Positions 1 through 64,000 of a DNA stretch of 64,000 bases are shown one piece after another. The DNA lies in NCBI RefSeq assembly GCF_009707385.1, contig NZ_CP046115.1:2294001-2358000 (forward strand), given 5' to 3'. The notes beneath the pieces are model-generated. The model saw only the letters and a list, made by a program, of their open reading frames with translations. It was not told the origin of the DNA and did no database searches. The stretch comes from Klebsiella oxytoca (GTDB taxonomy: Bacteria; Pseudomonadota; Gammaproteobacteria; Enterobacterales; Enterobacteriaceae). Numbering within the stretch: the stretch's first letter is position 1; the number at the start of each line of letters is the position of its first letter. Both the position numbers and the translations under genes were made by a program.

Positions 1-1461
1 TAACAGCTGCCATAATGCCTGCGCGGCGAGGGTATGCGTATCGCCGCCGCTGCTCAGCGCCACCGCTTCGCTGGTAAGCGTCGGGATTCGTCCGCCACCC
101 AGCCATAATGTCGGCAGATATTGGGCGATGCTCACTGAAAAGCCGATCGCCAGCGCCGTCAGCAGCGGGCGCGTCAGGAGGGGCAAGCTGATCAGCCAGA
201 AGATACGCCCTCGCTGCCAGCCAAGAGTCCGGGCAACCAGCGCCGCACGCGGATCGCGAGCGCGCCAGGCCGGAAGCAGAATAAACAGCATCCAGGGTAC
301 CACCCATAGCAGATGCCCCCATAAAACGGTGAGCCACTCGCCGTCCAGCCACGCGTATAGCGCCAGCTGGTATTGTCCGTCTGCCAGCGGCAGGGCGGGT
401 AAAATCAGCGGTAGCCAGAGCCACTGACCAAAACGGGAAGGACCCAGCTCCAGCCACAGCAGGCAAATGACCATGCCGATCAAGGCTGAGCATAGCCCAA
501 GCCACAGGCTGTTGCCGACGCTCTCGCTGACCGGCTGGCTATTGTGCGCTACGGCGGCGAGCAGCAGAGCGCAGACCACCCCGCCAGCAGGCAGGATGAG
601 GGCCAGGCTTTTCCCGATGACCGCGTGCGGCTGCGGGTGGCGGATCCCCTGAATCTGCGGTATACGTCGTCGCCAGAGATGCCAGACTCCCCACGCCGCC
701 AGCGCCATGGTGGCGAGAGTCAGCAGTAGTACCAGGCTGGCGAGGGCACCTTTGGCCTGCTGCAGCTCGTCGCCCTGGCTCAACCATTGCCAGGCCAGCA
801 CCGCCAGCGTCGGCGGGTTGCCCGGACCAATCACCAGCGCGACGTCAACCACCGAAAGGCTCCAGGCGGCGGTAGCCAGCAGTACGACCGATAGCGCCGG
901 AAGCAGCGTGGGTAAAACTAACCACTTCAGACACTGCCAGCGACCGTAGCCAAGGCTTCTTAATACCGTTGCCTCACCGGCCAGACGTTTTTCGCCCAGC
1001 AGACCATAGATTGCCCATAGCAGAAACGCGCTCTCTTTTATCGCCATCGTCAGGCCAAGGCCAATGCCGTAGCGGTCAACTGGTGGGATGAAAAAGGGCA
1101 ACAGGCGAGAGAGCCAGCCGCCTTCAGCAAATAGCAGCAGGGCGGCGGTAGCAAAGGCGACATGAGGCACCGCCAGCAGCAGCGGCAGTCTGGTCGCCAG
1201 CCGTTGCCAGCCGCGCGATGGCCAGAGTGCGGCAACAACGCTGAGAGCAATAAGCAGCGCGCCACCAACCGAAATCAGCGTCGAAACCAGCGTGGCGACC
1301 AGCGCCTGGCAGAACTGCGGGTCGGCAAATAGCGATTGCCAGAGGGAGACCCTGAGTGCCGGAAGCGCCATCAAAGAAACCGCCGGCAGCAGCGGCACAT
1401 AGATGAGCGCGATGGTGCCCCAGGCCAGTAGCGTTAGTGCGTACCGTAGCGGCGCAGCCAT
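1..1461 (-). CDS. ynjC: ABC transporter permease YnjC (3' end beyond window)
   Basis: Inner-membrane permease of the YnjBCD ABC importer; substrate not established. The reading frame is open from an ATG at 1461 to the window edge (487 codons), so the C-terminus is missing. The translation begins MAAPLRYALTLLAW and shows many hydrophobic segments arranged as two fused binding-protein-dependent permease modules, as in the roughly 510-residue E. coli protein. It overlaps the 3' end of ynjB by 28 bp, which implies co-transcription and translational coupling. YnjD, the expected ATPase, would lie beyond the window edge. No frame interruption is seen. Confidence 0.9.
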   Translation of the reverse strand, partial: MAAPLRYALTLLAWGTIALIYVPLLPAVSLMALPALRVSLWQSLFADPQFCQALVATLVSTLISVGGALLIALSVVAALWPSRGWQRLATRLPLLLAVPHVAFATAALLLFAEGGWLSRLLPFFIPPVDRYGIGLGLTMAIKESAFLLWAIYGLLGEKRLAGEATVLRSLGYGRWQCLKWLVLPTLLPALSVVLLATAAWSLSVVDVALVIGPGNPPTLAVLAWQWLSQGDELQQAKGALASLVLLLTLATMALAAWGVWHLWRRRIPQIQGIRHPQPHAVIGKSLALILPAGGVVCALLLAAVAHNSQPVSESVGNSLWLGLCSALIGMVICLLWLELGPSRFGQWLWLPLILPALPLADGQYQLALYAWLDGEWLTVLWGHLLWVVPWMLFILLPAWRARDPRAALVARTLGWQRGRIFWLISLPLLTRPLLTALAIGFSVSIAQYLPTLWLGGGRIPTLTSEAVALSSGGDTHTLAAQALWQLL

Positions 1462-2594
1462 TCCTGCTCCAGGGCTTCAACCCAGTCGGCATGCGGTTCA
1501 CCCAGCATCGGCGGCATATCTTTCGGCACAACGGCGTCAAAAGTCCGACGCTGTTCGTCCGTTAAAGCCGCTGGATCCAGCACGCTGGGATCGCCCCATA
1601 CTGCTGGGTCGGCTTTGCGCAGCTGCGCCTGCGGCGAGAGCAGGAAATTAGCGACGACCTTCGCGGCCGCCGTTGCGCGGGCATTGGCCGGGATCGCCAC
1701 AAAATGCACGTTACCGAGCATTCCCTGACGAAAACCGAAGCCGTAGCTGTCTTCTGGCAGCTCCCCGCTGGCCGCTTTTTGCTGCGCGTGCAGCGGGTTA
1801 AAGGTCAGCGAAAGCTTGAGGGTGCCATTGTTCAGCATGGTATCCATACGGGCGGGCGACGCCGGGAAGTCGCGGCCCTGGCGCCACAGAAGAGGATGGA
1901 GCTGGTCAAGATATTGCCACAGCGGCGCGGTCACTTCGCCAAAGGTATCTTTCTGCGGCGGCTGGCGCAGGGCATCGGGATGCGAGGTGAGCGTCAGCAG
2001 CAGCTGTTCGAGAAAAGCGGTCCCGGTAAAATCCGGCGGACGCGGATAGGTGATGCTCCCGGGATGCGCGGCGGCGAAAGCCAGCAGCGCCTGCGCATTT
2101 GTTGGCGCGTCGGGTGTTTGCGATCGGCGGGCAATAAAGGTGAGCTGCGCGCTGCCCCACGGGGACTCCGCGCCATCGGTCGGAATGGAGAAATCCTCAC
2201 GCACCGGTTTTTGCGTATCGACAAAGCGCCAGTTGGGCAGGGTTTCCGCCCACCGGGTATGCAGCAGCTTGGCGCTCTTCAGGGTACGAAAATTCTCGCC
2301 GTTAACCCACAGCAGATCGATGGAGCCGCCCTGACGGCGTCCGGCGCGGGCTTCGGTCTGGATACGCTTCACCGCATCGGCGGCATCGGCGATATGTACG
2401 ATGCGCAGGTCGATGGCGTAGTCGCGTTTTACCTCGCCGCTGACCCAATCGAGATAGCGGTTGACCGCCGGGTCGCCGCCCCAGGCGTTAAACCACACCG
2501 TCTGGCCGCGGGCTTCCTGCTGTGTGGCTTGCCAGTCGGCGCTGGCGGTCAGCGGGGAGAGCAGCAGTAGAGCGAAGAGCAATAAACTGCGCAT
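1434..2594 (-). CDS. ynjB: ABC transporter periplasmic binding protein YnjB
   Basis: Solute-binding component of the YnjBCD importer. The N-terminus MRSLLLFALLLLSPLTASA is a classic signal peptide, followed by a mature protein with the look of a type 2 periplasmic binding fold. The ATG at 2594 has an AGGAG five bases upstream and is preferred to the in-frame GTG at 2600. It yields 386 residues against 388 in E. coli. It lies 9 bp downstream of ynjA and overlaps ynjC, so ydjX-ydjZ-ynjA-ynjB-ynjC reads as one operon. The ligand cannot be read from sequence. Confidence 0.92.
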   Translation of the reverse strand: MRSLLLFALLLLSPLTASADWQATQQEARGQTVWFNAWGGDPAVNRYLDWVSGEVKRDYAIDLRIVHIADAADAVKRIQTEARAGRRQGGSIDLLWVNGENFRTLKSAKLLHTRWAETLPNWRFVDTQKPVREDFSIPTDGAESPWGSAQLTFIARRSQTPDAPTNAQALLAFAAAHPGSITYPRPPDFTGTAFLEQLLLTLTSHPDALRQPPQKDTFGEVTAPLWQYLDQLHPLLWRQGRDFPASPARMDTMLNNGTLKLSLTFNPLHAQQKAASGELPEDSYGFGFRQGMLGNVHFVAIPANARATAAAKVVANFLLSPQAQLRKADPAVWGDPSVLDPAALTDEQRRTFDAVVPKDMPPMLGEPHADWVEALEQEWLRRYGTH

Positions 2595-2603
2595 GACCAC
2601 TCC

Positions 2604-3155
2604 TTAGGGTCTTGAATCGGTCGGAACCTGGCACAATCCCTGGGCAGGGATTGCCATGGCAGAATTAAAGCGCGCCGAGAGGTTTTGTAACCCGATCAGC
2701 GCGGTGAGTTCAGTTAGCGCCTGAGCATCAAACTGGCGAGCCAGCTTAGCGCGTAACGCGTCGTCAACGATCGGAGGCGTCATGCTCGCCGCTTCGGCGT
2801 ACTCCAGCGCCAGCCGCTCGCGCTCGCTGAATAGCGCGCTGTCTCGCCACCCGGCGACTGCCAGGAGTTTATCGCTGCCGCCGCAGCGCTCCGCCAGCTT
2901 CATATTGGTGATATCAATACAAAACTCGCACAGGCACAGCTGCGCGACGCGGGCGCTGACCAGCGAACGCAGTACCGGGTCGAGAGGCGAGCGCCTACGT
3001 TCCAGATAGCCAACGAACATTGACACCAGGTAAAACACCAGGGGGATACGCCCCCACCAGCGGATAGGACTGAGCACCTCGCCGTAATGGCGGCGATGCA
3101 GCCAGGCCTGCGGACGCAGAATCAGGGGAATGGACTTCAGGGGCGGTAAGCTCAT
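2604..3155 (-). CDS. ynjA: AhpD-like/carboxymuconolactone decarboxylase family protein YnjA
   Basis: A 183-residue protein of the AhpD/CMD fold, a family that includes peroxidase-reducing partners and decarboxylases. The redox-type CxxC motif is visible as LCLCEFCIDI near residue 75, inside the helical bundle. The physiological substrate is unknown. It starts with ATG after AGGAG and overlaps the ydjZ stop by 4 bp (ATGA). The order ydjZ-ynjA-ynjB matches E. coli. Confidence 0.88.
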   Translation of the reverse strand: MSLPPLKSIPLILRPQAWLHRRHYGEVLSPIRWWGRIPLVFYLVSMFVGYLERRRSPLDPVLRSLVSARVAQLCLCEFCIDITNMKLAERCGGSDKLLAVAGWRDSALFSERERLALEYAEAASMTPPIVDDALRAKLARQFDAQALTELTALIGLQNLSARFNSAMAIPAQGLCQVPTDSRP

Positions 3156-3850
3156 CGTGAACTCCTCTTCTGTTGTTCAAGATAGAGTGCTTTCGCGACC
3201 ACCACCACAATGGCCAGCGCAAACATGATTGACAGACCGGTCAACAGCCAGAAGGTACCGCCGGTCAGCAGGCTGCCGGTCCATGAATAGACAATCGTCG
3301 CGGGCAGCTGGCCGAGACCGGTAGCCAGCATAAAGTGGCGAAAGCGTATCGACGTCAGCCCGGCGGCGTAGCTCACCGGATCAAACGGCACGAAAGGCAG
3401 CAGGCGGCAGATCAATATCGTGTGTTTGCCGTAGCGGGCAAAAAAGCCATCCATACTTCGCAACACGCTTTTACCGGTGAGTTTTTCCACCACCTCACGA
3501 CCGAGAACTCTGGCGATAAAAAAGCACAGCGCCGCCCCGGCCATCGAGCTGACCCACGACAGCGCGCCGCCCCAGAAGGCACCGAACAGGGAAGCGTTAG
3601 CAAAGGTTATCAGGAAGGCGGGAAGCGGGGCGATTATCGCCTGTAGAATCATCAGCGCGAAGGAGACCAGCGCCGCCTGCGGGCCCCAGGAGTCGATAAA
3701 GCGCTCAATCGCCGGCTGATCGAGCGTGGCAAAGGCCGCAAGACTCTGCTGTATGAAATCATTTATGCCGGGTATTCGCCACCATGCCAGCAGCGCCGCA
3801 AGCAGCGTAATGACAACGGCTATCCGGTAGCGCGCTTTACTCTTTTTCAT
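3152..3850 (-). CDS. ydjZ: TVP38/TMEM64 family inner membrane protein YdjZ
   Basis: Multi-pass inner-membrane protein of the TVP38/TMEM64 (DedA-related, VTT) family. The start is set at MKKSKARYRIAVV (3850), which gives 232 residues against about 235 in E. coli; the open frame extends upstream but only inside ydjX. The family signature region around GAFWGGALSWVSSMAGAAL and RLLPFVPFDPVSYAAGL is intact. Its start lies 14 bp inside the end of ydjX. In E. coli the ferredoxin-like ydjY sits between the two genes, and here it is absent. Confidence 0.87.
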   Translation of the reverse strand: MKKSKARYRIAVVITLLAALLAWWRIPGINDFIQQSLAAFATLDQPAIERFIDSWGPQAALVSFALMILQAIIAPLPAFLITFANASLFGAFWGGALSWVSSMAGAALCFFIARVLGREVVEKLTGKSVLRSMDGFFARYGKHTILICRLLPFVPFDPVSYAAGLTSIRFRHFMLATGLGQLPATIVYSWTGSLLTGGTFWLLTGLSIMFALAIVVVVAKALYLEQQKRSSR

Positions 3851-4548
3851 CTTCAGCCTGTAGCCGTTCGGTATCGATTCGCCGATAGCGGGCATATCTT
3901 TTCGCCGCCTGAATTAAGGTAAATAAGGCTAGTCCTGCGACAGTCAGCTTAAGCATAAAAATAACGGTGATACCGTCGCGGATAAGTTCGCTGGCCATTA
4001 GCGTATAAATATAAATGCCGGGTAAGGTAGTGACGGCGGAAATAAAGGTAAAAGACCAGAATGGAATAGCCGTCAGGCCGTACGCATAATTCTGCAGATT
4101 ATAAGGAAAGAGTGGAATGAGGCGCGTCAGAATTAAAAAGTCGCTGCCGCTACGGGCGATCCCTTTTTCAATTGCCTGAAATACCGCCGTTTGCCCGACG
4201 TATTTTAACAGCAGCTCGCGCCCCAGCCAGCGGGCGAACAGAAACGACAGGGATGAGGCAACCGTTGCCGCCAGCAGCGATAGCAAGGTTCCCGGTAGAG
4301 GACCAAAAATGACGCCGCCGGCGATAACCAAAACGCTTCCCGGAATCAAAAACAGAGTGGCGATAATAAATAGCAGAATATAGAGCGTATAGCCGAAGGT
4401 TCCGCTTTGGCGGATAGTCTCGCGCAGATGGTGAAAATTGGTGACCAGCTCGGCAAAACCCGTCTGATGGATAATCCAGACCATCATGCTCAAGACGACC
4501 GCAACAGAAAGCAGCTTCAGTTCAGCTTTATGACGGCTTCTTTTGCAT
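3837..4548 (-). CDS. ydjX: TVP38/TMEM64 family protein YdjX, probable frameshift just after the start codon
   Basis: Second TVP38/TMEM64 protein and first gene of the operon. The body is intact and close to E. coli YdjX (TLYILLFIIATLFLIPGS; LTRLIPLFPYNLQNYAYGL). The start is abnormal. The only ATG with a good ribosome site (AGGAG, ATG at 4548) reads MQKKPS and then stops at 4528. The YdjX frame is open through this spot, but its nearest upstream start codon is a TTG at 4622 that overlaps the apparent promoter. Removing one base from AAGAAG directly after the ATG would join MQK to SRHKAELKLL. I infer a one-base indel, less likely a +1 recoding site or an unusual start. Coordinates run from the ATG. 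Confidence 0.7.
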
Positions 4549-4578
4549 GGGGTTCTCCTGTATTGCCGGGCGGGCGAA

Positions 4579-4622
4579 AAGTGCGCGCGACAGTATAATA
4601 GTTTGCCGGCGTTAACAATCAA
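4579..4622 (-). promoter_or_regulatory. Putative sigma-70 promoter of the ydjX-ynjC operon
   Basis: On the minus strand a TTGATT box at 4622-4617 is followed 16 bp later by TATTAT within TATTATACTGT. This sits 35-45 bp upstream of the ribosome site used by ydjX and directly downstream of xthA. Assignment is by motif match only. Confidence 0.45.
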
Positions 4623-4647
4623 TTACGGCGGCTTTTTTGATATCACG

Positions 4648-4672
4648 CAGGCTCTCCGGGTCAGAGAGCCTG
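4648..4672. other. Inverted repeat between xthA and ydjX
   Basis: A perfect 9-bp stem (CAGGCTCTC/GAGAGCCTG) with a 7-base loop lies just after the xthA stop. Neither strand shows a run of T after the stem, so it may be a weak terminator or an mRNA 3'-end stabiliser rather than a standard intrinsic terminator. Confidence 0.5.
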
Positions 4673-4685
4673 ATTAAGGGAAGAT

Positions 4686-5492
4686 TTAGGCTTTAAAGGT
4701 CGCCCAGACCGGTGCATGGTCGGATGGTTTTTCCATTGCGCGAATTTCGTAGTCAATTCCGGTTTCAACGCAGCGCTGCGCCAGCGGATTACTTGCCAGC
4801 AAAAGGTCGATACGCAGCCCGCGGTTATCGTCAAAGCCTTTAGAGCGATAGTCGAACCACGAAAAATGTTCGTTATCCTGTGGGTTTGCATGGCGGTACG
4901 TATCCACCAGACCCCAGCCCAGCAGACGATCCATCCATTCGCGCTCTTCCGGCAGGAATGAACATTTGCCGGTACGCAGCCAGCGCTTGCGGTTCTCTTC
5001 ACCGATGCCGATGTCGAGATCGGTGGGGCTGATATTCATATCGCCCATAATCAGTACCGGATTGTCTTTATTCAGCTCGGTATCGAGGTAGTTTTGCAGA
5101 TTCTGGTAAAACGCCGCCTTGGCCGGGAATTTGGTTTCATGATCGCGGCTTTCTCCCTGCGGGAAATAGCCGTTAATCACCGTCACGTTGCCGAACGGAG
5201 AGGGGATTTCCGCCATGATAATGCGGCGCTGGGCCTCTTCACCATCGTTCGGAAAACCGCGACGCACGGCGATCGGCGTCTCTTTGGTCAGCAGCGCGAC
5301 ACCGTAATGGCCTTTCTGTCCGTGATAAAAGACGTTGTAGCCAAGCTTCGCTACCTCTTCAAGGGGAAACATGTCGTCGTGGACTTTGGTTTCCTGAAGA
5401 CCGATGACGTCGGGCTGGTGTTTATCGATGATGGCGGCCAGCTGATGCGGGCGGGCACGCAGGCCGTTGATATTAAAAGAGACAAATTTCAT
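4686..5492 (-). CDS. xthA: Exodeoxyribonuclease III
   Basis: Apurinic/apyrimidinic endonuclease and 3'-5' exonuclease/3'-phosphatase of base excision repair, and the founder of the EEP nuclease family. The start is placed at [17 protein letters not shown] (5492), giving the standard 268 residues; four upstream in-frame codons are extra. Catalytic motifs are complete: Asn7, Glu34 in GLQETK, the [13 protein letters not shown] loop with Asp151/Asn153, and the C-terminal PSDHAPVW with His259. It is transcribed away from astC and probably alone. Confidence 0.97.
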
Positions 5493-5612
5493 AGTCGCTG
5501 CCACTGTGCAAGGTAAATAGTGCAGGGATGGTAGCAGAAATTCGGCGGGCTGGCTGCGGTAAGACGGTTTAATCTGCTAATGACGGCGGTTAATTGCCCG
5601 TTTTCCCGAACG

Positions 5613-5640
5613 GTGCACCATTGTGCAACGCAATGCGCCA
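5613..5640. promoter_or_regulatory. Candidate NtrC enhancer region for ast
   Basis: The segment TGCACCATTGTGCAACGCA followed by ATGCGCC contains overlapping GCAC/GTGC dyads like the half-sites of nitrogen regulator I. It lies about 230 bp upstream of the sigma-54 promoter, the distance range known for the E. coli astC enhancer. Spacing of the half-sites is not a perfect match, so the exact site is uncertain. Confidence 0.45.
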
Positions 5641-5754
5641 AAAAAGGGCAGTTATTACCGATAAATTTCGTCAACGATCACAATTACAGAATTATATCTC
5701 ACCTCTGCATAACCTTTCTTTTTATTTCACTGCTAAAGCCTCTTTTGCCATTTT

Positions 5755-5784
5755 TATTCACTTTTTATGCATTTCTTGTGAATA
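5755..5784. promoter_or_regulatory. Candidate ArgR operator pair upstream of astC
   Basis: A perfect 7-bp inverted repeat (TATTCAC/GTGAATA) separated by 16 bases lies between the enhancer region and the promoter. The TGAAT/ATTCA cores resemble arginine repressor boxes, and ArgR is known to bind in this interval in E. coli and Salmonella as an activator of ast. The assignment is by similarity only. Confidence 0.4.
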
Positions 5785-5848
5785 GTGAGCTTGCGTAACT
5801 TATTGATATTTCGTTGGCAATATCGATTTATGCATTTTTACCTCTGGC

Positions 5849-5864
5849 TGGCACGAACCGTGCA
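5849..5864 (+). promoter_or_regulatory. Sigma-54 promoter of the ast operon
   Basis: TGGCACGAACCGTGCA matches the sigma-54 consensus with GG at 5850-5851 and GC at 5862-5863, exactly 10 bases apart. It lies about 70 bp before the astC ATG. The ast operon is a known NtrC/RpoN target under nitrogen limitation. Confidence 0.88.
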
Positions 5865-5936
5865 ATCTACATTTACAGCGTAATAACCATATTCATTAAC
5901 ATTATTTAAACTTTTTGTTTACCGGAAGAGGTCGAT

Positions 5937-7153
5937 ATGTCTCAGTCAATTACGCGTAGCAACTTTGATGAATGGATGATGCCTGTATACGCGCCAGCGG
6001 CTTTTATTCCGGTACGCGGCGAGGGTTCACGCCTGTGGGATCAGCAGGGGAAAGAGTATATCGATTTTGCGGGCGGTATAGCGGTTAACGCCCTTGGTCA
6101 CGCCCATCCGCGGCTGGTTAAGGCGCTGGCCGAGCAGGCGGGTAAGTTCTGGCACACCGGCAACGGTTATACCAATGAGCCGGTGCTGCGTCTGGCTAAA
6201 CAGCTGATCGACGCCACCTTTGCCGACCGGGTCTTTTTCTGTAACTCAGGGGCGGAAGCTAACGAAGCGGCGCTAAAACTGGCGCGTAAATACGCTCACG
6301 ACCATTATGGCAGCGAGAAAAGCGGCATTGTGGCATTCAAAAACGCTTTTCATGGCCGCACGCTGTTCACCGTTTCCGCCGGCGGTCAGCCGGCCTATTC
6401 GCAGGATTTTGCGCCGCTGCCGCCGCAAATTCAGCACGCCATCTACAACGACCTCGACTCGGCAAAGGCGCTGATTAACGACAGCACCTGCGCGGTGATC
6501 GTCGAGCCTGTGCAGGGTGAAGGCGGCGTGGTGCCTGCGCAGGCTGATTTCCTGCGCGGCCTGCGTGAACTGTGCGATGCGCATAATGCGCTGCTGATTT
6601 TTGATGAGGTGCAGACTGGCGTAGGCCGCACCGGCGAACTGTACGCCTACATGCACTATGGCGTGACGCCGGACGTACTTTCTACGGCTAAAGCGCTGGG
6701 CGGCGGCTTCCCGATCGGCGCGCTGCTGGCAAGCGAGCGCTGCGCCAGCGTGATGACCGTCGGCACTCACGGCACTACCTACGGCGGTAACCCGCTGGCC
6801 TGCGCAGTCGCGGGGGAAGTATTTTCTATCGTCAATACCCACGACGTTCTCAACGGCGTTAAGCAGCGCCATCAGTGGTTCAGCGAACGACTCAACGCGA
6901 TTAATGCGCGTTATGGCCTGTTTAAAGAGATCCGCGGTCTGGGGCTGCTCATTGGCTGCGTGCTGAAGGATGAATATGCCGGGAAGGCGAAGACAATCAG
7001 CAATCAGGCAGCGGAAGAAGGGCTGATGATTTTAATTGCCGGCGCCAATGTGGTGCGCTTCGCTCCGGCGCTGATTATCAGCGAAGAAGAGATTAACCAC
7101 GGGCTGGATCGCTTTGAGCTGGCCTGCAAACGCTTTCTCGCGGGGGTCTCATC

Positions 7154-7157
<4 letters not shown>
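5937..7157 (+). CDS. astC: Succinylornithine transaminase
   Basis: PLP-dependent class III aminotransferase and third enzyme of the arginine succinyltransferase (AST) pathway. It converts N2-succinylornithine and 2-oxoglutarate to N-succinylglutamate semialdehyde and glutamate. At 406 residues it equals the E. coli length. The PLP-binding [12 protein letters not shown] and the Schiff-base lysine in [13 protein letters not shown] (Lys252) are present, and so is the acetylornithine-aminotransferase-type N-terminus. The start is ATG after GGAAGAGG. It is first in the operon and overlaps astA by 4 bp (ATGA). Confidence 0.97.
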
Positions 7158-10985
<3,828 letters not shown>

Positions 10986-10994
10986 GGAGGCGTA

Positions 10995-11957
10995 GTGGAA
11001 GACTTTCTGGCATTAACTCTGGCGGGGCGTTTGCCTCACCATTTCCATGGTCAAACCGCGCAGTTTCGCTGGCACTGGATCGACTGCGGCATTTTGCAGC
11101 TCATCCCCCATGAGCCCTGTGACCGTTCACTGGTTTTATCATCAGGGATTCATGGCAACGAAACCGCACCGGTGGAAATTACCGATCTGCTGCTGCGTCA
11201 GCTGTTTCGCGGGGAAGTCTCGCTACGCTGGCGGCTGCTGGTTATCTTCGGTAACCCCCAGGCGCTGAGGGCCAATAAGCGTTATATGCATAGCGATATC
11301 AACCGCATGTTTGGCGAGCGCTGGCGAACTTTTGGCGCCAGCGATGAAACCGTCCGCGCCCGACAGCTGGAGTATGCGCTGGCGCGGTTTTATTCGATGA
11401 GCAGCGGTGAGCGCTGGCACCTGGATTTACATACCGCTATTCGCGGCTCGTTGCATACCCGCTTCGGCGTACTGCCTGCGCGCGATAAGCCGTGGGATGA
11501 AAATTTTCTGCGCTGGCTTGGGGCCGCAGGGCTGGAAGCGCTGGTATTTCATCAGCAGCCGGGCGGTACCTTTACCCATTTCAGCTGCCAACGTTTCGCC
11601 GCGCTCTCCTGCACGCTGGAGCTGGGGAAGGCGTTGCCCTTTGGCGACAACGATCTGAGTTTGTTTGCAGCCACCCAACGCGCGCTGTCGCGGCTGCTGG
11701 CGGGAGACCTGACGGTGGAAGAGGAGCAGACGCCTCTGTGCTACAGGGTGGTGCGGCAAATCACCCGCGGGAGTGAGCAGTTCCAACTGCATATGTCGGC
11801 GCAGACGCTGAATTTCACGCCGTTTAGCGTCGGGACGCTGCTTGCAGAAGACGGCGATACCCGTTACGTGGTGGAAAAAGAACAACAGTATGTTCTCTTT
11901 CCTAACCCCAGCGTCGCCCTGGGCCAGCGCGCCGGGCTGATGTTAGAGCGCATCTAG
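10995..11957 (+). CDS. astE: Succinylglutamate desuccinylase
   Basis: Last enzyme of the AST pathway; a zinc hydrolase that splits N-succinylglutamate into succinate and glutamate. The zinc-binding HGNETAP and the later His of [10 protein letters not shown] mark the AstE/aspartoacylase (M14-like) family. The 320-residue product is two shorter than in E. coli. Translation starts at GTG (10995), set by a perfect AAGGAGG seven bases upstream. A stem-loop terminator follows directly. Confidence 0.96.
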
Positions 11958-11962
11958 TGATA

Positions 11963-11994
11963 CCGTCGCCCGACAGGGCGGCGGCGTTTATTTT
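11963..11994 (+). terminator. ast operon terminator
   Basis: The stem CCGTCGCCC/GGGCGGCGG has one G-T pair and a four-base loop, and is followed by GTTTATTTT just after the astE stop. Confidence 0.8.
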
Positions 11995-12308
11995 GCCGTT
12001 TATTTTTTCCTGGTGATTTTATTTTTTCGTGCTTTAACTAATGATTGCAGATTATTCCTGGATATATGCTTTGTTTTTAATCTTTGCTGATTTATAATCT
12101 TCATAATTTCTCAACAAAACAGTCTGTTAGTTATTTCATCTTGCACTTATCTCCTCATTTTCCTTATTTTCTCCACAATTGGTGAGAAAATGTTTTTTAC
12201 ACTTTCAATGTTTTACGCTTGCTCTGACTAATTGACGATAAACGCCGTAAAGTTAATCTCGTCAACACGGCAACGCGCCGTAAAAATAACGCAAAGTAAG
12301 GATTGAAT
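11995..12308 (+). promoter_or_regulatory. spy upstream region with BaeR box
   Basis: This is a 314-bp very AT-rich intergenic stretch. TCTCCACAA at 12170-12178 fits the BaeR consensus TCTNCANAA, as expected for the envelope-stress gene spy. GTAAA-type sequences at 12248 and 12278 could contribute to CpxR binding but do not show the standard 5-base spacing. No gene is seen in this stretch. Confidence 0.65.
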
Positions 12309-12791
12309 ATGAAAAAGATTACTGCACTGTTTGTTGCCTCTACTCTGGCTCTGGGCGCGGCTAACCTGGCCCACGCGGCTGACACTACTGCCACCGCAGG
12401 CGATACCGCTCCGATGATGCATCATAAACGCGGACCTGCCGGCCCACATGAAATGATGTTTAAAGGTCTGAACCTGACCGATGCGCAGAAAACGCAAATT
12501 CGTGACATCATGAAAAGCCAGCGTGAAAACATGAAGCGTCCTTCTCTGGATGAGCGCCGCGCGATGCATGAGCTGGTTGCCAGCGATACCTTCGATAAGG
12601 CAAAAGCCGAAGCGCAGATTGAGAAAATGGAGGCCCAGCATAAAGAGATGGCGCTGGCCCGTCTGGAAACTCAGAACAAGATTTATAACATTCTGACGCC
12701 GGAACAGAAAAAACAGTTTAATGCCAATTTTGAGAAGCATCTGACAGATCGTAAAGCGCCGGCAGGTAAAATGCCTGCACCAGCTGAATAA
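12309..12791 (+). CDS. spy: Periplasmic ATP-independent chaperone Spy
   Basis: Spheroplast protein Y, a cradle-shaped dimeric chaperone of the CpxP/Spy family that is induced by envelope stress through Cpx and Bae. The start is the ATG at 12309 (MKKITALFVASTLALGA), 9-10 bases downstream of AAGGA; an in-frame TTG two codons earlier is not needed. A signal peptide ends at AHA. The mature protein contains both LTxxQ motifs (LTDAQKTQI and LTPEQKKQF). Length is 160 residues against 161 in E. coli. It has its own promoter region and terminator. Confidence 0.96.
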   Translation: MKKITALFVASTLALGAANLAHAADTTATAGDTAPMMHHKRGPAGPHEMMFKGLNLTDAQKTQIRDIMKSQRENMKRPSLDERRAMHELVASDTFDKAKAEAQIEKMEAQHKEMALARLETQNKIYNILTPEQKKQFNANFEKHLTDRKAPAGKMPAPAE

Positions 12792-12809
12792 CTCAGCGCG
12801 CTGACTTAA

Positions 12810-12867
12810 GACCGCCGGTCTTGCCCAATAATGCCAACAGGCTTTGGGCAGGACCGGCGGTTTTTTT
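12810..12867 (+). terminator. spy terminator
   Basis: A long stem (12811-12827 with 12845-12861, one G-T pair) with a 17-base loop is followed by seven T. This is one of the strongest terminators in the window. Confidence 0.92.
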
Positions 12868-13011
12868 ACGCAAAATGCTGCTACAGAAAGCGATCCTTAA
12901 AGGATCCTGATTTACCTGGCTGGGTCGAATATGCAAGTATTGAGGCTTTGATAGCTACCACGGACGCAAATGTCCTGGTGCTACAGCCTACTATCTTCAG
13001 GGATCTTGCAT

Positions 13012-13554
13012 ATGGAAATGTATATCGGCCTTGCCGCCATCGTGGTTTTTCTCGCCTGGGTCGTTATGACCTATAACCGTTTTATCTCCCTGCGGCGTTT
13101 CAAAGACGAAGCCTGGAGCGGCATCGCCGTCCAGCTCAAGCGGCGCCACGATTTAGCGCCGAATCTGCTTAGCCTGGTGAAACGCTACGCGCAGCATGAA
13201 AAAGAGCTGCTGGAAGAAATATCCCGCCAGCGCAGCGAGCTGGTCGGCAGTACCCGGCAGATAGCCGACAGCGAACGTCAGTACTCCGGTACGCTAGGGC
13301 GCATCTTCGCGCTCGGCGAAGCTTATCCCGAGCTCAAAGCCAGCGAAAACTACCTTTCCTTGCAGCAATCGCTTAGCGAAATAGAAGAGCAGCTGCAGAT
13401 GGCCCGTCGTTACTTCAACGGCACCGTGCGCGATTTCAATATTCTGGTTGAGTCTTTTCCCAGCCTGCTGCTGGCACGTCTGTTTAATTTTAAAACAGAG
13501 GCTTTCTTTGAACTTGATTCACCTGAGGAAGCGAAATCACCACGGATGGAGTGA
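13012..13554 (+). CDS. LemA family protein
   Basis: A 180-residue LemA-family protein with an N-terminal membrane segment (YIGLAAIVVFLAWVVM) and a long helical, coiled-coil-prone cytosolic part. The family marks NRFISLRRFKDEAWSGI, LKRRHDLAPNLLSLVKRYA and the C-terminal RYFNGTVRDFNILVESFPS are all present. The start chosen is MEMYIGL with a GGGATC ribosome site; the open frame upstream lacks one. The family's biochemical role is unsettled. It lies 4 bp upstream of a DUF2207 gene and surely forms an operon with it. Confidence 0.9.
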   Translation: MEMYIGLAAIVVFLAWVVMTYNRFISLRRFKDEAWSGIAVQLKRRHDLAPNLLSLVKRYAQHEKELLEEISRQRSELVGSTRQIADSERQYSGTLGRIFALGEAYPELKASENYLSLQQSLSEIEEQLQMARRYFNGTVRDFNILVESFPSLLLARLFNFKTEAFFELDSPEEAKSPRME

Positions 13555-13558
13555 TGTC

Positions 13559-15601
13559 ATGTTGCGTTTATCTTTTAGCGTTCTGCGGGCTTTCGCCGTA
13601 CTGTTGCTGCTGTCTGCCAGTGCGGCTATTGCCGAAAGCAAGATGGTTATTGTCAAAGATGCCTCGCAGATCCCCGCCGGCGCTATTCCGGCGTATGAAC
13701 ATATCCTCTCTTTTGACTCCAGGGCGCGTTTTAACCCGGATGGCAGCATGGAGATGCAGGAAAATATTAAGGTCCTTGCGCTGGGAAATGAGATCCGCCG
13801 AGGTATTTTCCGCACGCTGCCCCTGACATGGAACCGTCAGGACGGAAAGATTTTTAGCGTCAATTATGAGATTAAATCGGTTTCGCGCGATGGGGAATAT
13901 GAGCCCTATAGCCTTGATAAAGAGGCAAAAACGCTGACATTACGCATTGGGAGCGCGCAACAAACGCTCAGGCCGGGGATCTACAATTATGAGATTCGTT
14001 ATCAGGTCAGTAATCATTTCAGCCGCTTCCCCGAGTGGGACGAGCTCTACTGGAACGTGACGGGTAATGACTGGGCCTGGCCCATCAGTAAGGCCAGCTT
14101 TCGTCTTGAATTACCGGACGCCGCCGCGAACCTCAGCGCTGATGCTAAAGACGGCAGACTACGCTCGATTGATGTGTATACCGGAGCCGCAGGCGCAAAC
14201 GAGCATAACGCGGAGATTCTTGCCGATGGCAGCGTGCGCACGGTGCGGTCTCTGGCAAAAGGAGAGGGGCTAACCGTAGTTTATACCTGGCCCAGGGCGA
14301 TTCTGGCGGGCGCTGCGGCTCCTGAGGCCGCTTTACCGCTGGTGCATCTGCTTATCCCGACGCTGAAAACCTCTGTGGTATGGCTGCCGCTGCTGTTGAT
14401 GGTTGGGTATTACCTGCTGTGGTGGCGAAAAAACGTTACCGGAACCGGATTGAGGATGCCGCCGGTGGTCCCACTCTATTCGCTGCCTTCTTCAATGTCG
14501 CCCGGTTATCTGCGTTTTATCACCCGACGCAAATATGATGATATGGCTTTTAGCAGTGATTTATTAGCGCTGGTGGCAAAGCGCGGAATGGCGGTAATGG
14601 GTAACAAAAAACAATCCCACAGCCCGTGGCTATCGGAGTCCGGAGTAAAACAGCATCTGACCCGGTTACCCGTTGACGGGAACAAACGCCTGAACAGTAA
14701 TGACCTAAAGCTCTTAAGTACTCTTTTTAAGGGAAAACAGAAAAATATCGATATCAGTAGGGCCCACCAGCCGTCTATGCAGAATGCGCGTAAACTTCAG
14801 GAGACGCGTTGTGAAGAACTGCGGGCTAAACTATTTCGTAAATGGGGGCAGCCGTTGCGGCGCTGCATCTATATTGCGCTGCTGGTGCCGGTAGCCTGCG
14901 GATTATGGGTGAATACGGAGGCCGCGCTGCTCACTATCCCGGCTCTGCTCTTTATGCTGATTGGCGGAGCAATGTTGACTTTTCTGCTGCGGTTTTTATG
15001 TCGTCCCCGGGAAATATGGCGCGCCTGGGGGCCGGTTCCGTTATTTTTTTCTGTCGTGACTGGACCATTCGCAACGCTGGGCGGCGGGCTTTTTATCTTT
15101 GGTATTGTGCCCATCACTCAGCTACCGGCCGGATATATTGGCGCGTTGCTGGTGGCCTTCGCCCTGTGCGTTTTCGTTGGCTGGAAAACGCCGCGCTATA
15201 CGCAGCGCGGGCTGGACGAGCTGGCAATCGCCAAAGGGTTGAAGCTGTATCTCGGCACCGCTGAGAAGCATCGCTATCAGGCTATCTATCCGCCCACGCA
15301 GATGATTTCCCATTTTGAAGAGCTGCTGCCCGTCGCGCTGGCGCTGGGGGTGGGGAAAACCTGGGCCAATACCTTTGCTCACTATCTGAGTACCACTGGA
15401 GCCATGTCGGAAGCTTTTGCCAGCGCCGACTGGGGGAGCGTAAGTCACTTCAACGAGTCCTGCAGCACATCTTCTATGGCAACGCCGGATAGCAGTTCAG
15501 GTAGCGGTTCATCTTCTGGCTCAAGCTATAGAGGTTCCGGCTCTTCTGGTGGCGGTTCATCCGGCGGAGGTTCGGGCGGCGGCGGTGGCGGCGGCTGGTA
15601 A
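13559..15601 (+). CDS. DUF2207 membrane protein with glycine-rich tail, partner of LemA
   Basis: A 680-residue exported membrane protein. It has a signal peptide (MLRLSFSVLRAFAVLLLLSA), an extracytoplasmic DUF2207 domain to about residue 250, a membrane segment near VWLPLLLMVGYYLLWW, a cytosolic stretch, then three or four more membrane segments and a Ser/Gly-rich tail ending GGGGGGGW. The start is the ATG at 13559, just 4 bp after lemA; the long upstream extension of the frame lies inside lemA. It is a paralogue of yciQ at 47.8 kb in this window. Function unknown; the LemA pairing suggests an envelope complex (inference). Confidence 0.87.
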   Translation: MLRLSFSVLRAFAVLLLLSASAAIAESKMVIVKDASQIPAGAIPAYEHILSFDSRARFNPDGSMEMQENIKVLALGNEIRRGIFRTLPLTWNRQDGKIFSVNYEIKSVSRDGEYEPYSLDKEAKTLTLRIGSAQQTLRPGIYNYEIRYQVSNHFSRFPEWDELYWNVTGNDWAWPISKASFRLELPDAAANLSADAKDGRLRSIDVYTGAAGANEHNAEILADGSVRTVRSLAKGEGLTVVYTWPRAILAGAAAPEAALPLVHLLIPTLKTSVVWLPLLLMVGYYLLWWRKNVTGTGLRMPPVVPLYSLPSSMSPGYLRFITRRKYDDMAFSSDLLALVAKRGMAVMGNKKQSHSPWLSESGVKQHLTRLPVDGNKRLNSNDLKLLSTLFKGKQKNIDISRAHQPSMQNARKLQETRCEELRAKLFRKWGQPLRRCIYIALLVPVACGLWVNTEAALLTIPALLFMLIGGAMLTFLLRFLCRPREIWRAWGPVPLFFSVVTGPFATLGGGLFIFGIVPITQLPAGYIGALLVAFALCVFVGWKTPRYTQRGLDELAIAKGLKLYLGTAEKHRYQAIYPPTQMISHFEELLPVALALGVGKTWANTFAHYLSTTGAMSEAFASADWGSVSHFNESCSTSSMATPDSSSGSGSSSGSSYRGSGSSGGGSSGGGSGGGGGGGW

Positions 15602-15636
15602 AAAAACGGGCGCTCACGCTGCTGACACCGCCCGTC
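15600..15636 (-). terminator. cho terminator
   Basis: Read on the minus strand, ACGGGCG and CGCCCGT (15635-15629 and 15612-15606) pair around a 16-base loop and are followed by a run of six or seven T. The T run overlaps the stop codon of the convergent DUF2207 gene. Confidence 0.65.
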
Positions 15637-15746
15637 GGTTTGAATTTCCCGGCGCGCTTCGCTCGCGTGAGCCTACCAAATAACTACCTGCGATAAGAAA
15701 CAAGGACGGACAAGGTGTGGCGCCACCCGGCGGAAAATAACCCGTT

Positions 15747-16607
15747 TTACAGCGGATGAAGCTTATAGCTGCCGCTGAGCAGCGGTTTGCACAATATTTT
15801 GTAACCGTCCTGGTCAAACTTTGCCGACAGGCGAGTGAGCGACGACGCCTGCGACAGGGAGTCTACGGCACCGAGCCACAGCCAGTTATGAATAATGTGG
15901 TATTGCGTCATATCATCGCTGCTCTCTTCCAGGGCGACCGCTCCTGCCCATGGCCAGCACACCAGCTGCATCTTGTGCATGTTTTCCAGCAGCCGCTGAT
16001 GATGAGACTCGACGCTCTCTTTGCCGCAGCAGGCACCCGCGCAGCGGCCCAGCGCCGAGCGAAAACAGGCGCGCCCGCGGTTGAGCGGCTCCAGCCCCAT
16101 TAAGCCGTAACAAAGGCGATGCTCATCGGCGATTTTTTGCAGCGCCTGCAGCGCCGCGCGGCGGTTGGCGAATAGGCCATACAGATCGCTTTGTTGCGAA
16201 AAATCCAGCTCGCTGGCGTAAACCACCTGAGGACTGCCGTCAGCAAGGCGTAAAGAACACAGCTGCCTGTTTTGCCGCAGACGCTTGTTGAATAGCGGCT
16301 GCTGTTCTTTGATCAGCTGCGCTTCTAACAGGAGCGCGCCAAGTTCACCGGCCGTTCGTTGCCAGGAAATACGCCTTGCCTGGCGCAGCATAGCCGCTTC
16401 GTCGGGCGTGCGCAGATGCGATAACACCCGGCTGCGGATATTCACGCTTTTGCCGATATAGAGCGGCAGGGTATCGCTTTCGCCGTGGAACAGATACACG
16501 CCCGGCTGTTTTGGCAGCGCTTCAAGCCACGGACGCAGATGCTCGGGGTATTCATAGATTGCCGCGGCTTCAAATTCGAGACGCGGGGCGGATTGCCTTC
16601 TTGCCAC
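15747..16607 (-). CDS. cho: Excinuclease Cho (UvrC homologue)
   Basis: GIY-YIG endonuclease that makes the 3' incision in nucleotide excision repair at lesions poorly handled by UvrC. The 286-residue protein contains the GIY-YIG core PGVYLFHGESDTLPLYIGKS near residues 34-53 with the following arginine (IRSRVLSHL), and a cysteine-rich segment FRSALGRCAGACCGKES. It is about 9 residues shorter at the C-terminus than in E. coli. The start is GTG, set by AGGAG five bases upstream. A LexA box lies immediately upstream, so SOS induction is expected. Confidence 0.95.
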   Translation of the reverse strand: MARRQSAPRLEFEAAAIYEYPEHLRPWLEALPKQPGVYLFHGESDTLPLYIGKSVNIRSRVLSHLRTPDEAAMLRQARRISWQRTAGELGALLLEAQLIKEQQPLFNKRLRQNRQLCSLRLADGSPQVVYASELDFSQQSDLYGLFANRRAALQALQKIADEHRLCYGLMGLEPLNRGRACFRSALGRCAGACCGKESVESHHQRLLENMHKMQLVCWPWAGAVALEESSDDMTQYHIIHNWLWLGAVDSLSQASSLTRLSAKFDQDGYKILCKPLLSGSYKLHPL

Positions 16608-16619
16608 TTTTACTCCTGG

Positions 16620-16639
16620 TGCTGTTTATTTATCCAGTA
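16620..16639 (-). promoter_or_regulatory. LexA box of cho
   Basis: On the minus strand TACTGGATAAATAAACAGCA fits CTG-N10-CAG with an A/T-rich centre. It begins 13 bp upstream of the cho GTG. The E. coli cho gene is a known SOS gene. Confidence 0.85.
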
Positions 16640-16668
16640 TAGCAATCGAATGACATAGCGAAAAGGAT

Positions 16669-16697
16669 AAAAAAACACCCCGATGTGAGTCGGGGTG
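16669..16697 (-). terminator. nadE terminator
   Basis: On the minus strand the stem CACCCCGA/TCGGGGTG with a six-base loop is followed by TTTTTT, 16 bp after the nadE stop. Confidence 0.9.
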
Positions 16698-16712
16698 CGC
16701 GCAGGAAGAGGA

Positions 16713-17540
16713 TTATTTTTTCCAGAAGTCGTCGAAGACGGTAATTGGAGGTCGGCGTTTGTGTTCAGTTTTCAGATACCAGCCTTCAATGGTTTTGGCG
16801 GTTTTCTCGTCCAGCGTTTTGCCTTCTAAGTAGTCATCAATATTTTCATAGGTCACTCCCAGCGCGACTTCGTCAGGCAGGGAGGGGCGATCGTCTTCAA
16901 GGTCGGCGGTCGGCAGTTTTTTATACAGGTGTTCCGGGCAGCCTAAATGCGCCAGCAGCTGTTTACCCTGACGTTTATTGAGGCGGAAAATAGGATTAAT
17001 ATCCGTACCGCCATCACCGTATTTGGTGAAAAATCCGGTAATCGCTTCCGCCGCGTGATCGGTACCCACTACGACGCCATGGGTCATGCCAGCAATGCTG
17101 TACTGCGCCTTCATGCGTTCACGGGCTTTTTCATTACCGCGAACGAAGTCGCTAAGCTCAATTCCGGCTTCGCGCAGCGCCTGTTCGCTGGCCAGTACGG
17201 CACTCTTAATATTGACCGTTAATACGCGATCCGGCTGGATAAACGCTATTGCGTCCTGGCAGTCCTGCTCGTCCGCCTGTACGCCGTACGGGAGACGAAC
17301 GGCAATAAACTGTAGGCTACTGTCACCGGTTTCGGCGCGTAGCTCGTTGATCGCCAGCTGACACAATTTACCGGTGAGCGTCGAATCCTGACCGCCGCTG
17401 ATGCCGAGGACCAGTGACTTAATAAAAGGATATCTTTGCAGATAGGACTTCAGAAAATCTACGCTGCGGCGTATTTCACCTTCGACATCGATCTGGGGTT
17501 TTGCGCCCAGCGCCTGAATAATCTCTTGTTGTAGCGTCAT
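16713..17540 (-). CDS. nadE: Ammonia-dependent NAD+ synthetase
   Basis: Final step of NAD biosynthesis; it amidates nicotinate adenine dinucleotide using ATP and ammonia. The 275-residue protein has the ATP-pyrophosphatase P-loop [14 protein letters not shown], the [22 protein letters not shown] block and the C-terminal [19 protein letters not shown]. No glutaminase domain is attached, so it is the short, ammonia-dependent type. The start is the ATG at 17540 after GGAGGGCG; 13 in-frame codons upstream are not conserved. Confidence 0.97.
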
Positions 17541-17770
17541 CGCGCCCTCCGGGAAGTGAATCAGTTTGGCAATCGGCAAGGGTTTAACCTACCTCTTTGA
17601 CGCTAAAACGACAAGGATCACAGTTTTGAGTGGTGCAAAAGCGCGCTGTCTCAATGACATAGGCTTTATTATTGGAAAGGTCTTAATTTTGCGGCATTTC
17701 TACCTTCGGCTTGAAAAATAACGATATTTATTCCAGGCTTATTAACACACCAAAAAAAAGAGGATGGAAT

Positions 17771-18109
17771 ATGAACAAGCATTTTGCAGGATTTCTGGGT
17801 GCAGCAGCAGTATTGACTATGCTGGCAGGCTGTACGGCTTACGACCGTACCAAAGATCAGTTCACGCAGCCGGTGGTGAAAGACGTTAAAAAAGGGATGA
17901 CCCGAGCTCAGGTGGCGCAAATTGCCGGTAAACCTTCATCAGAAGTTACCATGATCCACGCTCGCGGTACCTGCCAGACCTACATCTTGGGTCAACGCGA
18001 TGGTAAAATTGAGACCTATTTTGTCGCGCTGGATGATACCGGCCACGTTATGAATTCTGGTTATCAGACCTGCGCAGAGTATGACACTGACCCGCGCAAT
18101 AGTAAGTAA
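17771..18109 (+). CDS. osmE: Osmotically inducible lipoprotein OsmE
   Basis: Small outer-membrane-type lipoprotein of the SmpA/BamE (OmlA) fold; a known RpoS- and osmolarity-controlled gene in E. coli. The start is the ATG at 17771 ([20 protein letters not shown]), after AGAGGA. The lipobox LAGC places the lipidated Cys at residue 21. The length of 112 residues equals E. coli. The BamE-like [18 protein letters not shown] motif is clear. It is divergent from nadE and has its own terminator. Confidence 0.95.
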
Positions 18110-18138
18110 CATCCCGTCGTAACGCTGATTTCTACGTA

Positions 18139-18165
18139 AGCCCGACCACTGGTCGGGCTTTTTTA
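18139..18165 (+). terminator. osmE terminator
   Basis: AGCCCGACC/GGTCGGGCT with an ACT loop is followed by TTTTTT. Confidence 0.92.
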
Positions 18166-18180
18166 TGATTTATCATGCTT

Positions 18181-18202
18181 ATTTAATTGCGCGAATTATT
18201 TG
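18181..18202. promoter_or_regulatory. Candidate NagC site upstream of chb
   Basis: A near-palindrome centred on CG with AT-rich arms (ATTTAATTGCGCGAATTATT) resembles NagC operators. NagC is known to repress the E. coli chb operon. The match is loose, so this is tentative. Confidence 0.35.
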
Positions 18203-18209
18203 AGGGAAA

Positions 18210-18225
18210 TGTGAAGGCAGTCAAA
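18210..18225. promoter_or_regulatory. Candidate CRP site of the chb promoter
   Basis: TGTGA-N6-TCAAA matches the CRP consensus at 9 of 10 core bases and is preceded by AAA. It lies about 80 bp upstream of a TATACT box at 18289-18294 whose -35 region is poor, as expected for an activator-dependent promoter (CRP and ChbR in E. coli). Confidence 0.55.
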
Positions 18226-18393
18226 ACGCGAGGTCAATGAGAGACAATTCTTATCAAGGAGGAATTATCCACGCCCGGGACGATGCCGTATACTCAATGC
18301 ATAAACAATACTAATTTAAAGATACAGGTCTTACCTCCTCTCCGGTAGCGACGATACCGAGGGGACCAGGTCACACAAATTGAGGAAGCGTTC

Positions 18394-18714
18394 ATGGAAA
18401 AGAAACATATCTACCTGTTCTGTTCTGCCGGGATGTCTACATCACTGCTGGTATCTAAGATGCGCGCCCAGGCCGAAAAATATGAGGTGCCGGTTATTAT
18501 TGAAGCATTTCCCGAGACCTTAGCCGCGGAGAAGGGCCCTGATGCTGATGTCGTATTATTAGGCCCGCAGATTTCCTACATGCTGCCGGATATTCAGCGT
18601 TTACTGCCCAACAAACCAGTAGAAGTTATTGATTCCGTTCTGTACGGCAAAATCGATGGTTTAGGTGTTCTGAAAGCGGCCGTTGCGGCCATTAAGAAAG
18701 CTGCTGCACAATAA
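18394..18714 (+). CDS. chbB: Chitobiose PTS enzyme IIB
   Basis: Cytosolic IIB component of the N,N'-diacetylchitobiose phosphotransferase system, which passes phosphate from IIA (ChbA) to the incoming sugar. The 106 residues begin [19 protein letters not shown], with the phosphorylated Cys10 in the CSAGMSTS loop typical of the lactose/cellobiose IIB family. It starts at ATG after GAGGAAGCG, about 230 bp downstream of osmE. First gene of chbBCARFG. Confidence 0.97.
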
Positions 18715-18724
18715 TTTTATTTTA

Positions 18725-18808
18725 AAACTCGACATATTTCGGATAGCAGTGGTTGAAATCTCGTGAGGGTGTATTTTTACTGCTCGCTGTCCGAAATACT
18801 CAGAGTTT
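18725..18808 (+). other. Long stem-loop in the chbB-chbC intercistronic region
   Basis: Three stacked helices can form from matching segments: AAACTC/GAGTTT, TATTTCGGA/TCCGAAATA and AGCAGT/ACTGCT, with a small bulge. No T run follows, so it looks like an mRNA-processing or stabilising structure rather than a terminator. It sits directly upstream of the ChiX-complementary sequence. Confidence 0.75.
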
Positions 18809-18813
18809 ATTTT

Positions 18814-18831
18814 CCCGTCAAAGAGTAATTT
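18814..18831 (+). promoter_or_regulatory. ChiX small-RNA decoy (trap) site in the chb mRNA
   Basis: CCCGTCAAAGAGTAATTT is complementary, apart from one position, to the pairing region of the Hfq-dependent small RNA ChiX (MicM), as I recall that sequence. In E. coli and Salmonella the chbB-chbC spacer titrates ChiX when chitosugars induce the operon and so relieves repression of the chitoporin mRNA (chiP). Placement here is the same. The chiX gene itself is not in the window. Confidence 0.8.
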
Positions 18832-18881
18832 CATCCATCATTGCCGCAATAATTATATTGCGGCCTTAAAGGGTATTTATT

Positions 18882-20240
18882 ATGAGTAAAGTGATTGATT
18901 CGCTTGAAAAGGTACTCCTTCCGTTCGCAGTAAAAATAGGAAGGCAGCCTCACGTCAATGCAATTAAAAATGGTTTTATTAAGTTAATGCCATTGACGCT
19001 AGCCGGGGCTATGTTTGTTTTAATTAACAACGTATTTCTCAGCTTTGGCGACGGCTCATTCTTTTATTCAATGGGTATTCGCCTGGATGCCTCAACCATT
19101 GAAACCCTGAACGGTTTTAAAGCTATCGGCGGTAACGTTTATAACGGTACGCTCGGCATTATGTCGCTAATGGCGCCTTTCTTTATAGGTGCGGCATTAG
19201 CGGAAGAGCGAAAAGTGGACCCGATGGCCGCAGGTTTACTGGCCGTGGCGGCATTCATGACCGTTACGCCTTATAGCGTTGGTGAAGCTTATGCCGTTGG
19301 CGCTAATTGGTTAGGCGGCGCGAATATTATCTCTGGTATCGTGATCGGTCTGGTCGTCGCGGAGATGTTTACTTTTATCGTGCATCGCAATTGGGTGATT
19401 ACGCTGCCGTCCAGCGTACCGGCTTCGGTTTCTCGTTCATTCTCGGCGGTTATTCCAGCCTTTATTATCCTCTCTATTATGGGGATTATCTCCTGGGCGC
19501 TGACCCATTGGGGGACTAACTTCCACCAGATCATCATGGACACCATCTCCACGCCGCTGGCTTCAATGGGCGCTGTCGTAGGCTGGGCGTACGTGATTTT
19601 CACCTCGCTGCTGTGGTTCTTCGGCGTACACGGTTCGCTGGCGCTGTCGGCGCTGGATAGCGGGATCATGACGCCATGGGCGCTGGAAAACATCGCCACC
19701 TATCAGCAGTACGGTTCTGTCGAAGCCGCGCTGGCCGCAGGTAAGAGCTTCCATATGTGGGCCAAGCCGATGCTTGATTCCTACATCTTCCTCGGCGGTA
19801 CCGGTGCGACTCTGGGCTTGATCATCGCTATCTTTATCGCTTCACGTCGCGAAGACCATCGTCAGGTCGCTAAGCTGGCGCTGCCGTCAGGCATCTTCCA
19901 GATTAACGAGCCAATCCTGTTCGGTCTGCCGATTATTATGAACCCGGTGATGTTTATTCCGTTCATCCTGATTCAGCCTCTGCTGGCGGCCATCACCATG
20001 ACGGCATATACCCTGGGCATCATTCCGCCGATTACCAACATCGCGCCGTGGACCATGCCTACCGGTTTAGGGGCCTTCTTTAACACCAACGGTAGCGTAG
20101 CTGCTCTGCTGCTGGCCCTGTTCAACCTTGCTGTAGCAACGCTGGTCTACCTGCCGTTTGTGGTGATATCCAACAAAGCGCAGGGCGTCATTGAGCAGGA
20201 AGAGAGCGAAGAAGATATTGCTAACGCACTGAAATTCTAA
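18882..20240 (+). CDS. chbC: Chitobiose PTS permease enzyme IIC
   Basis: Membrane-embedded IIC channel of the diacetylchitobiose PTS (lactose/cellobiose IIC family). The 452 residues contain about ten hydrophobic segments, the conserved [20 protein letters not shown] region and [21 protein letters not shown], where the Glu and the NPVMFIPF motif help bind sugar. It starts with ATG after AAAGGG. It is separated from chbB by 167 bp that hold the stem-loop and ChiX site, and from chbA by 54 bp. Confidence 0.97.
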
Positions 20241-20294
20241 TATTGCGCGGTACGGGAGGTTTCCCGTACCGTCTGAAAAAATAAGGGAGACATT

Positions 20295-20642
20295 ATGTTT
20301 GATCTGGATAACATCTCAGCAGAAGAAACCGCGGTAAACGACCTCGAAGAGGTGGTGATGGGGCTGATTATCAACTCCGGACAAGCGCGCAGCCTGGCTT
20401 ATGCCGCGCTGAAGCAGGCCAAGCAGGGCGATTTTGAGGCGGCTAAAGCCATGATGGAACAATCGCGGATGGCTCTGAGCGAAGCGCATCTCGTGCAGAC
20501 TCAGCTGATTGAAAGCGATGAGGGAGAAGGAAAAATGAAGGTGAGTCTGGTGCTGGTACATGCGCAAGATCATCTGATGACCTCAATGCTGGCCCGTGAG
20601 CTGGTTGCCGAATTGATCGAGCTGCACGAGAAGGTACAATAG
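20295..20642 (+). CDS. chbA: Chitobiose PTS enzyme IIA
   Basis: Cytosolic trimeric all-helical IIA component that accepts phosphate from HPr and donates it to ChbB Cys10. The 115-residue protein carries the phosphorylated His89 in LVLVHAQDHLMTSMLA. The start is ATG after AGGGAGA. Length matches E. coli within one residue. Confidence 0.97.
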   Translation: MFDLDNISAEETAVNDLEEVVMGLIINSGQARSLAYAALKQAKQGDFEAAKAMMEQSRMALSEAHLVQTQLIESDEGEGKMKVSLVLVHAQDHLMTSMLARELVAELIELHEKVQ

Positions 20643-20654
20643 GTCATCGACGCG

Positions 20655-21494
20655 ATGAGGCAGCCAAAAATGATGACCACTGAGATCAGTACCGCCCAGG
20701 AGCAACAACTCTTTAACGGCAAGAATTTTCACGTGGTCATCTATAACAAAACGGAGAGCGTAAGCGGGCTTCACCAGCATGATTACTACGAATACACCAT
20801 CGTTTTAACCGGCCGCTATTATCAGATTATCAACGGTAAGCGGGTGCTGCTGGAGCGCGGGGATTTTGTCTTCATCCCAATGGGGTCGCATCACCAGAGT
20901 TTTTATGAATTTGGCGCGACGCGCATTCTTAACGTTGGCATCAGCAAGAGCTTCTTTGAGAAGCACTATTTGCCGCTGCTGCCGTTTGGGCTGGTCGCCT
21001 CTCAGGTCTATGGCGTTAAAAGTACTTTTCTCAGTTATATTGAGTCGGTTATTGCATCACTGAATTTTCGTGAAACTGAATTTGACGAATTTATCGAACT
21101 GGTTTCTTTCTACATTCTGAATCGTTTGCGTCACTATCGTGAAGAGCCCGTTGAAGATGTTATTCCACAGTGGCTGAAAAATACCGTTGAAGGTATGCAT
21201 GATAAACTAAAGTTTGGCGAGGGGGCTCTGGAAAATATGGTAGAGCTTTCCGGGAAAAGTCAGGAATACTTAACCCGTGCGACTCAGCGTTATTATGCCA
21301 AGACGCCGATGCAGATGATTAACGATATTCGCATCAATTTTGCCAAGAAACAGTTAGAAATAACCAACTACTCGGTGACCGATATTGCCTATGAGTCGGG
21401 GTACAGCAGCCCAAGTCTGTTTATTAAAACATTCAAGAAGCTGACTTCATTTACCCCCAGTAGCTACCGGAAACACCTCACCAGTATTAATTAA
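20655..21494 (+). CDS. chbR: Chitobiose operon regulator ChbR
   Basis: Dual-function AraC-family regulator: with NagC it represses chb, and with CRP and the sugar signal it activates it. The 279-residue protein has an N-terminal cupin sensor ([20 protein letters not shown]) and a C-terminal AraC double helix-turn-helix ([37 protein letters not shown]). The ATG at 20655 aligns with the E. coli start residue for residue up to the shared EIST. It is read in the operon 12 bp after chbA. Confidence 0.95.
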
Positions 21495-21520
21495 CCGAGC
21501 GCGGGTATTCCGCGCGGTCT

Positions 21521-21554
21521 ATACCCTAAATAATTCGAGTTGCATGACGGGTAT
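21521..21554. repeat. Partial enterobacterial intergenic repeat
   Basis: The segment starting ATACCCTAAATAATTCGAGT resembles the beginning of a dispersed intergenic repeat that I recall from Klebsiella, Serratia and Yersinia genomes. Here it is bounded by an ATACCC/GGGTAT inverted repeat. It lies between chbR and chbF. No second copy was seen in this window. Confidence 0.4.
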
Positions 21555-21629
21555 AAATATTCAAATTAACTGTCCGTATTTACACGGAGAGCGGGTGTCG
21601 CATATGCGCTATCCGCAAGGGAGAAAAAG

Positions 21630-22976
21630 ATGAGCCAGAAATTGAAGGTAGTGACTATCGGCGGCGGCAGCAGCTATACCCCGGAATTACTTGAAGGATT
21701 CCTGAAGCGTTATCATGAACTGCCGATCGGTGAACTGTGGCTGGTGGACGTCGCGGAAGGGCAAGAAAAGCTCGATATTATCCACGCCCTGTGCGAACGA
21801 ATGGTAGAAAAAGCCGGCGTCCCGATGAAAGTCTACAAAACCCTCGATCGCCGCACGGCGCTGGAAGGGGCTGACTTTGTCACCACCCAGCTGCGCGTCG
21901 GCCAGCTTAAAGCGCGCGAGAAAGATGAACGTATTCCGCTGAGCTACGGCTATTTGGGCCAGGAAACCAACGGCGCAGGCGGCCTGTTTAAAGGTCTGCG
22001 TACCATTCCGGTTATTTTTGACATCGTAAAAGATGTCCAGGAAGTCTGCCCGAACGCCTGGGTTATCAACTTTACCAACCCGGCGGGGATGGTAACCGAA
22101 GCGGTTTATCGTCATACCGGCTTCAAACGCTTTATCGGCGTGTGCAATATTCCGATTGGTATGAAGATGTTTATCACCGACGTGCTGAAGCTGAGCCCGA
22201 GCGATGAGCTGAATATCGATCTTTTTGGTCTGAATCACCTGGTATTTGTTCGTGATGTGCTGGTTAACGGCGTTTCACGCTTTGACGAGCTGCTTGATGG
22301 CGTAGCGTCAGGCCGTTTAACTGCCAACTCGGTGAAAAATATCTTCGACCTGCCGTTCAGCGAAGGCCTGATTCGTTCGCTACGACTGATCCCATGTTCC
22401 TATCTGCTCTACTACTTCAAGCCAAAAGAGATGCTGGCGATTGAAATGGGCGAGTACTATAAAGGCGGCGCGCGCGCGCAGGTGGTGCAGAAGGTGGAGA
22501 AACAGCTATTTGAGCTGTACAAGGATCCGGATCTCAACGTTAAACCTAAAGAGCTCGAGCAGCGCGGCGGGGCGTATTACTCCGATGCGGCCTGTGAAGT
22601 GATTAACGCTATTTATAATGATAAGCAGGCTGAACATTACGTTAACGTGCCGCACCATGGCCACGTCGATAATATCCCAGCCGACTGGGCGGTAGAGATG
22701 ACCTGTACGCTTGGCCGCGATGGCGCGAAACCAACGCCGCGTATCACTCATTTCGATGAGAAAGTGCTGGGGCTGATTTATACCATCAAAGGCTTTGAAG
22801 TCGCGGCCAGCGAAGCGGCAATCAGCGGTGAACTGGATGATGTTCTGCTGGCGCTTAACCTGAGCCCGCTGATCCACTCCGATCGCGATGCCGAAAAGCT
22901 GGCGCGTGAGATGATCCTCGCGCACGAGCAGTGGCTGCCAAACTTTGCGGCGACTATCGAAAAACTGAAACAGTAA
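21630..22976 (+). CDS. chbF: 6-phospho-beta-glucosidase/monoacetylchitobiose-6-phosphate hydrolase
   Basis: GH4 NAD+- and metal-dependent glycosidase that splits monoacetylchitobiose-6-phosphate after deacetylation by ChbG. The 448-residue protein has the N-terminal dinucleotide-binding GGGSSYTPEL, the FTNPAGMVTEAVYR block and the metal-ligand cysteine in IGVCNIPIGM. The start is ATG after AAGGGAGA. It follows chbR by 135 bp. Confidence 0.96.
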   Translation: MSQKLKVVTIGGGSSYTPELLEGFLKRYHELPIGELWLVDVAEGQEKLDIIHALCERMVEKAGVPMKVYKTLDRRTALEGADFVTTQLRVGQLKAREKDERIPLSYGYLGQETNGAGGLFKGLRTIPVIFDIVKDVQEVCPNAWVINFTNPAGMVTEAVYRHTGFKRFIGVCNIPIGMKMFITDVLKLSPSDELNIDLFGLNHLVFVRDVLVNGVSRFDELLDGVASGRLTANSVKNIFDLPFSEGLIRSLRLIPCSYLLYYFKPKEMLAIEMGEYYKGGARAQVVQKVEKQLFELYKDPDLNVKPKELEQRGGAYYSDAACEVINAIYNDKQAEHYVNVPHHGHVDNIPADWAVEMTCTLGRDGAKPTPRITHFDEKVLGLIYTIKGFEVAASEAAISGELDDVLLALNLSPLIHSDRDAEKLAREMILAHEQWLPNFAATIEKLKQ

Positions 22977-22988
22977 CGGGAGCGGCTC

Positions 22989-23747
22989 ATGGAACGCGTG
23001 TTAATCGTCAATGCCGATGATTATGGCCTCAGTAAGGGGCAAAACTACGGCATTATCGAAGCTTGCAAAAATGGTCTGGTTACCTCTACGACGGCGCTGG
23101 TCAACGGTGCGGCGATTAACCACGCCGCACAGCTGAGCCGCTGCGCGCCCGAGCTGGCGGTGGGGATGCACTTTGTCCTCACCCTGGGCGAGCCGCTATC
23201 GGCGATGCCGGGTTTAACCCGCGAAGGGCGTCTTGGTAAGTGGATTTGGCAGATGGCGGAAGAGGATAGCCTGCCGCTGGACGAAATCGCGCACGAGCTG
23301 GAGTGTCAGTATCAGCGGTTTATTGAGCTGTTTGGCCATGAACCGACGCATATCGACAGCCATCACCATGTGCATATGATTGCGCAGATATATCCCATCG
23401 TGGCGGCGTTTGCCCGCGAGAAGGGCGTGGCGCTGCGTATCGACCGCCACCTGGCGACGCTTTCAGGTCTGGCACAGGATGCCGCGCGCAGCAGCGAAGG
23501 CTTTACCAGCGAGTTTTACGGTGAAGCGGTTTCAGAAGTGCTGTTCCTGCAAACGCTCGATGCCTCGATCCAGCGCGAAGAAAAATCGCTGGAGGTCATG
23601 TGCCATCCGGCGTTCGTAGATAACACGATTATGGGCAGCGCCTATTGCTATCCGCGTCTGACCGAACTGGATGTGCTCACCTCTGAGTCGTTAAAATATG
23701 CGATAGCCGAGCGAGGCTACCGGCTCGGAACCTATCGCGATGTGTGA
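22989..23747 (+). CDS. chbG: Chitooligosaccharide deacetylase ChbG
   Basis: YdjC-family deacetylase that removes one acetyl group from diacetylchitobiose-6-phosphate, a step needed for both induction and growth on chitobiose. The 252-residue protein keeps the metal-binding [21 protein letters not shown] and [10 protein letters not shown] motifs. It starts 12 bp after chbF with GGAG upstream and ends the operon just before a terminator. Confidence 0.95.
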
Positions 23748-23753
23748 CAGTCA

Positions 23754-23785
23754 GAAAAGCCCGGCATTGCTGCCGGGTTTTTTTT
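23754..23785. terminator. Shared chb/katE terminator
   Basis: CCCGGCA/TGCCGGG with a four-base loop is followed on the plus strand by eight T. On the minus strand an A-rich lead turns into TTTTCTGA, so it can also serve katE, which converges here. Confidence 0.88.
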
Positions 23786-26042
23786 ACGCCGGAATCGCCG
23801 CGATTTTGGCGCTCCTTGACCACACCCGATGCGCTGCCATCAGGGTAATCAGTTCATCCATTGATTTGCTATTTACCGCATCCGTCTCGACAATGCCTTC
23901 TTCACCTTTGCTGGCAACCTGAAGCTGGGTTTTACACTGGCGGGCATCGCCTGCCAGCAGAATCGGCTTCAGATGTTTGTAGGCTTCCAGCAGGTAATAA
24001 TGGAAATCACCGTTGTTGCTCTGGCTTTGCAGGTCGCCACCGGGAATGATGACCGCATCTACGGTTAATGATGGCGAACCGGCAAAGGTTCCGGCAATCG
24101 GCAGGGCCGTACCATCGTCGGCCTTCACCTCACCCATACGGGAGTAAAGCAGTTTGGCATGAACGCCGTGTGCCTTAAGCGCCTTCAGCAACGCCAGCAG
24201 CTCTTTCGCCACTGGACGATCGTTGAGCAGTACCGCGACCACCCGGCCTTTAACATCACCGCTGGGCAGGGCATACAGGCTCAGCGTAGGATCCTTTTTC
24301 AGGCCGTTGACGTCCGGCGGCGGCGTGATGTTGCGCTGCTCTTTGGTAAGCTCAATGCCAAGATTCTTACCCACGGCCTGAGCAAGCTGCAGATCGATAT
24401 GCGCCAGCTGATCCACGACTCGTTCACGGATCCACTCCCTGACGACTTTACTCAGTTCGAAACTAAAACCGTCGATAATATGCTGCTGCTCAATAGGCGT
24501 CTGGCTGCGCCAGAACAGCAGGGGGTGAGAGTAATACTCGCCAAATGAGGGGCTGCGCTGGCGAATTTTTTCACCATCCACCCGTTCGGCATAAGACTCA
24601 AAGCCGCCGCCTTTGGCTGCCGGCGGCGTTTCCCGCGGCCAGTTATTATTAATGGAGTTCGGCTCATAGTTGGCCGGATTGGTATCAATATCCATCCGGT
24701 GCATGCCGTCTCGCTGGAAATTATGATATGGACAGGTGGGTTTATTGATTGGGATCTCATGGAAATTAGGCCCGCCGAGGCGGCTAATCTGCGTATCGGT
24801 GTAGGAGAATAACCGGCCCTGCAGCAGCGGGTCGTTGCTGAAATCTATCCCCGGGACGATATGGCCGGGATGAAATGCCGCCTGTTCGTTTTCGGCGAAG
24901 AAATTGTCCGGGTTGCGATTGAGGACCATTTTACCGACCCGCTGAACCGGAACCAGCGCTTCCGGGATAAGCTTGGTGGGATCCAGTATATCGAAATCAA
25001 AGGCGAACTCATCTTCCTCCGGTATCAGCTGTAATCCCAGCTCGTACTCAGGATAATCTCCGGCTTCAATAGCTTCCCATAAATCACGACGATGGAAATC
25101 GGGATCGCGGCCGGTCAGCTTTTGTGACTCGTCCCAAACCAGAGACGCCTTGCCAGCGACCGGCTTCCAGTGGAAACGTACGAAGGTGGCTTTACCTTCG
25201 GCGTTGATCAGGCGAAAGGTGTGGATGCCGAAACCTTCCATCGTACGATAGCTGCGGGGCAGGCCGCGGTCGGACATTGCCCACATGACGTTATGCAGCG
25301 TTTCCGGCTGTAGGGAAATATAGTCCCAGAAAGTGTCGTGCGCGCTTTGCCCCTGCGGAACTGCCCAGTGCGGTTCAGGTTTCACCGCGTGGACGAAATC
25401 AGGGAATTTGATCGCATCCTGAATAAAAAAGATTGGCGTGTTGTTGCCGACGAGGTCAAAAATTCCCTCATCGGTGTAAAACTTGGTGGCAAAGCCGCGG
25501 ATATCGCGCACCGTATCGGCGGAGCCAGCGCCGCCCTGAACCGTTGAGAAACGGACAAATACCGGCGTTTTTTTCTTCGGGTCGGTGAGAAAATCCGCTT
25601 TGGTGATGTCGCTTAAATCGCTATATGCCTGGAAATATCCATGCGCGGCGGAGCCACGGGCATGAACGATCCTCTCCGGAATGCGCTCATGGTCAAAGTG
25701 CGTTATTTTCTCGCGCAGGATAAAATCTTCCAGCAGCGTTGGCCCGCGTTTACCCGCTCGCAGCGAGTTCTGATCGTCAGAAATGCGAACGCCCTGATTG
25801 GTTGTGAGCGCAGAATCCTCCCCGCCTTTGCGGTATTTCGCAAGAGCATCAAGCTTTTCGCTATCCGTATCCGGGGCTTTCATGCTGCCCGGCGAGGTAG
25901 GTTCTTCACCTGGGGCGGTTGGCTGAGGTGTCGGTTTCCAGTTCTGATCTGCGGGGGCCAGATCACCCAGACCTGGTTTTGCTTGTCGCTCGTCGTGTAC
26001 CGGTGACTGATGGGTGAGTGGTTTATGGTGTTTATCTGACAT
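23784..26042 (-). CDS. katE: Catalase HPII
   Basis: Large-subunit monofunctional haem catalase, known as RpoS-controlled in E. coli. The 752 residues comprise a low-complexity N-terminal arm, the catalase core with the distal histidine in [14 protein letters not shown], the asparagine in VGNNTPIFF, the proximal tyrosine in [15 protein letters not shown], and a C-terminal flavodoxin/DJ-1-like domain ([14 protein letters not shown]). The ATG at 26042 follows AGGAGC. It is divergent from cedA. Confidence 0.97.
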
Positions 26043-26238
26043 TGCTCGCTCCTGCTTTCATTACAGAAAATGGTCGTTGCTAAACCAAAACCCTTCTAAT
26101 TGTAGAACAATATTCTAATAACTTTTTTTTCCAGGATTTTTACCCGTGTGGAGGGGCAAGCAGGGGGCGACGGAAGGGGGCTATTTCGGCTATGATAAGG
26201 GTTTCTGTTTCCCGCTTTGTTTAGTGAATTTATTTGTG

Positions 26239-26478
26239 ATGAAACCACTTCGCCAACAAAATCGTCAAATCATTAGCTACGTGCCGCGAGTGGAGCCTGC
26301 GCCGCCGGAACACGCCGTCAAAATGGATGGTTTTCGCGATGTCTGGGTTCTGCGCGGTAAATACGTTGCCTTTGTGCTGATGGATGAACATTTCCGCCGT
26401 TCCCCGCCGTTTAACGTACCGGAAGCGGCGCAGCGCTGGGCGACGCAAATGAGGCAGGAAGGCGAAATCGACGCCTGA
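26239..26478 (+). CDS. cedA: Cell division activator CedA
   Basis: Small basic DNA-binding protein originally described as restoring division in over-initiating dnaA mutants. The 79-residue product MKPLRQQNRQIISYVPRVEP is close to the 80-residue E. coli protein. The start is ATG at 26239; an in-frame GTG immediately precedes it. No strong ribosome site is visible. Longer upstream extensions of the frame are not conserved. It is divergent from katE and followed by a terminator. Confidence 0.9.
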   Translation: MKPLRQQNRQIISYVPRVEPAPPEHAVKMDGFRDVWVLRGKYVAFVLMDEHFRRSPPFNVPEAAQRWATQMRQEGEIDA

Positions 26479-26492
26479 TGGCGCAGGGAAAT

Positions 26493-26522
26493 AAAAAACC
26501 GCTGAATAATCAGCGGTTTTTT
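26493..26522. terminator. Bidirectional cedA/tcyP terminator
   Basis: AAAAAACCGCTG-AATAAT-CAGCGGTTTTTT is symmetric and lies between the convergent cedA and tcyP. Confidence 0.92.
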
Positions 26523-26551
26523 GTCTTTAACGGCGCAAAGAATTTAGCTGC

Positions 26552-27943
26552 TTAGCGGTGCGCCAGCTCCGCGTCTTCTTCACTATCGAGAATGGTTTTG
26601 TCGGTCTGACGCAGCCACTGGCTGGTCAGGGTACCGGCGGTCATCGAACCGCTAACGTTCAGCGCAGTACGCCCCATGTCGATCAGCGGCTCAACCGAAA
26701 TTAACAGCGCTACCAGCGTGACCGGCAGCCCCATTGCTGGCAGGACGATCAGGGCGGCAAAGGTCGCGCCGCCGCCCACGCCCGCCACGCCGGCGGAGCT
26801 GACGGTAACGATGCCCACCAGCGTTGCAATCCACAGCGGGTCGAGCGGGTTGATACCAACGGTCGGAGCAACCATCACCGCCAGCATCGCCGGGTAAAGG
26901 CCCGCGCAGCCGTTTTGCCCGATGGTGGCGCCGAACGATGCGGAGAAGCTGGCAATGGATTCCGGTACGCCCAGACGACGGGTTTGTGCTTCCACATTCA
27001 GCGGAATTGACGCCGCGCTGGAGCGGCTGGTAAAGGCGAAAGTCAGCACCGGCCACACTTTGCGGAAGTACTTCAGCGGGCTCACTCCGTTGACCGCCAG
27101 CAGCAGACCGTGCACCACGAACATGATGCCCAGACCAATATAGGAAGCGATAACAAAGCTACCAAGTTTGATAATGTCCTGCAGGTTAGAGCCTGCAACC
27201 ACCTTGGTCATCAGCGCCAGCACCCCGTAAGGAGTTAACTGCATCACCAGACGTACCAGCTTCATCACCCAGCTTTGCAGCGTATCGATGGCGGAGAGAA
27301 CGCGCTGGCCTTTGGCGACATCATCTTTCAGCAGCTTCAGCGCCGCGACGCCGAGGAAGGCCGCGAAGATCACCACGCTGATAATCGACGTCGGGTTCGC
27401 GCCGGTCAGATCGGCAAACGGATTTTTCGGCACGAAAGAGAGGATCAGCTGTGGGACGCTCAGGTCTGCGACTTTACCAGCATAATTGCTCTGAATGGCG
27501 TTAAGGCGGGCAGTTTCCGCGTTGCCCTGAACCAGACCTTCGGCAGTCAGGCCAAACATATTGGTCACCAGCACCCCCACCAGAGCCGCAATCAGCGTGG
27601 TGAACAGCAGGGTACCGATACTGAGGAAGCTAATTTTGCCCAACTGCGAAGCATTGTGCAGGCGTGCCACCGCGCTCAGAATAGAGGCGAAAACCAGCGG
27701 CATGACAATCATCTGCAGTAGCTGGACATAACCGTTACCGACAATATTGAACCACTGGATAGAATCCTTCAGCACCTGGCTGTCGGAGCCATAGATAAGC
27801 TGCAGCGCCAGGCCGAAAATAACGCCAATAACCAGACCGACCAGCACTTTTTTTGCGAGGCTCCACTGCTTATGGCGGGTTTGCGCCAACGCCAACAGTA
27901 AAACCGCGAACACAACAACGTTCGCTATTAATGGAAAGTTCAT
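26552..27943 (-). CDS. tcyP: L-cystine/cation symporter TcyP
   Basis: Inner-membrane cystine transporter of the dicarboxylate/amino acid:cation symporter family (YdjN). It is the main importer of cystine as sulfur source and belongs to the CysB regulon in E. coli. The start is the ATG at 27943 after AGGAG, giving 463 residues; 13 codons upstream are extra. The family motifs [17 protein letters not shown], the serine-rich hairpin FTSRSSAAS and the [16 protein letters not shown] loop are intact. It appears monocistronic. Confidence 0.95.
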
Positions 27944-28077
27944 CCCCGTTCTCCTGATATCTTTTATAACCGGGTTGGTCAATAACCAACTCTTATAACG
28001 GCAAGGGTAGCAGAAGGCGTAATTCGTTACTTATATTCAAATGGAATTGATTATAACTAATTGAATAATTCGCTGGT

Positions 28078-28668
28078 TTATCGTCCAGTCTGGTGACTAA
28101 TAAAGCGATTAAAGGTGGTTTGCAGGGAGTTAATCATGTCGGATGACCAGCGAACGGCGCTGTTTTCAGCAACGTTTTGCGGCATCCACACGGCATAGAT
28201 GAACAGCGCCATACACAGCGCGCGCTCCAGCTGATTGCCTTTGCGCGGCGCGAGGAGGGGCAGACGAAAACGCCAGCGGCAGGGCCAGAGCAGAGGCACG
28301 CCGGCCGGAGTCAGCATATCGGCGAGAATATGGCTGAGGTATCCAAGCACCAGGCCCTGAACCGCATCGGCCGGGACTATCCAGCTTTCCGGGACTTTCA
28401 ACGAGAAGATTGCCACCGCGCCGAAGACCACCAGCAGGCTGTGGGTGAAGCCGCGATGGCCGAAGGCGCGCGCAATTGGTTTGGATATCCAGCTTAATCG
28501 CTGGCCAAGAAATGACTTTGGGTGATCGATATCCGGAAGCAGACAGGTCAGGATGGCGGAAGGAACAATATGCCACCAGTCGCCCTGGGCCAGAACGGGC
28601 GTTAATTCTGCATTTTTCGCAAATACCGCACAGGCGATAGAGAAGAGGAGGTGGCCTTCCGCCGTCAT
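28078..28668 (-). CDS. ydjM: SOS-induced inner membrane hydrolase-like protein YdjM
   Basis: Member of the YdjM/LexA-regulated membrane-bound metal-dependent hydrolase family (DUF457). The 196-residue product has HLLFSIACAVF, LPDIDHPKSFLGQRLSWIS and the histidine-rich GHRGFTHS motif that suggests metal binding. Several membrane segments are visible. The ATG at 28668 is preferred to a GTG at 28677 because AGGGTG then has normal spacing. Two LexA boxes overlap its promoter. Biochemical role unknown. Confidence 0.93.
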   Translation of the reverse strand: MTAEGHLLFSIACAVFAKNAELTPVLAQGDWWHIVPSAILTCLLPDIDHPKSFLGQRLSWISKPIARAFGHRGFTHSLLVVFGAVAIFSLKVPESWIVPADAVQGLVLGYLSHILADMLTPAGVPLLWPCRWRFRLPLLAPRKGNQLERALCMALFIYAVWMPQNVAENSAVRWSSDMINSLQTTFNRFISHQTGR

Positions 28669-28683
28669 GATAAACACCCTAAA

Positions 28684-28699
28684 CTGTCAATTCATACAG
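28684..28699 (-). promoter_or_regulatory. LexA box 1 of ydjM
   Basis: CTGTCAATTCATACAG is CTG-N10-CAG, 15 bp upstream of the ydjM ATG. E. coli ydjM is a known SOS gene. Confidence 0.85.
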
Positions 28700-28719
28700 T
28701 ATAGGGTTTTTATACAGTG
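28700..28719 (-). promoter_or_regulatory. LexA box 2 of ydjM (imperfect)
   Basis: On the minus strand CACTGTATAAAAACCCTATA keeps one perfect half-site (CTG) and a degenerate second half. It directly abuts box 1. A two-box arrangement of this kind is known for E. coli ydjM. Confidence 0.65.
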
Positions 28720-28759
28720 TGCGGAAGAGGTGACGGTGTAACTCTTTGTCACAAACCCG

Positions 28760-29521
28760 TCAGCGGGCCAGCCAGCCGCCATCTACCGCCAGGGTATAGC
28801 CGCTAATGTAATCCGCCGCAGCGGAAGCCAGAAACACCACCGGGCCTTGCAAATCTTCAGGAACCCCCCAGCGCCCGGCCGGAATACGGTCGAGAATCTC
28901 TTTGCTTCGTTCGGCGTCGTCGCGCAGCTGCCGGGTGTTATTGGTGGCCATATATCCCGGTGCGATAGCGTTGACGTTAATGCGATGCCCCGCCCATTCG
29001 TTGGCCAGCAGGCGGGTGATGCCTAACACGCCGCTTTTTGACGCGGTGTATGACGGCACCCGGATACCGCCCTGAAAGGAGAGCATTGAGGCAATGTTAA
29101 CGATTTTTCCGCCGTCGCCCTGCTTAATAAACTGCCTGGCAACCGCTTGTGAGAGAAAGAATACCGATTTCAGATTCAGATTGAGAACGTCGTCCCAATC
29201 TTTTTCTGAAAAATCGAGCGCGTCGGCGCGACGGATGGTTCCGGCATTGTTGACCAGGATGTCGACCCGGCCCATGGCAGCAACGACCTGGGTCACAATG
29301 CTATCAATCTCATCCTGACGGCTCAGGTCGGCCTGAATGGCGGTAAAGCGTCGGCCCAGAGCCTGAACCTTTTCTGCCGTATCATGGGGGATCCGGCGGT
29401 TAACGCCGACAATATCGCAACCCGCCTGCGCAAGGCCTAAAGTCATTCCCTGGCCCAGCCCGGTATCACAACCCGTTACGATAGCGACCTTGCCCGTAAG
29501 GTCAAAGGCGTTCAGTACCAT
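28760..29521 (-). CDS. kduD: KduD-type 2-dehydro-3-deoxy-D-gluconate dehydrogenase (SDR family)
   Basis: Short-chain dehydrogenase close to E. coli KduD, which interconverts 2-dehydro-3-deoxygluconate and its 2,5-diketo form in hexuronate and pectin catabolism. The 253-residue frame has the nucleotide-binding TGCDTGLGQGM, the NNAGTIRR motif, Ser of NIASMLSF and the catalytic YTASKSG, and ends with DGGWLAR as in KduD. The ATG at 29521 is chosen over a GTG two codons upstream on ribosome-site spacing. No kduI or transporter lies nearby, so the in vivo substrate is uncertain. Confidence 0.78.
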   Translation of the reverse strand: MVLNAFDLTGKVAIVTGCDTGLGQGMTLGLAQAGCDIVGVNRRIPHDTAEKVQALGRRFTAIQADLSRQDEIDSIVTQVVAAMGRVDILVNNAGTIRRADALDFSEKDWDDVLNLNLKSVFFLSQAVARQFIKQGDGGKIVNIASMLSFQGGIRVPSYTASKSGVLGITRLLANEWAGHRINVNAIAPGYMATNNTRQLRDDAERSKEILDRIPAGRWGVPEDLQGPVVFLASAAADYISGYTLAVDGGWLAR

Positions 29522-29629
29522 ATGCACCTCTGTTGGTTGATTTCATGCGTCAAATAACGCCGCAGAGATAAGCATAGAGGGCGAACGAGGAAAAAACAAA
29601 TAAAAATGAAACGTTGTTTTATTTTTATT

Positions 29630-29660
29630 GATGATGGGATAAGAATACTTTCCCATCATC
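29630..29660. other. Perfect inverted repeat downstream of hxpB
   Basis: GATGATGGGA/TCCCATCATC forms a 10-bp stem with an 11-base loop, 10 bp after the hxpB stop. No T run follows on the minus strand. It may end or protect the hxpB transcript. Confidence 0.55.
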
Positions 29661-29670
29661 ACCGGCGGCT

Positions 29671-30339
29671 TTAGCCAGTCAGGTCGCTCAGGGTCAGGGA
29701 TTCCAGCGTCGCGAGCTTCACGTCGGCCAGTACAAAGCGCGGGTCATGGCTATTTTCTGCTTGAGGGACGACGATAGAACGCATTCGCGCCGCTTTGCTG
29801 GCAATCATGCCGTTAACGGAGTCTTCCAGCGCTACGCAGTTCATCGGGTTGACGCCGAGTTTAGCCGCACAGTCGAGATAAACCTGCGGATGCGGTTTGC
29901 TGAACGGCAGCATTTCGGCAGAGGCGAGAGCGTCAAACTGATCGCGTAGTTCAAACATGGCGAGGACTTTTTCCAGCATTCGCAGCGGCGACGCCGACGC
30001 CAGGCCGATTTTCAGCCCCCGGGCTTTACACATCGCTACCGCTTCACGAGCGCCTGGCAGGAGGGGACGCGCCTCTTCAACCAGCTGAATGGCGCGGTTG
30101 ATAATCCGGGCGGTGACTTCGGCGCGATCCGGGCCTTGCCACGGCTGCTGGGCAAACCACAGGTCGACGACTAAATCGATGCGCAGCCCCAGAATATCGG
30201 GCATTTCATCGCGGCGGCTGGTGTCTACCCCAAGGCTTGCAATCACCTCCAGCTCTGCCTTATCCCATAGCGGTTCGGAATCAATCAGTAATCCATCCAT
30301 ATCAAAAATCGCGGCGTGAATCTGGCGCCTGGCTGACAT
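29671..30339 (-). CDS. hxpB: HAD-family hexitol phosphatase HxpB
   Basis: Cytosolic HAD-superfamily phosphatase (YniC), known to hydrolyse sugar phosphates such as 2-deoxyglucose-6-phosphate and hexitol phosphates. Motif I is IFDMDGLLIDSEP at residues 9-21, motif II is LASASP, and motif III/IV is ALEDSVNGMIASKAA. The start is the ATG at 30339 after AGGAGAGG, giving the E. coli length of 222 residues. It is divergent from yniB. Confidence 0.94.
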   Translation of the reverse strand: MSARRQIHAAIFDMDGLLIDSEPLWDKAELEVIASLGVDTSRRDEMPDILGLRIDLVVDLWFAQQPWQGPDRAEVTARIINRAIQLVEEARPLLPGAREAVAMCKARGLKIGLASASPLRMLEKVLAMFELRDQFDALASAEMLPFSKPHPQVYLDCAAKLGVNPMNCVALEDSVNGMIASKAARMRSIVVPQAENSHDPRFVLADVKLATLESLTLSDLTG

Positions 30340-30469
30340 AAGTCCCTCTCCTGTAGCGTAAGTAGATAACGAATCGGCACTCATGGTATATCATACCGCG
30401 CATTATTGGGCGAAATTCGCTGACGAAGGTAGACTTAGAATGAATCAGGCGTCTTAACAAGGGGAACCC

Positions 30470-31006
30470 ATGACGTATCAACAAGCTGGACGCATTGCAG
30501 TACTTAAACGTATTTTGGGGTGGGTAGTCTTTATCCCGGCAGTTATCTCGACGCTGATTTCCGTGCTGAAGTTTATGTACGAGCACAGTGAGAAAAAACC
30601 AGGCATCGACGCGGTGATGATGGATTTTGCCCACGTGATGATCGAGATGATGCGCTTTAATACGCCGTTCCTGAATTTCTTCTGGTACAACTCGCCGCTG
30701 CCGGACTTTAAGCACGGTATGAATATCGGCTTCTGGATTATCTATATTCTGGTGTTCGTCGGCATGGCGCTCCAGGCGTCCGGGGCGCGAATGGGACGTC
30801 AGGCGAAATTTCTGCGCGAAGGCGTCGAGGATCAGCTGATTCTGGAGCAGGCCAAAGGGGCGGATGGGCTAACGCGTGAGCAAATATCCGAACGCGTTGT
30901 GGTGCCGCGTCATACTATCCTGGTGCAATATTTCCCGCTATACGTACTGCCGGTCATTATTATTGTGCTGGGCTACTTCTTCTTTTCCTTGCTCGGTTTT
31001 CTGTAA
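30470..31006 (+). CDS. yniB: Inner membrane protein YniB
   Basis: Conserved enterobacterial membrane protein of unknown function, 178 residues as in E. coli. Hydrophobic segments lie near residues 16-36, 86-103 and 153-175; the last is VLPVIIIVLGYFFFSLLGF. The start is ATG after AAGGGGA. It is divergent from hxpB and convergent with yciA. Confidence 0.92.
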   Translation: MTYQQAGRIAVLKRILGWVVFIPAVISTLISVLKFMYEHSEKKPGIDAVMMDFAHVMIEMMRFNTPFLNFFWYNSPLPDFKHGMNIGFWIIYILVFVGMALQASGARMGRQAKFLREGVEDQLILEQAKGADGLTREQISERVVVPRHTILVQYFPLYVLPVIIIVLGYFFFSLLGFL

Positions 31007-31011
31007 ACGAT

Positions 31012-31034
31012 CGGCCCGGGAGCGCCGGGCCGTC
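31012..31034. terminator. yniB/yciA intergenic stem-loop
   Basis: CGGCCCGG/CCGGGCCG can form a GC-rich stem between the two convergent stop codons. There is no T run, so termination efficiency is uncertain. Confidence 0.5.
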
Positions 31035-31038
31035 TGAA

Positions 31039-31437
31039 CTACAGTGCCGGCAGCGCCCGCGGTTTACCCTGATTATCCACCGCCACGTAGATAAACAGCG
31101 CTTCGGTTGCCTTGTAGCGCTGACCGATGGGCTCAGACGATACTTTCTTTACCCATACTTCCATATTGATGGTAATTGAGGTGTTGCCGCGCTTTACGCA
31201 GTCGGCGTAGCAGCACACCACATCGCCGACCGCCACCGGGCGTAAAAAGGTCATGCCGTCAACGCGTACGGTCACCACGCGGCCATGGGCAACTTCTTTG
31301 GCCATAATCGCTCCGCCGATATCCATCTGCGACATCAGCCAGCCGCCAAAAATATCGCCGTTAGCATTCGTGTCCGCCGGCATCGCCAGGGTGCGTAAAA
31401 CCAATTCGCCCTTCGGCGCGAGATCTGTTGTTGTCAT
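31039..31437 (-). CDS. yciA: Acyl-CoA thioesterase YciA
   Basis: Hotdog-fold acyl-CoA thioesterase with broad substrate range. The start is the ATG at 31437 (MTTTDLAPKGELVLRT), giving 132 residues as in E. coli. The motif ADTNANGDIFGGWLMSQMD contains the catalytic-site Asp, and GRVVTVRVDGMTFLRPV follows. In E. coli it neighbours yciB; here a TonB receptor gene lies between them. Confidence 0.95.
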   Translation of the reverse strand: MTTTDLAPKGELVLRTLAMPADTNANGDIFGGWLMSQMDIGGAIMAKEVAHGRVVTVRVDGMTFLRPVAVGDVVCCYADCVKRGNTSITINMEVWVKKVSSEPIGQRYKATEALFIYVAVDNQGKPRALPAL

Positions 31438-31509
31438 TCTATACTCGGGACTAGTCAAAGATGATCGGGCGCGATGCTACTATGAAAACGGCGTCGAGAA
31501 AATAGGGGA

Positions 31510-31532
31510 AGACGCCCGCCTGCGCGGGCGTG
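31510..31532 (-). terminator. Terminator of the TonB-dependent receptor gene
   Basis: On the minus strand ACGCCCGC/GCGGGCGT (four-base loop) is followed by CTTCCCCTATTTT. The T run is weak. Confidence 0.55.
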
Positions 31533-31537
31533 AGGGT

Positions 31538-33718
31538 TCAGAAGGAGAGGGTCACGCCCGCGTAATAAGCTCGTCCTGGTTCGTTATAGGTCGAAGCCCC
31601 GGCGTTTTCTCGATAAATCCGCTTATCGAAAAGGTTGCCGATCCCGGCGTTCAGGCGCAGATCTTTCATCAGCTGATAGTTGCCGCCAATGCCAACCACG
31701 GAATAGGCGCCGACTTCATTGGTCGCCAGTACTCCCGTCTCGTTGCGTGTTTCCGCATATTCGCGTGGTTTCTGTCGACCGTACAGAGTCCAGTTGACGT
31801 TGGCTGAAAGCTTGCTGGTAACCTGCCAGTCGAGCATGCTGTTGATGGTATATTTCGGAATAACGGACAGCGGGTTGCCAGTCTCTTTGTTTTCCGATGT
31901 GATCATATAAGTGGCATTGGTTCGCCAGCTGAGCGTATCTGCAATCACCGGAACCAGCAGGGTACCCTCGAGACCTTCAACCACCGCTTTGCCGCCGTTC
32001 TGCCACTGGAGAATATTTGCGCCGCTGGCGGTATTACCCAGTACCTCGGTACCGGAGACGATTTTATTTTTATAATCGTTGCGAAACCAGGTGATCCCGG
32101 CGTTATAGCCGTTCAGATTAAACTCAAGGCCGATCTCTTTGTTAATGCTGATTTCAGGGTCAAGATCCGGATTACCGAGAAGATAGCAGCTGCCGTTGGC
32201 GATACTGTTCGGGCAGCCGTTACCGCGGGTGGATAACAAATACCCTTCGCTGGACTGATACAGGTTTGGCGCTTTAAACACCCGGGCAATGCCCGCCTTG
32301 ACCTTAAACATATCACCCAGATCCTGCGACAGGTTCAGGCTTGGGCTCCAGTTGCTACCAAAATCGTTATGATAGTCGAAGCGCAGACCGGGAATAATGT
32401 TCGTGCCCGGTACGGCTTCAATATTATCTTCGAGATAAATACCGGTCAGGGTGGCGCTATTTTTTGTGCTGCGCTCCGCAGGGTTGCCGGAAGTGCCGGG
32501 AATCGCTTCCGTCGCGCTGGTGGCCTGCATCGATGCCGGATCGTTTAGATCGTCGCGATTCCACTCCATACCCAGGGTCAGGGTCTGTTCTGCAAGCCAG
32601 GTGAATGGAATATTCAGCTCGCCGGTTGAGCGCCACGACTCCAGACGGCTGGTATCATAGACATCGCTGTTAATCATCCCCTCTACGCGTCCGGTCGTTC
32701 CTTCCTGCAGGCGGGTGTTGTTAGTTTTCTCGTAGTAGACGCCGGCTTTCGACTGCCCCCAGTCCCAGATCCCGTTATAGGTCAGGCCCCAGGTCTGACG
32801 GTACATGCGGTTAGTCTCATGGCCATACAGAGAATCGACCAGGCCATTTGGGCTGACGTTGCCGTTGCTGTACTGCGTATCTCCGGCATAGATGTTGCCC
32901 TGGCGGCTATAGGCATAGCTGAAATCAACAATCTGCTGGGGCGTTACTTTCCATGAAAGCAGGGCGTTAATATCTTTGTTGCGCACACCTTCGCGGCCTG
33001 CGGCATAAGAATCATTTTGCGCGTGGTTAATATCCCAGGCATCGGGTTCAGTTTTATTGATGTTGCCGTACAGCCGCATGGTCAGGGCATCCCCCGCCAG
33101 CGGTCCATTGAGGTTGAAGTTAGCCCGGTTCGTGGAGCCTTCTTTATTATTTTCCGGCTGATTAGTATAGAGCGAGAGCGAGCCGTGCCAGTCGTTGGTG
33201 GGGCGTTTCGTGATAATATTGACAACGCCGCCCGCGGCGCCAGAGCCGTAGCGTGCGGCGGCGGGGCCGCGCAGAACTTCAATACGTTCAACCATTTCTG
33301 GCGGCACCCAGTTGCTGTCGCCGCGAGTATCACGTTCGCCGCGCCAGCTATAGCGTACCGAGTTGCGGGAGGTGACGGGGACGCCATCAATAAGAATTAG
33401 CGTGTTTTCCGGCCCCATACCGCGAATATCGATTTGACGATTGTTGCCCCGACTGCCGCTGGCGCTGTTGCCGGTCAGGTTTACGCCGGGCATCTTACGA
33501 ATTATTTCTGAGAGATCGTTAACCGGAGGATCTTTAGCGATATCTTCCGCGGTGATGATTGAGACGCCCGGCTGCTGCTTCAGCGCTTCTTCGGCGGTTC
33601 CCAGGATCACCATCGTTTCGGTATCCTGCTCCACTTCTTCGGCGAAACCACCCGGACTAAATAAGCCTGCGATGGCGAGAGCAAGGGGAGTGGCTAGGTG
33701 TTGTTTCTGCGGTCTCAT
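31538..33718 (-). CDS. TonB-dependent ferric siderophore receptor (FepA/IroN type)
   Basis: Outer-membrane gated channel for a ferric catecholate-type siderophore. The start is the ATG at 33718 (MRPQKQHLATPLALAIAGLF), giving 726 residues with signal peptide. A TonB box-like TETMVILG precedes the plug domain (GVSIITAEDIAKDPPVNDLS, RQIDIRGMGPENTLILIDG, VLRGPAAARYGSGAAGGVVN). The 22-strand barrel ends in YYAGVTLSF with the terminal Phe needed for assembly. FepA-like features such as the CPN...SCY loop are visible. The substrate is not provable by sequence. A near-perfect Fur box lies 46 bp upstream. Confidence 0.93.
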   Translation of the reverse strand: MRPQKQHLATPLALAIAGLFSPGGFAEEVEQDTETMVILGTAEEALKQQPGVSIITAEDIAKDPPVNDLSEIIRKMPGVNLTGNSASGSRGNNRQIDIRGMGPENTLILIDGVPVTSRNSVRYSWRGERDTRGDSNWVPPEMVERIEVLRGPAAARYGSGAAGGVVNIITKRPTNDWHGSLSLYTNQPENNKEGSTNRANFNLNGPLAGDALTMRLYGNINKTEPDAWDINHAQNDSYAAGREGVRNKDINALLSWKVTPQQIVDFSYAYSRQGNIYAGDTQYSNGNVSPNGLVDSLYGHETNRMYRQTWGLTYNGIWDWGQSKAGVYYEKTNNTRLQEGTTGRVEGMINSDVYDTSRLESWRSTGELNIPFTWLAEQTLTLGMEWNRDDLNDPASMQATSATEAIPGTSGNPAERSTKNSATLTGIYLEDNIEAVPGTNIIPGLRFDYHNDFGSNWSPSLNLSQDLGDMFKVKAGIARVFKAPNLYQSSEGYLLSTRGNGCPNSIANGSCYLLGNPDLDPEISINKEIGLEFNLNGYNAGITWFRNDYKNKIVSGTEVLGNTASGANILQWQNGGKAVVEGLEGTLLVPVIADTLSWRTNATYMITSENKETGNPLSVIPKYTINSMLDWQVTSKLSANVNWTLYGRQKPREYAETRNETGVLATNEVGAYSVVGIGGNYQLMKDLRLNAGIGNLFDKRIYRENAGASTYNEPGRAYYAGVTLSF

Positions 33719-33764
33719 TATAAATATCCATATCAAAACGGGATGAATTGAGATCGAGAATATC

Positions 33765-33783
33765 AATGATAACGATTATCATT
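33765..33783 (-). promoter_or_regulatory. Fur box of the siderophore receptor
   Basis: AATGATAACGATTATCATT is a nearly perfect 19-bp palindrome matching the Fur consensus (GATAATGATAATCATTATC). It lies directly upstream of the receptor gene, so iron-repressed expression is strongly predicted. Confidence 0.92.
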
Positions 33784-33911
33784 ACAATAATGTGCCGTTA
33801 ATCTCCATAAAATCCTCACAATTGCCGCAACCTTCCGGTATTAAGTAGATATTCTGGAGAATCCGGCGGGCTTTGGCCAGACGCTGAAAGCATAAAAGTG
33901 GGTGTACGATC

Positions 33912-33941
33912 GAAAAAACGGCACGCAGAGCTGCGTGCCGG
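33912..33941 (-). terminator. yciB terminator
   Basis: On the minus strand CGGCACGCAG/CTGCGTGCCG is followed by TTTTTTCG, shortly after the yciB stop. Confidence 0.92.
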
Positions 33942-33953
33942 AGGAATAGCAGT

Positions 33954-34493
33954 TTAGTGATTGTCGTCCTGCGGCATATGGCGATAAATGTAAACGCCGC
34001 TCAGCAGGGTGAACACCAGCGTCAGGGCCGTCAGACCGAAGACCTTGAAGTTGACCCAGATATTCTGCGGCAACCAGAAAGCGATATAGATATTCGCCAG
34101 TCCGCAGAGGATGAAAAACACCGCCCAGGCCAGATTCAGCCGCGACCACACCTGCTGCGGCAGCGTCAGCTCTTTACCCAACATGCTCTGGATCAGCGGC
34201 TTCTTCATTACCCACTGGCTAAACAGCAGCGCGCTGGCAAACAGAACGTAAATTACCGTGACCTTCCACTTAATAAACTCGTCGTTATGGAAGAAGATGG
34301 TCAGCCCGCCGAAAACGGCGACCAGAACAAAGGTAATCAGCGCCATTTTCTCGACTTTGCGATAGCGCACCCAGCTGTAAATCAGCACGATGGCGGTGGC
34401 GATGATTAACGCCGTTGTCGCGGCGTAGATATCATAAAGCTTGTAGAATACGAAGAAGACTACCAGCGGTAAAAAATCCAGAAACTGCTTCAT
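33954..34493 (-). CDS. yciB: Inner membrane-spanning protein YciB (IspZ)
   Basis: Polytopic inner-membrane protein linked to cell envelope synthesis and septation; it interacts with divisome and elongasome proteins in E. coli. The 179 residues are collinear with E. coli ([38 protein letters not shown]) and contain five hydrophobic segments. It lies 51 bp downstream of yciC in the same direction. Confidence 0.96.
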
Positions 34494-34544
34494 ACATCGG
34501 TTCCGTCGTTCAGGGTGGCCGGGGTGAGCCCGGCCCGGATTAAA

Positions 34545-35288
34545 TTAATGGCGAATAAGCATATACAAGCGGAATAAATAGATCAGCAATAATGCAGAGA
34601 TCAGATTGCTGAGGGTATTTATTACCACTGCCCCGACGTTTGGCGTAAGCACAGCGAAGCTGGATGCAAACAGCAGCAGCAGAGTTTTTGCCAGCAGCCA
34701 GCCGATAATCGCCGGGGCTACCAGCCGTACGTTGGCCCAGGCCAAACGCATACTGCTACGCATGGCGTTGAAGATGCCGATTTTATCCTGCACCAGCATC
34801 ACCGGCGCAAAAGAGAGCACGATAGCCAGCAGGACGCCCGGCACCACCACCAGCATCATCCCCAGCTGGACGACAAACGTGGTCAACAGGATCAGCAGCA
34901 GCAGCTTTGGCAGCACCGGCGCGGAAGCGCCAATCGCGCGCAGCGCGCTGACTCTCTGACCTGCGGAGATCATCTGAATCATCAGCAGAACGCCGCCAGC
35001 AAGAATGGCGTTACCCACGAGACCGGAGAAGGTAGAGGCGGCGGATGCACGCAGCAGGATCTGTTGTTGATCCGGCGTCATGCTCTGAACCAGCTCAAAC
35101 AGGCCGCCGTTTCCCCCCAGGCTATCGCCCTGACTCAATATCGACAGCTGCTCTTCACTGGGTGAAAAGGCATGGCCAAGTACTACCGTAATGAACGCGC
35201 ATAACAGCGCAATCAGCAGGATAGTAACGAACTGATTGCGGAAAAAGTTTCCGGTGTCACGGTAGACGGACTTTGCCGTGATAGACAT
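34545..35288 (-). CDS. yciC: UPF0259 membrane protein YciC
   Basis: Six-segment inner-membrane protein of unknown function, reported to have envelope roles overlapping yciB. The start is the ATG at 35288 ([20 protein letters not shown]), after AAGGAGA, giving 247 residues as in E. coli. The open frame extends 17 codons further upstream without support. Likely co-transcribed with yciB. Confidence 0.95.
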
Positions 35289-35485
35289 GCATTCTCCTTG
35301 AGTATTGCAGGTGTTAACTAGCCGGCGATTGTACCGCAAATCGCGGCGGGGTAGCAGTCTCTGCTCCTGTGCGCAAAGTATATCTTTGTAAATAGAAGAG
35401 GAAATCAGCGCAGTCCTGCTTCAGTAACCAAAACGATGAAATTGATTTGATACGTTTATCACTGATTGTATTAGGAAAGTAAAAA

Positions 35486-35499
35486 TTAATCTGGATCAA
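35486..35499 (+). promoter_or_regulatory. Candidate FNR site upstream of ompW
   Basis: TTAATCTGGATCAA differs from the FNR consensus TTGAT-N4-ATCAA at one position. E. coli ompW is known to be FNR-controlled. The site lies about 100 bp upstream of the ompW ATG. Confidence 0.5.
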
Positions 35500-35599
35500 T
35501 AAATGTTAAATTTACCGACTTAATGTGATCTATGTTGGTTCAAACATACTTTATTGTAGGTATATTCTTGCGCTGAATAACCATAATGAGGAAGTGGGT

Positions 35600-36238
35600 A
35601 TGAAAAAGTTAGCAGCGGCGGTTGTTATTCTGAGTAGTCTTTCCGGTGGTAGCGTCTGGGCGCACGAAGCCGGTGAGTTTTTCCTTCGCGCGGGCTCGGC
35701 AACGGTCAGACCGACCGAAGGGGCTGGCGGCACATTAGGCAGTCTTGGCGGCTTTAACGTTAGCAACAATACGCAACTGGGCCTGACGTTCACCTATATG
35801 GCAACGGATAATATCGGCGTAGAGCTGCTGGCAGCCACGCCGTTCCGTCATAAAGTGGGAACGGCAACAACCGGCAATATTGCTACCGTTCACCACTTAC
35901 CGCCGACCTTAATGGCACAGTGGTACTTTGGTGATTCCAGTAGCAAACTGCGTCCTTACGTTGGCGTAGGTGTCAACTACACCACCTTCTTTGACGAAAG
36001 CGTGAACGATACGGGTAAGAGAACGGGCATCTCCGATCTGAGCCTGAAAGATTCCTGGGGCGCAGCAGGGCAGGTGGGGCTGGACTATCTGATTAACCGT
36101 GACTGGCTGATTAACATGTCGGTATGGTACATGGATATCGATACTAAAGCGGACTACAAGCTGGGCGGCGTTAAGCAGCACGACGATATCCGTCTGGATC
36201 CGTGGGTGTTTATGTTCTCTGCGGGATACCGTTTCTAA
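35600..36238 (+). CDS. ompW: Outer membrane protein OmpW
   Basis: Eight-stranded outer-membrane barrel with a hydrophobic channel, linked to stress and small-molecule passage. The start is the ATG at 35600 (MKKLAAAVVILSSLSGGSVWAHE), with GAGGAAG upstream. A signal peptide is cleaved after VWA. The 212 residues include the family blocks FTYMATDNIGVELLAATPF, PTLMAQWYFGD and a C-terminal FMFSAGYRF. Monocistronic, with its own terminator. Confidence 0.97.
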   Translation: MKKLAAAVVILSSLSGGSVWAHEAGEFFLRAGSATVRPTEGAGGTLGSLGGFNVSNNTQLGLTFTYMATDNIGVELLAATPFRHKVGTATTGNIATVHHLPPTLMAQWYFGDSSSKLRPYVGVGVNYTTFFDESVNDTGKRTGISDLSLKDSWGAAGQVGLDYLINRDWLINMSVWYMDIDTKADYKLGGVKQHDDIRLDPWVFMFSAGYRF

Positions 36239-36248
36239 ACTATTTGCT

Positions 36249-36280
36249 AAAGCTGGTCGTTATGACCAGCTTTATTTTTC
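36249..36280 (+). terminator. ompW terminator
   Basis: AAAGCTGGTC/GACCAGCTTT with a five-base loop is followed by ATTTTTC. Confidence 0.88.
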
Positions 36281-36358
36281 TGCCTGTCGTCAGCATCCTC
36301 GCCACCAACGGTAATGCCTTAAGTACTCAAACGCTCCCCGTAACGCTTCTGGCAGGCG

Positions 36359-36604
36359 TTACTCATTACCCCATCTATTCAGAAACTCGGCGATATCATC
36401 GATACGCTGTTCACCAATACCAGCCTGGATCGCCATCTCTGCCTGGTCCTCTTCGCTGATTTCTTCATTATTCATCAGGCGGGTAATCAGCAGCTGAAAA
36501 TAGCGGGCCAGAGCTTCGCGTTCTGACTCGCTAACTGGCTCAGCGGCCTCTGTCGAATACTCATCGGCGATGTCATAATACTTTAGTGGTACTTCTTCGT
36601 GCAT
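36359..36604 (-). CDS. ymjA: DUF2543 family protein YmjA
   Basis: Small acidic cytosolic protein of unknown function. The 81-residue product from the ATG at 36604 ([20 protein letters not shown]...LNRWGNE) is collinear with E. coli YmjA. CAGGAGCG sets this start; 22 upstream codons are unsupported. In E. coli the gene is near the psp region, so its place next to ompW is a synteny difference. Confidence 0.9.
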
Positions 36605-37087
36605 AAATCGCTCCTGGGGTTGATGTTGATGCCAGCTGCTGCCTGCATACTCTGGCATCAATAATATCATTCCTGCTCCGTATTATCCCGGCAACGTTGC
36701 GGAAAATGCATGAACAGCCTGTGGCGGATGCCGGGCCCCTGTTGTGATGGGGCGCAACGGCTATGCTGAGGATAGCGACCACCGTTGATTAAATTTTAGG
36801 GAATATTTTCTATCGACGTAATCGGGACAGAAAGCCGTTACAGCATGATTTATCGTGGTATTGCTTGTGATGGTTTATAAAAGACCTCCTGTCATTAGAA
36901 CGGTAACTCTGATATAAAGACGCCTGTGTTAAGTATATTGCGTCGAATGCTTGTGTTTTGGGTGAATAAGCGATTTCTTACAGATTTAAGGAGGGTTTTG
37001 AGTAACCAGCAGGCTTTCTTATTTTTTTTATGGGTTCAAAAGGCGGTGTAAAAAATCGTTTCTTATACAAATCTGACCTTTGCCAGT
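36605..37087. other. Intergenic region between ymjA and the LuxR-type gene
   Basis: A 480-bp stretch that becomes very AT-rich towards its right end. It presumably holds the ymjA promoter. No reading frame with a ribosome site, RNA gene or clear terminator was recognised. Confidence 0.5.
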
Positions 37088-37711
37088 CTAAGAAATAAGC
37101 TGCTTCCTTTTCATTAATACATTTAAAAATTTATTAAGATCTTGTGTGCCTTTTATTTTAAAGTCGTGCATAACGTTTTTCTTATGCGAATAAACCGTTT
37201 TATAGTTAATTTTTAATTCATGGGCTATTTCCATTTGATTGAGTCCAAGGCTAAGGGCATGAACAACTTTTGACTGGGCATGCGTAATCGATTTGCAGGG
37301 ACAGTTAATACAACTGATCGTTTCTGCAGCTATGGCCTCTTCATTCTCTGTCGCTCTGAACTCATTAATGTGAGCGTTAATTTTATTTCTTATTGCCGGG
37401 ATGGAGTCGGCTTTGTATATAAAAAAGCAATTTTTTGTGCAGTTGGTTAGCTCCGTCGGTAAATATTCATTTTTCTTCTCCTGGAGAATAAATAACAGAC
37501 TTTTATTGGTTCTGTATTTTAACTCGTCGTTACACAAGAATATTTCCCCAGGCTCCATTTCAGTAAAGATAATATGGGCCTGAGCAATGTTGTATTGAGT
37601 GTAGCTGTCCTGAAAGCTAATATCTTCATCTGTGGCAACAGACTCCAGAACCAGCTGTTTTATAGCATGTTTAGAGTAGACGTTTTTAGTATTAATTAAA
37701 ATATTTATCAT
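37088..37711 (-). CDS. LuxR-type helix-turn-helix regulator
   Basis: A 207-residue transcription factor with a C-terminal LuxR/FixJ DNA-binding domain: SKVVHALSLGLNQMEIAHEL then NYKTVYSHKKNVMHDFKIKG. The N-terminal 120 residues have a response-regulator-like pattern, but I see no clear phospho-acceptor acidic pocket. A cysteine cluster CINCPC lies just before the HTH. The ATG at 37711 lacks a strong ribosome site; a GTG two codons upstream is possible. Base composition is far more AT-rich than its neighbours. It resembles enterobacterial fimbrial or surface regulators in layout, but I do not recognise an orthologue. Confidence 0.75.
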   Translation of the reverse strand: MINILINTKNVYSKHAIKQLVLESVATDEDISFQDSYTQYNIAQAHIIFTEMEPGEIFLCNDELKYRTNKSLLFILQEKKNEYLPTELTNCTKNCFFIYKADSIPAIRNKINAHINEFRATENEEAIAAETISCINCPCKSITHAQSKVVHALSLGLNQMEIAHELKINYKTVYSHKKNVMHDFKIKGTQDLNKFLNVLMKRKQLIS

Positions 37712-38057
37712 ATGCACGGATTCACACGGTTATAAATGAAAGTACTCTGATTTCAAATAACGCCAGGGCGCAGAGAGACTCATGCTTAAAGTAAATGGTT
37801 AATAGTGACAGATGGTTTAAAGGCTTTAAATAAGATATTGTAGGTCTTCAAAAAAAGCAACATTTGTGTGCAAAATAAGACCCTGGACATTTTTTGTGAG
37901 AAAATTCTTAATTTTCATAAACCTATTTGTAATTCTTTGGGTTTTTTATTATGGAAATTTTATTTATTTTTATTCTGCACAAAAAGCTTAGTGTAAAAAT
38001 CGGTTTGCTGATAAAATATTGGCGGCTAATGGTTTGCTAAGGATATTATCTCAGGAA
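37712..38057. other. AT-rich divergent promoter region between two regulators
   Basis: About 350 bp of strongly AT-rich DNA between the divergent LuxR-type and MarA/Rob-type genes, with many T and A tracts of the kind bound by H-NS. Individual promoters could not be assigned with confidence. Confidence 0.5.
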
Positions 38058-38912
38058 ATGAGGAACTCTGCCTTTAATGAAATAGTAGAATGGATTGAGG
38101 ACCATCTGGCAATTAATCCGTCGGTTGCTGATATCGCCAGTGGAGTAGGGTGTTCTCGACGCACTGTTTATAATGTATTTTATGAATATGCTGGTATTCC
38201 CGTCGGAAAATATATCCGAATGCGCAGAATGACCTATGCCGCTGGCAGGTTAAAACTGACCCGACAATCCATTTCATCCATCGCCTGTCAGTTGCATTTC
38301 GACTCACCTCAAACATTTTCCCGAGAGTTTAAAAAGAATTTTGGTCGTTGTCACGGAGAGTACCGGCATTCAACATATTGGGATTTGTCTTTATTACATC
38401 AGAAAGTTACCTCCCATGACTGCCGGTTTCCTGAACCTTATCTTTGTTTACTTGAAGAGCAGATATTCGCCGGATATGGATTCAACTACACGCTGTCGCT
38501 GAGCGATGATATTGCTTCAAGAAAAAATATCACCCGCAGGAAAATTACCACCAGCATGTTCGGTGACGATCGTGACATTTTTATTCTCTCTGACTTTTTT
38601 CCTGCGGCCAGCAATGCATATAAAACGATGATCAATGGATTTATTGGCACGCCTTTGAATTTGCGAAATGACGCTTGCCGGGAGATAAGGATAGCGAAAC
38701 GCGGATGGTATCTTGGTCTGGACTTTAGCGGCTCATGGGAAGAATTTACGTTACTGTCAAATCATGTTTATATGAAATATCTTCCTGAGTTAGGGCTATA
38801 TCGTCGGCAGGGCTACGATATCGAACGTTTTGCTCCCCTGAAAAGGGCTGGTATTGCAAACACGCGTTCGATTTATACCATTCAGTATTTTGTACCGGTA
38901 GCTTACATTTAA
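38058..38912 (+). CDS. AraC-family regulator of the MarA/SoxS/Rob type with C-terminal effector domain
   Basis: A transcription activator with its DNA-binding domain at the N-terminus, as in Rob: EIVEWIEDHLAINPSVADIA, then the second helix-turn-helix QSISSIACQLHFDSPQTFSR with the FKKNFG tail near residue 95. The remaining 180 residues resemble a GyrI/Rob-type ligand-binding domain only in position. The start is uncertain. ATG at 38058 gives 284 residues and aligns with the MarA N-terminus; TTG at 38019 gives 297. AT-rich composition and lack of an E. coli counterpart at this place suggest acquisition. Confidence 0.78.
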   Translation: MRNSAFNEIVEWIEDHLAINPSVADIASGVGCSRRTVYNVFYEYAGIPVGKYIRMRRMTYAAGRLKLTRQSISSIACQLHFDSPQTFSREFKKNFGRCHGEYRHSTYWDLSLLHQKVTSHDCRFPEPYLCLLEEQIFAGYGFNYTLSLSDDIASRKNITRRKITTSMFGDDRDIFILSDFFPAASNAYKTMINGFIGTPLNLRNDACREIRIAKRGWYLGLDFSGSWEEFTLLSNHVYMKYLPELGLYRRQGYDIERFAPLKRAGIANTRSIYTIQYFVPVAYI

Positions 38913-39028
38913 CCCACCAGTAGCGATGTTTCCCGCCGTTGTTTACCCGTGCGCGCAGTCGTAAGCTCAGCTCCTTGCCACAAGCGCGAGGCTGTCCATG
39001 ACCGGTTAAGCGCGCCAGGCGCGGCGCC

Positions 39029-39053
39029 AAAAAAAGCCCGCACAGGTGCGGGC
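39029..39053 (-). terminator. Terminator of the RyhB-type RNA
   Basis: On the minus strand GCCCGCAC/GTGCGGGC with a two-base loop is followed by TTTTTTT. It is directional, because the other strand has no T run. Confidence 0.92.
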
Positions 39054-39122
39054 CAAAATACTGGAAGCAATGTGAGCAATGTCGTACCGAATACCTGACT
39101 CGTTTGCTCAACTATTCGGTAT
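39029..39122 (-). ncRNA. RyhB-type iron-regulated small RNA
   Basis: About 94 nt. The centre carries the RyhB core, ACGACATTGCTCACATTGCT followed by TCCAGTATT, identical over 29 bases to the pairing region of E. coli RyhB as I recall it. Upstream is a 9-bp stem (TACCGAATA/TATTCGGTA) with a 19-base loop, and downstream a terminator hairpin GCCCGCAC/GTGCGGGC followed by seven T. These flanks differ from E. coli RyhB, whose gene sits beside yhhX-yhhY. RyhB pairs with mRNAs of iron-using proteins together with Hfq and triggers their decay. This copy is therefore a RyhB paralogue or a relocated RyhB. Confidence 0.9.
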
Positions 39123-39127
39123 TGAGA

Positions 39128-39156
39128 AAGATAATATTTCTCATTTAAAATATCAA
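39128..39156 (-). promoter_or_regulatory. Promoter and Fur box of the RyhB-type RNA
   Basis: On the minus strand a -35 TTGATA (39156-39151) and a -10 TATCTT (39133-39128) are separated by exactly 17 bp. Between and over the -10 lies TGAGAAATATTATCT (39143-39129), matching the Fur 7-1-7 pattern at 11 of 14 arm positions. Start of transcription is expected near 39122-39120. Iron repression by Fur is predicted. Confidence 0.82.
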
Positions 39157-39347
39157 CCCTATCTTTTGTGCAGAAGTGATTTTTTATCGACGATGGAAAC
39201 GGTACGTTTCTGGCTGTCGTTCTGCACCCAGGGCTCGCCAATCGCGAATGCGCTCAGGGACGTAGCTGATGAATGAAGTACTGCCTGACTGGAGGTAAGC
39301 AGGTGTAGTGGCGTTGTTTCGCCTGACGCGTAAATATGCTGAGAAAT

Positions 39348-39373
39348 AGCCGCCCGGCGGAGAACCGGGCGGG
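39348..39373 (-). terminator. trp operon terminator
   Basis: CCGCCCGG/CCGGGCGG with a seven-base loop lies just after the trpA stop. On the minus strand it is followed by CTATTTCTC, a weak T tract. Confidence 0.75.
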
Positions 39374-39381
39374 AGAAGCGC

Positions 39382-40191
39382 TTAAGCGGCTCTGGTGGCG
39401 GCTTTAAGCCCCTGGGCAAAGGCTTTCAGTTCATCCAGCATCGCCTGCGGATCGTTAACGTTGCGCTCGATAATTTTAACGATAGCGGAGCCAGAAATCG
39501 CGCCTGCTGCGCCTGCGTCAATCGCGGCGGTAACCTGCTCTGGCGCGGAGATACCAAAGCCCTGCAGCGGCGGCGCGGCATGGTACTCGGCCAGCTTCTC
39601 GATCAGATGATGCAGCGGCAGGGCGGCACGATTTTCTGCCCCGGTGACGCCTGCGCGTGAGAGCAGATAGGTGTAGCCGCGACCGTGAGAGGCAATCTGG
39701 CGCAGCAGATCGTCATCGGCATTTGGCGGGCAGATGAAAATCGGCGCGATGTTGTGGCGCAGCGCGGCCTGGCGGAACGGGGCGGACTCTTCGACGGGAA
39801 CATCGGCTACCAGCACGGAATCAACGCCAGCGCGCTCGCAGGCGGCGTAGAATTCATCAATACCGGGGCTGAACACCAGATTAGCGTACATCAGCAGGCC
39901 GATTGGGATAGTCGGGTGCTTTTGACGAATCGCCGCCAGCATTTCAAAGCACTGGGTGGGCGTGACGCCTGCGGCGAAAGCGCGCAGAGTTGCGTTCTGA
40001 ATCGTCGGACCGTCCGCCAGCGGGTCGGAGAAAGGAATGCCCAGCTCCAGCGCGTCAGCGCCCGCTTCAATCAGCGTATCGATAATTTTCAACGATTGCC
40101 CCGGATTAGGGTCGCCGAGGGTTACGAAGGGAACAAATGCGCCTTCCTGGCGGGCTTTCAGTTGTGCAAACAGCGTCTCGTAACGTTCCAT
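39382..40191 (-). CDS. trpA: Tryptophan synthase alpha chain
   Basis: TIM-barrel subunit that cleaves indole-3-glycerol phosphate to indole and glyceraldehyde-3-phosphate, and channels indole to TrpB. The 269 residues have the catalytic Glu49 in [15 protein letters not shown] (with Asp60) and the phosphate-binding [10 protein letters not shown] and [10 protein letters not shown]. The ATG overlaps the trpB stop (TGATG), which couples translation of the two subunits. Last gene of the operon. Confidence 0.98.
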
Positions 40192-41384
40192 CAGATTTCC
40201 CCTCGCGCTTTCAAAATATCGTGTACGGTGAAGATGTCTTTATCGCCGCGGCCGGAGAGGTTAACCACCAGCAGCTGCTCTTTTTGCGGGTTTTCGCGCA
40301 TCATTTTCAGCGCGTGCGCCAGGGCGTGGGAGGACTCCAGCGCCGGGATAATCCCTTCATGGCGAGAAAGCTCTTTAAAGGCATCCAGCGCTTCATCATC
40401 GGTAATTGAGACGTAATCGGCGCGGCCAATGCTGTTTAAATAAGCATGCTGAGGGCCCACTGACGGGAAGTCGAGTCCGGCGGAGATAGAGTAGGACTCC
40501 TCAATTTGCCCCTCGGCGGTCTGCATCATCGGCGATTTCATACCGAAGTAGATACCCACGCGACCGTGCTTCAGCGGCGCGCCGTGTTCGCCAGACTCAA
40601 TCCCGTGACCGGCTGGCTCTACGCCAATCAGGCCAACTGAAGTTTCGTCGATAAAATCGGCGAACATACCGATGGCGTTAGAACCGCCGCCGACGCAGGC
40701 GATAACCGCATCCGGCAGGCGTCCCTCTTTCTCCAGAATCTGGGCCTTGGTTTCTTCGCCAATCATACGCTGGAATTCACGCACGATGGTCGGGAACGGA
40801 TGCGGGCCAGCGGCGGTACCGAGCATATAGTGAGCCTTTTCGTAGCTGCCGGACCAGTCGCGCAGCGCTTCGTTACAGGCATCTTTCAGCGTTGAGGAGC
40901 CGCTATGCACCGGTATCACTTCCGCCCCCATCAGGCGCATCCGAAAGACGTTCGGCGACTGACGTTCGATATCTTTAGCACCCATATAGATACGGCACTT
41001 CAGGCCAAGCAGGGCGCTGGCGAGTGCTGAGGCTACGCCGTGCTGACCGGCGCCGGTTTCGGCGATAATTTCCGTTTTGCCCATACGTTTTGCCAGCAGC
41101 GCCTGACCGAGCACCTGGTTGGTTTTATGCGCGCCGCCGTGCAGCAGGTCTTCACGCTTGAGATACAGCGTGGTGCGGGTACCTTCGGTAAGGTTGCGGC
41201 ATCTGGTCAGCGCCGTCGGGCGACCGGCGTAATTTTTCAGCAGATCGGTAAATTCAGCCTGGAATGCCGGATCTTTTTGCGCGCTAACGAAGGCTTCCTC
41301 CAGCTGGCGCAGGGCGGGCATCAGGATCTGCGGAACGTACATCCCGCCGAATTCGCCAAAATAGGGGTTCAGTAAAGTACTCAT
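40191..41384 (-). CDS. trpB: Tryptophan synthase beta chain
   Basis: PLP enzyme that condenses indole with serine to tryptophan. The 397 residues match E. coli in length. The Schiff-base lysine is in [17 protein letters not shown] (Lys87), the phosphate-cup is [12 protein letters not shown], and the [10 protein letters not shown] loop is present. It lies 9 bp after trpC, with AAGGAGCAAC before the ATG. Confidence 0.98.
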
Positions 41385-41393
41385 TGTTGCTCC

Positions 41394-42752
41394 TTAATAT
41401 GCGCGCAGCGTTTGAAACACCGAGGCCAGTTTGCTGGCATCTTTAATACCCGGCTGCGACTCTACGCCTGAATTAAAATCGAGTCCGGCACAGCCGCTTT
41501 TGGCGGCTTCCACACAGTTATCGGCGCCGAGGCCGCCTGCCAGCAGGACGTTACGCAGGTCCTGACCTTGCAGCAGGGACCAGTCGAAGCGCTGGCCGGT
41601 ACCGCCCTGGCCGTTATCGAAAACATATTTGTCGACATGGTTCAAATTACGCTGCGGTAATGTTTCGCCAACGCTGAGGGCTTTCCAGATTTGCACGTTG
41701 CCCGGGAGTTCGGCACGCAGGGTATCTATATAAGCCTGGTCTTCGCTGCCGTGCAGCTGGACTGCGGCTAAGTTCAGACTTTCAACGCGGGCGACAACTT
41801 CCGCCACCGGCGCATTGCGGAACACGCCGACGTAGCTCAAAGGGGCGCTTTCAATCACCGTTTGCGCCTGAGCCTCATTCACCGCACGCGGCGAGGTCGG
41901 GACAAAAATCAGGCCGCCGTAGACGGCGCCGGATTCATACGCCGCCCGGGCATCCTGAGGACGGGTCAGGCCGCAGACTTTATTCTCGCCGAGCAGCACG
42001 CGCTTCACGGCGGCGTTCAAATCGGCGTGTTCCATCAGCGCCGAGCCAATCAGAAAGCCATTGGCGAAGTGACTCAGTTCGCGTACTTCGGCATAGGTAT
42101 GGATACCGGACTCGCTGATCACCGTGACGCCATGACCGAGCTTAGGCGCCAGGGTGCGGGTACGGTTGAGGTCAATCGACATATCGCGCAGATCGCGGTT
42201 GTTGATGCCCACTACTTTCGCTTTCAGCGCGATGGCGCGCTCCAGCTCTTCTTCGTTGCTCACTTCGGTCAGCACGCCCATGTTCAGGCTGTGCGCAACG
42301 GCAGAGAGCTGGCGATACTGCTCGTCATCCAGCACCGAAAGCATCAACAGGCATGCGTCGGCCTGATAGTAGCGCGCCAGGTAGATCTGGTAAGGATCGA
42401 TGGTGAAGTCCTTACACAGAATCGGCTGCGGCGCGACCTTGCTGACGATTGGCAGAAAGTCGAAGCTGCCCTGGAAATACTTCTCATCGCACAGCACCGA
42501 GATAGCCGAGGCGTAGTGCTTGTAGACGCCGGCGATGGCCGCCGGGTCAAAATCATCGCGAATCAGGCCCTTTGAAGGAGAGGCCTTTTTGCACTCGAGA
42601 ATAAACGCGGTACGAGTGCCGGCAAGGGCATCATAAAAATTGCGCTGCGTCGGTACCACTTCATTTTGAAAACTGGCTAACGGTTGTTGTTGTTTGCGGG
42701 CTTCTACCCAAATCGCTTTGTCGGCCACGATTTTTGCTAAAACGGTCTGCAT
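41394..42752 (-). CDS. trpC: Bifunctional indole-3-glycerol phosphate synthase/phosphoribosylanthranilate isomerase
   Basis: Fused TrpC-TrpF enzyme of two TIM barrels. The synthase occupies about residues 1-255 (FILECKKASPSKGLIRDDFD; VGINNRDLRDMSIDLNRT) and the isomerase about 256-452 (ENKVCGLTRPQDARAAYESG with the catalytic Cys; LAGGLGADNC). The fusion is the normal enterobacterial arrangement, 452 residues here and in E. coli. It starts 3 bp after trpD. Confidence 0.98.
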   Translation of the reverse strand: MQTVLAKIVADKAIWVEARKQQQPLASFQNEVVPTQRNFYDALAGTRTAFILECKKASPSKGLIRDDFDPAAIAGVYKHYASAISVLCDEKYFQGSFDFLPIVSKVAPQPILCKDFTIDPYQIYLARYYQADACLLMLSVLDDEQYRQLSAVAHSLNMGVLTEVSNEEELERAIALKAKVVGINNRDLRDMSIDLNRTRTLAPKLGHGVTVISESGIHTYAEVRELSHFANGFLIGSALMEHADLNAAVKRVLLGENKVCGLTRPQDARAAYESGAVYGGLIFVPTSPRAVNEAQAQTVIESAPLSYVGVFRNAPVAEVVARVESLNLAAVQLHGSEDQAYIDTLRAELPGNVQIWKALSVGETLPQRNLNHVDKYVFDNGQGGTGQRFDWSLLQGQDLRNVLLAGGLGADNCVEAAKSGCAGLDFNSGVESQPGIKDASKLASVFQTLRAY

Positions 42753-42755
42753 TTT

Positions 42756-44351
42756 TTATCCTCTTGCCGCCAGGGCGGTCACTCTGTCATAGGCCGCTCC
42801 GCTGCGCAGCACATCAATGACCTGCTGCGCGTTGGCCTTCAGATCCTCATGTCCATGTAAACGCATCAACATGGCGACGTTGGCGGCAACGGCGGCTTCG
42901 TGAGCGGCATCACCTTTACCTTGTAGCAAGCGCGTAAGAATGTCACGGTTTTCTTCCGGCGTGCCGCCTGCCAGCTGCTCCTGATGATAAGGCGTCAGGC
43001 CAAAATCGGCGGCGGTCAGCTGGTAGCTCTTGATTTCGCCATTGCTTAATTCCGCGACCACCGTCGGCGCGTGCAGCGACACTTCATCCATCCCGCCGCT
43101 ATGGACCACCGCGGCGCGCTGGTAGCCCAGCACGCGCAGGGTTTCCGCAATCGGCAGGACCAGTTCCGGGCTGTAGACGCCAATCAGCGCCAGCGGCGGA
43201 TGCGCCGGGTTGATCAGCGGCCCGAGCACGTTGAACAGGGTACGGGTTTTAAGCTGCTGGCGTACCGGCATGGCGTGACGGAAACCGGTGTGGTACTTCG
43301 GCGCAAACAGGAAGCATACGCCCAGTTCATCCAGCGCCTGGCGAGATTTATCGGCATTCATATCCAGATTGATACCGAATGCTGCCAGCAGGTCGGAAGA
43401 ACCGGACTTGCTCGACACGCTGCGGTTGCCGTGTTTGGCGACCTTCAGGCCGCAGGCGGCGGCAACAAAGGCGCTGGCGGTCGAAATATTGATACTGTTG
43501 CTGCCGTCGCCGCCGGTACCTACGATGTCGGCAAACAGATAGTCCGGGCGCGGGAACGGCGCGGCGTTTTCCAGCAGTGCGGTAGCGGCGCCGGCGATTT
43601 CCTGTGGATGCTCGCCGCGCACCTTCATGCTCACCAGCGCGGCGGCCAGCTGCTCAGGCTTCACTTCACCACGCACGACCGCCGAGAACAGCTGGTGGCT
43701 CTCCTGCTGGCTCAGGGTTTCTGCCTGATACAGTTTTTCCAGAATCGGCTGCAGGGTATTGGTCTGTTCCAGCTTCTGCAGCGCCCAGGCCAGCGTTTGC
43801 TCAAGCAGACGCGCGCCCTGGGTGGTCAGAATTGATTCCGGATGGAACTGGAAGCCGCAGACGCGATCCGCGTCGTGACGTACCGCCATGACCATGCCGT
43901 TAAAGTGGGCGTTGATGGTTAATCCCGCCGGAATGTTGCTGCCCACCAGCGAGTGGTAGCGGGCGACCGGCAGCGGATTGCTCAGCCCGGAAAACATAGC
44001 CTGGCCGTCGTGTTCAATGCTTGAAGCCTTACCGTGGAGGATTTCCCCGGCCTGGCCGACATAGCCGCCGTAGGCTTCAACAATTGCCTGGTGGCCAAGG
44101 CAGATACCGATAATCGGCAGCTTGCCGCGCATGCGGGTCAGCAGCTCCGGCATACAGCCAGCTTCGCTCGGGGTTCCCGGCCCCGGCGAGAGCATCAGTA
44201 CCGGATTTTTCATGGTGCCGATGCGCTCAATCAGCGCCTGCGCCGGGACGGAGTTGCGGTAAATCACCACGTTATGGCCGTTCGAACGCAGCTGGTCTGC
44301 CAGGTTATAGGTAAAAGAGTCGATATTATCGAGCAGCAGAATGTCGGCCAT
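42756..44351 (-). CDS. trpD: Bifunctional anthranilate synthase glutamine amidotransferase/anthranilate phosphoribosyltransferase
   Basis: Fused TrpG-TrpD, 531 residues. The N-terminal class I glutaminase has the nucleophile in [11 protein letters not shown] (Cys near 84) and the His-Glu pair in FQFHPESIL. The C-terminal transferase has [14 protein letters not shown] and [17 protein letters not shown]. It supplies ammonia to TrpE and transfers PRPP to anthranilate. The ATG overlaps the trpE stop by one base (TAATG), as in E. coli. Confidence 0.98.
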
Positions 44352-45913
44352 TAGAAAGTCTCCTTCGCGTGGTGGGCCTGAGCGATAGCGCGCAGCACCG
44401 CGCGAGCTTTATTACGGGTTTCATCGGCTTCTGATTGGGGAACGGAATCAAGCACGATACCGGCCCCGGCCTGAACCGTAGCGATTCCATCCTGTACGTA
44501 GGCAGAACGAATCACGATGCAGGTATCGAGGTCGCCGTGGGCGGTAAAGTAGCCCACCGCGCCGCCGTAGCTGCCGCGGCGTTTGCCTTCAGCGGCCGCG
44601 ATAAGCTGCATGGCGCGTACTTTCGGAGCACCGCTGAGGGTGCCCATGTTCATACAGGCGCGATAGGCATGCAGAACGTCGAGATCGCTGCGCAGCTCGC
44701 CAACCACGCGGGAGACGAGGTGCATCACGAAAGAGTAACGGTCGACTTTGGTCAGGTCGGCGACGTAGCGGCTACCGGGAGTACAGATGCGCGCAAGGTC
44801 GTTACGCGCCAGGTCAACCAGCATCAGATGTTCGGAAAGCTCTTTATGGTCGGTGCGCATCTCCAGTTCGATACGGCTGTCGAGATCGCGATCCAGCGAA
44901 CCATCGGCGCGGCGGCCGCGCGGACGGGTACCGGCGATCGGGTAGATTTCAATCTGGCGATTGGTGGCATCGTACTTGAGAGAGCTCTCCGGCGACGCGC
45001 CGAACAGGGTAAAGTCGTTATCCTGCATAAAGAACATATACGGGCTCGGATTGCTCTTCTTCAGCACATCATAAGCAGCCAGCGGCGACGGGCAGGGCAG
45101 CGAGAAGCGGCGCGAAGGTACGACCTGGAAGATCTCTCCCGCCCGGATAGCGCGCTGCATTTTACGTACCACGGCACCGTACTCTTCGTCGCTTTGATCG
45201 CAATCGCAGCGCATCTCGGCCACCGTGGTTACCGGAAGCGGCGCCGGCGGTTCGTTCAGCTGCTGACGGAGCTGAGCAAGACGCTGTAAGAGACGCTGTT
45301 TTTCGCTTTCCAGCGGGGTGAACAGGCTCGCCTGGATGCGGGTGTTTTTGGTCTGATGGTCAATAACCAGCAGCGTTTCCGCGAGATAAAAGCAGTAATC
45401 CGGGCAGGCAGTATCGCTTTCCAGCGGCGGCAGATCTTCAAAACCGGCAACCAGGTCATAGGCAAACAGGCCACCGAAGAACATCGCTTCGCGCTCATCC
45501 TGCGGAACGGTAATCAGCTCCTGCAGCAGGCGGAATGCGTCAAATACCGATAACGAACACAGGCGGGCGTCTTCATCTAACAGCGAGCTGACCGGCGGGA
45601 AGGTTAAGACCCGGCTATCAGGCTGACGCTGATTATTAATGCCTGAAGGTAAAGCGCTATCCAGCAGATCCAGCAGCGCCGTACCGTTGGCCGAAAATGA
45701 CTGAATAGTGACGGTGTCACCTAACGCGGTAATGCGCAGCGCGCTATCAACCAGCAGCAGGCTCTTTAAATCATCCTTACTGTCGATATCAGCGGATTCC
45801 AGCAGCAGGGTGGCCGGACGCGCGCCGCAGAGCTGGTGGAATAACGCCGTGGGGTTTTCCCGATAGATGGCGTCGCTGGTGAGAAGCTCGAGTGCCGGTT
45901 TTGATGTTTGCAT
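44351..45913 (-). CDS. trpE: Anthranilate synthase component I
   Basis: Chorismate-using, feedback-inhibited large subunit of anthranilate synthase. The start is the ATG at 45913 ([20 protein letters not shown]), giving 520 residues; the longer open frame runs back through the attenuator. The tryptophan-binding [16 protein letters not shown] is near the N-terminus and the catalytic chorismate-binding blocks [20 protein letters not shown] and [17 protein letters not shown] are intact. First structural gene of trpEDCBA. Confidence 0.98.
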
Positions 45914-45950
45914 TATTGTTCTCGCCTGTTCGGTATAATAATTTGTCCAA

Positions 45951-45974
45951 TAAAAAGCCCGCTCATTGGCGGGC
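45951..45974 (-). terminator. trp attenuator terminator
   Basis: On the minus strand GCCCGC/GCGGGC with a six-base loop is followed by TTTTTATT, about 40 bp before trpE and 32 bp after the leader peptide stop. This is the attenuator 3:4 hairpin. Confidence 0.92.
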
Positions 45975-46005
45975 CGGGTATCTGTATGCTGAGTGCAAAA
46001 CGCGA

Positions 46006-46068
46006 TCACGCCGCCCGATAACAGGAGGTGCGCCACCAGCCGTGCAGAGTGATAAATTGCGTTTTCAT
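46006..46068 (-). CDS. trpL: trp operon leader peptide
   Basis: A 20-residue leader peptide, MKTQFITLHGWWRTSCYRAA, with tandem Trp codons at positions 11 and 12. Ribosome stalling at the two Trp codons under tryptophan shortage favours the antiterminator over the terminator at 45951-45974. The core HGWWRTS matches enterobacterial TrpL; the tail is longer than the 14 residues of E. coli. Confidence 0.93.
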   Translation of the reverse strand: MKTQFITLHGWWRTSCYRAA

Positions 46069-46094
46069 CGTTGATACCCCTTCATGTGAACTTG

Positions 46095-46129
46095 CGTACT
46101 AGTTAACTAGTTCGAGAGATTAAAGTCAA
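46095..46129 (-). promoter_or_regulatory. trp promoter and TrpR operator
   Basis: On the minus strand TTGACT (46129-46124), a 17-bp spacer and TTAACT (46106-46101) form the promoter. The operator CGAACTAGTTAACTAGTACG (46114-46095) covers the -10 and is identical to the E. coli trp operator. TrpR repression is expected. Confidence 0.95.
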
Positions 46130-46272
46130 CCCCTGTTTGCAGATTTTCTCTATCAGTCGGTATGATGATGCGCTTATTAATATCCTTAATCCCTTAAGCT
46201 GCAGAACTACAGTTAATCTGCCTGTGACTTAAAAGTATGACGGGTACAGGTTCATGTCCAGCAGGAGTCATC

Positions 46273-47142
46273 TTGAGCAATACCAATTACGCAGTGATTT
46301 ACGACCTGCACAGCCATACCATCGCCTCTGACGGGCGACTGACTCCAGAAGAACTTGTCCATCGCGCTCACCAGATGCGCGTCGGTACCCTGGCGATAAC
46401 CGACCATGATACCGTGGCGGCAATCCCTGCCGCCCGGGCGGAAATCGAGCGAGCCGCTTTACCGTTGACGCTGATTACCGGGGTGGAAATTTCCACGCTG
46501 TGGGAAAACCACGAAATTCACATAGTCGGGCTGAATATCGATATTGCCCATCCGGCGATGACCACGCTGCTTGATGAACAGAAAGCGCGTCGCCAGGCGC
46601 GAGGTCAGCAGATTGCCGAGCGGCTGGAAAAAGCGCGCATCCCGGGCGCCTGGGAAGGGGCGCTGAAGCTGGCGGACGGCGGTGCGGTGACGCGCGGTCA
46701 TTTTGCCCGTTTTCTGGTGGAAGCCGGCTACGCAACCAACATGGCAGACGTCTTTAAGAAATATCTCGCGCGAGGGAAAACAGGTTATGTTCCGCCCCAG
46801 TGGTGTACAATAAAACAAGCAATTGATGTCATTCATCATTCTGGCGGTAAAGCGGTTATTGCCCACCCCGGGCGCTATGACCTCTCGGCGAAGTGGTTGA
46901 AACGACTATTGGCCCACTTTAGCGAACAGGGCGGCGATGCGATGGAGGTGGCGCAGTGTCAGCAGGCGCCGCACGAGCGGGCTCAGCTTGCCGCCTACGC
47001 AATACAGTACGGCCTTCACGCTTCGCAGGGGTCTGATTTTCATCAGCCTTGTCCATGGATCGAACTGGGCCGCAAACTTTGGCTACCCGCTGGTGTAGAA
47101 GGGATCTGGCGCAGTTGGGAAGTGGCTGTAGAACAAAATTGA
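46273..47142 (+). CDS. rnm: RNase AM / PHP-domain phosphoesterase Rnm (YciV, TrpH)
   Basis: PHP-family metal-dependent 5'-3' exonuclease that in E. coli matures 5' ends of rRNAs and degrades short oligonucleotides and 3',5'-bisphosphates. The metal motifs are YDLHSHTIASDGRL, ITDHDT, GVEIST and ASQGSDFHQPCPW. The start is TTG at 46273, set by AGGAG six bases upstream and by alignment with the E. coli N-terminus; the ATG at 46237 has no ribosome site. Length 289. It is divergent from trp and begins rnm-yciO-yciQ. Confidence 0.93.
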   Translation: MSNTNYAVIYDLHSHTIASDGRLTPEELVHRAHQMRVGTLAITDHDTVAAIPAARAEIERAALPLTLITGVEISTLWENHEIHIVGLNIDIAHPAMTTLLDEQKARRQARGQQIAERLEKARIPGAWEGALKLADGGAVTRGHFARFLVEAGYATNMADVFKKYLARGKTGYVPPQWCTIKQAIDVIHHSGGKAVIAHPGRYDLSAKWLKRLLAHFSEQGGDAMEVAQCQQAPHERAQLAAYAIQYGLHASQGSDFHQPCPWIELGRKLWLPAGVEGIWRSWEVAVEQN

Positions 47143-47151
47143 GAGGGAAGT

Positions 47152-47772
47152 ATGAGCCAGTTTTTTTATATCCATCCGGAAAACCCGCAGGCGCGGTTGA
47201 TTAACCAGGCGGTGGACATTGTGCGTAAAGGCGGGGTTATCGTCTATCCGACGGATTCCGGCTACGCCTTAGGCTGCAAAATTGAAGATAAAGGTGCGAT
47301 GGAGCGGATTTGCCGGATTCGTAATCTGCCAAACGGCCACAACTTTACGCTGATGTGCCGCGACCTTTCCGAACTGTCGACCTATTCATTCGTCGATAAC
47401 GTGGCCTTTCGTCTGATCAAAAACAACACGCCGGGCAACTACACCTTTATCCTTAAAGGAACCAAAGAGGTACCGCGTCGCTTGTTGCAGGATAAGCGTA
47501 AGACCATCGGGATGCGCGTGCCGTCAAACCCGATTGCGCAGATGCTGCTGGAAGCCTTGGGCGAGCCGATGCTGTCGACGTCGCTGATGCTGCCGGGAAG
47601 CGATTTTACCGAATCGGACCCGGAAGAGATCAAAGATCGCCTGGAGAAGCAGGTGGACCTGATTATTCACGGCGGCTATCTGGGCCAGCAGCCGACGACG
47701 GTTATCGATCTCACCGAAGATACCCCGGTTGTGGTTCGTGAAGGTGTTGGTGATGTGAAGCCGTTCCTGTAA
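47152..47772 (+). CDS. yciO: L-threonylcarbamoyladenylate synthase-type protein YciO
   Basis: YrdC/Sua5-domain protein, 206 residues as in E. coli. The nucleotide-binding features are GGVIVYPTDSGYALGCK, the KxR-like RICRIRNLPNGHNFTLM and IGMRVPSNPIAQMLLEALGE. Despite the fold, YciO has been reported to support tRNA t6A synthesis only weakly, so its main role is unsettled. It starts 9 bp after rnm with GAGGGAAG. Confidence 0.94.
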   Translation: MSQFFYIHPENPQARLINQAVDIVRKGGVIVYPTDSGYALGCKIEDKGAMERICRIRNLPNGHNFTLMCRDLSELSTYSFVDNVAFRLIKNNTPGNYTFILKGTKEVPRRLLQDKRKTIGMRVPSNPIAQMLLEALGEPMLSTSLMLPGSDFTESDPEEIKDRLEKQVDLIIHGGYLGQQPTTVIDLTEDTPVVVREGVGDVKPFL

Positions 47773-47803
47773 TTACTGATGTTATTCCACGGAAGGAATA
47801 GTT

Positions 47804-49699
47804 ATGAGATGGACATGGATCTGTCGATTTTTTCTTTTGCTGTGGCTGTTCAGCGTTCCGTTCAGCCATGCGCGTTCTGACCATTTATCCCCTGCAGAAG
47901 AAGCGATTGCGCTGTTTGACGTTCAGGCCTTCATGCGTCCTGACGGGGTGCTGGATGTGCAAGAAAACATTCACTTCCAGGCGCGCAACAGGCAGATTAA
48001 ACACGGTTTTTTTCGCGATCTTCCGCGCATGTGGCTGCGGCCAGATGGTAACGCGGCCCTGTTGACGTATCATGTTATTGGCGTGACCCGTGACGGAAAA
48101 CCTGAACCCTGGCATCTGCTCTGGCGCAGGGGGACCATGAGAATCGTCGTAGGCGATGAACAGACACTTCTGCCGGAAGGCGATTATCGCTACCAGGTGC
48201 ACTATCAGGTCAGCAACGCGTTTATCCGCGATGGCGATGATGACGTGCTTATCTGGAACGTCACCGGTGATAGCTGGTCGTTCAAAATATACCAGGTTCG
48301 CTTCGCCCTGCAGCTGGTGGAGGCTCAAGGAGATCCGTTTAAGCATATCGACTTTTTTACCGGCGATTATGGCGAAAGGTTAAAAAATGGTCACCTTCTG
48401 CCGGACGGGCGCATTGAGTCCCGCGAACCCTTCTACCAGCAGGATTTTACCGTACTCTATCGCTGGTCTCGGGCGCTGTTGCCTGATGCCGCAGAGCCTC
48501 AGGCGACTCATCTTCTCCCGCATCTTTTTATCCCCACGCGATTGTCGTTGATCGTCTGGATCCCCTGCGGGCTGATGGCGGGTTATTTCTTGTTTTTATG
48601 GCTACGCAGGCCGCGCTTTACCCCGGTTGACGTGCCGGTGCTGACGTCAATGTCCACGGAGTTTTCACCCGGCTATCTGCGTATGGCGGCGAAGCAGACC
48701 TACGACGATAAAGGTTTTTGCGCCGATGTGACCCACCTGATTGTGAAAGGGCGGGTGGCGCTGGAGAGCATGCCGGGTGACAAAACGCAGCAATGTCTGG
48801 TGAGGGTTCATTCGGGGGCGAGCAGAAAAAGCGATATACCGACCCGGGAAGAGCAACTCTTGATGGATCTGTTGTTCCGCAAGGGCGATAAGGTGGTACT
48901 TAAGGGGCGCTACAATAGAACGCTGCGTAAAGCTTTTACGCGGATGGAGAAACACTATCGTCAGCAGCATAAGGGCGCGGGGTATCGGCCTTTGAGCTTC
49001 GTGTTGTTTGGGATTGTGGCGATGTTTGCGACCCAGGCTCTGGCTAATGCGCAGAGTCTGGGCTGGACGGCCAGAACCTTAACTGCGGATTGGTTTGTGG
49101 GCCTTTTCTTCGTTCTTCCGCTTCTCTTTAGCGGCGTGAGCCTGGTGGTTGACGGCGATCTCGGCAAACCGATTCGCAAGAGTTTACTGGCGACGTTGTT
49201 CTTTCCGCTTATCGGTGGTGGCCTGATTTTTCTGTTTCTATGGGCAAATATGGGTTTTTCGCTCTTTCAATGGTATATGCCCGCCGGATACTTCAGCGCA
49301 TGGTGCCTGACCGGTTATATCACCGCGCTGGGCTTTTGCTTCCTTCCACAGCTTACGCAATCAGGCCAGCAGCGCTTAGCCCAGGCCAGGGGGATAATCC
49401 ACTATCTGGAACGTCTGGAGGCAGCGACGCACAGCGGACAACGGCGCAAAGGTGAATCCCGTTACCTGGATATTTCATTGCTTAGCTGGGCGGTAGCCGC
49501 AGGGTTGGGTAAGGAGTGGGCCAATCGCCTGGCTCCATCCCTGGCGGCAGCGATTAAGGCGCCGGAAATAGCCAGATCCGGGGTGTTATTGTCCTTGCAG
49601 GCGCATTTGAGCATCGGGGCCTCCAGCGCTTCTGGTTTCGGCAGCGGCGGGGGATTTTCAGGCGGCGGTGCCGGAGGTGGCGGCGGAGGCGGATGGTGA
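47804..49699 (+). CDS. yciQ: DUF2207 membrane protein YciQ with glycine-rich tail
   Basis: A 631-residue exported membrane protein. Signal peptide at residues 1-24 (ending SHA), DUF2207 domain to about 230 (FQARNRQIKHGFFRDLPRMW), a membrane segment near IVWIPCGLMAGYFLFLWL, a cytosolic part, three or four further segments, and a Gly-rich end GGGGGGGW. Function unknown. It is a paralogue of the LemA-linked gene at 13.6 kb in this window; that one has a Ser-rich linker before the glycines. It is read with rnm and yciO. Confidence 0.93.
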   Translation: MRWTWICRFFLLLWLFSVPFSHARSDHLSPAEEAIALFDVQAFMRPDGVLDVQENIHFQARNRQIKHGFFRDLPRMWLRPDGNAALLTYHVIGVTRDGKPEPWHLLWRRGTMRIVVGDEQTLLPEGDYRYQVHYQVSNAFIRDGDDDVLIWNVTGDSWSFKIYQVRFALQLVEAQGDPFKHIDFFTGDYGERLKNGHLLPDGRIESREPFYQQDFTVLYRWSRALLPDAAEPQATHLLPHLFIPTRLSLIVWIPCGLMAGYFLFLWLRRPRFTPVDVPVLTSMSTEFSPGYLRMAAKQTYDDKGFCADVTHLIVKGRVALESMPGDKTQQCLVRVHSGASRKSDIPTREEQLLMDLLFRKGDKVVLKGRYNRTLRKAFTRMEKHYRQQHKGAGYRPLSFVLFGIVAMFATQALANAQSLGWTARTLTADWFVGLFFVLPLLFSGVSLVVDGDLGKPIRKSLLATLFFPLIGGGLIFLFLWANMGFSLFQWYMPAGYFSAWCLTGYITALGFCFLPQLTQSGQQRLAQARGIIHYLERLEAATHSGQRRKGESRYLDISLLSWAVAAGLGKEWANRLAPSLAAAIKAPEIARSGVLLSLQAHLSIGASSASGFGSGGGFSGGGAGGGGGGGW

Positions 49700-49782
49700 G
49701 TTGTGCTATGCTCATCACAGCAAAGAAGCATTCATCTTAAAGTTCGTGTACCATGTTCGCCCACGCGAGAAGGCGTATTGCT

Positions 49783-49876
49783 GATGTGCCGCTTATTGCG
49801 GTACATCAAGTTACACGTTTTAATGCAAAACTATGTACAGAACAGGGTGTTAGGTTTTTTCTTTCTCGGCCCTGTT
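49783..49876 (+). other. Structured rluB leader with two hairpins
   Basis: GATGTGCCGC/GCGGTACATC (49783-49792 with 49798-49807, one G-T pair, five-base loop) is followed by a second element, AACAGGG/CCCTGTT (49841-49847 with 49870-49876), that ends in TTTTT. The second looks like a weak terminator about 50 bp upstream of rluB. It may be a yciQ terminator or a leader that attenuates rluB. Confidence 0.5.
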
Positions 49877-49925
49877 TTTCGAAGTATACCAGACGCCTGG
49901 GAAGGCGACACCTTAAGGAAGCTCA

Positions 49926-50810
49926 ATGAGCGAGAAATTACAAAAAGTGCTGGCCCGCGCTGGCCACGGCTCCCGCCGTGAAATTGAAGCCAAAATCGAA
50001 GCTGGCCGCGTCAGCGTAGATGGCAAAATCGCCACCCTTGGCGATCGCGTTGAAGTGGTCCCCGGTTTAAAAATTCGCATCGACGGTCACCTTGTCTCAG
50101 TGAAAGAGTCTGCGGAACAGATTTGTCGCGTGCTGGCCTACTACAAGCCGGAAGGCGAACTCTGTACCCGTAACGATCCGGAAGGGCGTCCAACGGTATT
50201 CGATCGTCTGCCAAAGCTGCGCGGCGCGCGCTGGATTGCCGTCGGTCGTCTTGATGTCAATACCTGTGGATTGCTGCTGTTCACTACCGACGGCGAACTG
50301 GCTAACCGCCTGATGCACCCGAGCCGCGAAGTAGAGCGTGAATATGCGGTGCGCGTATTTGGCCAGATAGATGATGACAAGCTGCGTCAGCTGTCTCGCG
50401 GCGTACAGCTGGAAGATGGCCCGGCGGCGTTTAAAACCATTAAGTTCACCGGTGGTGAAGGTATCAACCAGTGGTACAACGTCACGCTGACCGAAGGCCG
50501 CAACCGCGAGGTTCGCCGCCTGTGGGAAGCCGTTGGCGTGCAGGTCAGCCGCCTGATCCGCGTGCGCTATGGCGATATTCTGCTGCCGAAAGGCCTGCCT
50601 CGCGGCGGCTATACCGAGCTGGACCTGGCGCAAACGAACTACCTGCGTGAGCTGGTAGAGCTGACGCCGGAAACCACCTCTAAGGTTGCGGTCGAAAAAG
50701 ATCGTCGTCGCATGAAAGCGAATCAGATTCGCCGTGCGGTTAAGCGCCATAGCCAGGTGAGCAATAATAATAACCGTCGTTCCAGCAGCCGTAATAACGG
50801 CAACGGTTAA
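49926..50810 (+). CDS. rluB: 23S rRNA pseudouridine(2605) synthase
   Basis: RsuA-family pseudouridine synthase that modifies U2605 of 23S rRNA. The 294 residues contain an N-terminal S4 RNA-binding domain ([20 protein letters not shown]), the catalytic Asp110 in [15 protein letters not shown], and a basic Asn/Arg/Ser-rich tail ([15 protein letters not shown]) of the kind seen in E. coli RluB. It starts with ATG after AAGGAAG and is followed by a stem-loop. Confidence 0.96.
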
Positions 50811-50820
50811 TACTTTCAGT

Positions 50821-50849
50821 TCCGGCGGGTACCGCCGGAATCCTTTCTC
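50821..50849 (+). terminator. rluB terminator
   Basis: TTCCGGCGG/CCGCCGGAA with a three-base loop is followed by TCCTTTCT. Confidence 0.75.
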
Positions 50850-50936
50850 CTGTGATACCTTTCACAGTTCTGTATAAAGACAAAAAACAGGAAATCCCCG
50901 GACAAATAACGCAAAGCGGTGCGTCAGGCCACGCCA

Positions 50937-50942
50937 TATACT
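50937..50942 (+). promoter_or_regulatory. Putative -10 box of the GPH transporter/GH3 operon
   Basis: TATACT lies 34 bp before the transporter ATG. The sequence 17 bp upstream (AAGCGG) is a poor -35. This fits a promoter that needs an activator, plausibly the AraC-type gene at the end of the cluster. Confidence 0.45.
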
Positions 50943-50975
50943 GACGGCACTAATTACATAAACAGGTAGCCTAAA

Positions 50976-52337
50976 ATGGATACAGCAGGAAAACTATCGG
51001 CAAGCTATGTGGTTATCGGCGTTAAAGAAAAAATAGGTTATGGTTTTGGTGATTTTGCTTCTAATTTATCATTCGGTTTTGTTTCTCTTTTTTTGCTTTT
51101 CTTCTATACCAATATCTACGGTATCAGCGCCGTACAGGCCAGCCTGATCTTTGTTATTGCCCGTGTCATTGATGCTGTTTTTAATATTCTGATTGGTTTT
51201 GCGATCGATAAAACTCACAGCCGTTACGGAAAATTACGCCCGTGGTTGTTGTACGGTTCAGTTCCGCTTGGTTTTCTCACGGTTCTCTGTTTTGTCCCCT
51301 TTGGCGGTGAGGCAAAATTCTATTTTGCACTGATCTCCTATACTATTTATTGCCTGGCATATACGGCGGTGAATACGCCATATTCGGCGCTGACCAACCG
51401 TTTAACGCAGCATGAAGCCTCCCGCTCGTCGCTGTCGGTATATCGCTTTGTGCTGGCTATTGTCGGCTATCTGATAGTATCCACCACTGCGGATATGTTG
51501 ATCTCACCGTTTAGTGATAAACAGCTCGGCTACGTCTTCGCCGTCTCTTGCTTTGCACTGCTGGCAACGTTTTTGTTCCTTGCCTGTTTCGGGATGACCA
51601 AAGAGCGGGTTGGCGAAGAAGAAGATACCCCGGCTCCGACGCTGCGGGAAATGTTGAAGGCGGTGGCAGGCAATGCGCCGTTAATTAACCTCTCATTGTT
51701 TACCGTCTTTTTTTATATTGCCTATACCGTGTGGATGGCTATCGCCATTTACTTTATTAAATATATTATTGGCAGCGAAGGTTTTACCTCTACCTTCTTT
51801 ATGATTCAATCGGCAGCTTATATTGTCGGTACCGTTATTTCGGAAAAAATCATTGCGCTGACAGGTAAAAAGAAGATGACGCTGATAGCGCTATTGATCG
51901 GCGTGGTTGGGGTACTGATGCAGTATTTTATCGCTGGCGATAATATCTGGCTCATAATGATCGGAGTTTGTTTGTACAGCATTACGCTGGGGATGGGTTT
52001 TGTTTCTATGTGGTCAATGATTGCTGATACCGTCGAATATGCCGAATGGCACCATGGAGTACGAACCGAAGGCGCAATTTACGGCTTCTTTAATTTCATC
52101 ACTAAACTAGCGATGGCCATTGGCGGCGGCTGCGCCGGGTGGATGCTGGACTATTATCACTATGACGCGGGCAATATTACCGCCAGCGCGATTAACGGCA
52201 TTAACGTTCTGATGACGCTATTCCCCGGAGCGATGTTTGCGCTCAGCGCCATTTTTGTCGCCTGCTATTCGCTGGATGAAAAAACCTATCGCGATATTGT
52301 GCAAAAAATCAGCCTGCGTAAACAGAACGCGCTTTAA
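50976..52337 (+). CDS. GPH-family glycoside/cation symporter
   Basis: A 453-residue, twelve-segment inner-membrane transporter of the glycoside-pentoside-hexuronide:cation symporter family, like MelB, XynT/YicJ and UidB. Family marks are YGFGDFASNLSFGFVSLFLL, DKTHSRYGKLRPWLLYG and the C-terminal-half MIADTVEYAEWHHGVRTEG. It lies 18 bp upstream of a GH3 glycosidase. Together they suggest uptake of intact beta-glycosides without phosphorylation, with hydrolysis inside the cell. The exact sugar is unknown. Confidence 0.88.
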   Translation: MDTAGKLSASYVVIGVKEKIGYGFGDFASNLSFGFVSLFLLFFYTNIYGISAVQASLIFVIARVIDAVFNILIGFAIDKTHSRYGKLRPWLLYGSVPLGFLTVLCFVPFGGEAKFYFALISYTIYCLAYTAVNTPYSALTNRLTQHEASRSSLSVYRFVLAIVGYLIVSTTADMLISPFSDKQLGYVFAVSCFALLATFLFLACFGMTKERVGEEEDTPAPTLREMLKAVAGNAPLINLSLFTVFFYIAYTVWMAIAIYFIKYIIGSEGFTSTFFMIQSAAYIVGTVISEKIIALTGKKKMTLIALLIGVVGVLMQYFIAGDNIWLIMIGVCLYSITLGMGFVSMWSMIADTVEYAEWHHGVRTEGAIYGFFNFITKLAMAIGGGCAGWMLDYYHYDAGNITASAINGINVLMTLFPGAMFALSAIFVACYSLDEKTYRDIVQKISLRKQNAL

Positions 52338-52355
52338 CCTCAGGGAGCCAGAGAG

Positions 52356-54704
52356 ATGAATAACGATTTTGACACCATCCTTGCCGCGATGAGCGCGGAA
52401 GAAAAAGTGGCGCTGTTGACCGGCAGCGGCTTGTGGCGCACGGCTTCCCTGCCGCAGCATGGAATTGAAGATATCATTATGACCGACGGTACCTACGGCG
52501 TGCGCTACAGCAGCGCGCAGATTGATGGTCGGGAAAAGTGGAGTATGGATGACTTTATCTCGGTCATCACTCAAACCGCGGATCGGGCCAGCGCTGAAGA
52601 GCCCGTTGCGAAAGGGGGAAGTGAAGCGCTGTTCAGCACTTCGCTACCGGCGACCTGCTTTCCCAATGGCTCCAGCCTGGCCTGCTGCTGGGACGTTGAG
52701 CTGGTGCATCAAATGGGGCGGGCGCTGGGGAGAGAGTGTCAGCAGATGGGCGTTGGGATCCTGCTCGGGCCCGGCATTAATATTCGCCGCACGCCTCTGG
52801 CCGGTCGCGGTTATGAATATTACGCTGAAGATCCGGTAGTGAGCGGCGACATCGCCGCAGCGCTGATTAACGGCCTGCAGCAGGAGGGCGTTGGCGCCAG
52901 CCTGAAACACTTTGCCGCAAACAACTCTGAGTACCGCCGCACGGAAATGGATTCGATCATTGAAGAACGGGCGCTGCGGGAAATTTACCTGGCGGGTTTC
53001 CAGCGGGCGATTGCAAAATCCCGGCCGTGGACGGTGATGTCCTCCTACAATCGTCTTAACGGCGTACAAACTTCGCAGGATCCGTTTTTACTCACTCAGG
53101 TATTGCGCGATGAGTGGGGATATGACGGCCTGGTGATGTCCGACTGGTATGGAATTAAAGATCGCCCGGCATCGCTGATGGCGGGTAACGATCTGGCAAT
53201 GCCGGAAACCCGTCGCGATAAACAAACCCTGTTGGCGGCCATTGAAGCCGGCGAAGTCCCGATGGCGGTGGTAGACCGCGCCTGCCGACGGATGCTGGCG
53301 CTGCTGGATAAGGTCCAGCGCCATCGCCGCCCGCAAACGCGAGCTGACTTTTCGGCCCACCATGAGCTGGCGCAGCGGCTCGCCGGCGAATCTATTGTGT
53401 TATTAAAAAACGAAGACGATCTGCTGCCGCTACGCCCGGAGAAAACCCCGCGCATCGCGGTGCTGGGGAAACCGGCGCAGGAGCCGGTGATTCAGGGGTC
53501 CGGATGCGCTACCACGGTACCGTATCTCCTCGACCGCCCGCTGGATGAAATTTTCGATCTCGCCGGTGACGATTATAGCGTCTCCTGGGCCGTGGGTGCA
53601 CCGGATGATTTACGCGACGATGAACAGGCGCTGGCGCAGGCCAGTCGCGTTGCGCAAGAGGCTGATGTGGCGGTTATATTTGTCAGTACCGCCGTTGGCG
53701 AAGATGGTGAAAACGGCGATCGTCAGGATCTGAATATTCTGCCGGTGCATGAAAGGTTGATTCGTGAGGTGGCGGCGGTCCAGCCAAACATTGTTGTGGT
53801 ATTGGCTAACAGCGATGCGGTGGTTATGCCGTGGCTGGGTGAATGCAAAGCGCTGCTGGAAACGTTTTTTGCCGGGCAGGGAATGGGGCGCGCGGTGGCG
53901 GAAATTCTCTTCGGCAGACGTAACCCCTGCGGCAAACTGACGGTGACGGTCCCTAATTCACTGGAGGAAACTCCCGCATGGTTGCACTACCCGGGTGAAA
54001 ATCTGCGCCACCATTACGGAGAAGGGATTTTTGTTGGCTATCGCTATTACGATAAGCGTTGCCTGACGCCGCGTTTCCCGTTTGGCTTTGGTCTAAGCTA
54101 TACCCGGTTTGCTTACGATAATATCGCGCTTTCAGCCTCCCGTTTAGGCGCTGATGAGACGCTTAACGTCTCGTTTGAACTGACCAACTGCGGAGAGTAT
54201 GCGGGCAAAGAGATTGTCCAGCTGTACGTCAGCGCGCCGCAGGGGGAACTGATTCGTGAAGTGCAGTCGTTAAAAGCGTTCAGTAAAGTTGCGCTGGCCG
54301 CCGGAGAGTCACTCCGCGTAAGCCTGCAGCTGCCTATTGCTGAACTGGCCTGCTATCATCCTGGCCTCGGCGAGTGGGTGGTGACGCCGGGAACCTGGCA
54401 GATTCGCGTCGGCGCCTCATCCCGGGAGTTACCGTTAACTGCGGAAATTGAAGTGGATTGTCCGCCGCGATTTGTACCACTACGCGACGATAACTCGCTG
54501 CAGCAGCTGATTCAGCAGCCAGAGGCTTTTGCCCGGGTTGTCAAGCTGATTGCCGATAAGAGCCAGATGCCAGAGGATCAGGTACGAGAAAAGCTCATTC
54601 GCCTGGCGCCGGACCTGTTTTGCGGACTGTTGATTGCGCTGACCGAATTCCTGGCGCTGGATATTGAGCGCGATGAGCTTAATAGCGTGCTGGCCGGGCG
54701 CTGA
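52356..54704 (+). CDS. Glycoside hydrolase family 3 beta-glycosidase
   Basis: A 782-residue GH3 enzyme without signal peptide, so cytosolic. The N-terminal barrel contains the substrate-binding GVGASLKHFAANNSEYRR and the nucleophile Asp263 in DGLVMSDWYGI. The alpha/beta sandwich follows (ESIVLLKNEDDLLPL), then a fibronectin-III-like domain (NCGEYAGKEIVQLYVS). The order matches beta-glucosidases of the BglB type; beta-xylosidase or other activity is possible. It sits between its likely transporter and an AraC regulator. A C-terminal extension of about 75 residues follows the FnIII-like domain. Confidence 0.92.
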   Translation: MNNDFDTILAAMSAEEKVALLTGSGLWRTASLPQHGIEDIIMTDGTYGVRYSSAQIDGREKWSMDDFISVITQTADRASAEEPVAKGGSEALFSTSLPATCFPNGSSLACCWDVELVHQMGRALGRECQQMGVGILLGPGINIRRTPLAGRGYEYYAEDPVVSGDIAAALINGLQQEGVGASLKHFAANNSEYRRTEMDSIIEERALREIYLAGFQRAIAKSRPWTVMSSYNRLNGVQTSQDPFLLTQVLRDEWGYDGLVMSDWYGIKDRPASLMAGNDLAMPETRRDKQTLLAAIEAGEVPMAVVDRACRRMLALLDKVQRHRRPQTRADFSAHHELAQRLAGESIVLLKNEDDLLPLRPEKTPRIAVLGKPAQEPVIQGSGCATTVPYLLDRPLDEIFDLAGDDYSVSWAVGAPDDLRDDEQALAQASRVAQEADVAVIFVSTAVGEDGENGDRQDLNILPVHERLIREVAAVQPNIVVVLANSDAVVMPWLGECKALLETFFAGQGMGRAVAEILFGRRNPCGKLTVTVPNSLEETPAWLHYPGENLRHHYGEGIFVGYRYYDKRCLTPRFPFGFGLSYTRFAYDNIALSASRLGADETLNVSFELTNCGEYAGKEIVQLYVSAPQGELIREVQSLKAFSKVALAAGESLRVSLQLPIAELACYHPGLGEWVVTPGTWQIRVGASSRELPLTAEIEVDCPPRFVPLRDDNSLQQLIQQPEAFARVVKLIADKSQMPEDQVREKLIRLAPDLFCGLLIALTEFLALDIERDELNSVLAGR

Positions 54705-54730
54705 TTGTTGCTAGTGACAGGAGATTGCGC

Positions 54731-55705
54731 ATGTTCCCTTTTTCAGTGACTCACCCTCGTTCGGTCACCCAGAGCGGACGACAAACGGCGAACAGCGGCT
54801 ATGAGCTGATTGCCTTTGACGCGGAAAAGCTGAATGTGTTTGCCGCAGAGGTTCGCTACTGTGAACCTCACTGGCATCCGGCACCGGAGCTGATTACCGT
54901 ACTGACGGGGCGTTTTACGCTGACCGTCGGCCAGCGTAGCCTGGAGCTGGCGCAGGGGGACATGCTGTATATCAATGCGGAAGAAGTTCATTCGCTTTGC
55001 GCGGAAGCGCCAGGCAGTCAATTAGTCACCGTACAGTTTTCCCCTGGCCTGTTTGACGAGCTGCACCCCTCACCGCTGCTGGACTGGAGCATGTGCGGAC
55101 GGTCTTACTCGGAGGCGGACGGCGAGGTGCGACAACGACTGGTGAGGCTACTGAAACAGCTGATCGACAATCATGCGCCGTTTCAGCGTATCGCGGCGAT
55201 TTATCTGCTGCTGGATGCGTTAGTCTGTGCCGGAAAACCAACGCAGCGCGCCGAAAGCTCGCTGCGTGAGGAGGCGATGATTAAGAAAGGGATTGATTTT
55301 ATTAATCAGAACTTTGACCAGCCGCTGACGCTGAGTGAGGTCGCCTGCCACAGCGGAATGAGCTACTCCTGGTTTTCGCGGCTGTTCAAAAAGGTGAGTC
55401 GGTATAATTTTAAGGAGTATCTGACGCTGGTGCGGCTAAACAAAGCCCGCACGCTGCTGCGCGATACTCGTACGCCAATCACTGAGATTAGCCACAGCTG
55501 CGGTTTTCAGGAACATAAATACCTGATCGCCGCTTTTAATAAGTACTGTGGCGTCACGCCAACCGAGTACCGCAAGCGTTTCGTCTCGCGGCAGAATATT
55601 CCCGAAAGCGAGCTAGCCTTGGGTGAGGATTGCCTGTGTCTGCCGCTTACTCATGCGCTACTCGAGCAACTGATGGCTAGTAATCAATCCCCATCTGCGC
55701 TTTGA
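54731..55705 (+). CDS. AraC-family transcriptional regulator of the GH3 locus
   Basis: A 324-residue regulator with an N-terminal cupin sensor (CEPHWHPAPELITVLTGRFT; GDMLYINAEEVHSL) and a C-terminal AraC DNA-binding domain (PLTLSEVACHSGMSYSWFSR; TPITEISHSCGFQEHKYLIA). The ATG at 54731 has AGGAGA nine bases upstream. It lies 26 bp after the GH3 gene in the same direction, so it is likely part of the operon and its local activator. Its 3' end overlaps the convergent btuR by 29 bp. Confidence 0.88.
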   Translation: MFPFSVTHPRSVTQSGRQTANSGYELIAFDAEKLNVFAAEVRYCEPHWHPAPELITVLTGRFTLTVGQRSLELAQGDMLYINAEEVHSLCAEAPGSQLVTVQFSPGLFDELHPSPLLDWSMCGRSYSEADGEVRQRLVRLLKQLIDNHAPFQRIAAIYLLLDALVCAGKPTQRAESSLREEAMIKKGIDFINQNFDQPLTLSEVACHSGMSYSWFSRLFKKVSRYNFKEYLTLVRLNKARTLLRDTRTPITEISHSCGFQEHKYLIAAFNKYCGVTPTEYRKRFVSRQNIPESELALGEDCLCLPLTHALLEQLMASNQSPSAL

Positions 55706-56267
55706 TTCCGGCATCAAACGCGTGCTTTACCGGACGTAGTTCGCTGACGGTATCCGCCAGCTCGGTAATTTCACGGTGGCAGCCGCGGCCGGTAATAATA
55801 ACCGACTGATGTGGCGGACGGTTGCGCAGAGCGGTAAGCACTTCTTCGAGCGGCAGGTAGTCGTAGGCCACCATGTAGGTGAGTTCGTCCAGCAACACCA
55901 GATCGAGGCTTTCATCGGCCAGCATTCTGCGCCCGTGCTCCCAGACCGCGAGGCAAGCGGCGGTATCGCTTTCGCGATCCTGCGTATTCCAGGTAAAACC
56001 GGTAGCCATCACCTGAAACTCGACGCCGTGCGGCTCGAGCAGGTTGCGTTCGCCGTTCGGCCAGGTACCTTTGATAAACTGCACGACGCCGGCTTTTTTT
56101 CCATGTCCGACGGCACGGGTGACGGTACCGAAAGCAGCTGTCGTTTTGCCTTTACCGTTGCCGGTAAAAACGATCACGATTCCGCGTTCTTCCTGCGCGG
56201 CAGCAACGCGGGCATCGACCTTATCTTTTACCCGCTGCTGGCGCTCGCGGTAGCGTTCATCACTCAT
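55677..56267 (-). CDS. btuR: Cob(I)yrinic acid a,c-diamide adenosyltransferase
   Basis: CobA/BtuR-type ATP:corrinoid adenosyltransferase for adenosylcobalamin formation. The 196-residue P-loop protein has GNGKGKTTAAFGTVTRAVG near residue 36, and the LVLLDELTYMVAYDYL Walker-B-like block. The length equals E. coli. It overlaps yciK by 4 bp (ATGA). Its 3' end overlaps the end of the AraC gene on the other strand, as if the GH3 cluster was placed tightly against it. Confidence 0.96.
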   Translation of the reverse strand: MSDERYRERQQRVKDKVDARVAAAQEERGIVIVFTGNGKGKTTAAFGTVTRAVGHGKKAGVVQFIKGTWPNGERNLLEPHGVEFQVMATGFTWNTQDRESDTAACLAVWEHGRRMLADESLDLVLLDELTYMVAYDYLPLEEVLTALRNRPPHQSVIITGRGCHREITELADTVSELRPVKHAFDAGIKAQMGIDY

Positions 56268-57025
56268 TGTGCAATTCCTGGTTTACGGCCCGGCTGGGCG
56301 TCAAAAGTCATTCCCGTTTTGCGACGGCTGTCGTCGCCCATCAGCCACAGATAGACCGGCATGATATCAGCGGGGGTTTTCAATTTTTGCGGATCTTCCG
56401 TGGGGAACGCATTGGCGCGCATCCTGGTACGCGTGCCGCCTGGGTTGATACAGTTTACCCGCAGATGGCGGTTTTGATACTCCTCGGCCAGTACCTGCAT
56501 CATGCCTTCGGTAGCGAATTTAGATGCGGCATAAGCCCCCCAGTTGGCGCGCCCCTGGCGGCCGACGCTGGATGAGGTGAAGACCAGCGATCCCGATTCT
56601 GATTTCAGTAATAAAGGAAGCAGCGCCTGGGTGAGCATAAAAGTACCGTTAACGTTTACCTGCATAACCTGCTGCCATACTTCCGGTTTCTGCTGATCCA
56701 TCGGGCAGACGTCGCCAAGCAGGCCCGCGTTGTGCAGTACGCCGTCAAGGCGCGGGTAGTGGATGGCAATCTTCTGCGCCAGCTGCTGGCACTCCTGCGG
56801 CGTGCAGGTTAACAGGTCCAGGGTAAACCAGCGGGCGGGTATTCCGCCAGCTTGCTGAATTTCTTGCGCGACGGCGCGCAGCTTTTCTTCATTGCGACCG
56901 ACCAGGATAACGCTGGCGCTGTAGCGGGAATAGGTCAGGGCTGCTTCACGGCCAATGCCGTCGCTGGCGCCGGTAACCAGGATGATGCGGTCCTGTAGCA
57001 GATGACGTTGCGGTTGATAATGCAC
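56264..57025 (-). CDS. yciK: SDR-family oxidoreductase YciK
   Basis: Short-chain dehydrogenase/reductase of 253 residues; substrate unknown. The nucleotide-binding TGASDGIGREAAL, the HNAGLLGD motif, Ser of VFTSSSVGRQGRAN and YAASKFATEG are all present. It forms a two-gene operon with btuR, as in E. coli. Confidence 0.94.
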   Translation of the reverse strand: MHYQPQRHLLQDRIILVTGASDGIGREAALTYSRYSASVILVGRNEEKLRAVAQEIQQAGGIPARWFTLDLLTCTPQECQQLAQKIAIHYPRLDGVLHNAGLLGDVCPMDQQKPEVWQQVMQVNVNGTFMLTQALLPLLLKSESGSLVFTSSSVGRQGRANWGAYAASKFATEGMMQVLAEEYQNRHLRVNCINPGGTRTRMRANAFPTEDPQKLKTPADIMPVYLWLMGDDSRRKTGMTFDAQPGRKPGIAQ

Positions 57026-57689
57026 GGCGACTCCTCGGGCGATCTGCTGGCGATCGCGCTTGTTATTTGGTATCTCACTTTTGCACTTTATGCCTGAAAG
57101 TGTATGTAAAATTTAATTATTAAAATCAATGAATTACAAACATAAATTCAAAGTAACTCATTCCCATCTCAATCCGTCCCATTCACGCTCTCTGTTGCCA
57201 GGGGACTTTTCTGTCATCCTGCCTGATCTATGCCTCAACAGATGCTGTGCAAAACTATCACCAACCTGTTTACCGTACAACCTCGCAAACAGGCTTCGCG
57301 GCGCGTGAAAATGCGCACGCTTTTCAGAAAATATCATCCCGGAACATGTTTCCCTTCAGAAGCGTCATCATTCTGGCTAATAGCTTTCTGTCTGGTCGTT
57401 GTTTCGGCAATAGGAATATCCTGCATTCGTTCTTTTATTGCGCTTAATTGATTTGTATAGGCATGGTTCAGGCTCGAGAGGTGATTACACCCCGTATCGT
57501 AGCGTTCCAGCCATAAATGGAGCGTTAAGGATGCTGTTTGGCTGAGTCAAGCGCTCAGGGGATATGAGCTGTGTCGCCAGGCGGCTCAATATTAGCTGAT
57601 GTCCCCACCGGAAGACGATTGTAAAGGCTTATAAAAGCCCTTTTGAAGGGCTTCAATTATATTTTCTGAAAAGATGTTTGAGCAGAATA
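57026..57689. other. Non-coding left flank of the yciK-sohB insert
   Basis: About 660 bp. The left 100 bp hold the yciK promoter region. A possible 47-residue membrane peptide (ATG at 57308, ending CIRSFIALN) lies in it but has a poor ribosome site, and I do not call it. A terminator for the next gene lies at 57635-57653. No mobile element ends were recognised. Confidence 0.5.
57635..57653 (-). terminator. Terminator of the FcoT-like gene
   Basis: On the minus strand AAGCCCTT/AAGGGCTT with a three-base loop is followed by TTATAA. The T tract is short. Confidence 0.55.
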
Positions 57690-58175
57690 TTAAAATAGTT
57701 CATCTCGCATGTTGACGACACCATTCATGTTAAACTTATGCAGCCCATGGTTTATTTCAACACTTGCATCCAGAAAGACCATTTGATGCTTTTCATAGCG
57801 ATCTTTGAAACTTTCGATTTTGGATTTAACCCCAATATCCTGCGTGAAAACGGGTTTTAAAAACTGTAATTCACTTTTAGCTATGAGAATTCTTTTGCTT
57901 AACTCGTATAAAGAACAGTCTTGCAATGGAGTGAAGATCCCATCATGATTGTTGCGAATGAGGTGGATGAAGAAAGCACAAAGATGATTGATCGCCAACA
58001 TGTATGTATCAGTTCCATGAACAATAAATTTGCTTTCAGGATCTGGTCGTCTTTCATAATTTACATGATAGTTTTGAATAAACTCGAGCCCATTAATTGA
58101 TGTTGAAACAGATGAGAAGGTGAATCGATCAAACCAGTCTTTGTTTAATTCTGCAATGACATTATTGATATCCAT
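57690..58175 (-). CDS. Hypothetical protein, possible FcoT-like hotdog thioesterase
   Basis: A 161-residue cytosolic protein from an ATG at 58175 with a weak AGGTGC ribosome site. I see three segments that line up in order with the mycobacterial long-chain acyl-CoA thioesterase FcoT: a helix GTDTYMLAINHLCAFFIHLI, a strand LSKRILIAKSELQFLKPVFT with the conserved FxKP, and a final strand pair VFLDASVEINHG. This supports a hotdog fold at moderate confidence; the activity is a guess. It is AT-rich, has no E. coli counterpart at this place and stands alone. Confidence 0.6.
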   Translation of the reverse strand: MDINNVIAELNKDWFDRFTFSSVSTSINGLEFIQNYHVNYERRPDPESKFIVHGTDTYMLAINHLCAFFIHLIRNNHDGIFTPLQDCSLYELSKRILIAKSELQFLKPVFTQDIGVKSKIESFKDRYEKHQMVFLDASVEINHGLHKFNMNGVVNMRDELF

Positions 58176-58738
58176 AGCGGTGCACCTCAGTGAAAAGTCT
58201 CACATACAGATTAGACCAAATTCGCAGATGCATAATATTTGATATTTTTTACCTACACGTCGGGGGCCTGATTTGCCCTTCAGTATTCGATGCAACTTAA
58301 TTCGTTGGCTACTGGCGATACCCCCAAATCCTTCAATCAGATAGATTTGGATCATCCGGAGGAAGGAGCGGAAGTGGGGCAGTCACCTGCCTTTTCCTGC
58401 GGTCTGAGTCAGGCACTCAGGTCGTTAAAATGATAAATGCGGTAAGCTTGTGGTAAATGCATTCACAGCGTAAAAGTCACCAGAGATGCCGGAAACCAAA
58501 TCGCTAACGTTCGCGCGCTGGTACAGTGATGCACATAGATTACTGCGCGTCAGCAGCCAGACGCAGAGACTCATAATACTATCACTTTAATTGACTGCAA
58601 TGTGAGTCAGCTGTGGGCGAGAAGCCGACTTCGGTCAGAAAATGCGAATGGTCCACGATTTATGATAATGAAATTTGAATTATGAATAGCACATAACTAA
58701 ATTAGTCAGCGACATTCACAGGACCTAAGGAAATTAAA
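58176..58738. other. Non-coding region upstream of catA
   Basis: About 560 bp without a supported gene. It contains a CCAAATC/GATTTGG inverted repeat at 58324-58350 and otherwise looks like decayed or random sequence of mixed composition. The promoter of the cat gene should lie in the last 100 bp, which are AT-rich. Confidence 0.5.
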
Positions 58739-59392
58739 ATGAACCAACAAAATGCTGGATATACAGTAGTTGACGTAGACCAATGGCACCGAAAGGAACA
58801 TTTTCATGCATTTCAATCAGTTGCTCAGTGTACCTTTAGTCAAACCGTGCAGCTGGATATTACAGCTTTATTAAAAACTGTAAAGAAAAATGGGTATAAG
58901 CTCTATCCAACATTTATATACATCATTACCCGCCTGATGAATGAACATGCTGAATTCCGTATGGCGATGAAAGACGATGAGTTGATAATATGGGATGTTA
59001 TTCATCCTGGATATACCATTTTCCATGAAGATACAGAAACTTTTTCATCTCTATGGAGTTACTACCATAACGACATCACACATTTCTTTCAATCGTATTC
59101 AGAAGATATGGCGCAGTATCGTGATAATAAGGCATACTTCCCTAAAGGAGTTATCGAGAACATGTTTTTCATATCAGCTAATCCGTGGGTTAGTTTTACC
59201 AGTTTTGATTTAAATGTAGCCAATATCAGTAATTTCTTCGCTCCGGTATTCACGATGGGAAAATATTATCCACAAGGCGACAAGGTGTTAATGCCGCTGG
59301 CAGTTCAGGTACATCATGCCGTCTGCGATGGTTTTCATGTCGGTAGATTACTCAATGAATTACAACAATATTGTTATAAGGCATGTTGGTAA
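58739..59392 (+). CDS. catA: Type A chloramphenicol O-acetyltransferase
   Basis: Trimeric enzyme that inactivates chloramphenicol by acetyl-CoA-dependent O-acetylation. The 217-residue protein aligns along its whole length with CatA1: [40 protein letters not shown] and the catalytic histidine in [20 protein letters not shown]. It is clearly diverged from the Tn9 enzyme, so it is a distinct variant. The ATG follows AAGGA. There is no cassette, transposase or IS around it, which points to a resident chromosomal gene. Whether it confers resistance depends on expression. Confidence 0.95.
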
Positions 59393-59740
59393 GCGAAAGA
59401 TGATTGGATTCTTTTCTAATCGGCTGTTACAGATTAGATGAAATCCCCTTAAATTTAGCGAGGTATGTAATTTTAAGCTGACCTTTGCATGAATATTACT
59501 GCCTCAGGAGAAACAGGATTATTTACATAGTGAGTTTTCAAGTGGATTTCATCTCTTTCACAGCAGAATGTAGTTTGCATTTACCATAAATGATTGAAGT
59601 GTCGCTTCAGTCATGTCATACGTTATCAGATAACAGCCTCGGAAAACCTCACCAGGTTGAGCGTTCATGTTACTGCGAGCGTTTAGCTGCTTTTCGTGAT
59701 TATCAACCACTTTAAAGTAATGGACATGCTGGGATGTGTG
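59393..59740. other. Non-coding region between catA and the aadA-type gene
   Basis: About 350 bp between convergent genes. I see no gene, no integron attC-like site and no clear intrinsic terminator. Confidence 0.5.
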
Positions 59741-60550
59741 CTATGTCCGCGTATGACACGCCAGTTTTTCCTGTATTCCTCTTTTTACGTCACGGACAAA
59801 CGCTTCAACCTGCGGCATTTTAGCTGCCCAATCCACGGTAACATGACCGAGATATTCTGCACGAGCCTCCGCCAATAATTCAGCATATACTCCGGACAAT
59901 TGTGGGAGCAGCCAGGCCGCGGCTTCGTCTTTAGCCGCGATCCTGCCGGTCTCAACGCTGTACCAGATACGCGCCAACGTCAGGAGGATATTTCTTTCAT
60001 CTCCCATGACATCATCAGCTTTATTCCAAAGGGCCAGGGCCTGATGAAATGTATGCTGTAGGTCGCGTTCAGGGATAGCTGCATACAACAGGCTGGCCTC
60101 TTCTCCTCGTAGGGGGATACTGTTTTGACGTACTTTGGTCAATAAAATTGCCAGGTCGGGATCGGGCCGTGCCGATTCGTATTCTCCTTTCGTAATATCG
60201 TCCCGTAACCATTCGCCAAACTGCAGTTCCCGCACCGGTGGAAATTGCCATGGCACAACCTGCGAATAGGCCACAACTGTCACTTCAAGCGCCCGATAAA
60301 CATCTGACGTTCCGGGGTATGCCGATATCTCAAGTAGTCTCTGCATTAAGTTATGCCGTTGTTCATCCCGCAGCGGCGAATGCACGGTGACCAGCAGGTC
60401 AATATCACTCAGTGGTTTCAGACCGCCGTCAATCGCCGAACCGAATAAGTGAATCGCCATGAGATCGTTTTCCAGAACGTGTTCCAGAAGCGTGCAGGCG
60501 GTGTGTATCTGTTTTTGTGTGCAGGGGGAGAGATCCAATGCTCTCATCAT
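59741..60550 (-). CDS. aadA: Aminoglycoside nucleotidyltransferase, ANT(3'')/AadA type
   Basis: Adenylyltransferase expected to modify streptomycin and spectinomycin. The 269-residue frame has the nucleotidyltransferase motif HLFGSAIDGGLKPLSDIDLL, the partner acid in RALEVTVVAYS, and the C-terminal helical domain with GDERNILLTLARIWYS. It resembles chromosomal AadA of Salmonella as much as integron AadA. The start is uncertain: ATG ATG at 60550/60547 fits the family, and the frame extends 33 codons further. No attC site or cassette structure is visible, so it looks resident. Confidence 0.9.
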   Translation of the reverse strand: MMRALDLSPCTQKQIHTACTLLEHVLENDLMAIHLFGSAIDGGLKPLSDIDLLVTVHSPLRDEQRHNLMQRLLEISAYPGTSDVYRALEVTVVAYSQVVPWQFPPVRELQFGEWLRDDITKGEYESARPDPDLAILLTKVRQNSIPLRGEEASLLYAAIPERDLQHTFHQALALWNKADDVMGDERNILLTLARIWYSVETGRIAAKDEAAAWLLPQLSGVYAELLAEARAEYLGHVTVDWAAKMPQVEAFVRDVKRGIQEKLACHTRT

Positions 60551-61153
60551 ATCTTTCAGCCTCAGGGCGCATCGTTGTTCAAGGGGATGATCTGGATAGC
60601 ATAAATATGTTACGCCAGGCGAGTTTGTTAAACAAAACGAGACTGGCAAACTACGTAGAGCGAGATGAGATAGTTGAAACTTTACAATATTCTGGGTGAA
60701 TTACATCATTTCTTACTCACGGGAGCGCCCGACAGATTCTTCACTAAGAACAGACAACTCTCAAAACGTCCCTCCTTTATATAGCACTGGCGGGTGAGAG
60801 TTTGCCTGGGGTGAGTTTACAGATAGAGCACTGATGTATTTTAACTGATTGATTATTATTGATTCTATTTGACGTATAACGTCATGCCTTGTTGTATGTT
60901 TTTGAATTTTTTCACTTAATCATTTGTTTTTTTTAATGTTAATTTTTGATTTTTCTTTCCTTTTTGTCTGAATGTGCCCGCTATTACAATCAATGAAGCA
61001 GAAACTATTCGCAGAATTAATAACTTGCAACGATTTCATCATCGCTGAAAAAAACGGGAATGCGCCTCGCAGCGACAACAAAGCACAAAGACTTCTCGCT
61101 GAAGGCTGATGTACACTGTGCGCCAACGTCAGCGGTTTACACAAGGTGAAAAC
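60551..61153. other. Right flank of the insert and sohB upstream region
   Basis: About 600 bp that includes the aadA promoter area on the left and the sohB promoter on the right. It becomes strongly AT-rich between 60840 and 60960. A TGACGT-ATA-ACGTCA palindrome lies at 60870-60884. No gene recognised. Confidence 0.5.
60870..60884. promoter_or_regulatory. Perfect TGACGT-ATA-ACGTCA palindrome
   Basis: Six-base inverted arms around a three-base centre, next to AT-rich DNA between the aadA-type gene and sohB. The size and symmetry resemble a dimeric repressor operator. The cognate regulator is unknown. Confidence 0.4.
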
Positions 61154-62200
61154 GTGGAATTACTTGCTCAATATGGTCTTTTTTTGGCCAAAATCGCGAC
61201 TATCGTTGTCGCAGTTGCAGTTATCGTCGCCATTATTGTTAACCTGACTCAGCGCAAAAAACAGCGCGGCGAGCTGCGGGTAACCAATCTTAGCGAGCAA
61301 TATAAGGAGATGAAGGAAGAGCTGGCGGTGTCGTTGCTTGATGGCCCGCAGCAGAAGCTGTGGCACAAAGCGCAAAAGAAAAAGCTCAAGCAGGAAGCAA
61401 AAGCGTCAAAGGCGCGGGCGAAGCTGGGTACCCCGGAGCCGGATGTCAAACCGCGGGTTTGGGTGCTCGATTTTAAAGGCAGTATGGATGCGCATGAAGT
61501 CAGCAGCCTGCGCGAAGAGATCACAGCCGTTCTGGCAGCGGCAAAAGCGCGCGACCAGGTAGTGATTCGTCTCGAGAGCCCTGGTGGGGTAGTTCACGGC
61601 TATGGCCTTGCTGCATCACAGCTGCAGCGTCTGCGCGATAAGCAGATCCCGTTAACGGTGGCGGTAGATAAAGTCGCGGCCAGCGGCGGCTATATGATGG
61701 CCTGCGTGGCGAACAGAATTGTCAGTGCACCGTTTGCTATCCTCGGCTCGATTGGCGTTGTGGCTCAGATCCCGAACATTAATCGTTTCCTGAAGAACAA
61801 GGATATCGATATTGAGCTGCATACGGCCGGCCAGTACAAACGTACCCTGACGATGCTCGGCGAGAATACAGAAGAAGGGCGGCAAAAATTCCGCGAAGAC
61901 CTTAATGACACCCATCGACTGTTCAAAGATTTTGTCCACCAGATGCGTCCTGGGCTGGATATTGAGCAGGTGGCTACCGGCGAACACTGGTACGGGGTAC
62001 AGGCGCTGGAAAAAGGCCTCGTGGACGCGGTGGAGACCAGCGATGAACTATTGCTGGGGTTGATGGATAAGCATGAAGTTATCAGCGTGCGCTATCAACT
62101 ACGTAAGAAAATGCTCGATCGTGTAACCGGTAGCGCGGCGGAAAGCGTCGATAAACTCCTGCTGCGCTGGTGGCAGCGCGGGCAAAAGCCGCTAATGTAA
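61154..62200 (+). CDS. sohB: S49-family inner membrane protease SohB
   Basis: Membrane-anchored protease of the SppA/SohB (S49) family; in E. coli it was found as a multicopy suppressor of a degP defect. The 348-residue protein starts at GTG (61154), chosen by AAGGTG upstream and by alignment with MELLSEYGLFLAK. It has a membrane segment at residues 8-30, a charged linker, and the protease core with LESPGGVVHGYGLA, VDKVAASGGYMMACVA (Ser nucleophile) and AGQYKRTLTMLG (Lys base). Confidence 0.95.
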   Translation: MELLAQYGLFLAKIATIVVAVAVIVAIIVNLTQRKKQRGELRVTNLSEQYKEMKEELAVSLLDGPQQKLWHKAQKKKLKQEAKASKARAKLGTPEPDVKPRVWVLDFKGSMDAHEVSSLREEITAVLAAAKARDQVVIRLESPGGVVHGYGLAASQLQRLRDKQIPLTVAVDKVAASGGYMMACVANRIVSAPFAILGSIGVVAQIPNINRFLKNKDIDIELHTAGQYKRTLTMLGENTEEGRQKFREDLNDTHRLFKDFVHQMRPGLDIEQVATGEHWYGVQALEKGLVDAVETSDELLLGLMDKHEVISVRYQLRKKMLDRVTGSAAESVDKLLLRWWQRGQKPLM

Positions 62201-62206
62201 ACAAAA

Positions 62207-62232
62207 CAACGCGAGGCTTTGGCCTCGCGTTG
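62207..62232. terminator. sohB/yciN terminator
   Basis: CAACGCGAGGC/GCCTCGCGTTG with a four-base loop lies between the convergent sohB and yciN. The T run is short on both strands. Confidence 0.75.
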
Positions 62233-62256
62233 TCATATCAGCTTGGCAGGTGACGC

Positions 62257-62508
62257 TTACTCTGCCAGGTGGTACTTATCAGATAATTCGTGCGCGAGGT
62301 ATTTGAACATATTGAATACCGCCGTACTCTTCGCCGTTGGCAACCCTTGCTCATCAAGATAGAACTCGCCGCTGAACACCAGCACGCCGTTACGCTGAAC
62401 GACGTCGGTGGCCTCGATCCCGGCTAACGTATCTTCATGTTCACGAATGAGTTTGTTGGCTTTTTCCAGAAGCGTCTGGCGATCGATGGGTTGGGTTGTA
62501 CCTTGCAT
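62257..62508 (-). CDS. yciN: DUF2498 family protein YciN
   Basis: Small cytosolic protein of unknown function, 83 residues as in E. coli ([20 protein letters not shown] ... [10 protein letters not shown]). The ATG follows GGAGGCATTT. It is divergent from topA. The function has not been established in any organism I know of. Confidence 0.93.
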
Positions 62509-62916
62509 AAATGCCTCCTGTGATTCCTGGCGGCTAGTCTACGCCGCGCGACGGCGAGGGGCAAATTTTCCATTGTTCTTGCAGGGGTAATCGCAGGAGC
62601 CTAATAAACACAGTTAGTGGCGGGATTTGCTTTTGCATGCTAATAAAGTTGCGTAACGAATTTTATCAGGTACAGTGTGACGCTTTCAGCGATCTGGCAA
62701 CAGATTTGCTTGACATTCGGCCAAAAATTATTCGTGCTATGTCGCCTGGCAAGAAAAAGCCAGCAAACTCAGCTATCTGGTTTTATGGATGTGAAACCGG
62801 TGCAAAGGGTTGATATCCATCGACAACGACGCAACATAGGTTGGGACGTGTCGCCAGTGGATGGTGAATCAATGTGCGATGTATTCCTGGATGAATCAAA
62901 TTAGGTAAAGGTGAAT
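62509..62916. other. yciN-topA divergent intergenic region
   Basis: About 400 bp holding the topA promoters. A TTGACA at 62711-62716 is a candidate -35 box, but no well-spaced -10 is obvious. E. coli topA has several supercoiling-, heat- and growth-phase-dependent promoters in this interval. An in-frame reading frame across it has no ribosome site. Confidence 0.5.
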
Positions 62917-64000
62917 ATGGGTAAAGCTCTCGTTATCGTTGAGTCCCCGGCAAAAGCCAAAACGATCAATAAGTATCTGGGTAATGACTACGTGGTTAAG
63001 TCCAGCGTCGGTCATATCCGCGATTTGCCGACCAGTGGCTCAGCTTCCAAAAAGAGCGCCGACTCTACCTCCACCAAAGGGGCTAAAAAGCCTAAGAAGG
63101 ATGAACGCGGCGCTTTGGTCAACCGTATGGGCGTGGACCCGTGGCATGACTGGAATGCGCACTATGAAATACTTCCGGGTAAAGAAAAGGTAGTCTCAGA
63201 ACTCAAGCAGTTGGCAGAAAAAGCCGACCACATCTATCTCGCAACCGACCTTGACCGCGAAGGGGAAGCCATTGCATGGCACCTGCGGGAAGTTATCGGC
63301 GGTGATGAACAGCGCTATAGCCGCGTGGTGTTCAACGAGATCACCAAGAATGCTATCCGTCAGGCTTTTGAAAAGCCGGGCGAACTGAATATTGACCGTG
63401 TAAACGCTCAACAGGCGCGTCGTTTTATGGACCGCGTGGTGGGTTATATGGTTTCTCCACTGCTGTGGAAGAAAATTGCCCGCGGTCTGTCCGCAGGCCG
63501 CGTACAGTCGGTTGCCGTACGTCTGGTGGTTGAGCGCGAGCGTGAAATTAAAGCGTTTGTCCCGGAAGAGTACTGGGAAGTTGACGCCAGCACCACGACG
63601 CCAGGCGGCGATGCGTTGCCGCTGCAGGTGACGCATAACGGCGATAAGCCGTTCCGTCCGGTAAACCGTGATGAAACTATGGCAGCGGTAGCGCTGCTAG
63701 AGAAGGCCAGCTACAGCGTGCTGGAACGTGAAGATAAGCCGACCAGCAGCAAGCCGGGCGCGCCGTTTATCACCTCCACGCTCCAGCAGGCCGCCAGTAC
63801 TCGTCTCGGCTTCGGCGTGAAGAAAACCATGATGATGGCGCAGCGTCTCTATGAAGCTGGCCACATTACCTATATGCGTACCGACTCAACGAACCTGAGC
63901 CAGGACGCGCTGAATATGGTGCGTGGCTATATTGGCGATAACTTCGGTAAAAAATATCTGCCGGAAAGCGCGAACCAGTACGCCAGCAAAGAAAACTCGC
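62917..64000 (+). CDS. topA: DNA topoisomerase I (5' part; continues past window)
   Basis: Type IA topoisomerase that relaxes negative supercoils. The first 361 residues are present. The Toprim domain has the catalytic Glu in [14 protein letters not shown] and the acidic triad in [16 protein letters not shown]. The strand-passage domain contains [20 protein letters not shown], and the active-site tyrosine lies in [13 protein letters not shown] near residue 320. The start is the ATG at 62917 after AAAGGTG. The C-terminal zinc-ribbon domains lie beyond the window. Confidence 0.98.

Follow-up and report, generated by a model that had tools for sequence, protein, structure and literature searches.

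The interval between trpA and an AraC-type regulator gene on the chromosome of Klebsiella oxytoca raises the question of what kind of RyhB it encodes: a displaced copy of the canonical ryhB gene, or a member of a separate lineage within this family of small RNAs. The initial annotation had placed a RyhB-type small RNA there on the minus strand, and this placement is borne out within the window (the entire stretch of 64,000 nucleotides that was analyzed), where the Rfam model RF00057 (gathering score 55 bits) matches positions 39028-39091 (-) over its full length with 71.7 bits (E 1.9e-11). R1, a model of the whole RNA, matches positions 39028-39122 with 108.3 bits, a score to be read in the light of the fact that the window copy is one of the training sequences of R1. 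Judged by its sequence, we regard the locus as ryhB-2, a member of the same lineage as the Salmonella RyhB-2 RNA (RfrB/IsrE) that presumably operates through Fur, iron, and Hfq, and we assign to this reading a probability of roughly 0.87.

The ryhB-2 RNA (39028..39122, -) is predicted to be about 94-95 nt long, with a start 6-7 nt past the -10 hexamer. The transcript first proposed (39122-39029, about 90 nt) was approximately right in its place; its extent now runs from an inferred start at 39122/39121 to 39028. The upstream neighbor trpA (39382..40191, -) lies on the same strand and possesses its own terminator (39372-39350), and the AraC-type regulator gene (38019..38912, +) is convergent with ryhB-2 and does not overlap it. 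An antisense action on a neighbor was considered and rejected, given that the convergent AraC-type gene stops short of the ryhB-2 terminator and that trpA is encoded on the same strand. Farther out, a LuxR-type (GerE) regulator gene (37088-37717, -), whose counterpart in K. oxytoca L032 is 74% identical, is present between the AraC-type gene and ompW, and an ordinary tryptophan operon leader (RF00513, 83 bits) is found at 45949-46044 (-).

A dehydrogenase gene lies directly upstream of ryhB-2 in eight of the nine other Klebsiella loci for which frames were listed, K. oxytoca L032 being the exception; the window ryhB-2 is devoid of this upstream gene found in other Klebsiella. The stretch at 39150-39385 (-) contains a possible C-terminal remnant of the dehydrogenase (tblastn against the 240-nt interval, E 3.8e-4, with eight identical residues in a row), and a deletion has likely brought trpA close to ryhB-2 in the window. 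At another locus (L040, 4704-7746, genome G012), a large TonB-receptor-like gene and a PiuC-like gene, both named from their sequence alone, are situated downstream of ryhB-2.

A scan of positions 38900-39400 yielded two promoter-like sites, one per strand (0.3 expected), and two terminators (0.5 expected), the second of which is that behind trpA. The promoter of ryhB-2 is formed by the -35 hexamer TTGATA (39151..39156, -) and the -10 hexamer TATCTT (39128..39133, -), and has the 17-bp spacing that had been claimed for it (TTGATA-17-TATCTT at 39156-39128, -). In an alignment of 10 sequences, the TTG of the -35 hexamer is kept and the rest is variable; since TATCTT is invariant in this alignment and the overlapping TATTAT variable, the start of transcription was placed at ~39122/39121. 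The Fur-like 7-1-7 element that had been noted over this promoter (TGAGAAA-T-ATTATCT, 39129..39143, -) overlaps the -10 hexamer and carries three mismatches to TGATAATNATTATCA. Taken alone it is a weak site, because the window contains eight Fur-like sites of such quality, compared with 2.2 expected. The best such site in the window is the Fur-box-like TGATAACGATTATCA at 33767-33781 (+), with one mismatch. The element over the ryhB-2 promoter is strengthened by its conservation: 88 of the 89 promoters of the lineage termed type 2 below carry a Fur-like site with at most three mismatches (versus 1.6% when these segments are dinucleotide-shuffled), and 81 of the 89 carry it at the identical offset, although these 89 loci are related and the 88 sites do not represent independent events. 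A putative Fur-type operator is present over the ryhB-2 promoter; for Salmonella ryhB2, Fur repression together with an effect of sigma-S is described in the accessible part of the relevant report (PMC8970401).

The pairing core (39057..39085, -), described beforehand as a 29-base match, is indeed exact: its 29 nt are identical both to E. coli RyhB and to the RyhB-1 of this genome at the yhhY locus, the longest exact match to either of them, for which chance is negligible. Preceding it is a conserved 5' hairpin (39085..39121, -) with an outer stem of nine pairs, the last of them formed with the first base of the core, and following it is the intrinsic terminator (39028..39054, -) foreseen at the outset, with a stem at 39054-39035 (-) and then a T run, whose U tail is the predicted Hfq site. 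The core is predicted to be mostly single-stranded (unpaired, 0.76 in RyhB-2 versus 0.55 in RyhB-1). The calculated fold of the window copy, comprising the 5' hairpin and the terminator (-30.7 kcal/mol, z -3.06), is only moderately better than those of shuffled sequences, 2 of 200 of which are as good; the corresponding fold of K. oxytoca L032 has a z of -5.86. Among 21 distinct sequences, the 5' helix is paired in 94.0% of the cells (29-39% for slid controls), shows changes on both sides at four of its 15 pairs, and has a covariation score above those of all 500 of 500 shuffles; the RNAalifold covariation term is small (-0.4), which was counted against it.

This RNA is the second RyhB of the organism. 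RF00057 has two matches in the genome, the window copy and G000:C1:5035210-5035275 (86.1 bits), and the latter, located between homologues of yhhY and yhhX, is the canonical ryhB (RyhB-1), just as the placement of the window copy at a locus other than yhhX-yhhY had implied. Exactly two matches were likewise found in every one of the 20 genomes examined from the genus (G000-G019); trpA is in view of the second copy in 14 of these, only the ompW side in two, and only the MarR or dehydrogenase gene in four. A second RyhB in Klebsiella is not in itself new, since a ryhB-2 of K. pneumoniae MGH78578, with a mapped start and expression, was named in 2012 according to the text available from that study (PMC3415461). 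Like the window copy, it is a second RyhB besides that at yhhX-yhhY, and, as all 20 of these genomes have two copies, we infer that it corresponds to the one beside trpA. The ryhB under study in a functional investigation of Klebsiella sits next to yhhY, as stated in the part of the report at hand (PMC3423075), and a RIL-seq study of Klebsiella (PMC10907235) makes no mention of ryhB in its main text.

The relationships of ryhB-2 were traced with two models. R1, built from 21 sequences that include two members of the yeaQ site, was applied to 392 Enterobacteriaceae genomes, and produced 76 matches of at least 83 bits in 72 genomes from 27 of the 154 sampled genera, with two such matches each in G046, G161, G331, and G451. 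R2 was derived from the 80 nt upstream of the core in 18 Klebsiella sequences, and hence represents the promoter and the 5' hairpin with the core excluded. Of 79 sources from other genera, it matches 76 with E <= 0.0066, among them the Salmonella locus L164 (52.5 bits, E 4.8e-6). The three sources that it misses (L167-L169) make up genus g109, which was excluded from the lineage in view of its R1 scores of 79-80 bits, its different 5' hairpin, and the absent R2 match. The 67 controls comprised the E. coli regions around trpA and yeaQ together with RyhBs lacking the 5' motif, many of which have yhhY in view; two of the 67, L044 (0.15) and L179 (0.63), reached E <= 1 and were kept among the controls, and none fell below 0.15. 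These controls were sorted beforehand by the absence of the 5' motif, so that their separation from type 2 is partly a matter of construction; for the yhhY-linked loci and for that of Salmonella, the assignment has a positional basis as well. The E-values are rough. In E. coli K-12, R2 had no match in the region of either trpA or yeaQ. When 501 bp were queried, 5373 of 5426 E. coli genomes gave a match, none of them over 80% of the query; the 20 E. coli matches listed cover 11-12% of it, and one of these, H3, is the yhhY locus. The 83-bit cut left out L170, L171, L172, L174, L176, and L177 in spite of their R2 matches; L171 lies at yeaQ, and L170 and L172 each have a second R2 match within a few kb.

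In a tree of 119 rows, flagged for its few columns and long branches and with little resolution inside type 2, 32 type-1 sequences are separated from 87 type-2 sequences with a support of 99/97 and in 100% of the bootstraps. The window copy could be conceived as a recent duplicate, with drifted flanks, of the ryhB at the yhhY locus of Klebsiella, tied to Salmonella RyhB-2 by the family core only; the identity of its 29-nt core to that of the local RyhB-1 would fit such an origin, but its promoter and 5' hairpin match type 2 in other genera rather than the copies at yhhY, and the tree groups it with type 2 and the local RyhB-1 with type 1, which makes this origin highly improbable. Just as improbable is a decaying, unexpressed copy, for although the inner stem of its 5' hairpin is weaker than in relatives, the core, promoter, Fur-like site, outer stem, and terminator are all intact, and 20 of 20 genomes of the genus have two copies. 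The 5' stem-loop had initially been taken as new and the flanks as merely diverged; this description has to be abandoned in favor of an old unit of promoter and 5' hairpin that is conserved in its own right, the hairpin being a conserved domain that marks a RyhB lineage apart from RyhB-1.

The connection to Salmonella is made through L164, an R1 match at G323:C1 1352864-1352963 (-). The ryhB-2/isrE gene of S. Typhimurium has been assigned to 1352987-1352875 in the order STM1273 -> <- yeaQ -> (PMC2515195, as far as its available text goes), and the consulted portion of another report prints a 33-nt core for Salmonella and predicts a large stem-loop in RyhB-2 (PMC7944605). L164 displays both the order STM1273/ryhB-2/yeaQ and this 33-nt core, and fits the S. 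Typhimurium gene as described in these excerpts by position, gene order, and core. Because L164 corresponds to Salmonella ryhB-2 and in turn matches type 2, the Klebsiella copy and Salmonella RyhB-2 go back to a common ancestor separate from RyhB-1. A parallel with the duplicated RyhB of Salmonella had been suggested at the outset; according to the R2 model and the tree, the relationship is closer than that, the two belonging to one lineage. Salmonella RyhB-2 (L164) has a promoter with a Fur-like site, the type of 5' hairpin, and the core in common with the window copy, and at 98 nt, the length quoted in the accessible text of PMC8970401, it is about equal in size to the window RNA. The Salmonella gene lies between STM1273 and yeaQ whereas the window copy adjoins trpA, and we consider the STM1273-yeaQ placement a trait of Salmonella and do not treat it as defining the lineage. 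E. coli RyhB and the local RyhB-1 have the 29-nt core, a Fur-type promoter, and a terminator in common with ryhB-2, but differ from it in their locus, promoter sequence, and 5' domain. Yersinia RyhB1 and RyhB2, likened here by description, also occur as two copies per genome, one of them at the E. coli position (PMC4211561, in the section available).

RfrB has been portrayed in that section as encoded on an S. enterica-specific island (PMC4211561), and RyhB-2 is counted among the Salmonella-specific small RNAs in the part seen of a further review (PMC4228915). The sampled genomes do not fit this view, the lineage being present in 27 of 154 genera. Its chromosomal addresses were compiled for 90 type-2 places, namely the 76 R1 matches and those of 14 further Klebsiella genomes (L032 was omitted as a duplicate of L080), with flanks of ~0.7-5 kb in view, so that some unassigned places may be mis-sorted. 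trpA or trpB is in view at 31 places, only ompW or yciC at five, only the MarR or dehydrogenase gene at eight, yeaQ (the Salmonella site) at 17, a gene for a SpoIIE-phosphatase/CBS protein (Pfam) at 12, and an oppA-like gene, labeled from its sequence, at three; 14 places have none of these neighbors, and include L059, whose neighbors were left out for want of a core with up to four substitutions even though R2 matches it. An STM1273-like gene is in view at 10 of the 17 places with yeaQ, adjoining ryhB-2 directly at five of them (L073, L102, L160, L163, L164) and farther off at the others, and it is also found next to ryhB-2 at four of the 31 trpA places, all in genus g90. This distribution fits a joint move of ryhB-2 and the STM1273-like gene at least once, a chance association of the two, or an ancestor with several copies of which some were later lost, being competing explanations.

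As the lineage lies near trpA-ompW, yeaQ, the SpoIIE-phosphatase gene, and elsewhere, ryhB-2 together with its promoter seems to have changed its address, either by moves or by duplication and loss. At somewhat less than even odds, we propose that RyhB-2 is an old paralogue of the Enterobacteriaceae and not a Salmonella island RNA, that its promoter, RNA, and terminator constitute a travelling unit of ~150 bp that has moved among trpA-ompW, yeaQ-yoaG, the SpoIIE-phosphatase operon, and the oppA-like gene, at times with the STM1273-like neighbor or in two copies, and that its 5' hairpin provides regulation or targets absent from RyhB-1. There may instead have been no moving unit at all, but an ancestor with several type-2 copies at several addresses, of which the genera kept different ones. 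Four genomes (G046, G161, G331, and G451) that each have a pair of type-2 copies at separate addresses (the pairs being L131/L132, L136/L137, L156/L157, and L058/L059) and the poor resolution of the RNA tree within type 2 speak for such an ancestor; however, none of the examined genomes has copies at both trpA and yeaQ, and the STM1273-like gene beside ryhB-2 at both addresses favors a joint move, so that we look upon this alternative as conceivable but rather doubtful.

With respect to the function of ryhB-2, we infer its transcription in this strain, its control by iron, its binding of Hfq, and its targets along the following lines. When iron is ample, Fur-Fe(II) would cover the -10 region and block the ryhB-2 promoter; when iron is short, RNA polymerase would produce the ~94-nt RNA, in which the 5' hairpin would leave the core unpaired. 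Once Hfq has bound the U tail, this core would base-pair with mRNAs that encode iron-using proteins (sodB, probably katE) at their ribosome sites; these mRNAs would be shut off and iron thereby spared. Because it is shared with RyhB-1, the core of RyhB-2 should act on sodB, and probably on katE, as RyhB-1 does.

Targets were surveyed among 320 predicted gene starts in 464 kb of this genome (the window plus 20 further stretches, each of 20 kb). With internal folding allowed, sodB reaches a ddG of -13.2 with RyhB-2 and -10.8 with RyhB-1; the core pairs and the 5' hairpin stays closed. As 14 of the 320 starts attain -13.2 with RyhB-2 (sodB and 13 of the 319 others), the designation of sodB as a target derives mainly from prior knowledge of RyhB. 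The best partner of RyhB-2 among the 320 starts is that of a katE-type catalase gene in the window (23784-26042, -; Pfam PF00199); in this gene, the ribosome site together with the start, GGAGCGAGCAATGTC, is predicted to pair with the RyhB core with a ddG of -18.8. A comparison across Klebsiella gave a row for 13 katE starts (L215 and L222-L224 gave none), whose ddG values range from -13.1 to -18.8 with the window RyhB-2 and from -10.0 to -16.5 with the RyhB-1 of the window genome; given these similar values, the site appears common to both RNAs, and katE is likely a target of both RyhBs.

A 5' hairpin that furnishes RyhB-2 with private targets, and with a main role unlike that of RyhB-1, could be argued from the sequence of this hairpin, which is conserved more than pairing requires, and from the RyhB-2-only targets reported for Salmonella in the section of PMC4211561 at hand. 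We deem such a role unlikely, however, since the hairpin strand taken by itself does not set sodB apart from other genes (27 of 320 starts are as good) and both sodB and katE pair through the shared core. If folding is ignored, the hairpin strand plus the core can form a long, near-contiguous duplex with the sodB start that only three of the 320 starts equal, sodB itself included, compared with 96 of 320 for the RyhB-1 counterpart. This extended duplex was discarded as evidence for private targets: the hairpin strand by itself is ordinary, its match is absent from the Salmonella hairpins L073 and L164, and the hairpin remains closed once internal folding is allowed.

What is new here is the identity of the Klebsiella ryhB-2 gene as the counterpart of Salmonella RyhB-2. 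No link between the two was found in the titles and abstract openings that were searched, with subscription journals mostly outside the search. Two literatures are thereby joined, as Salmonella RyhB-2, which has been investigated for its part in infection, seems to be a widely distributed paralogue, carried by Klebsiella as well. In this genus, the effects of deleting the yhhY-locus ryhB may be masked by the second copy, and the occurrence of one shared lineage at different chromosomal addresses lets one test across genera what the sibling RNA adds.
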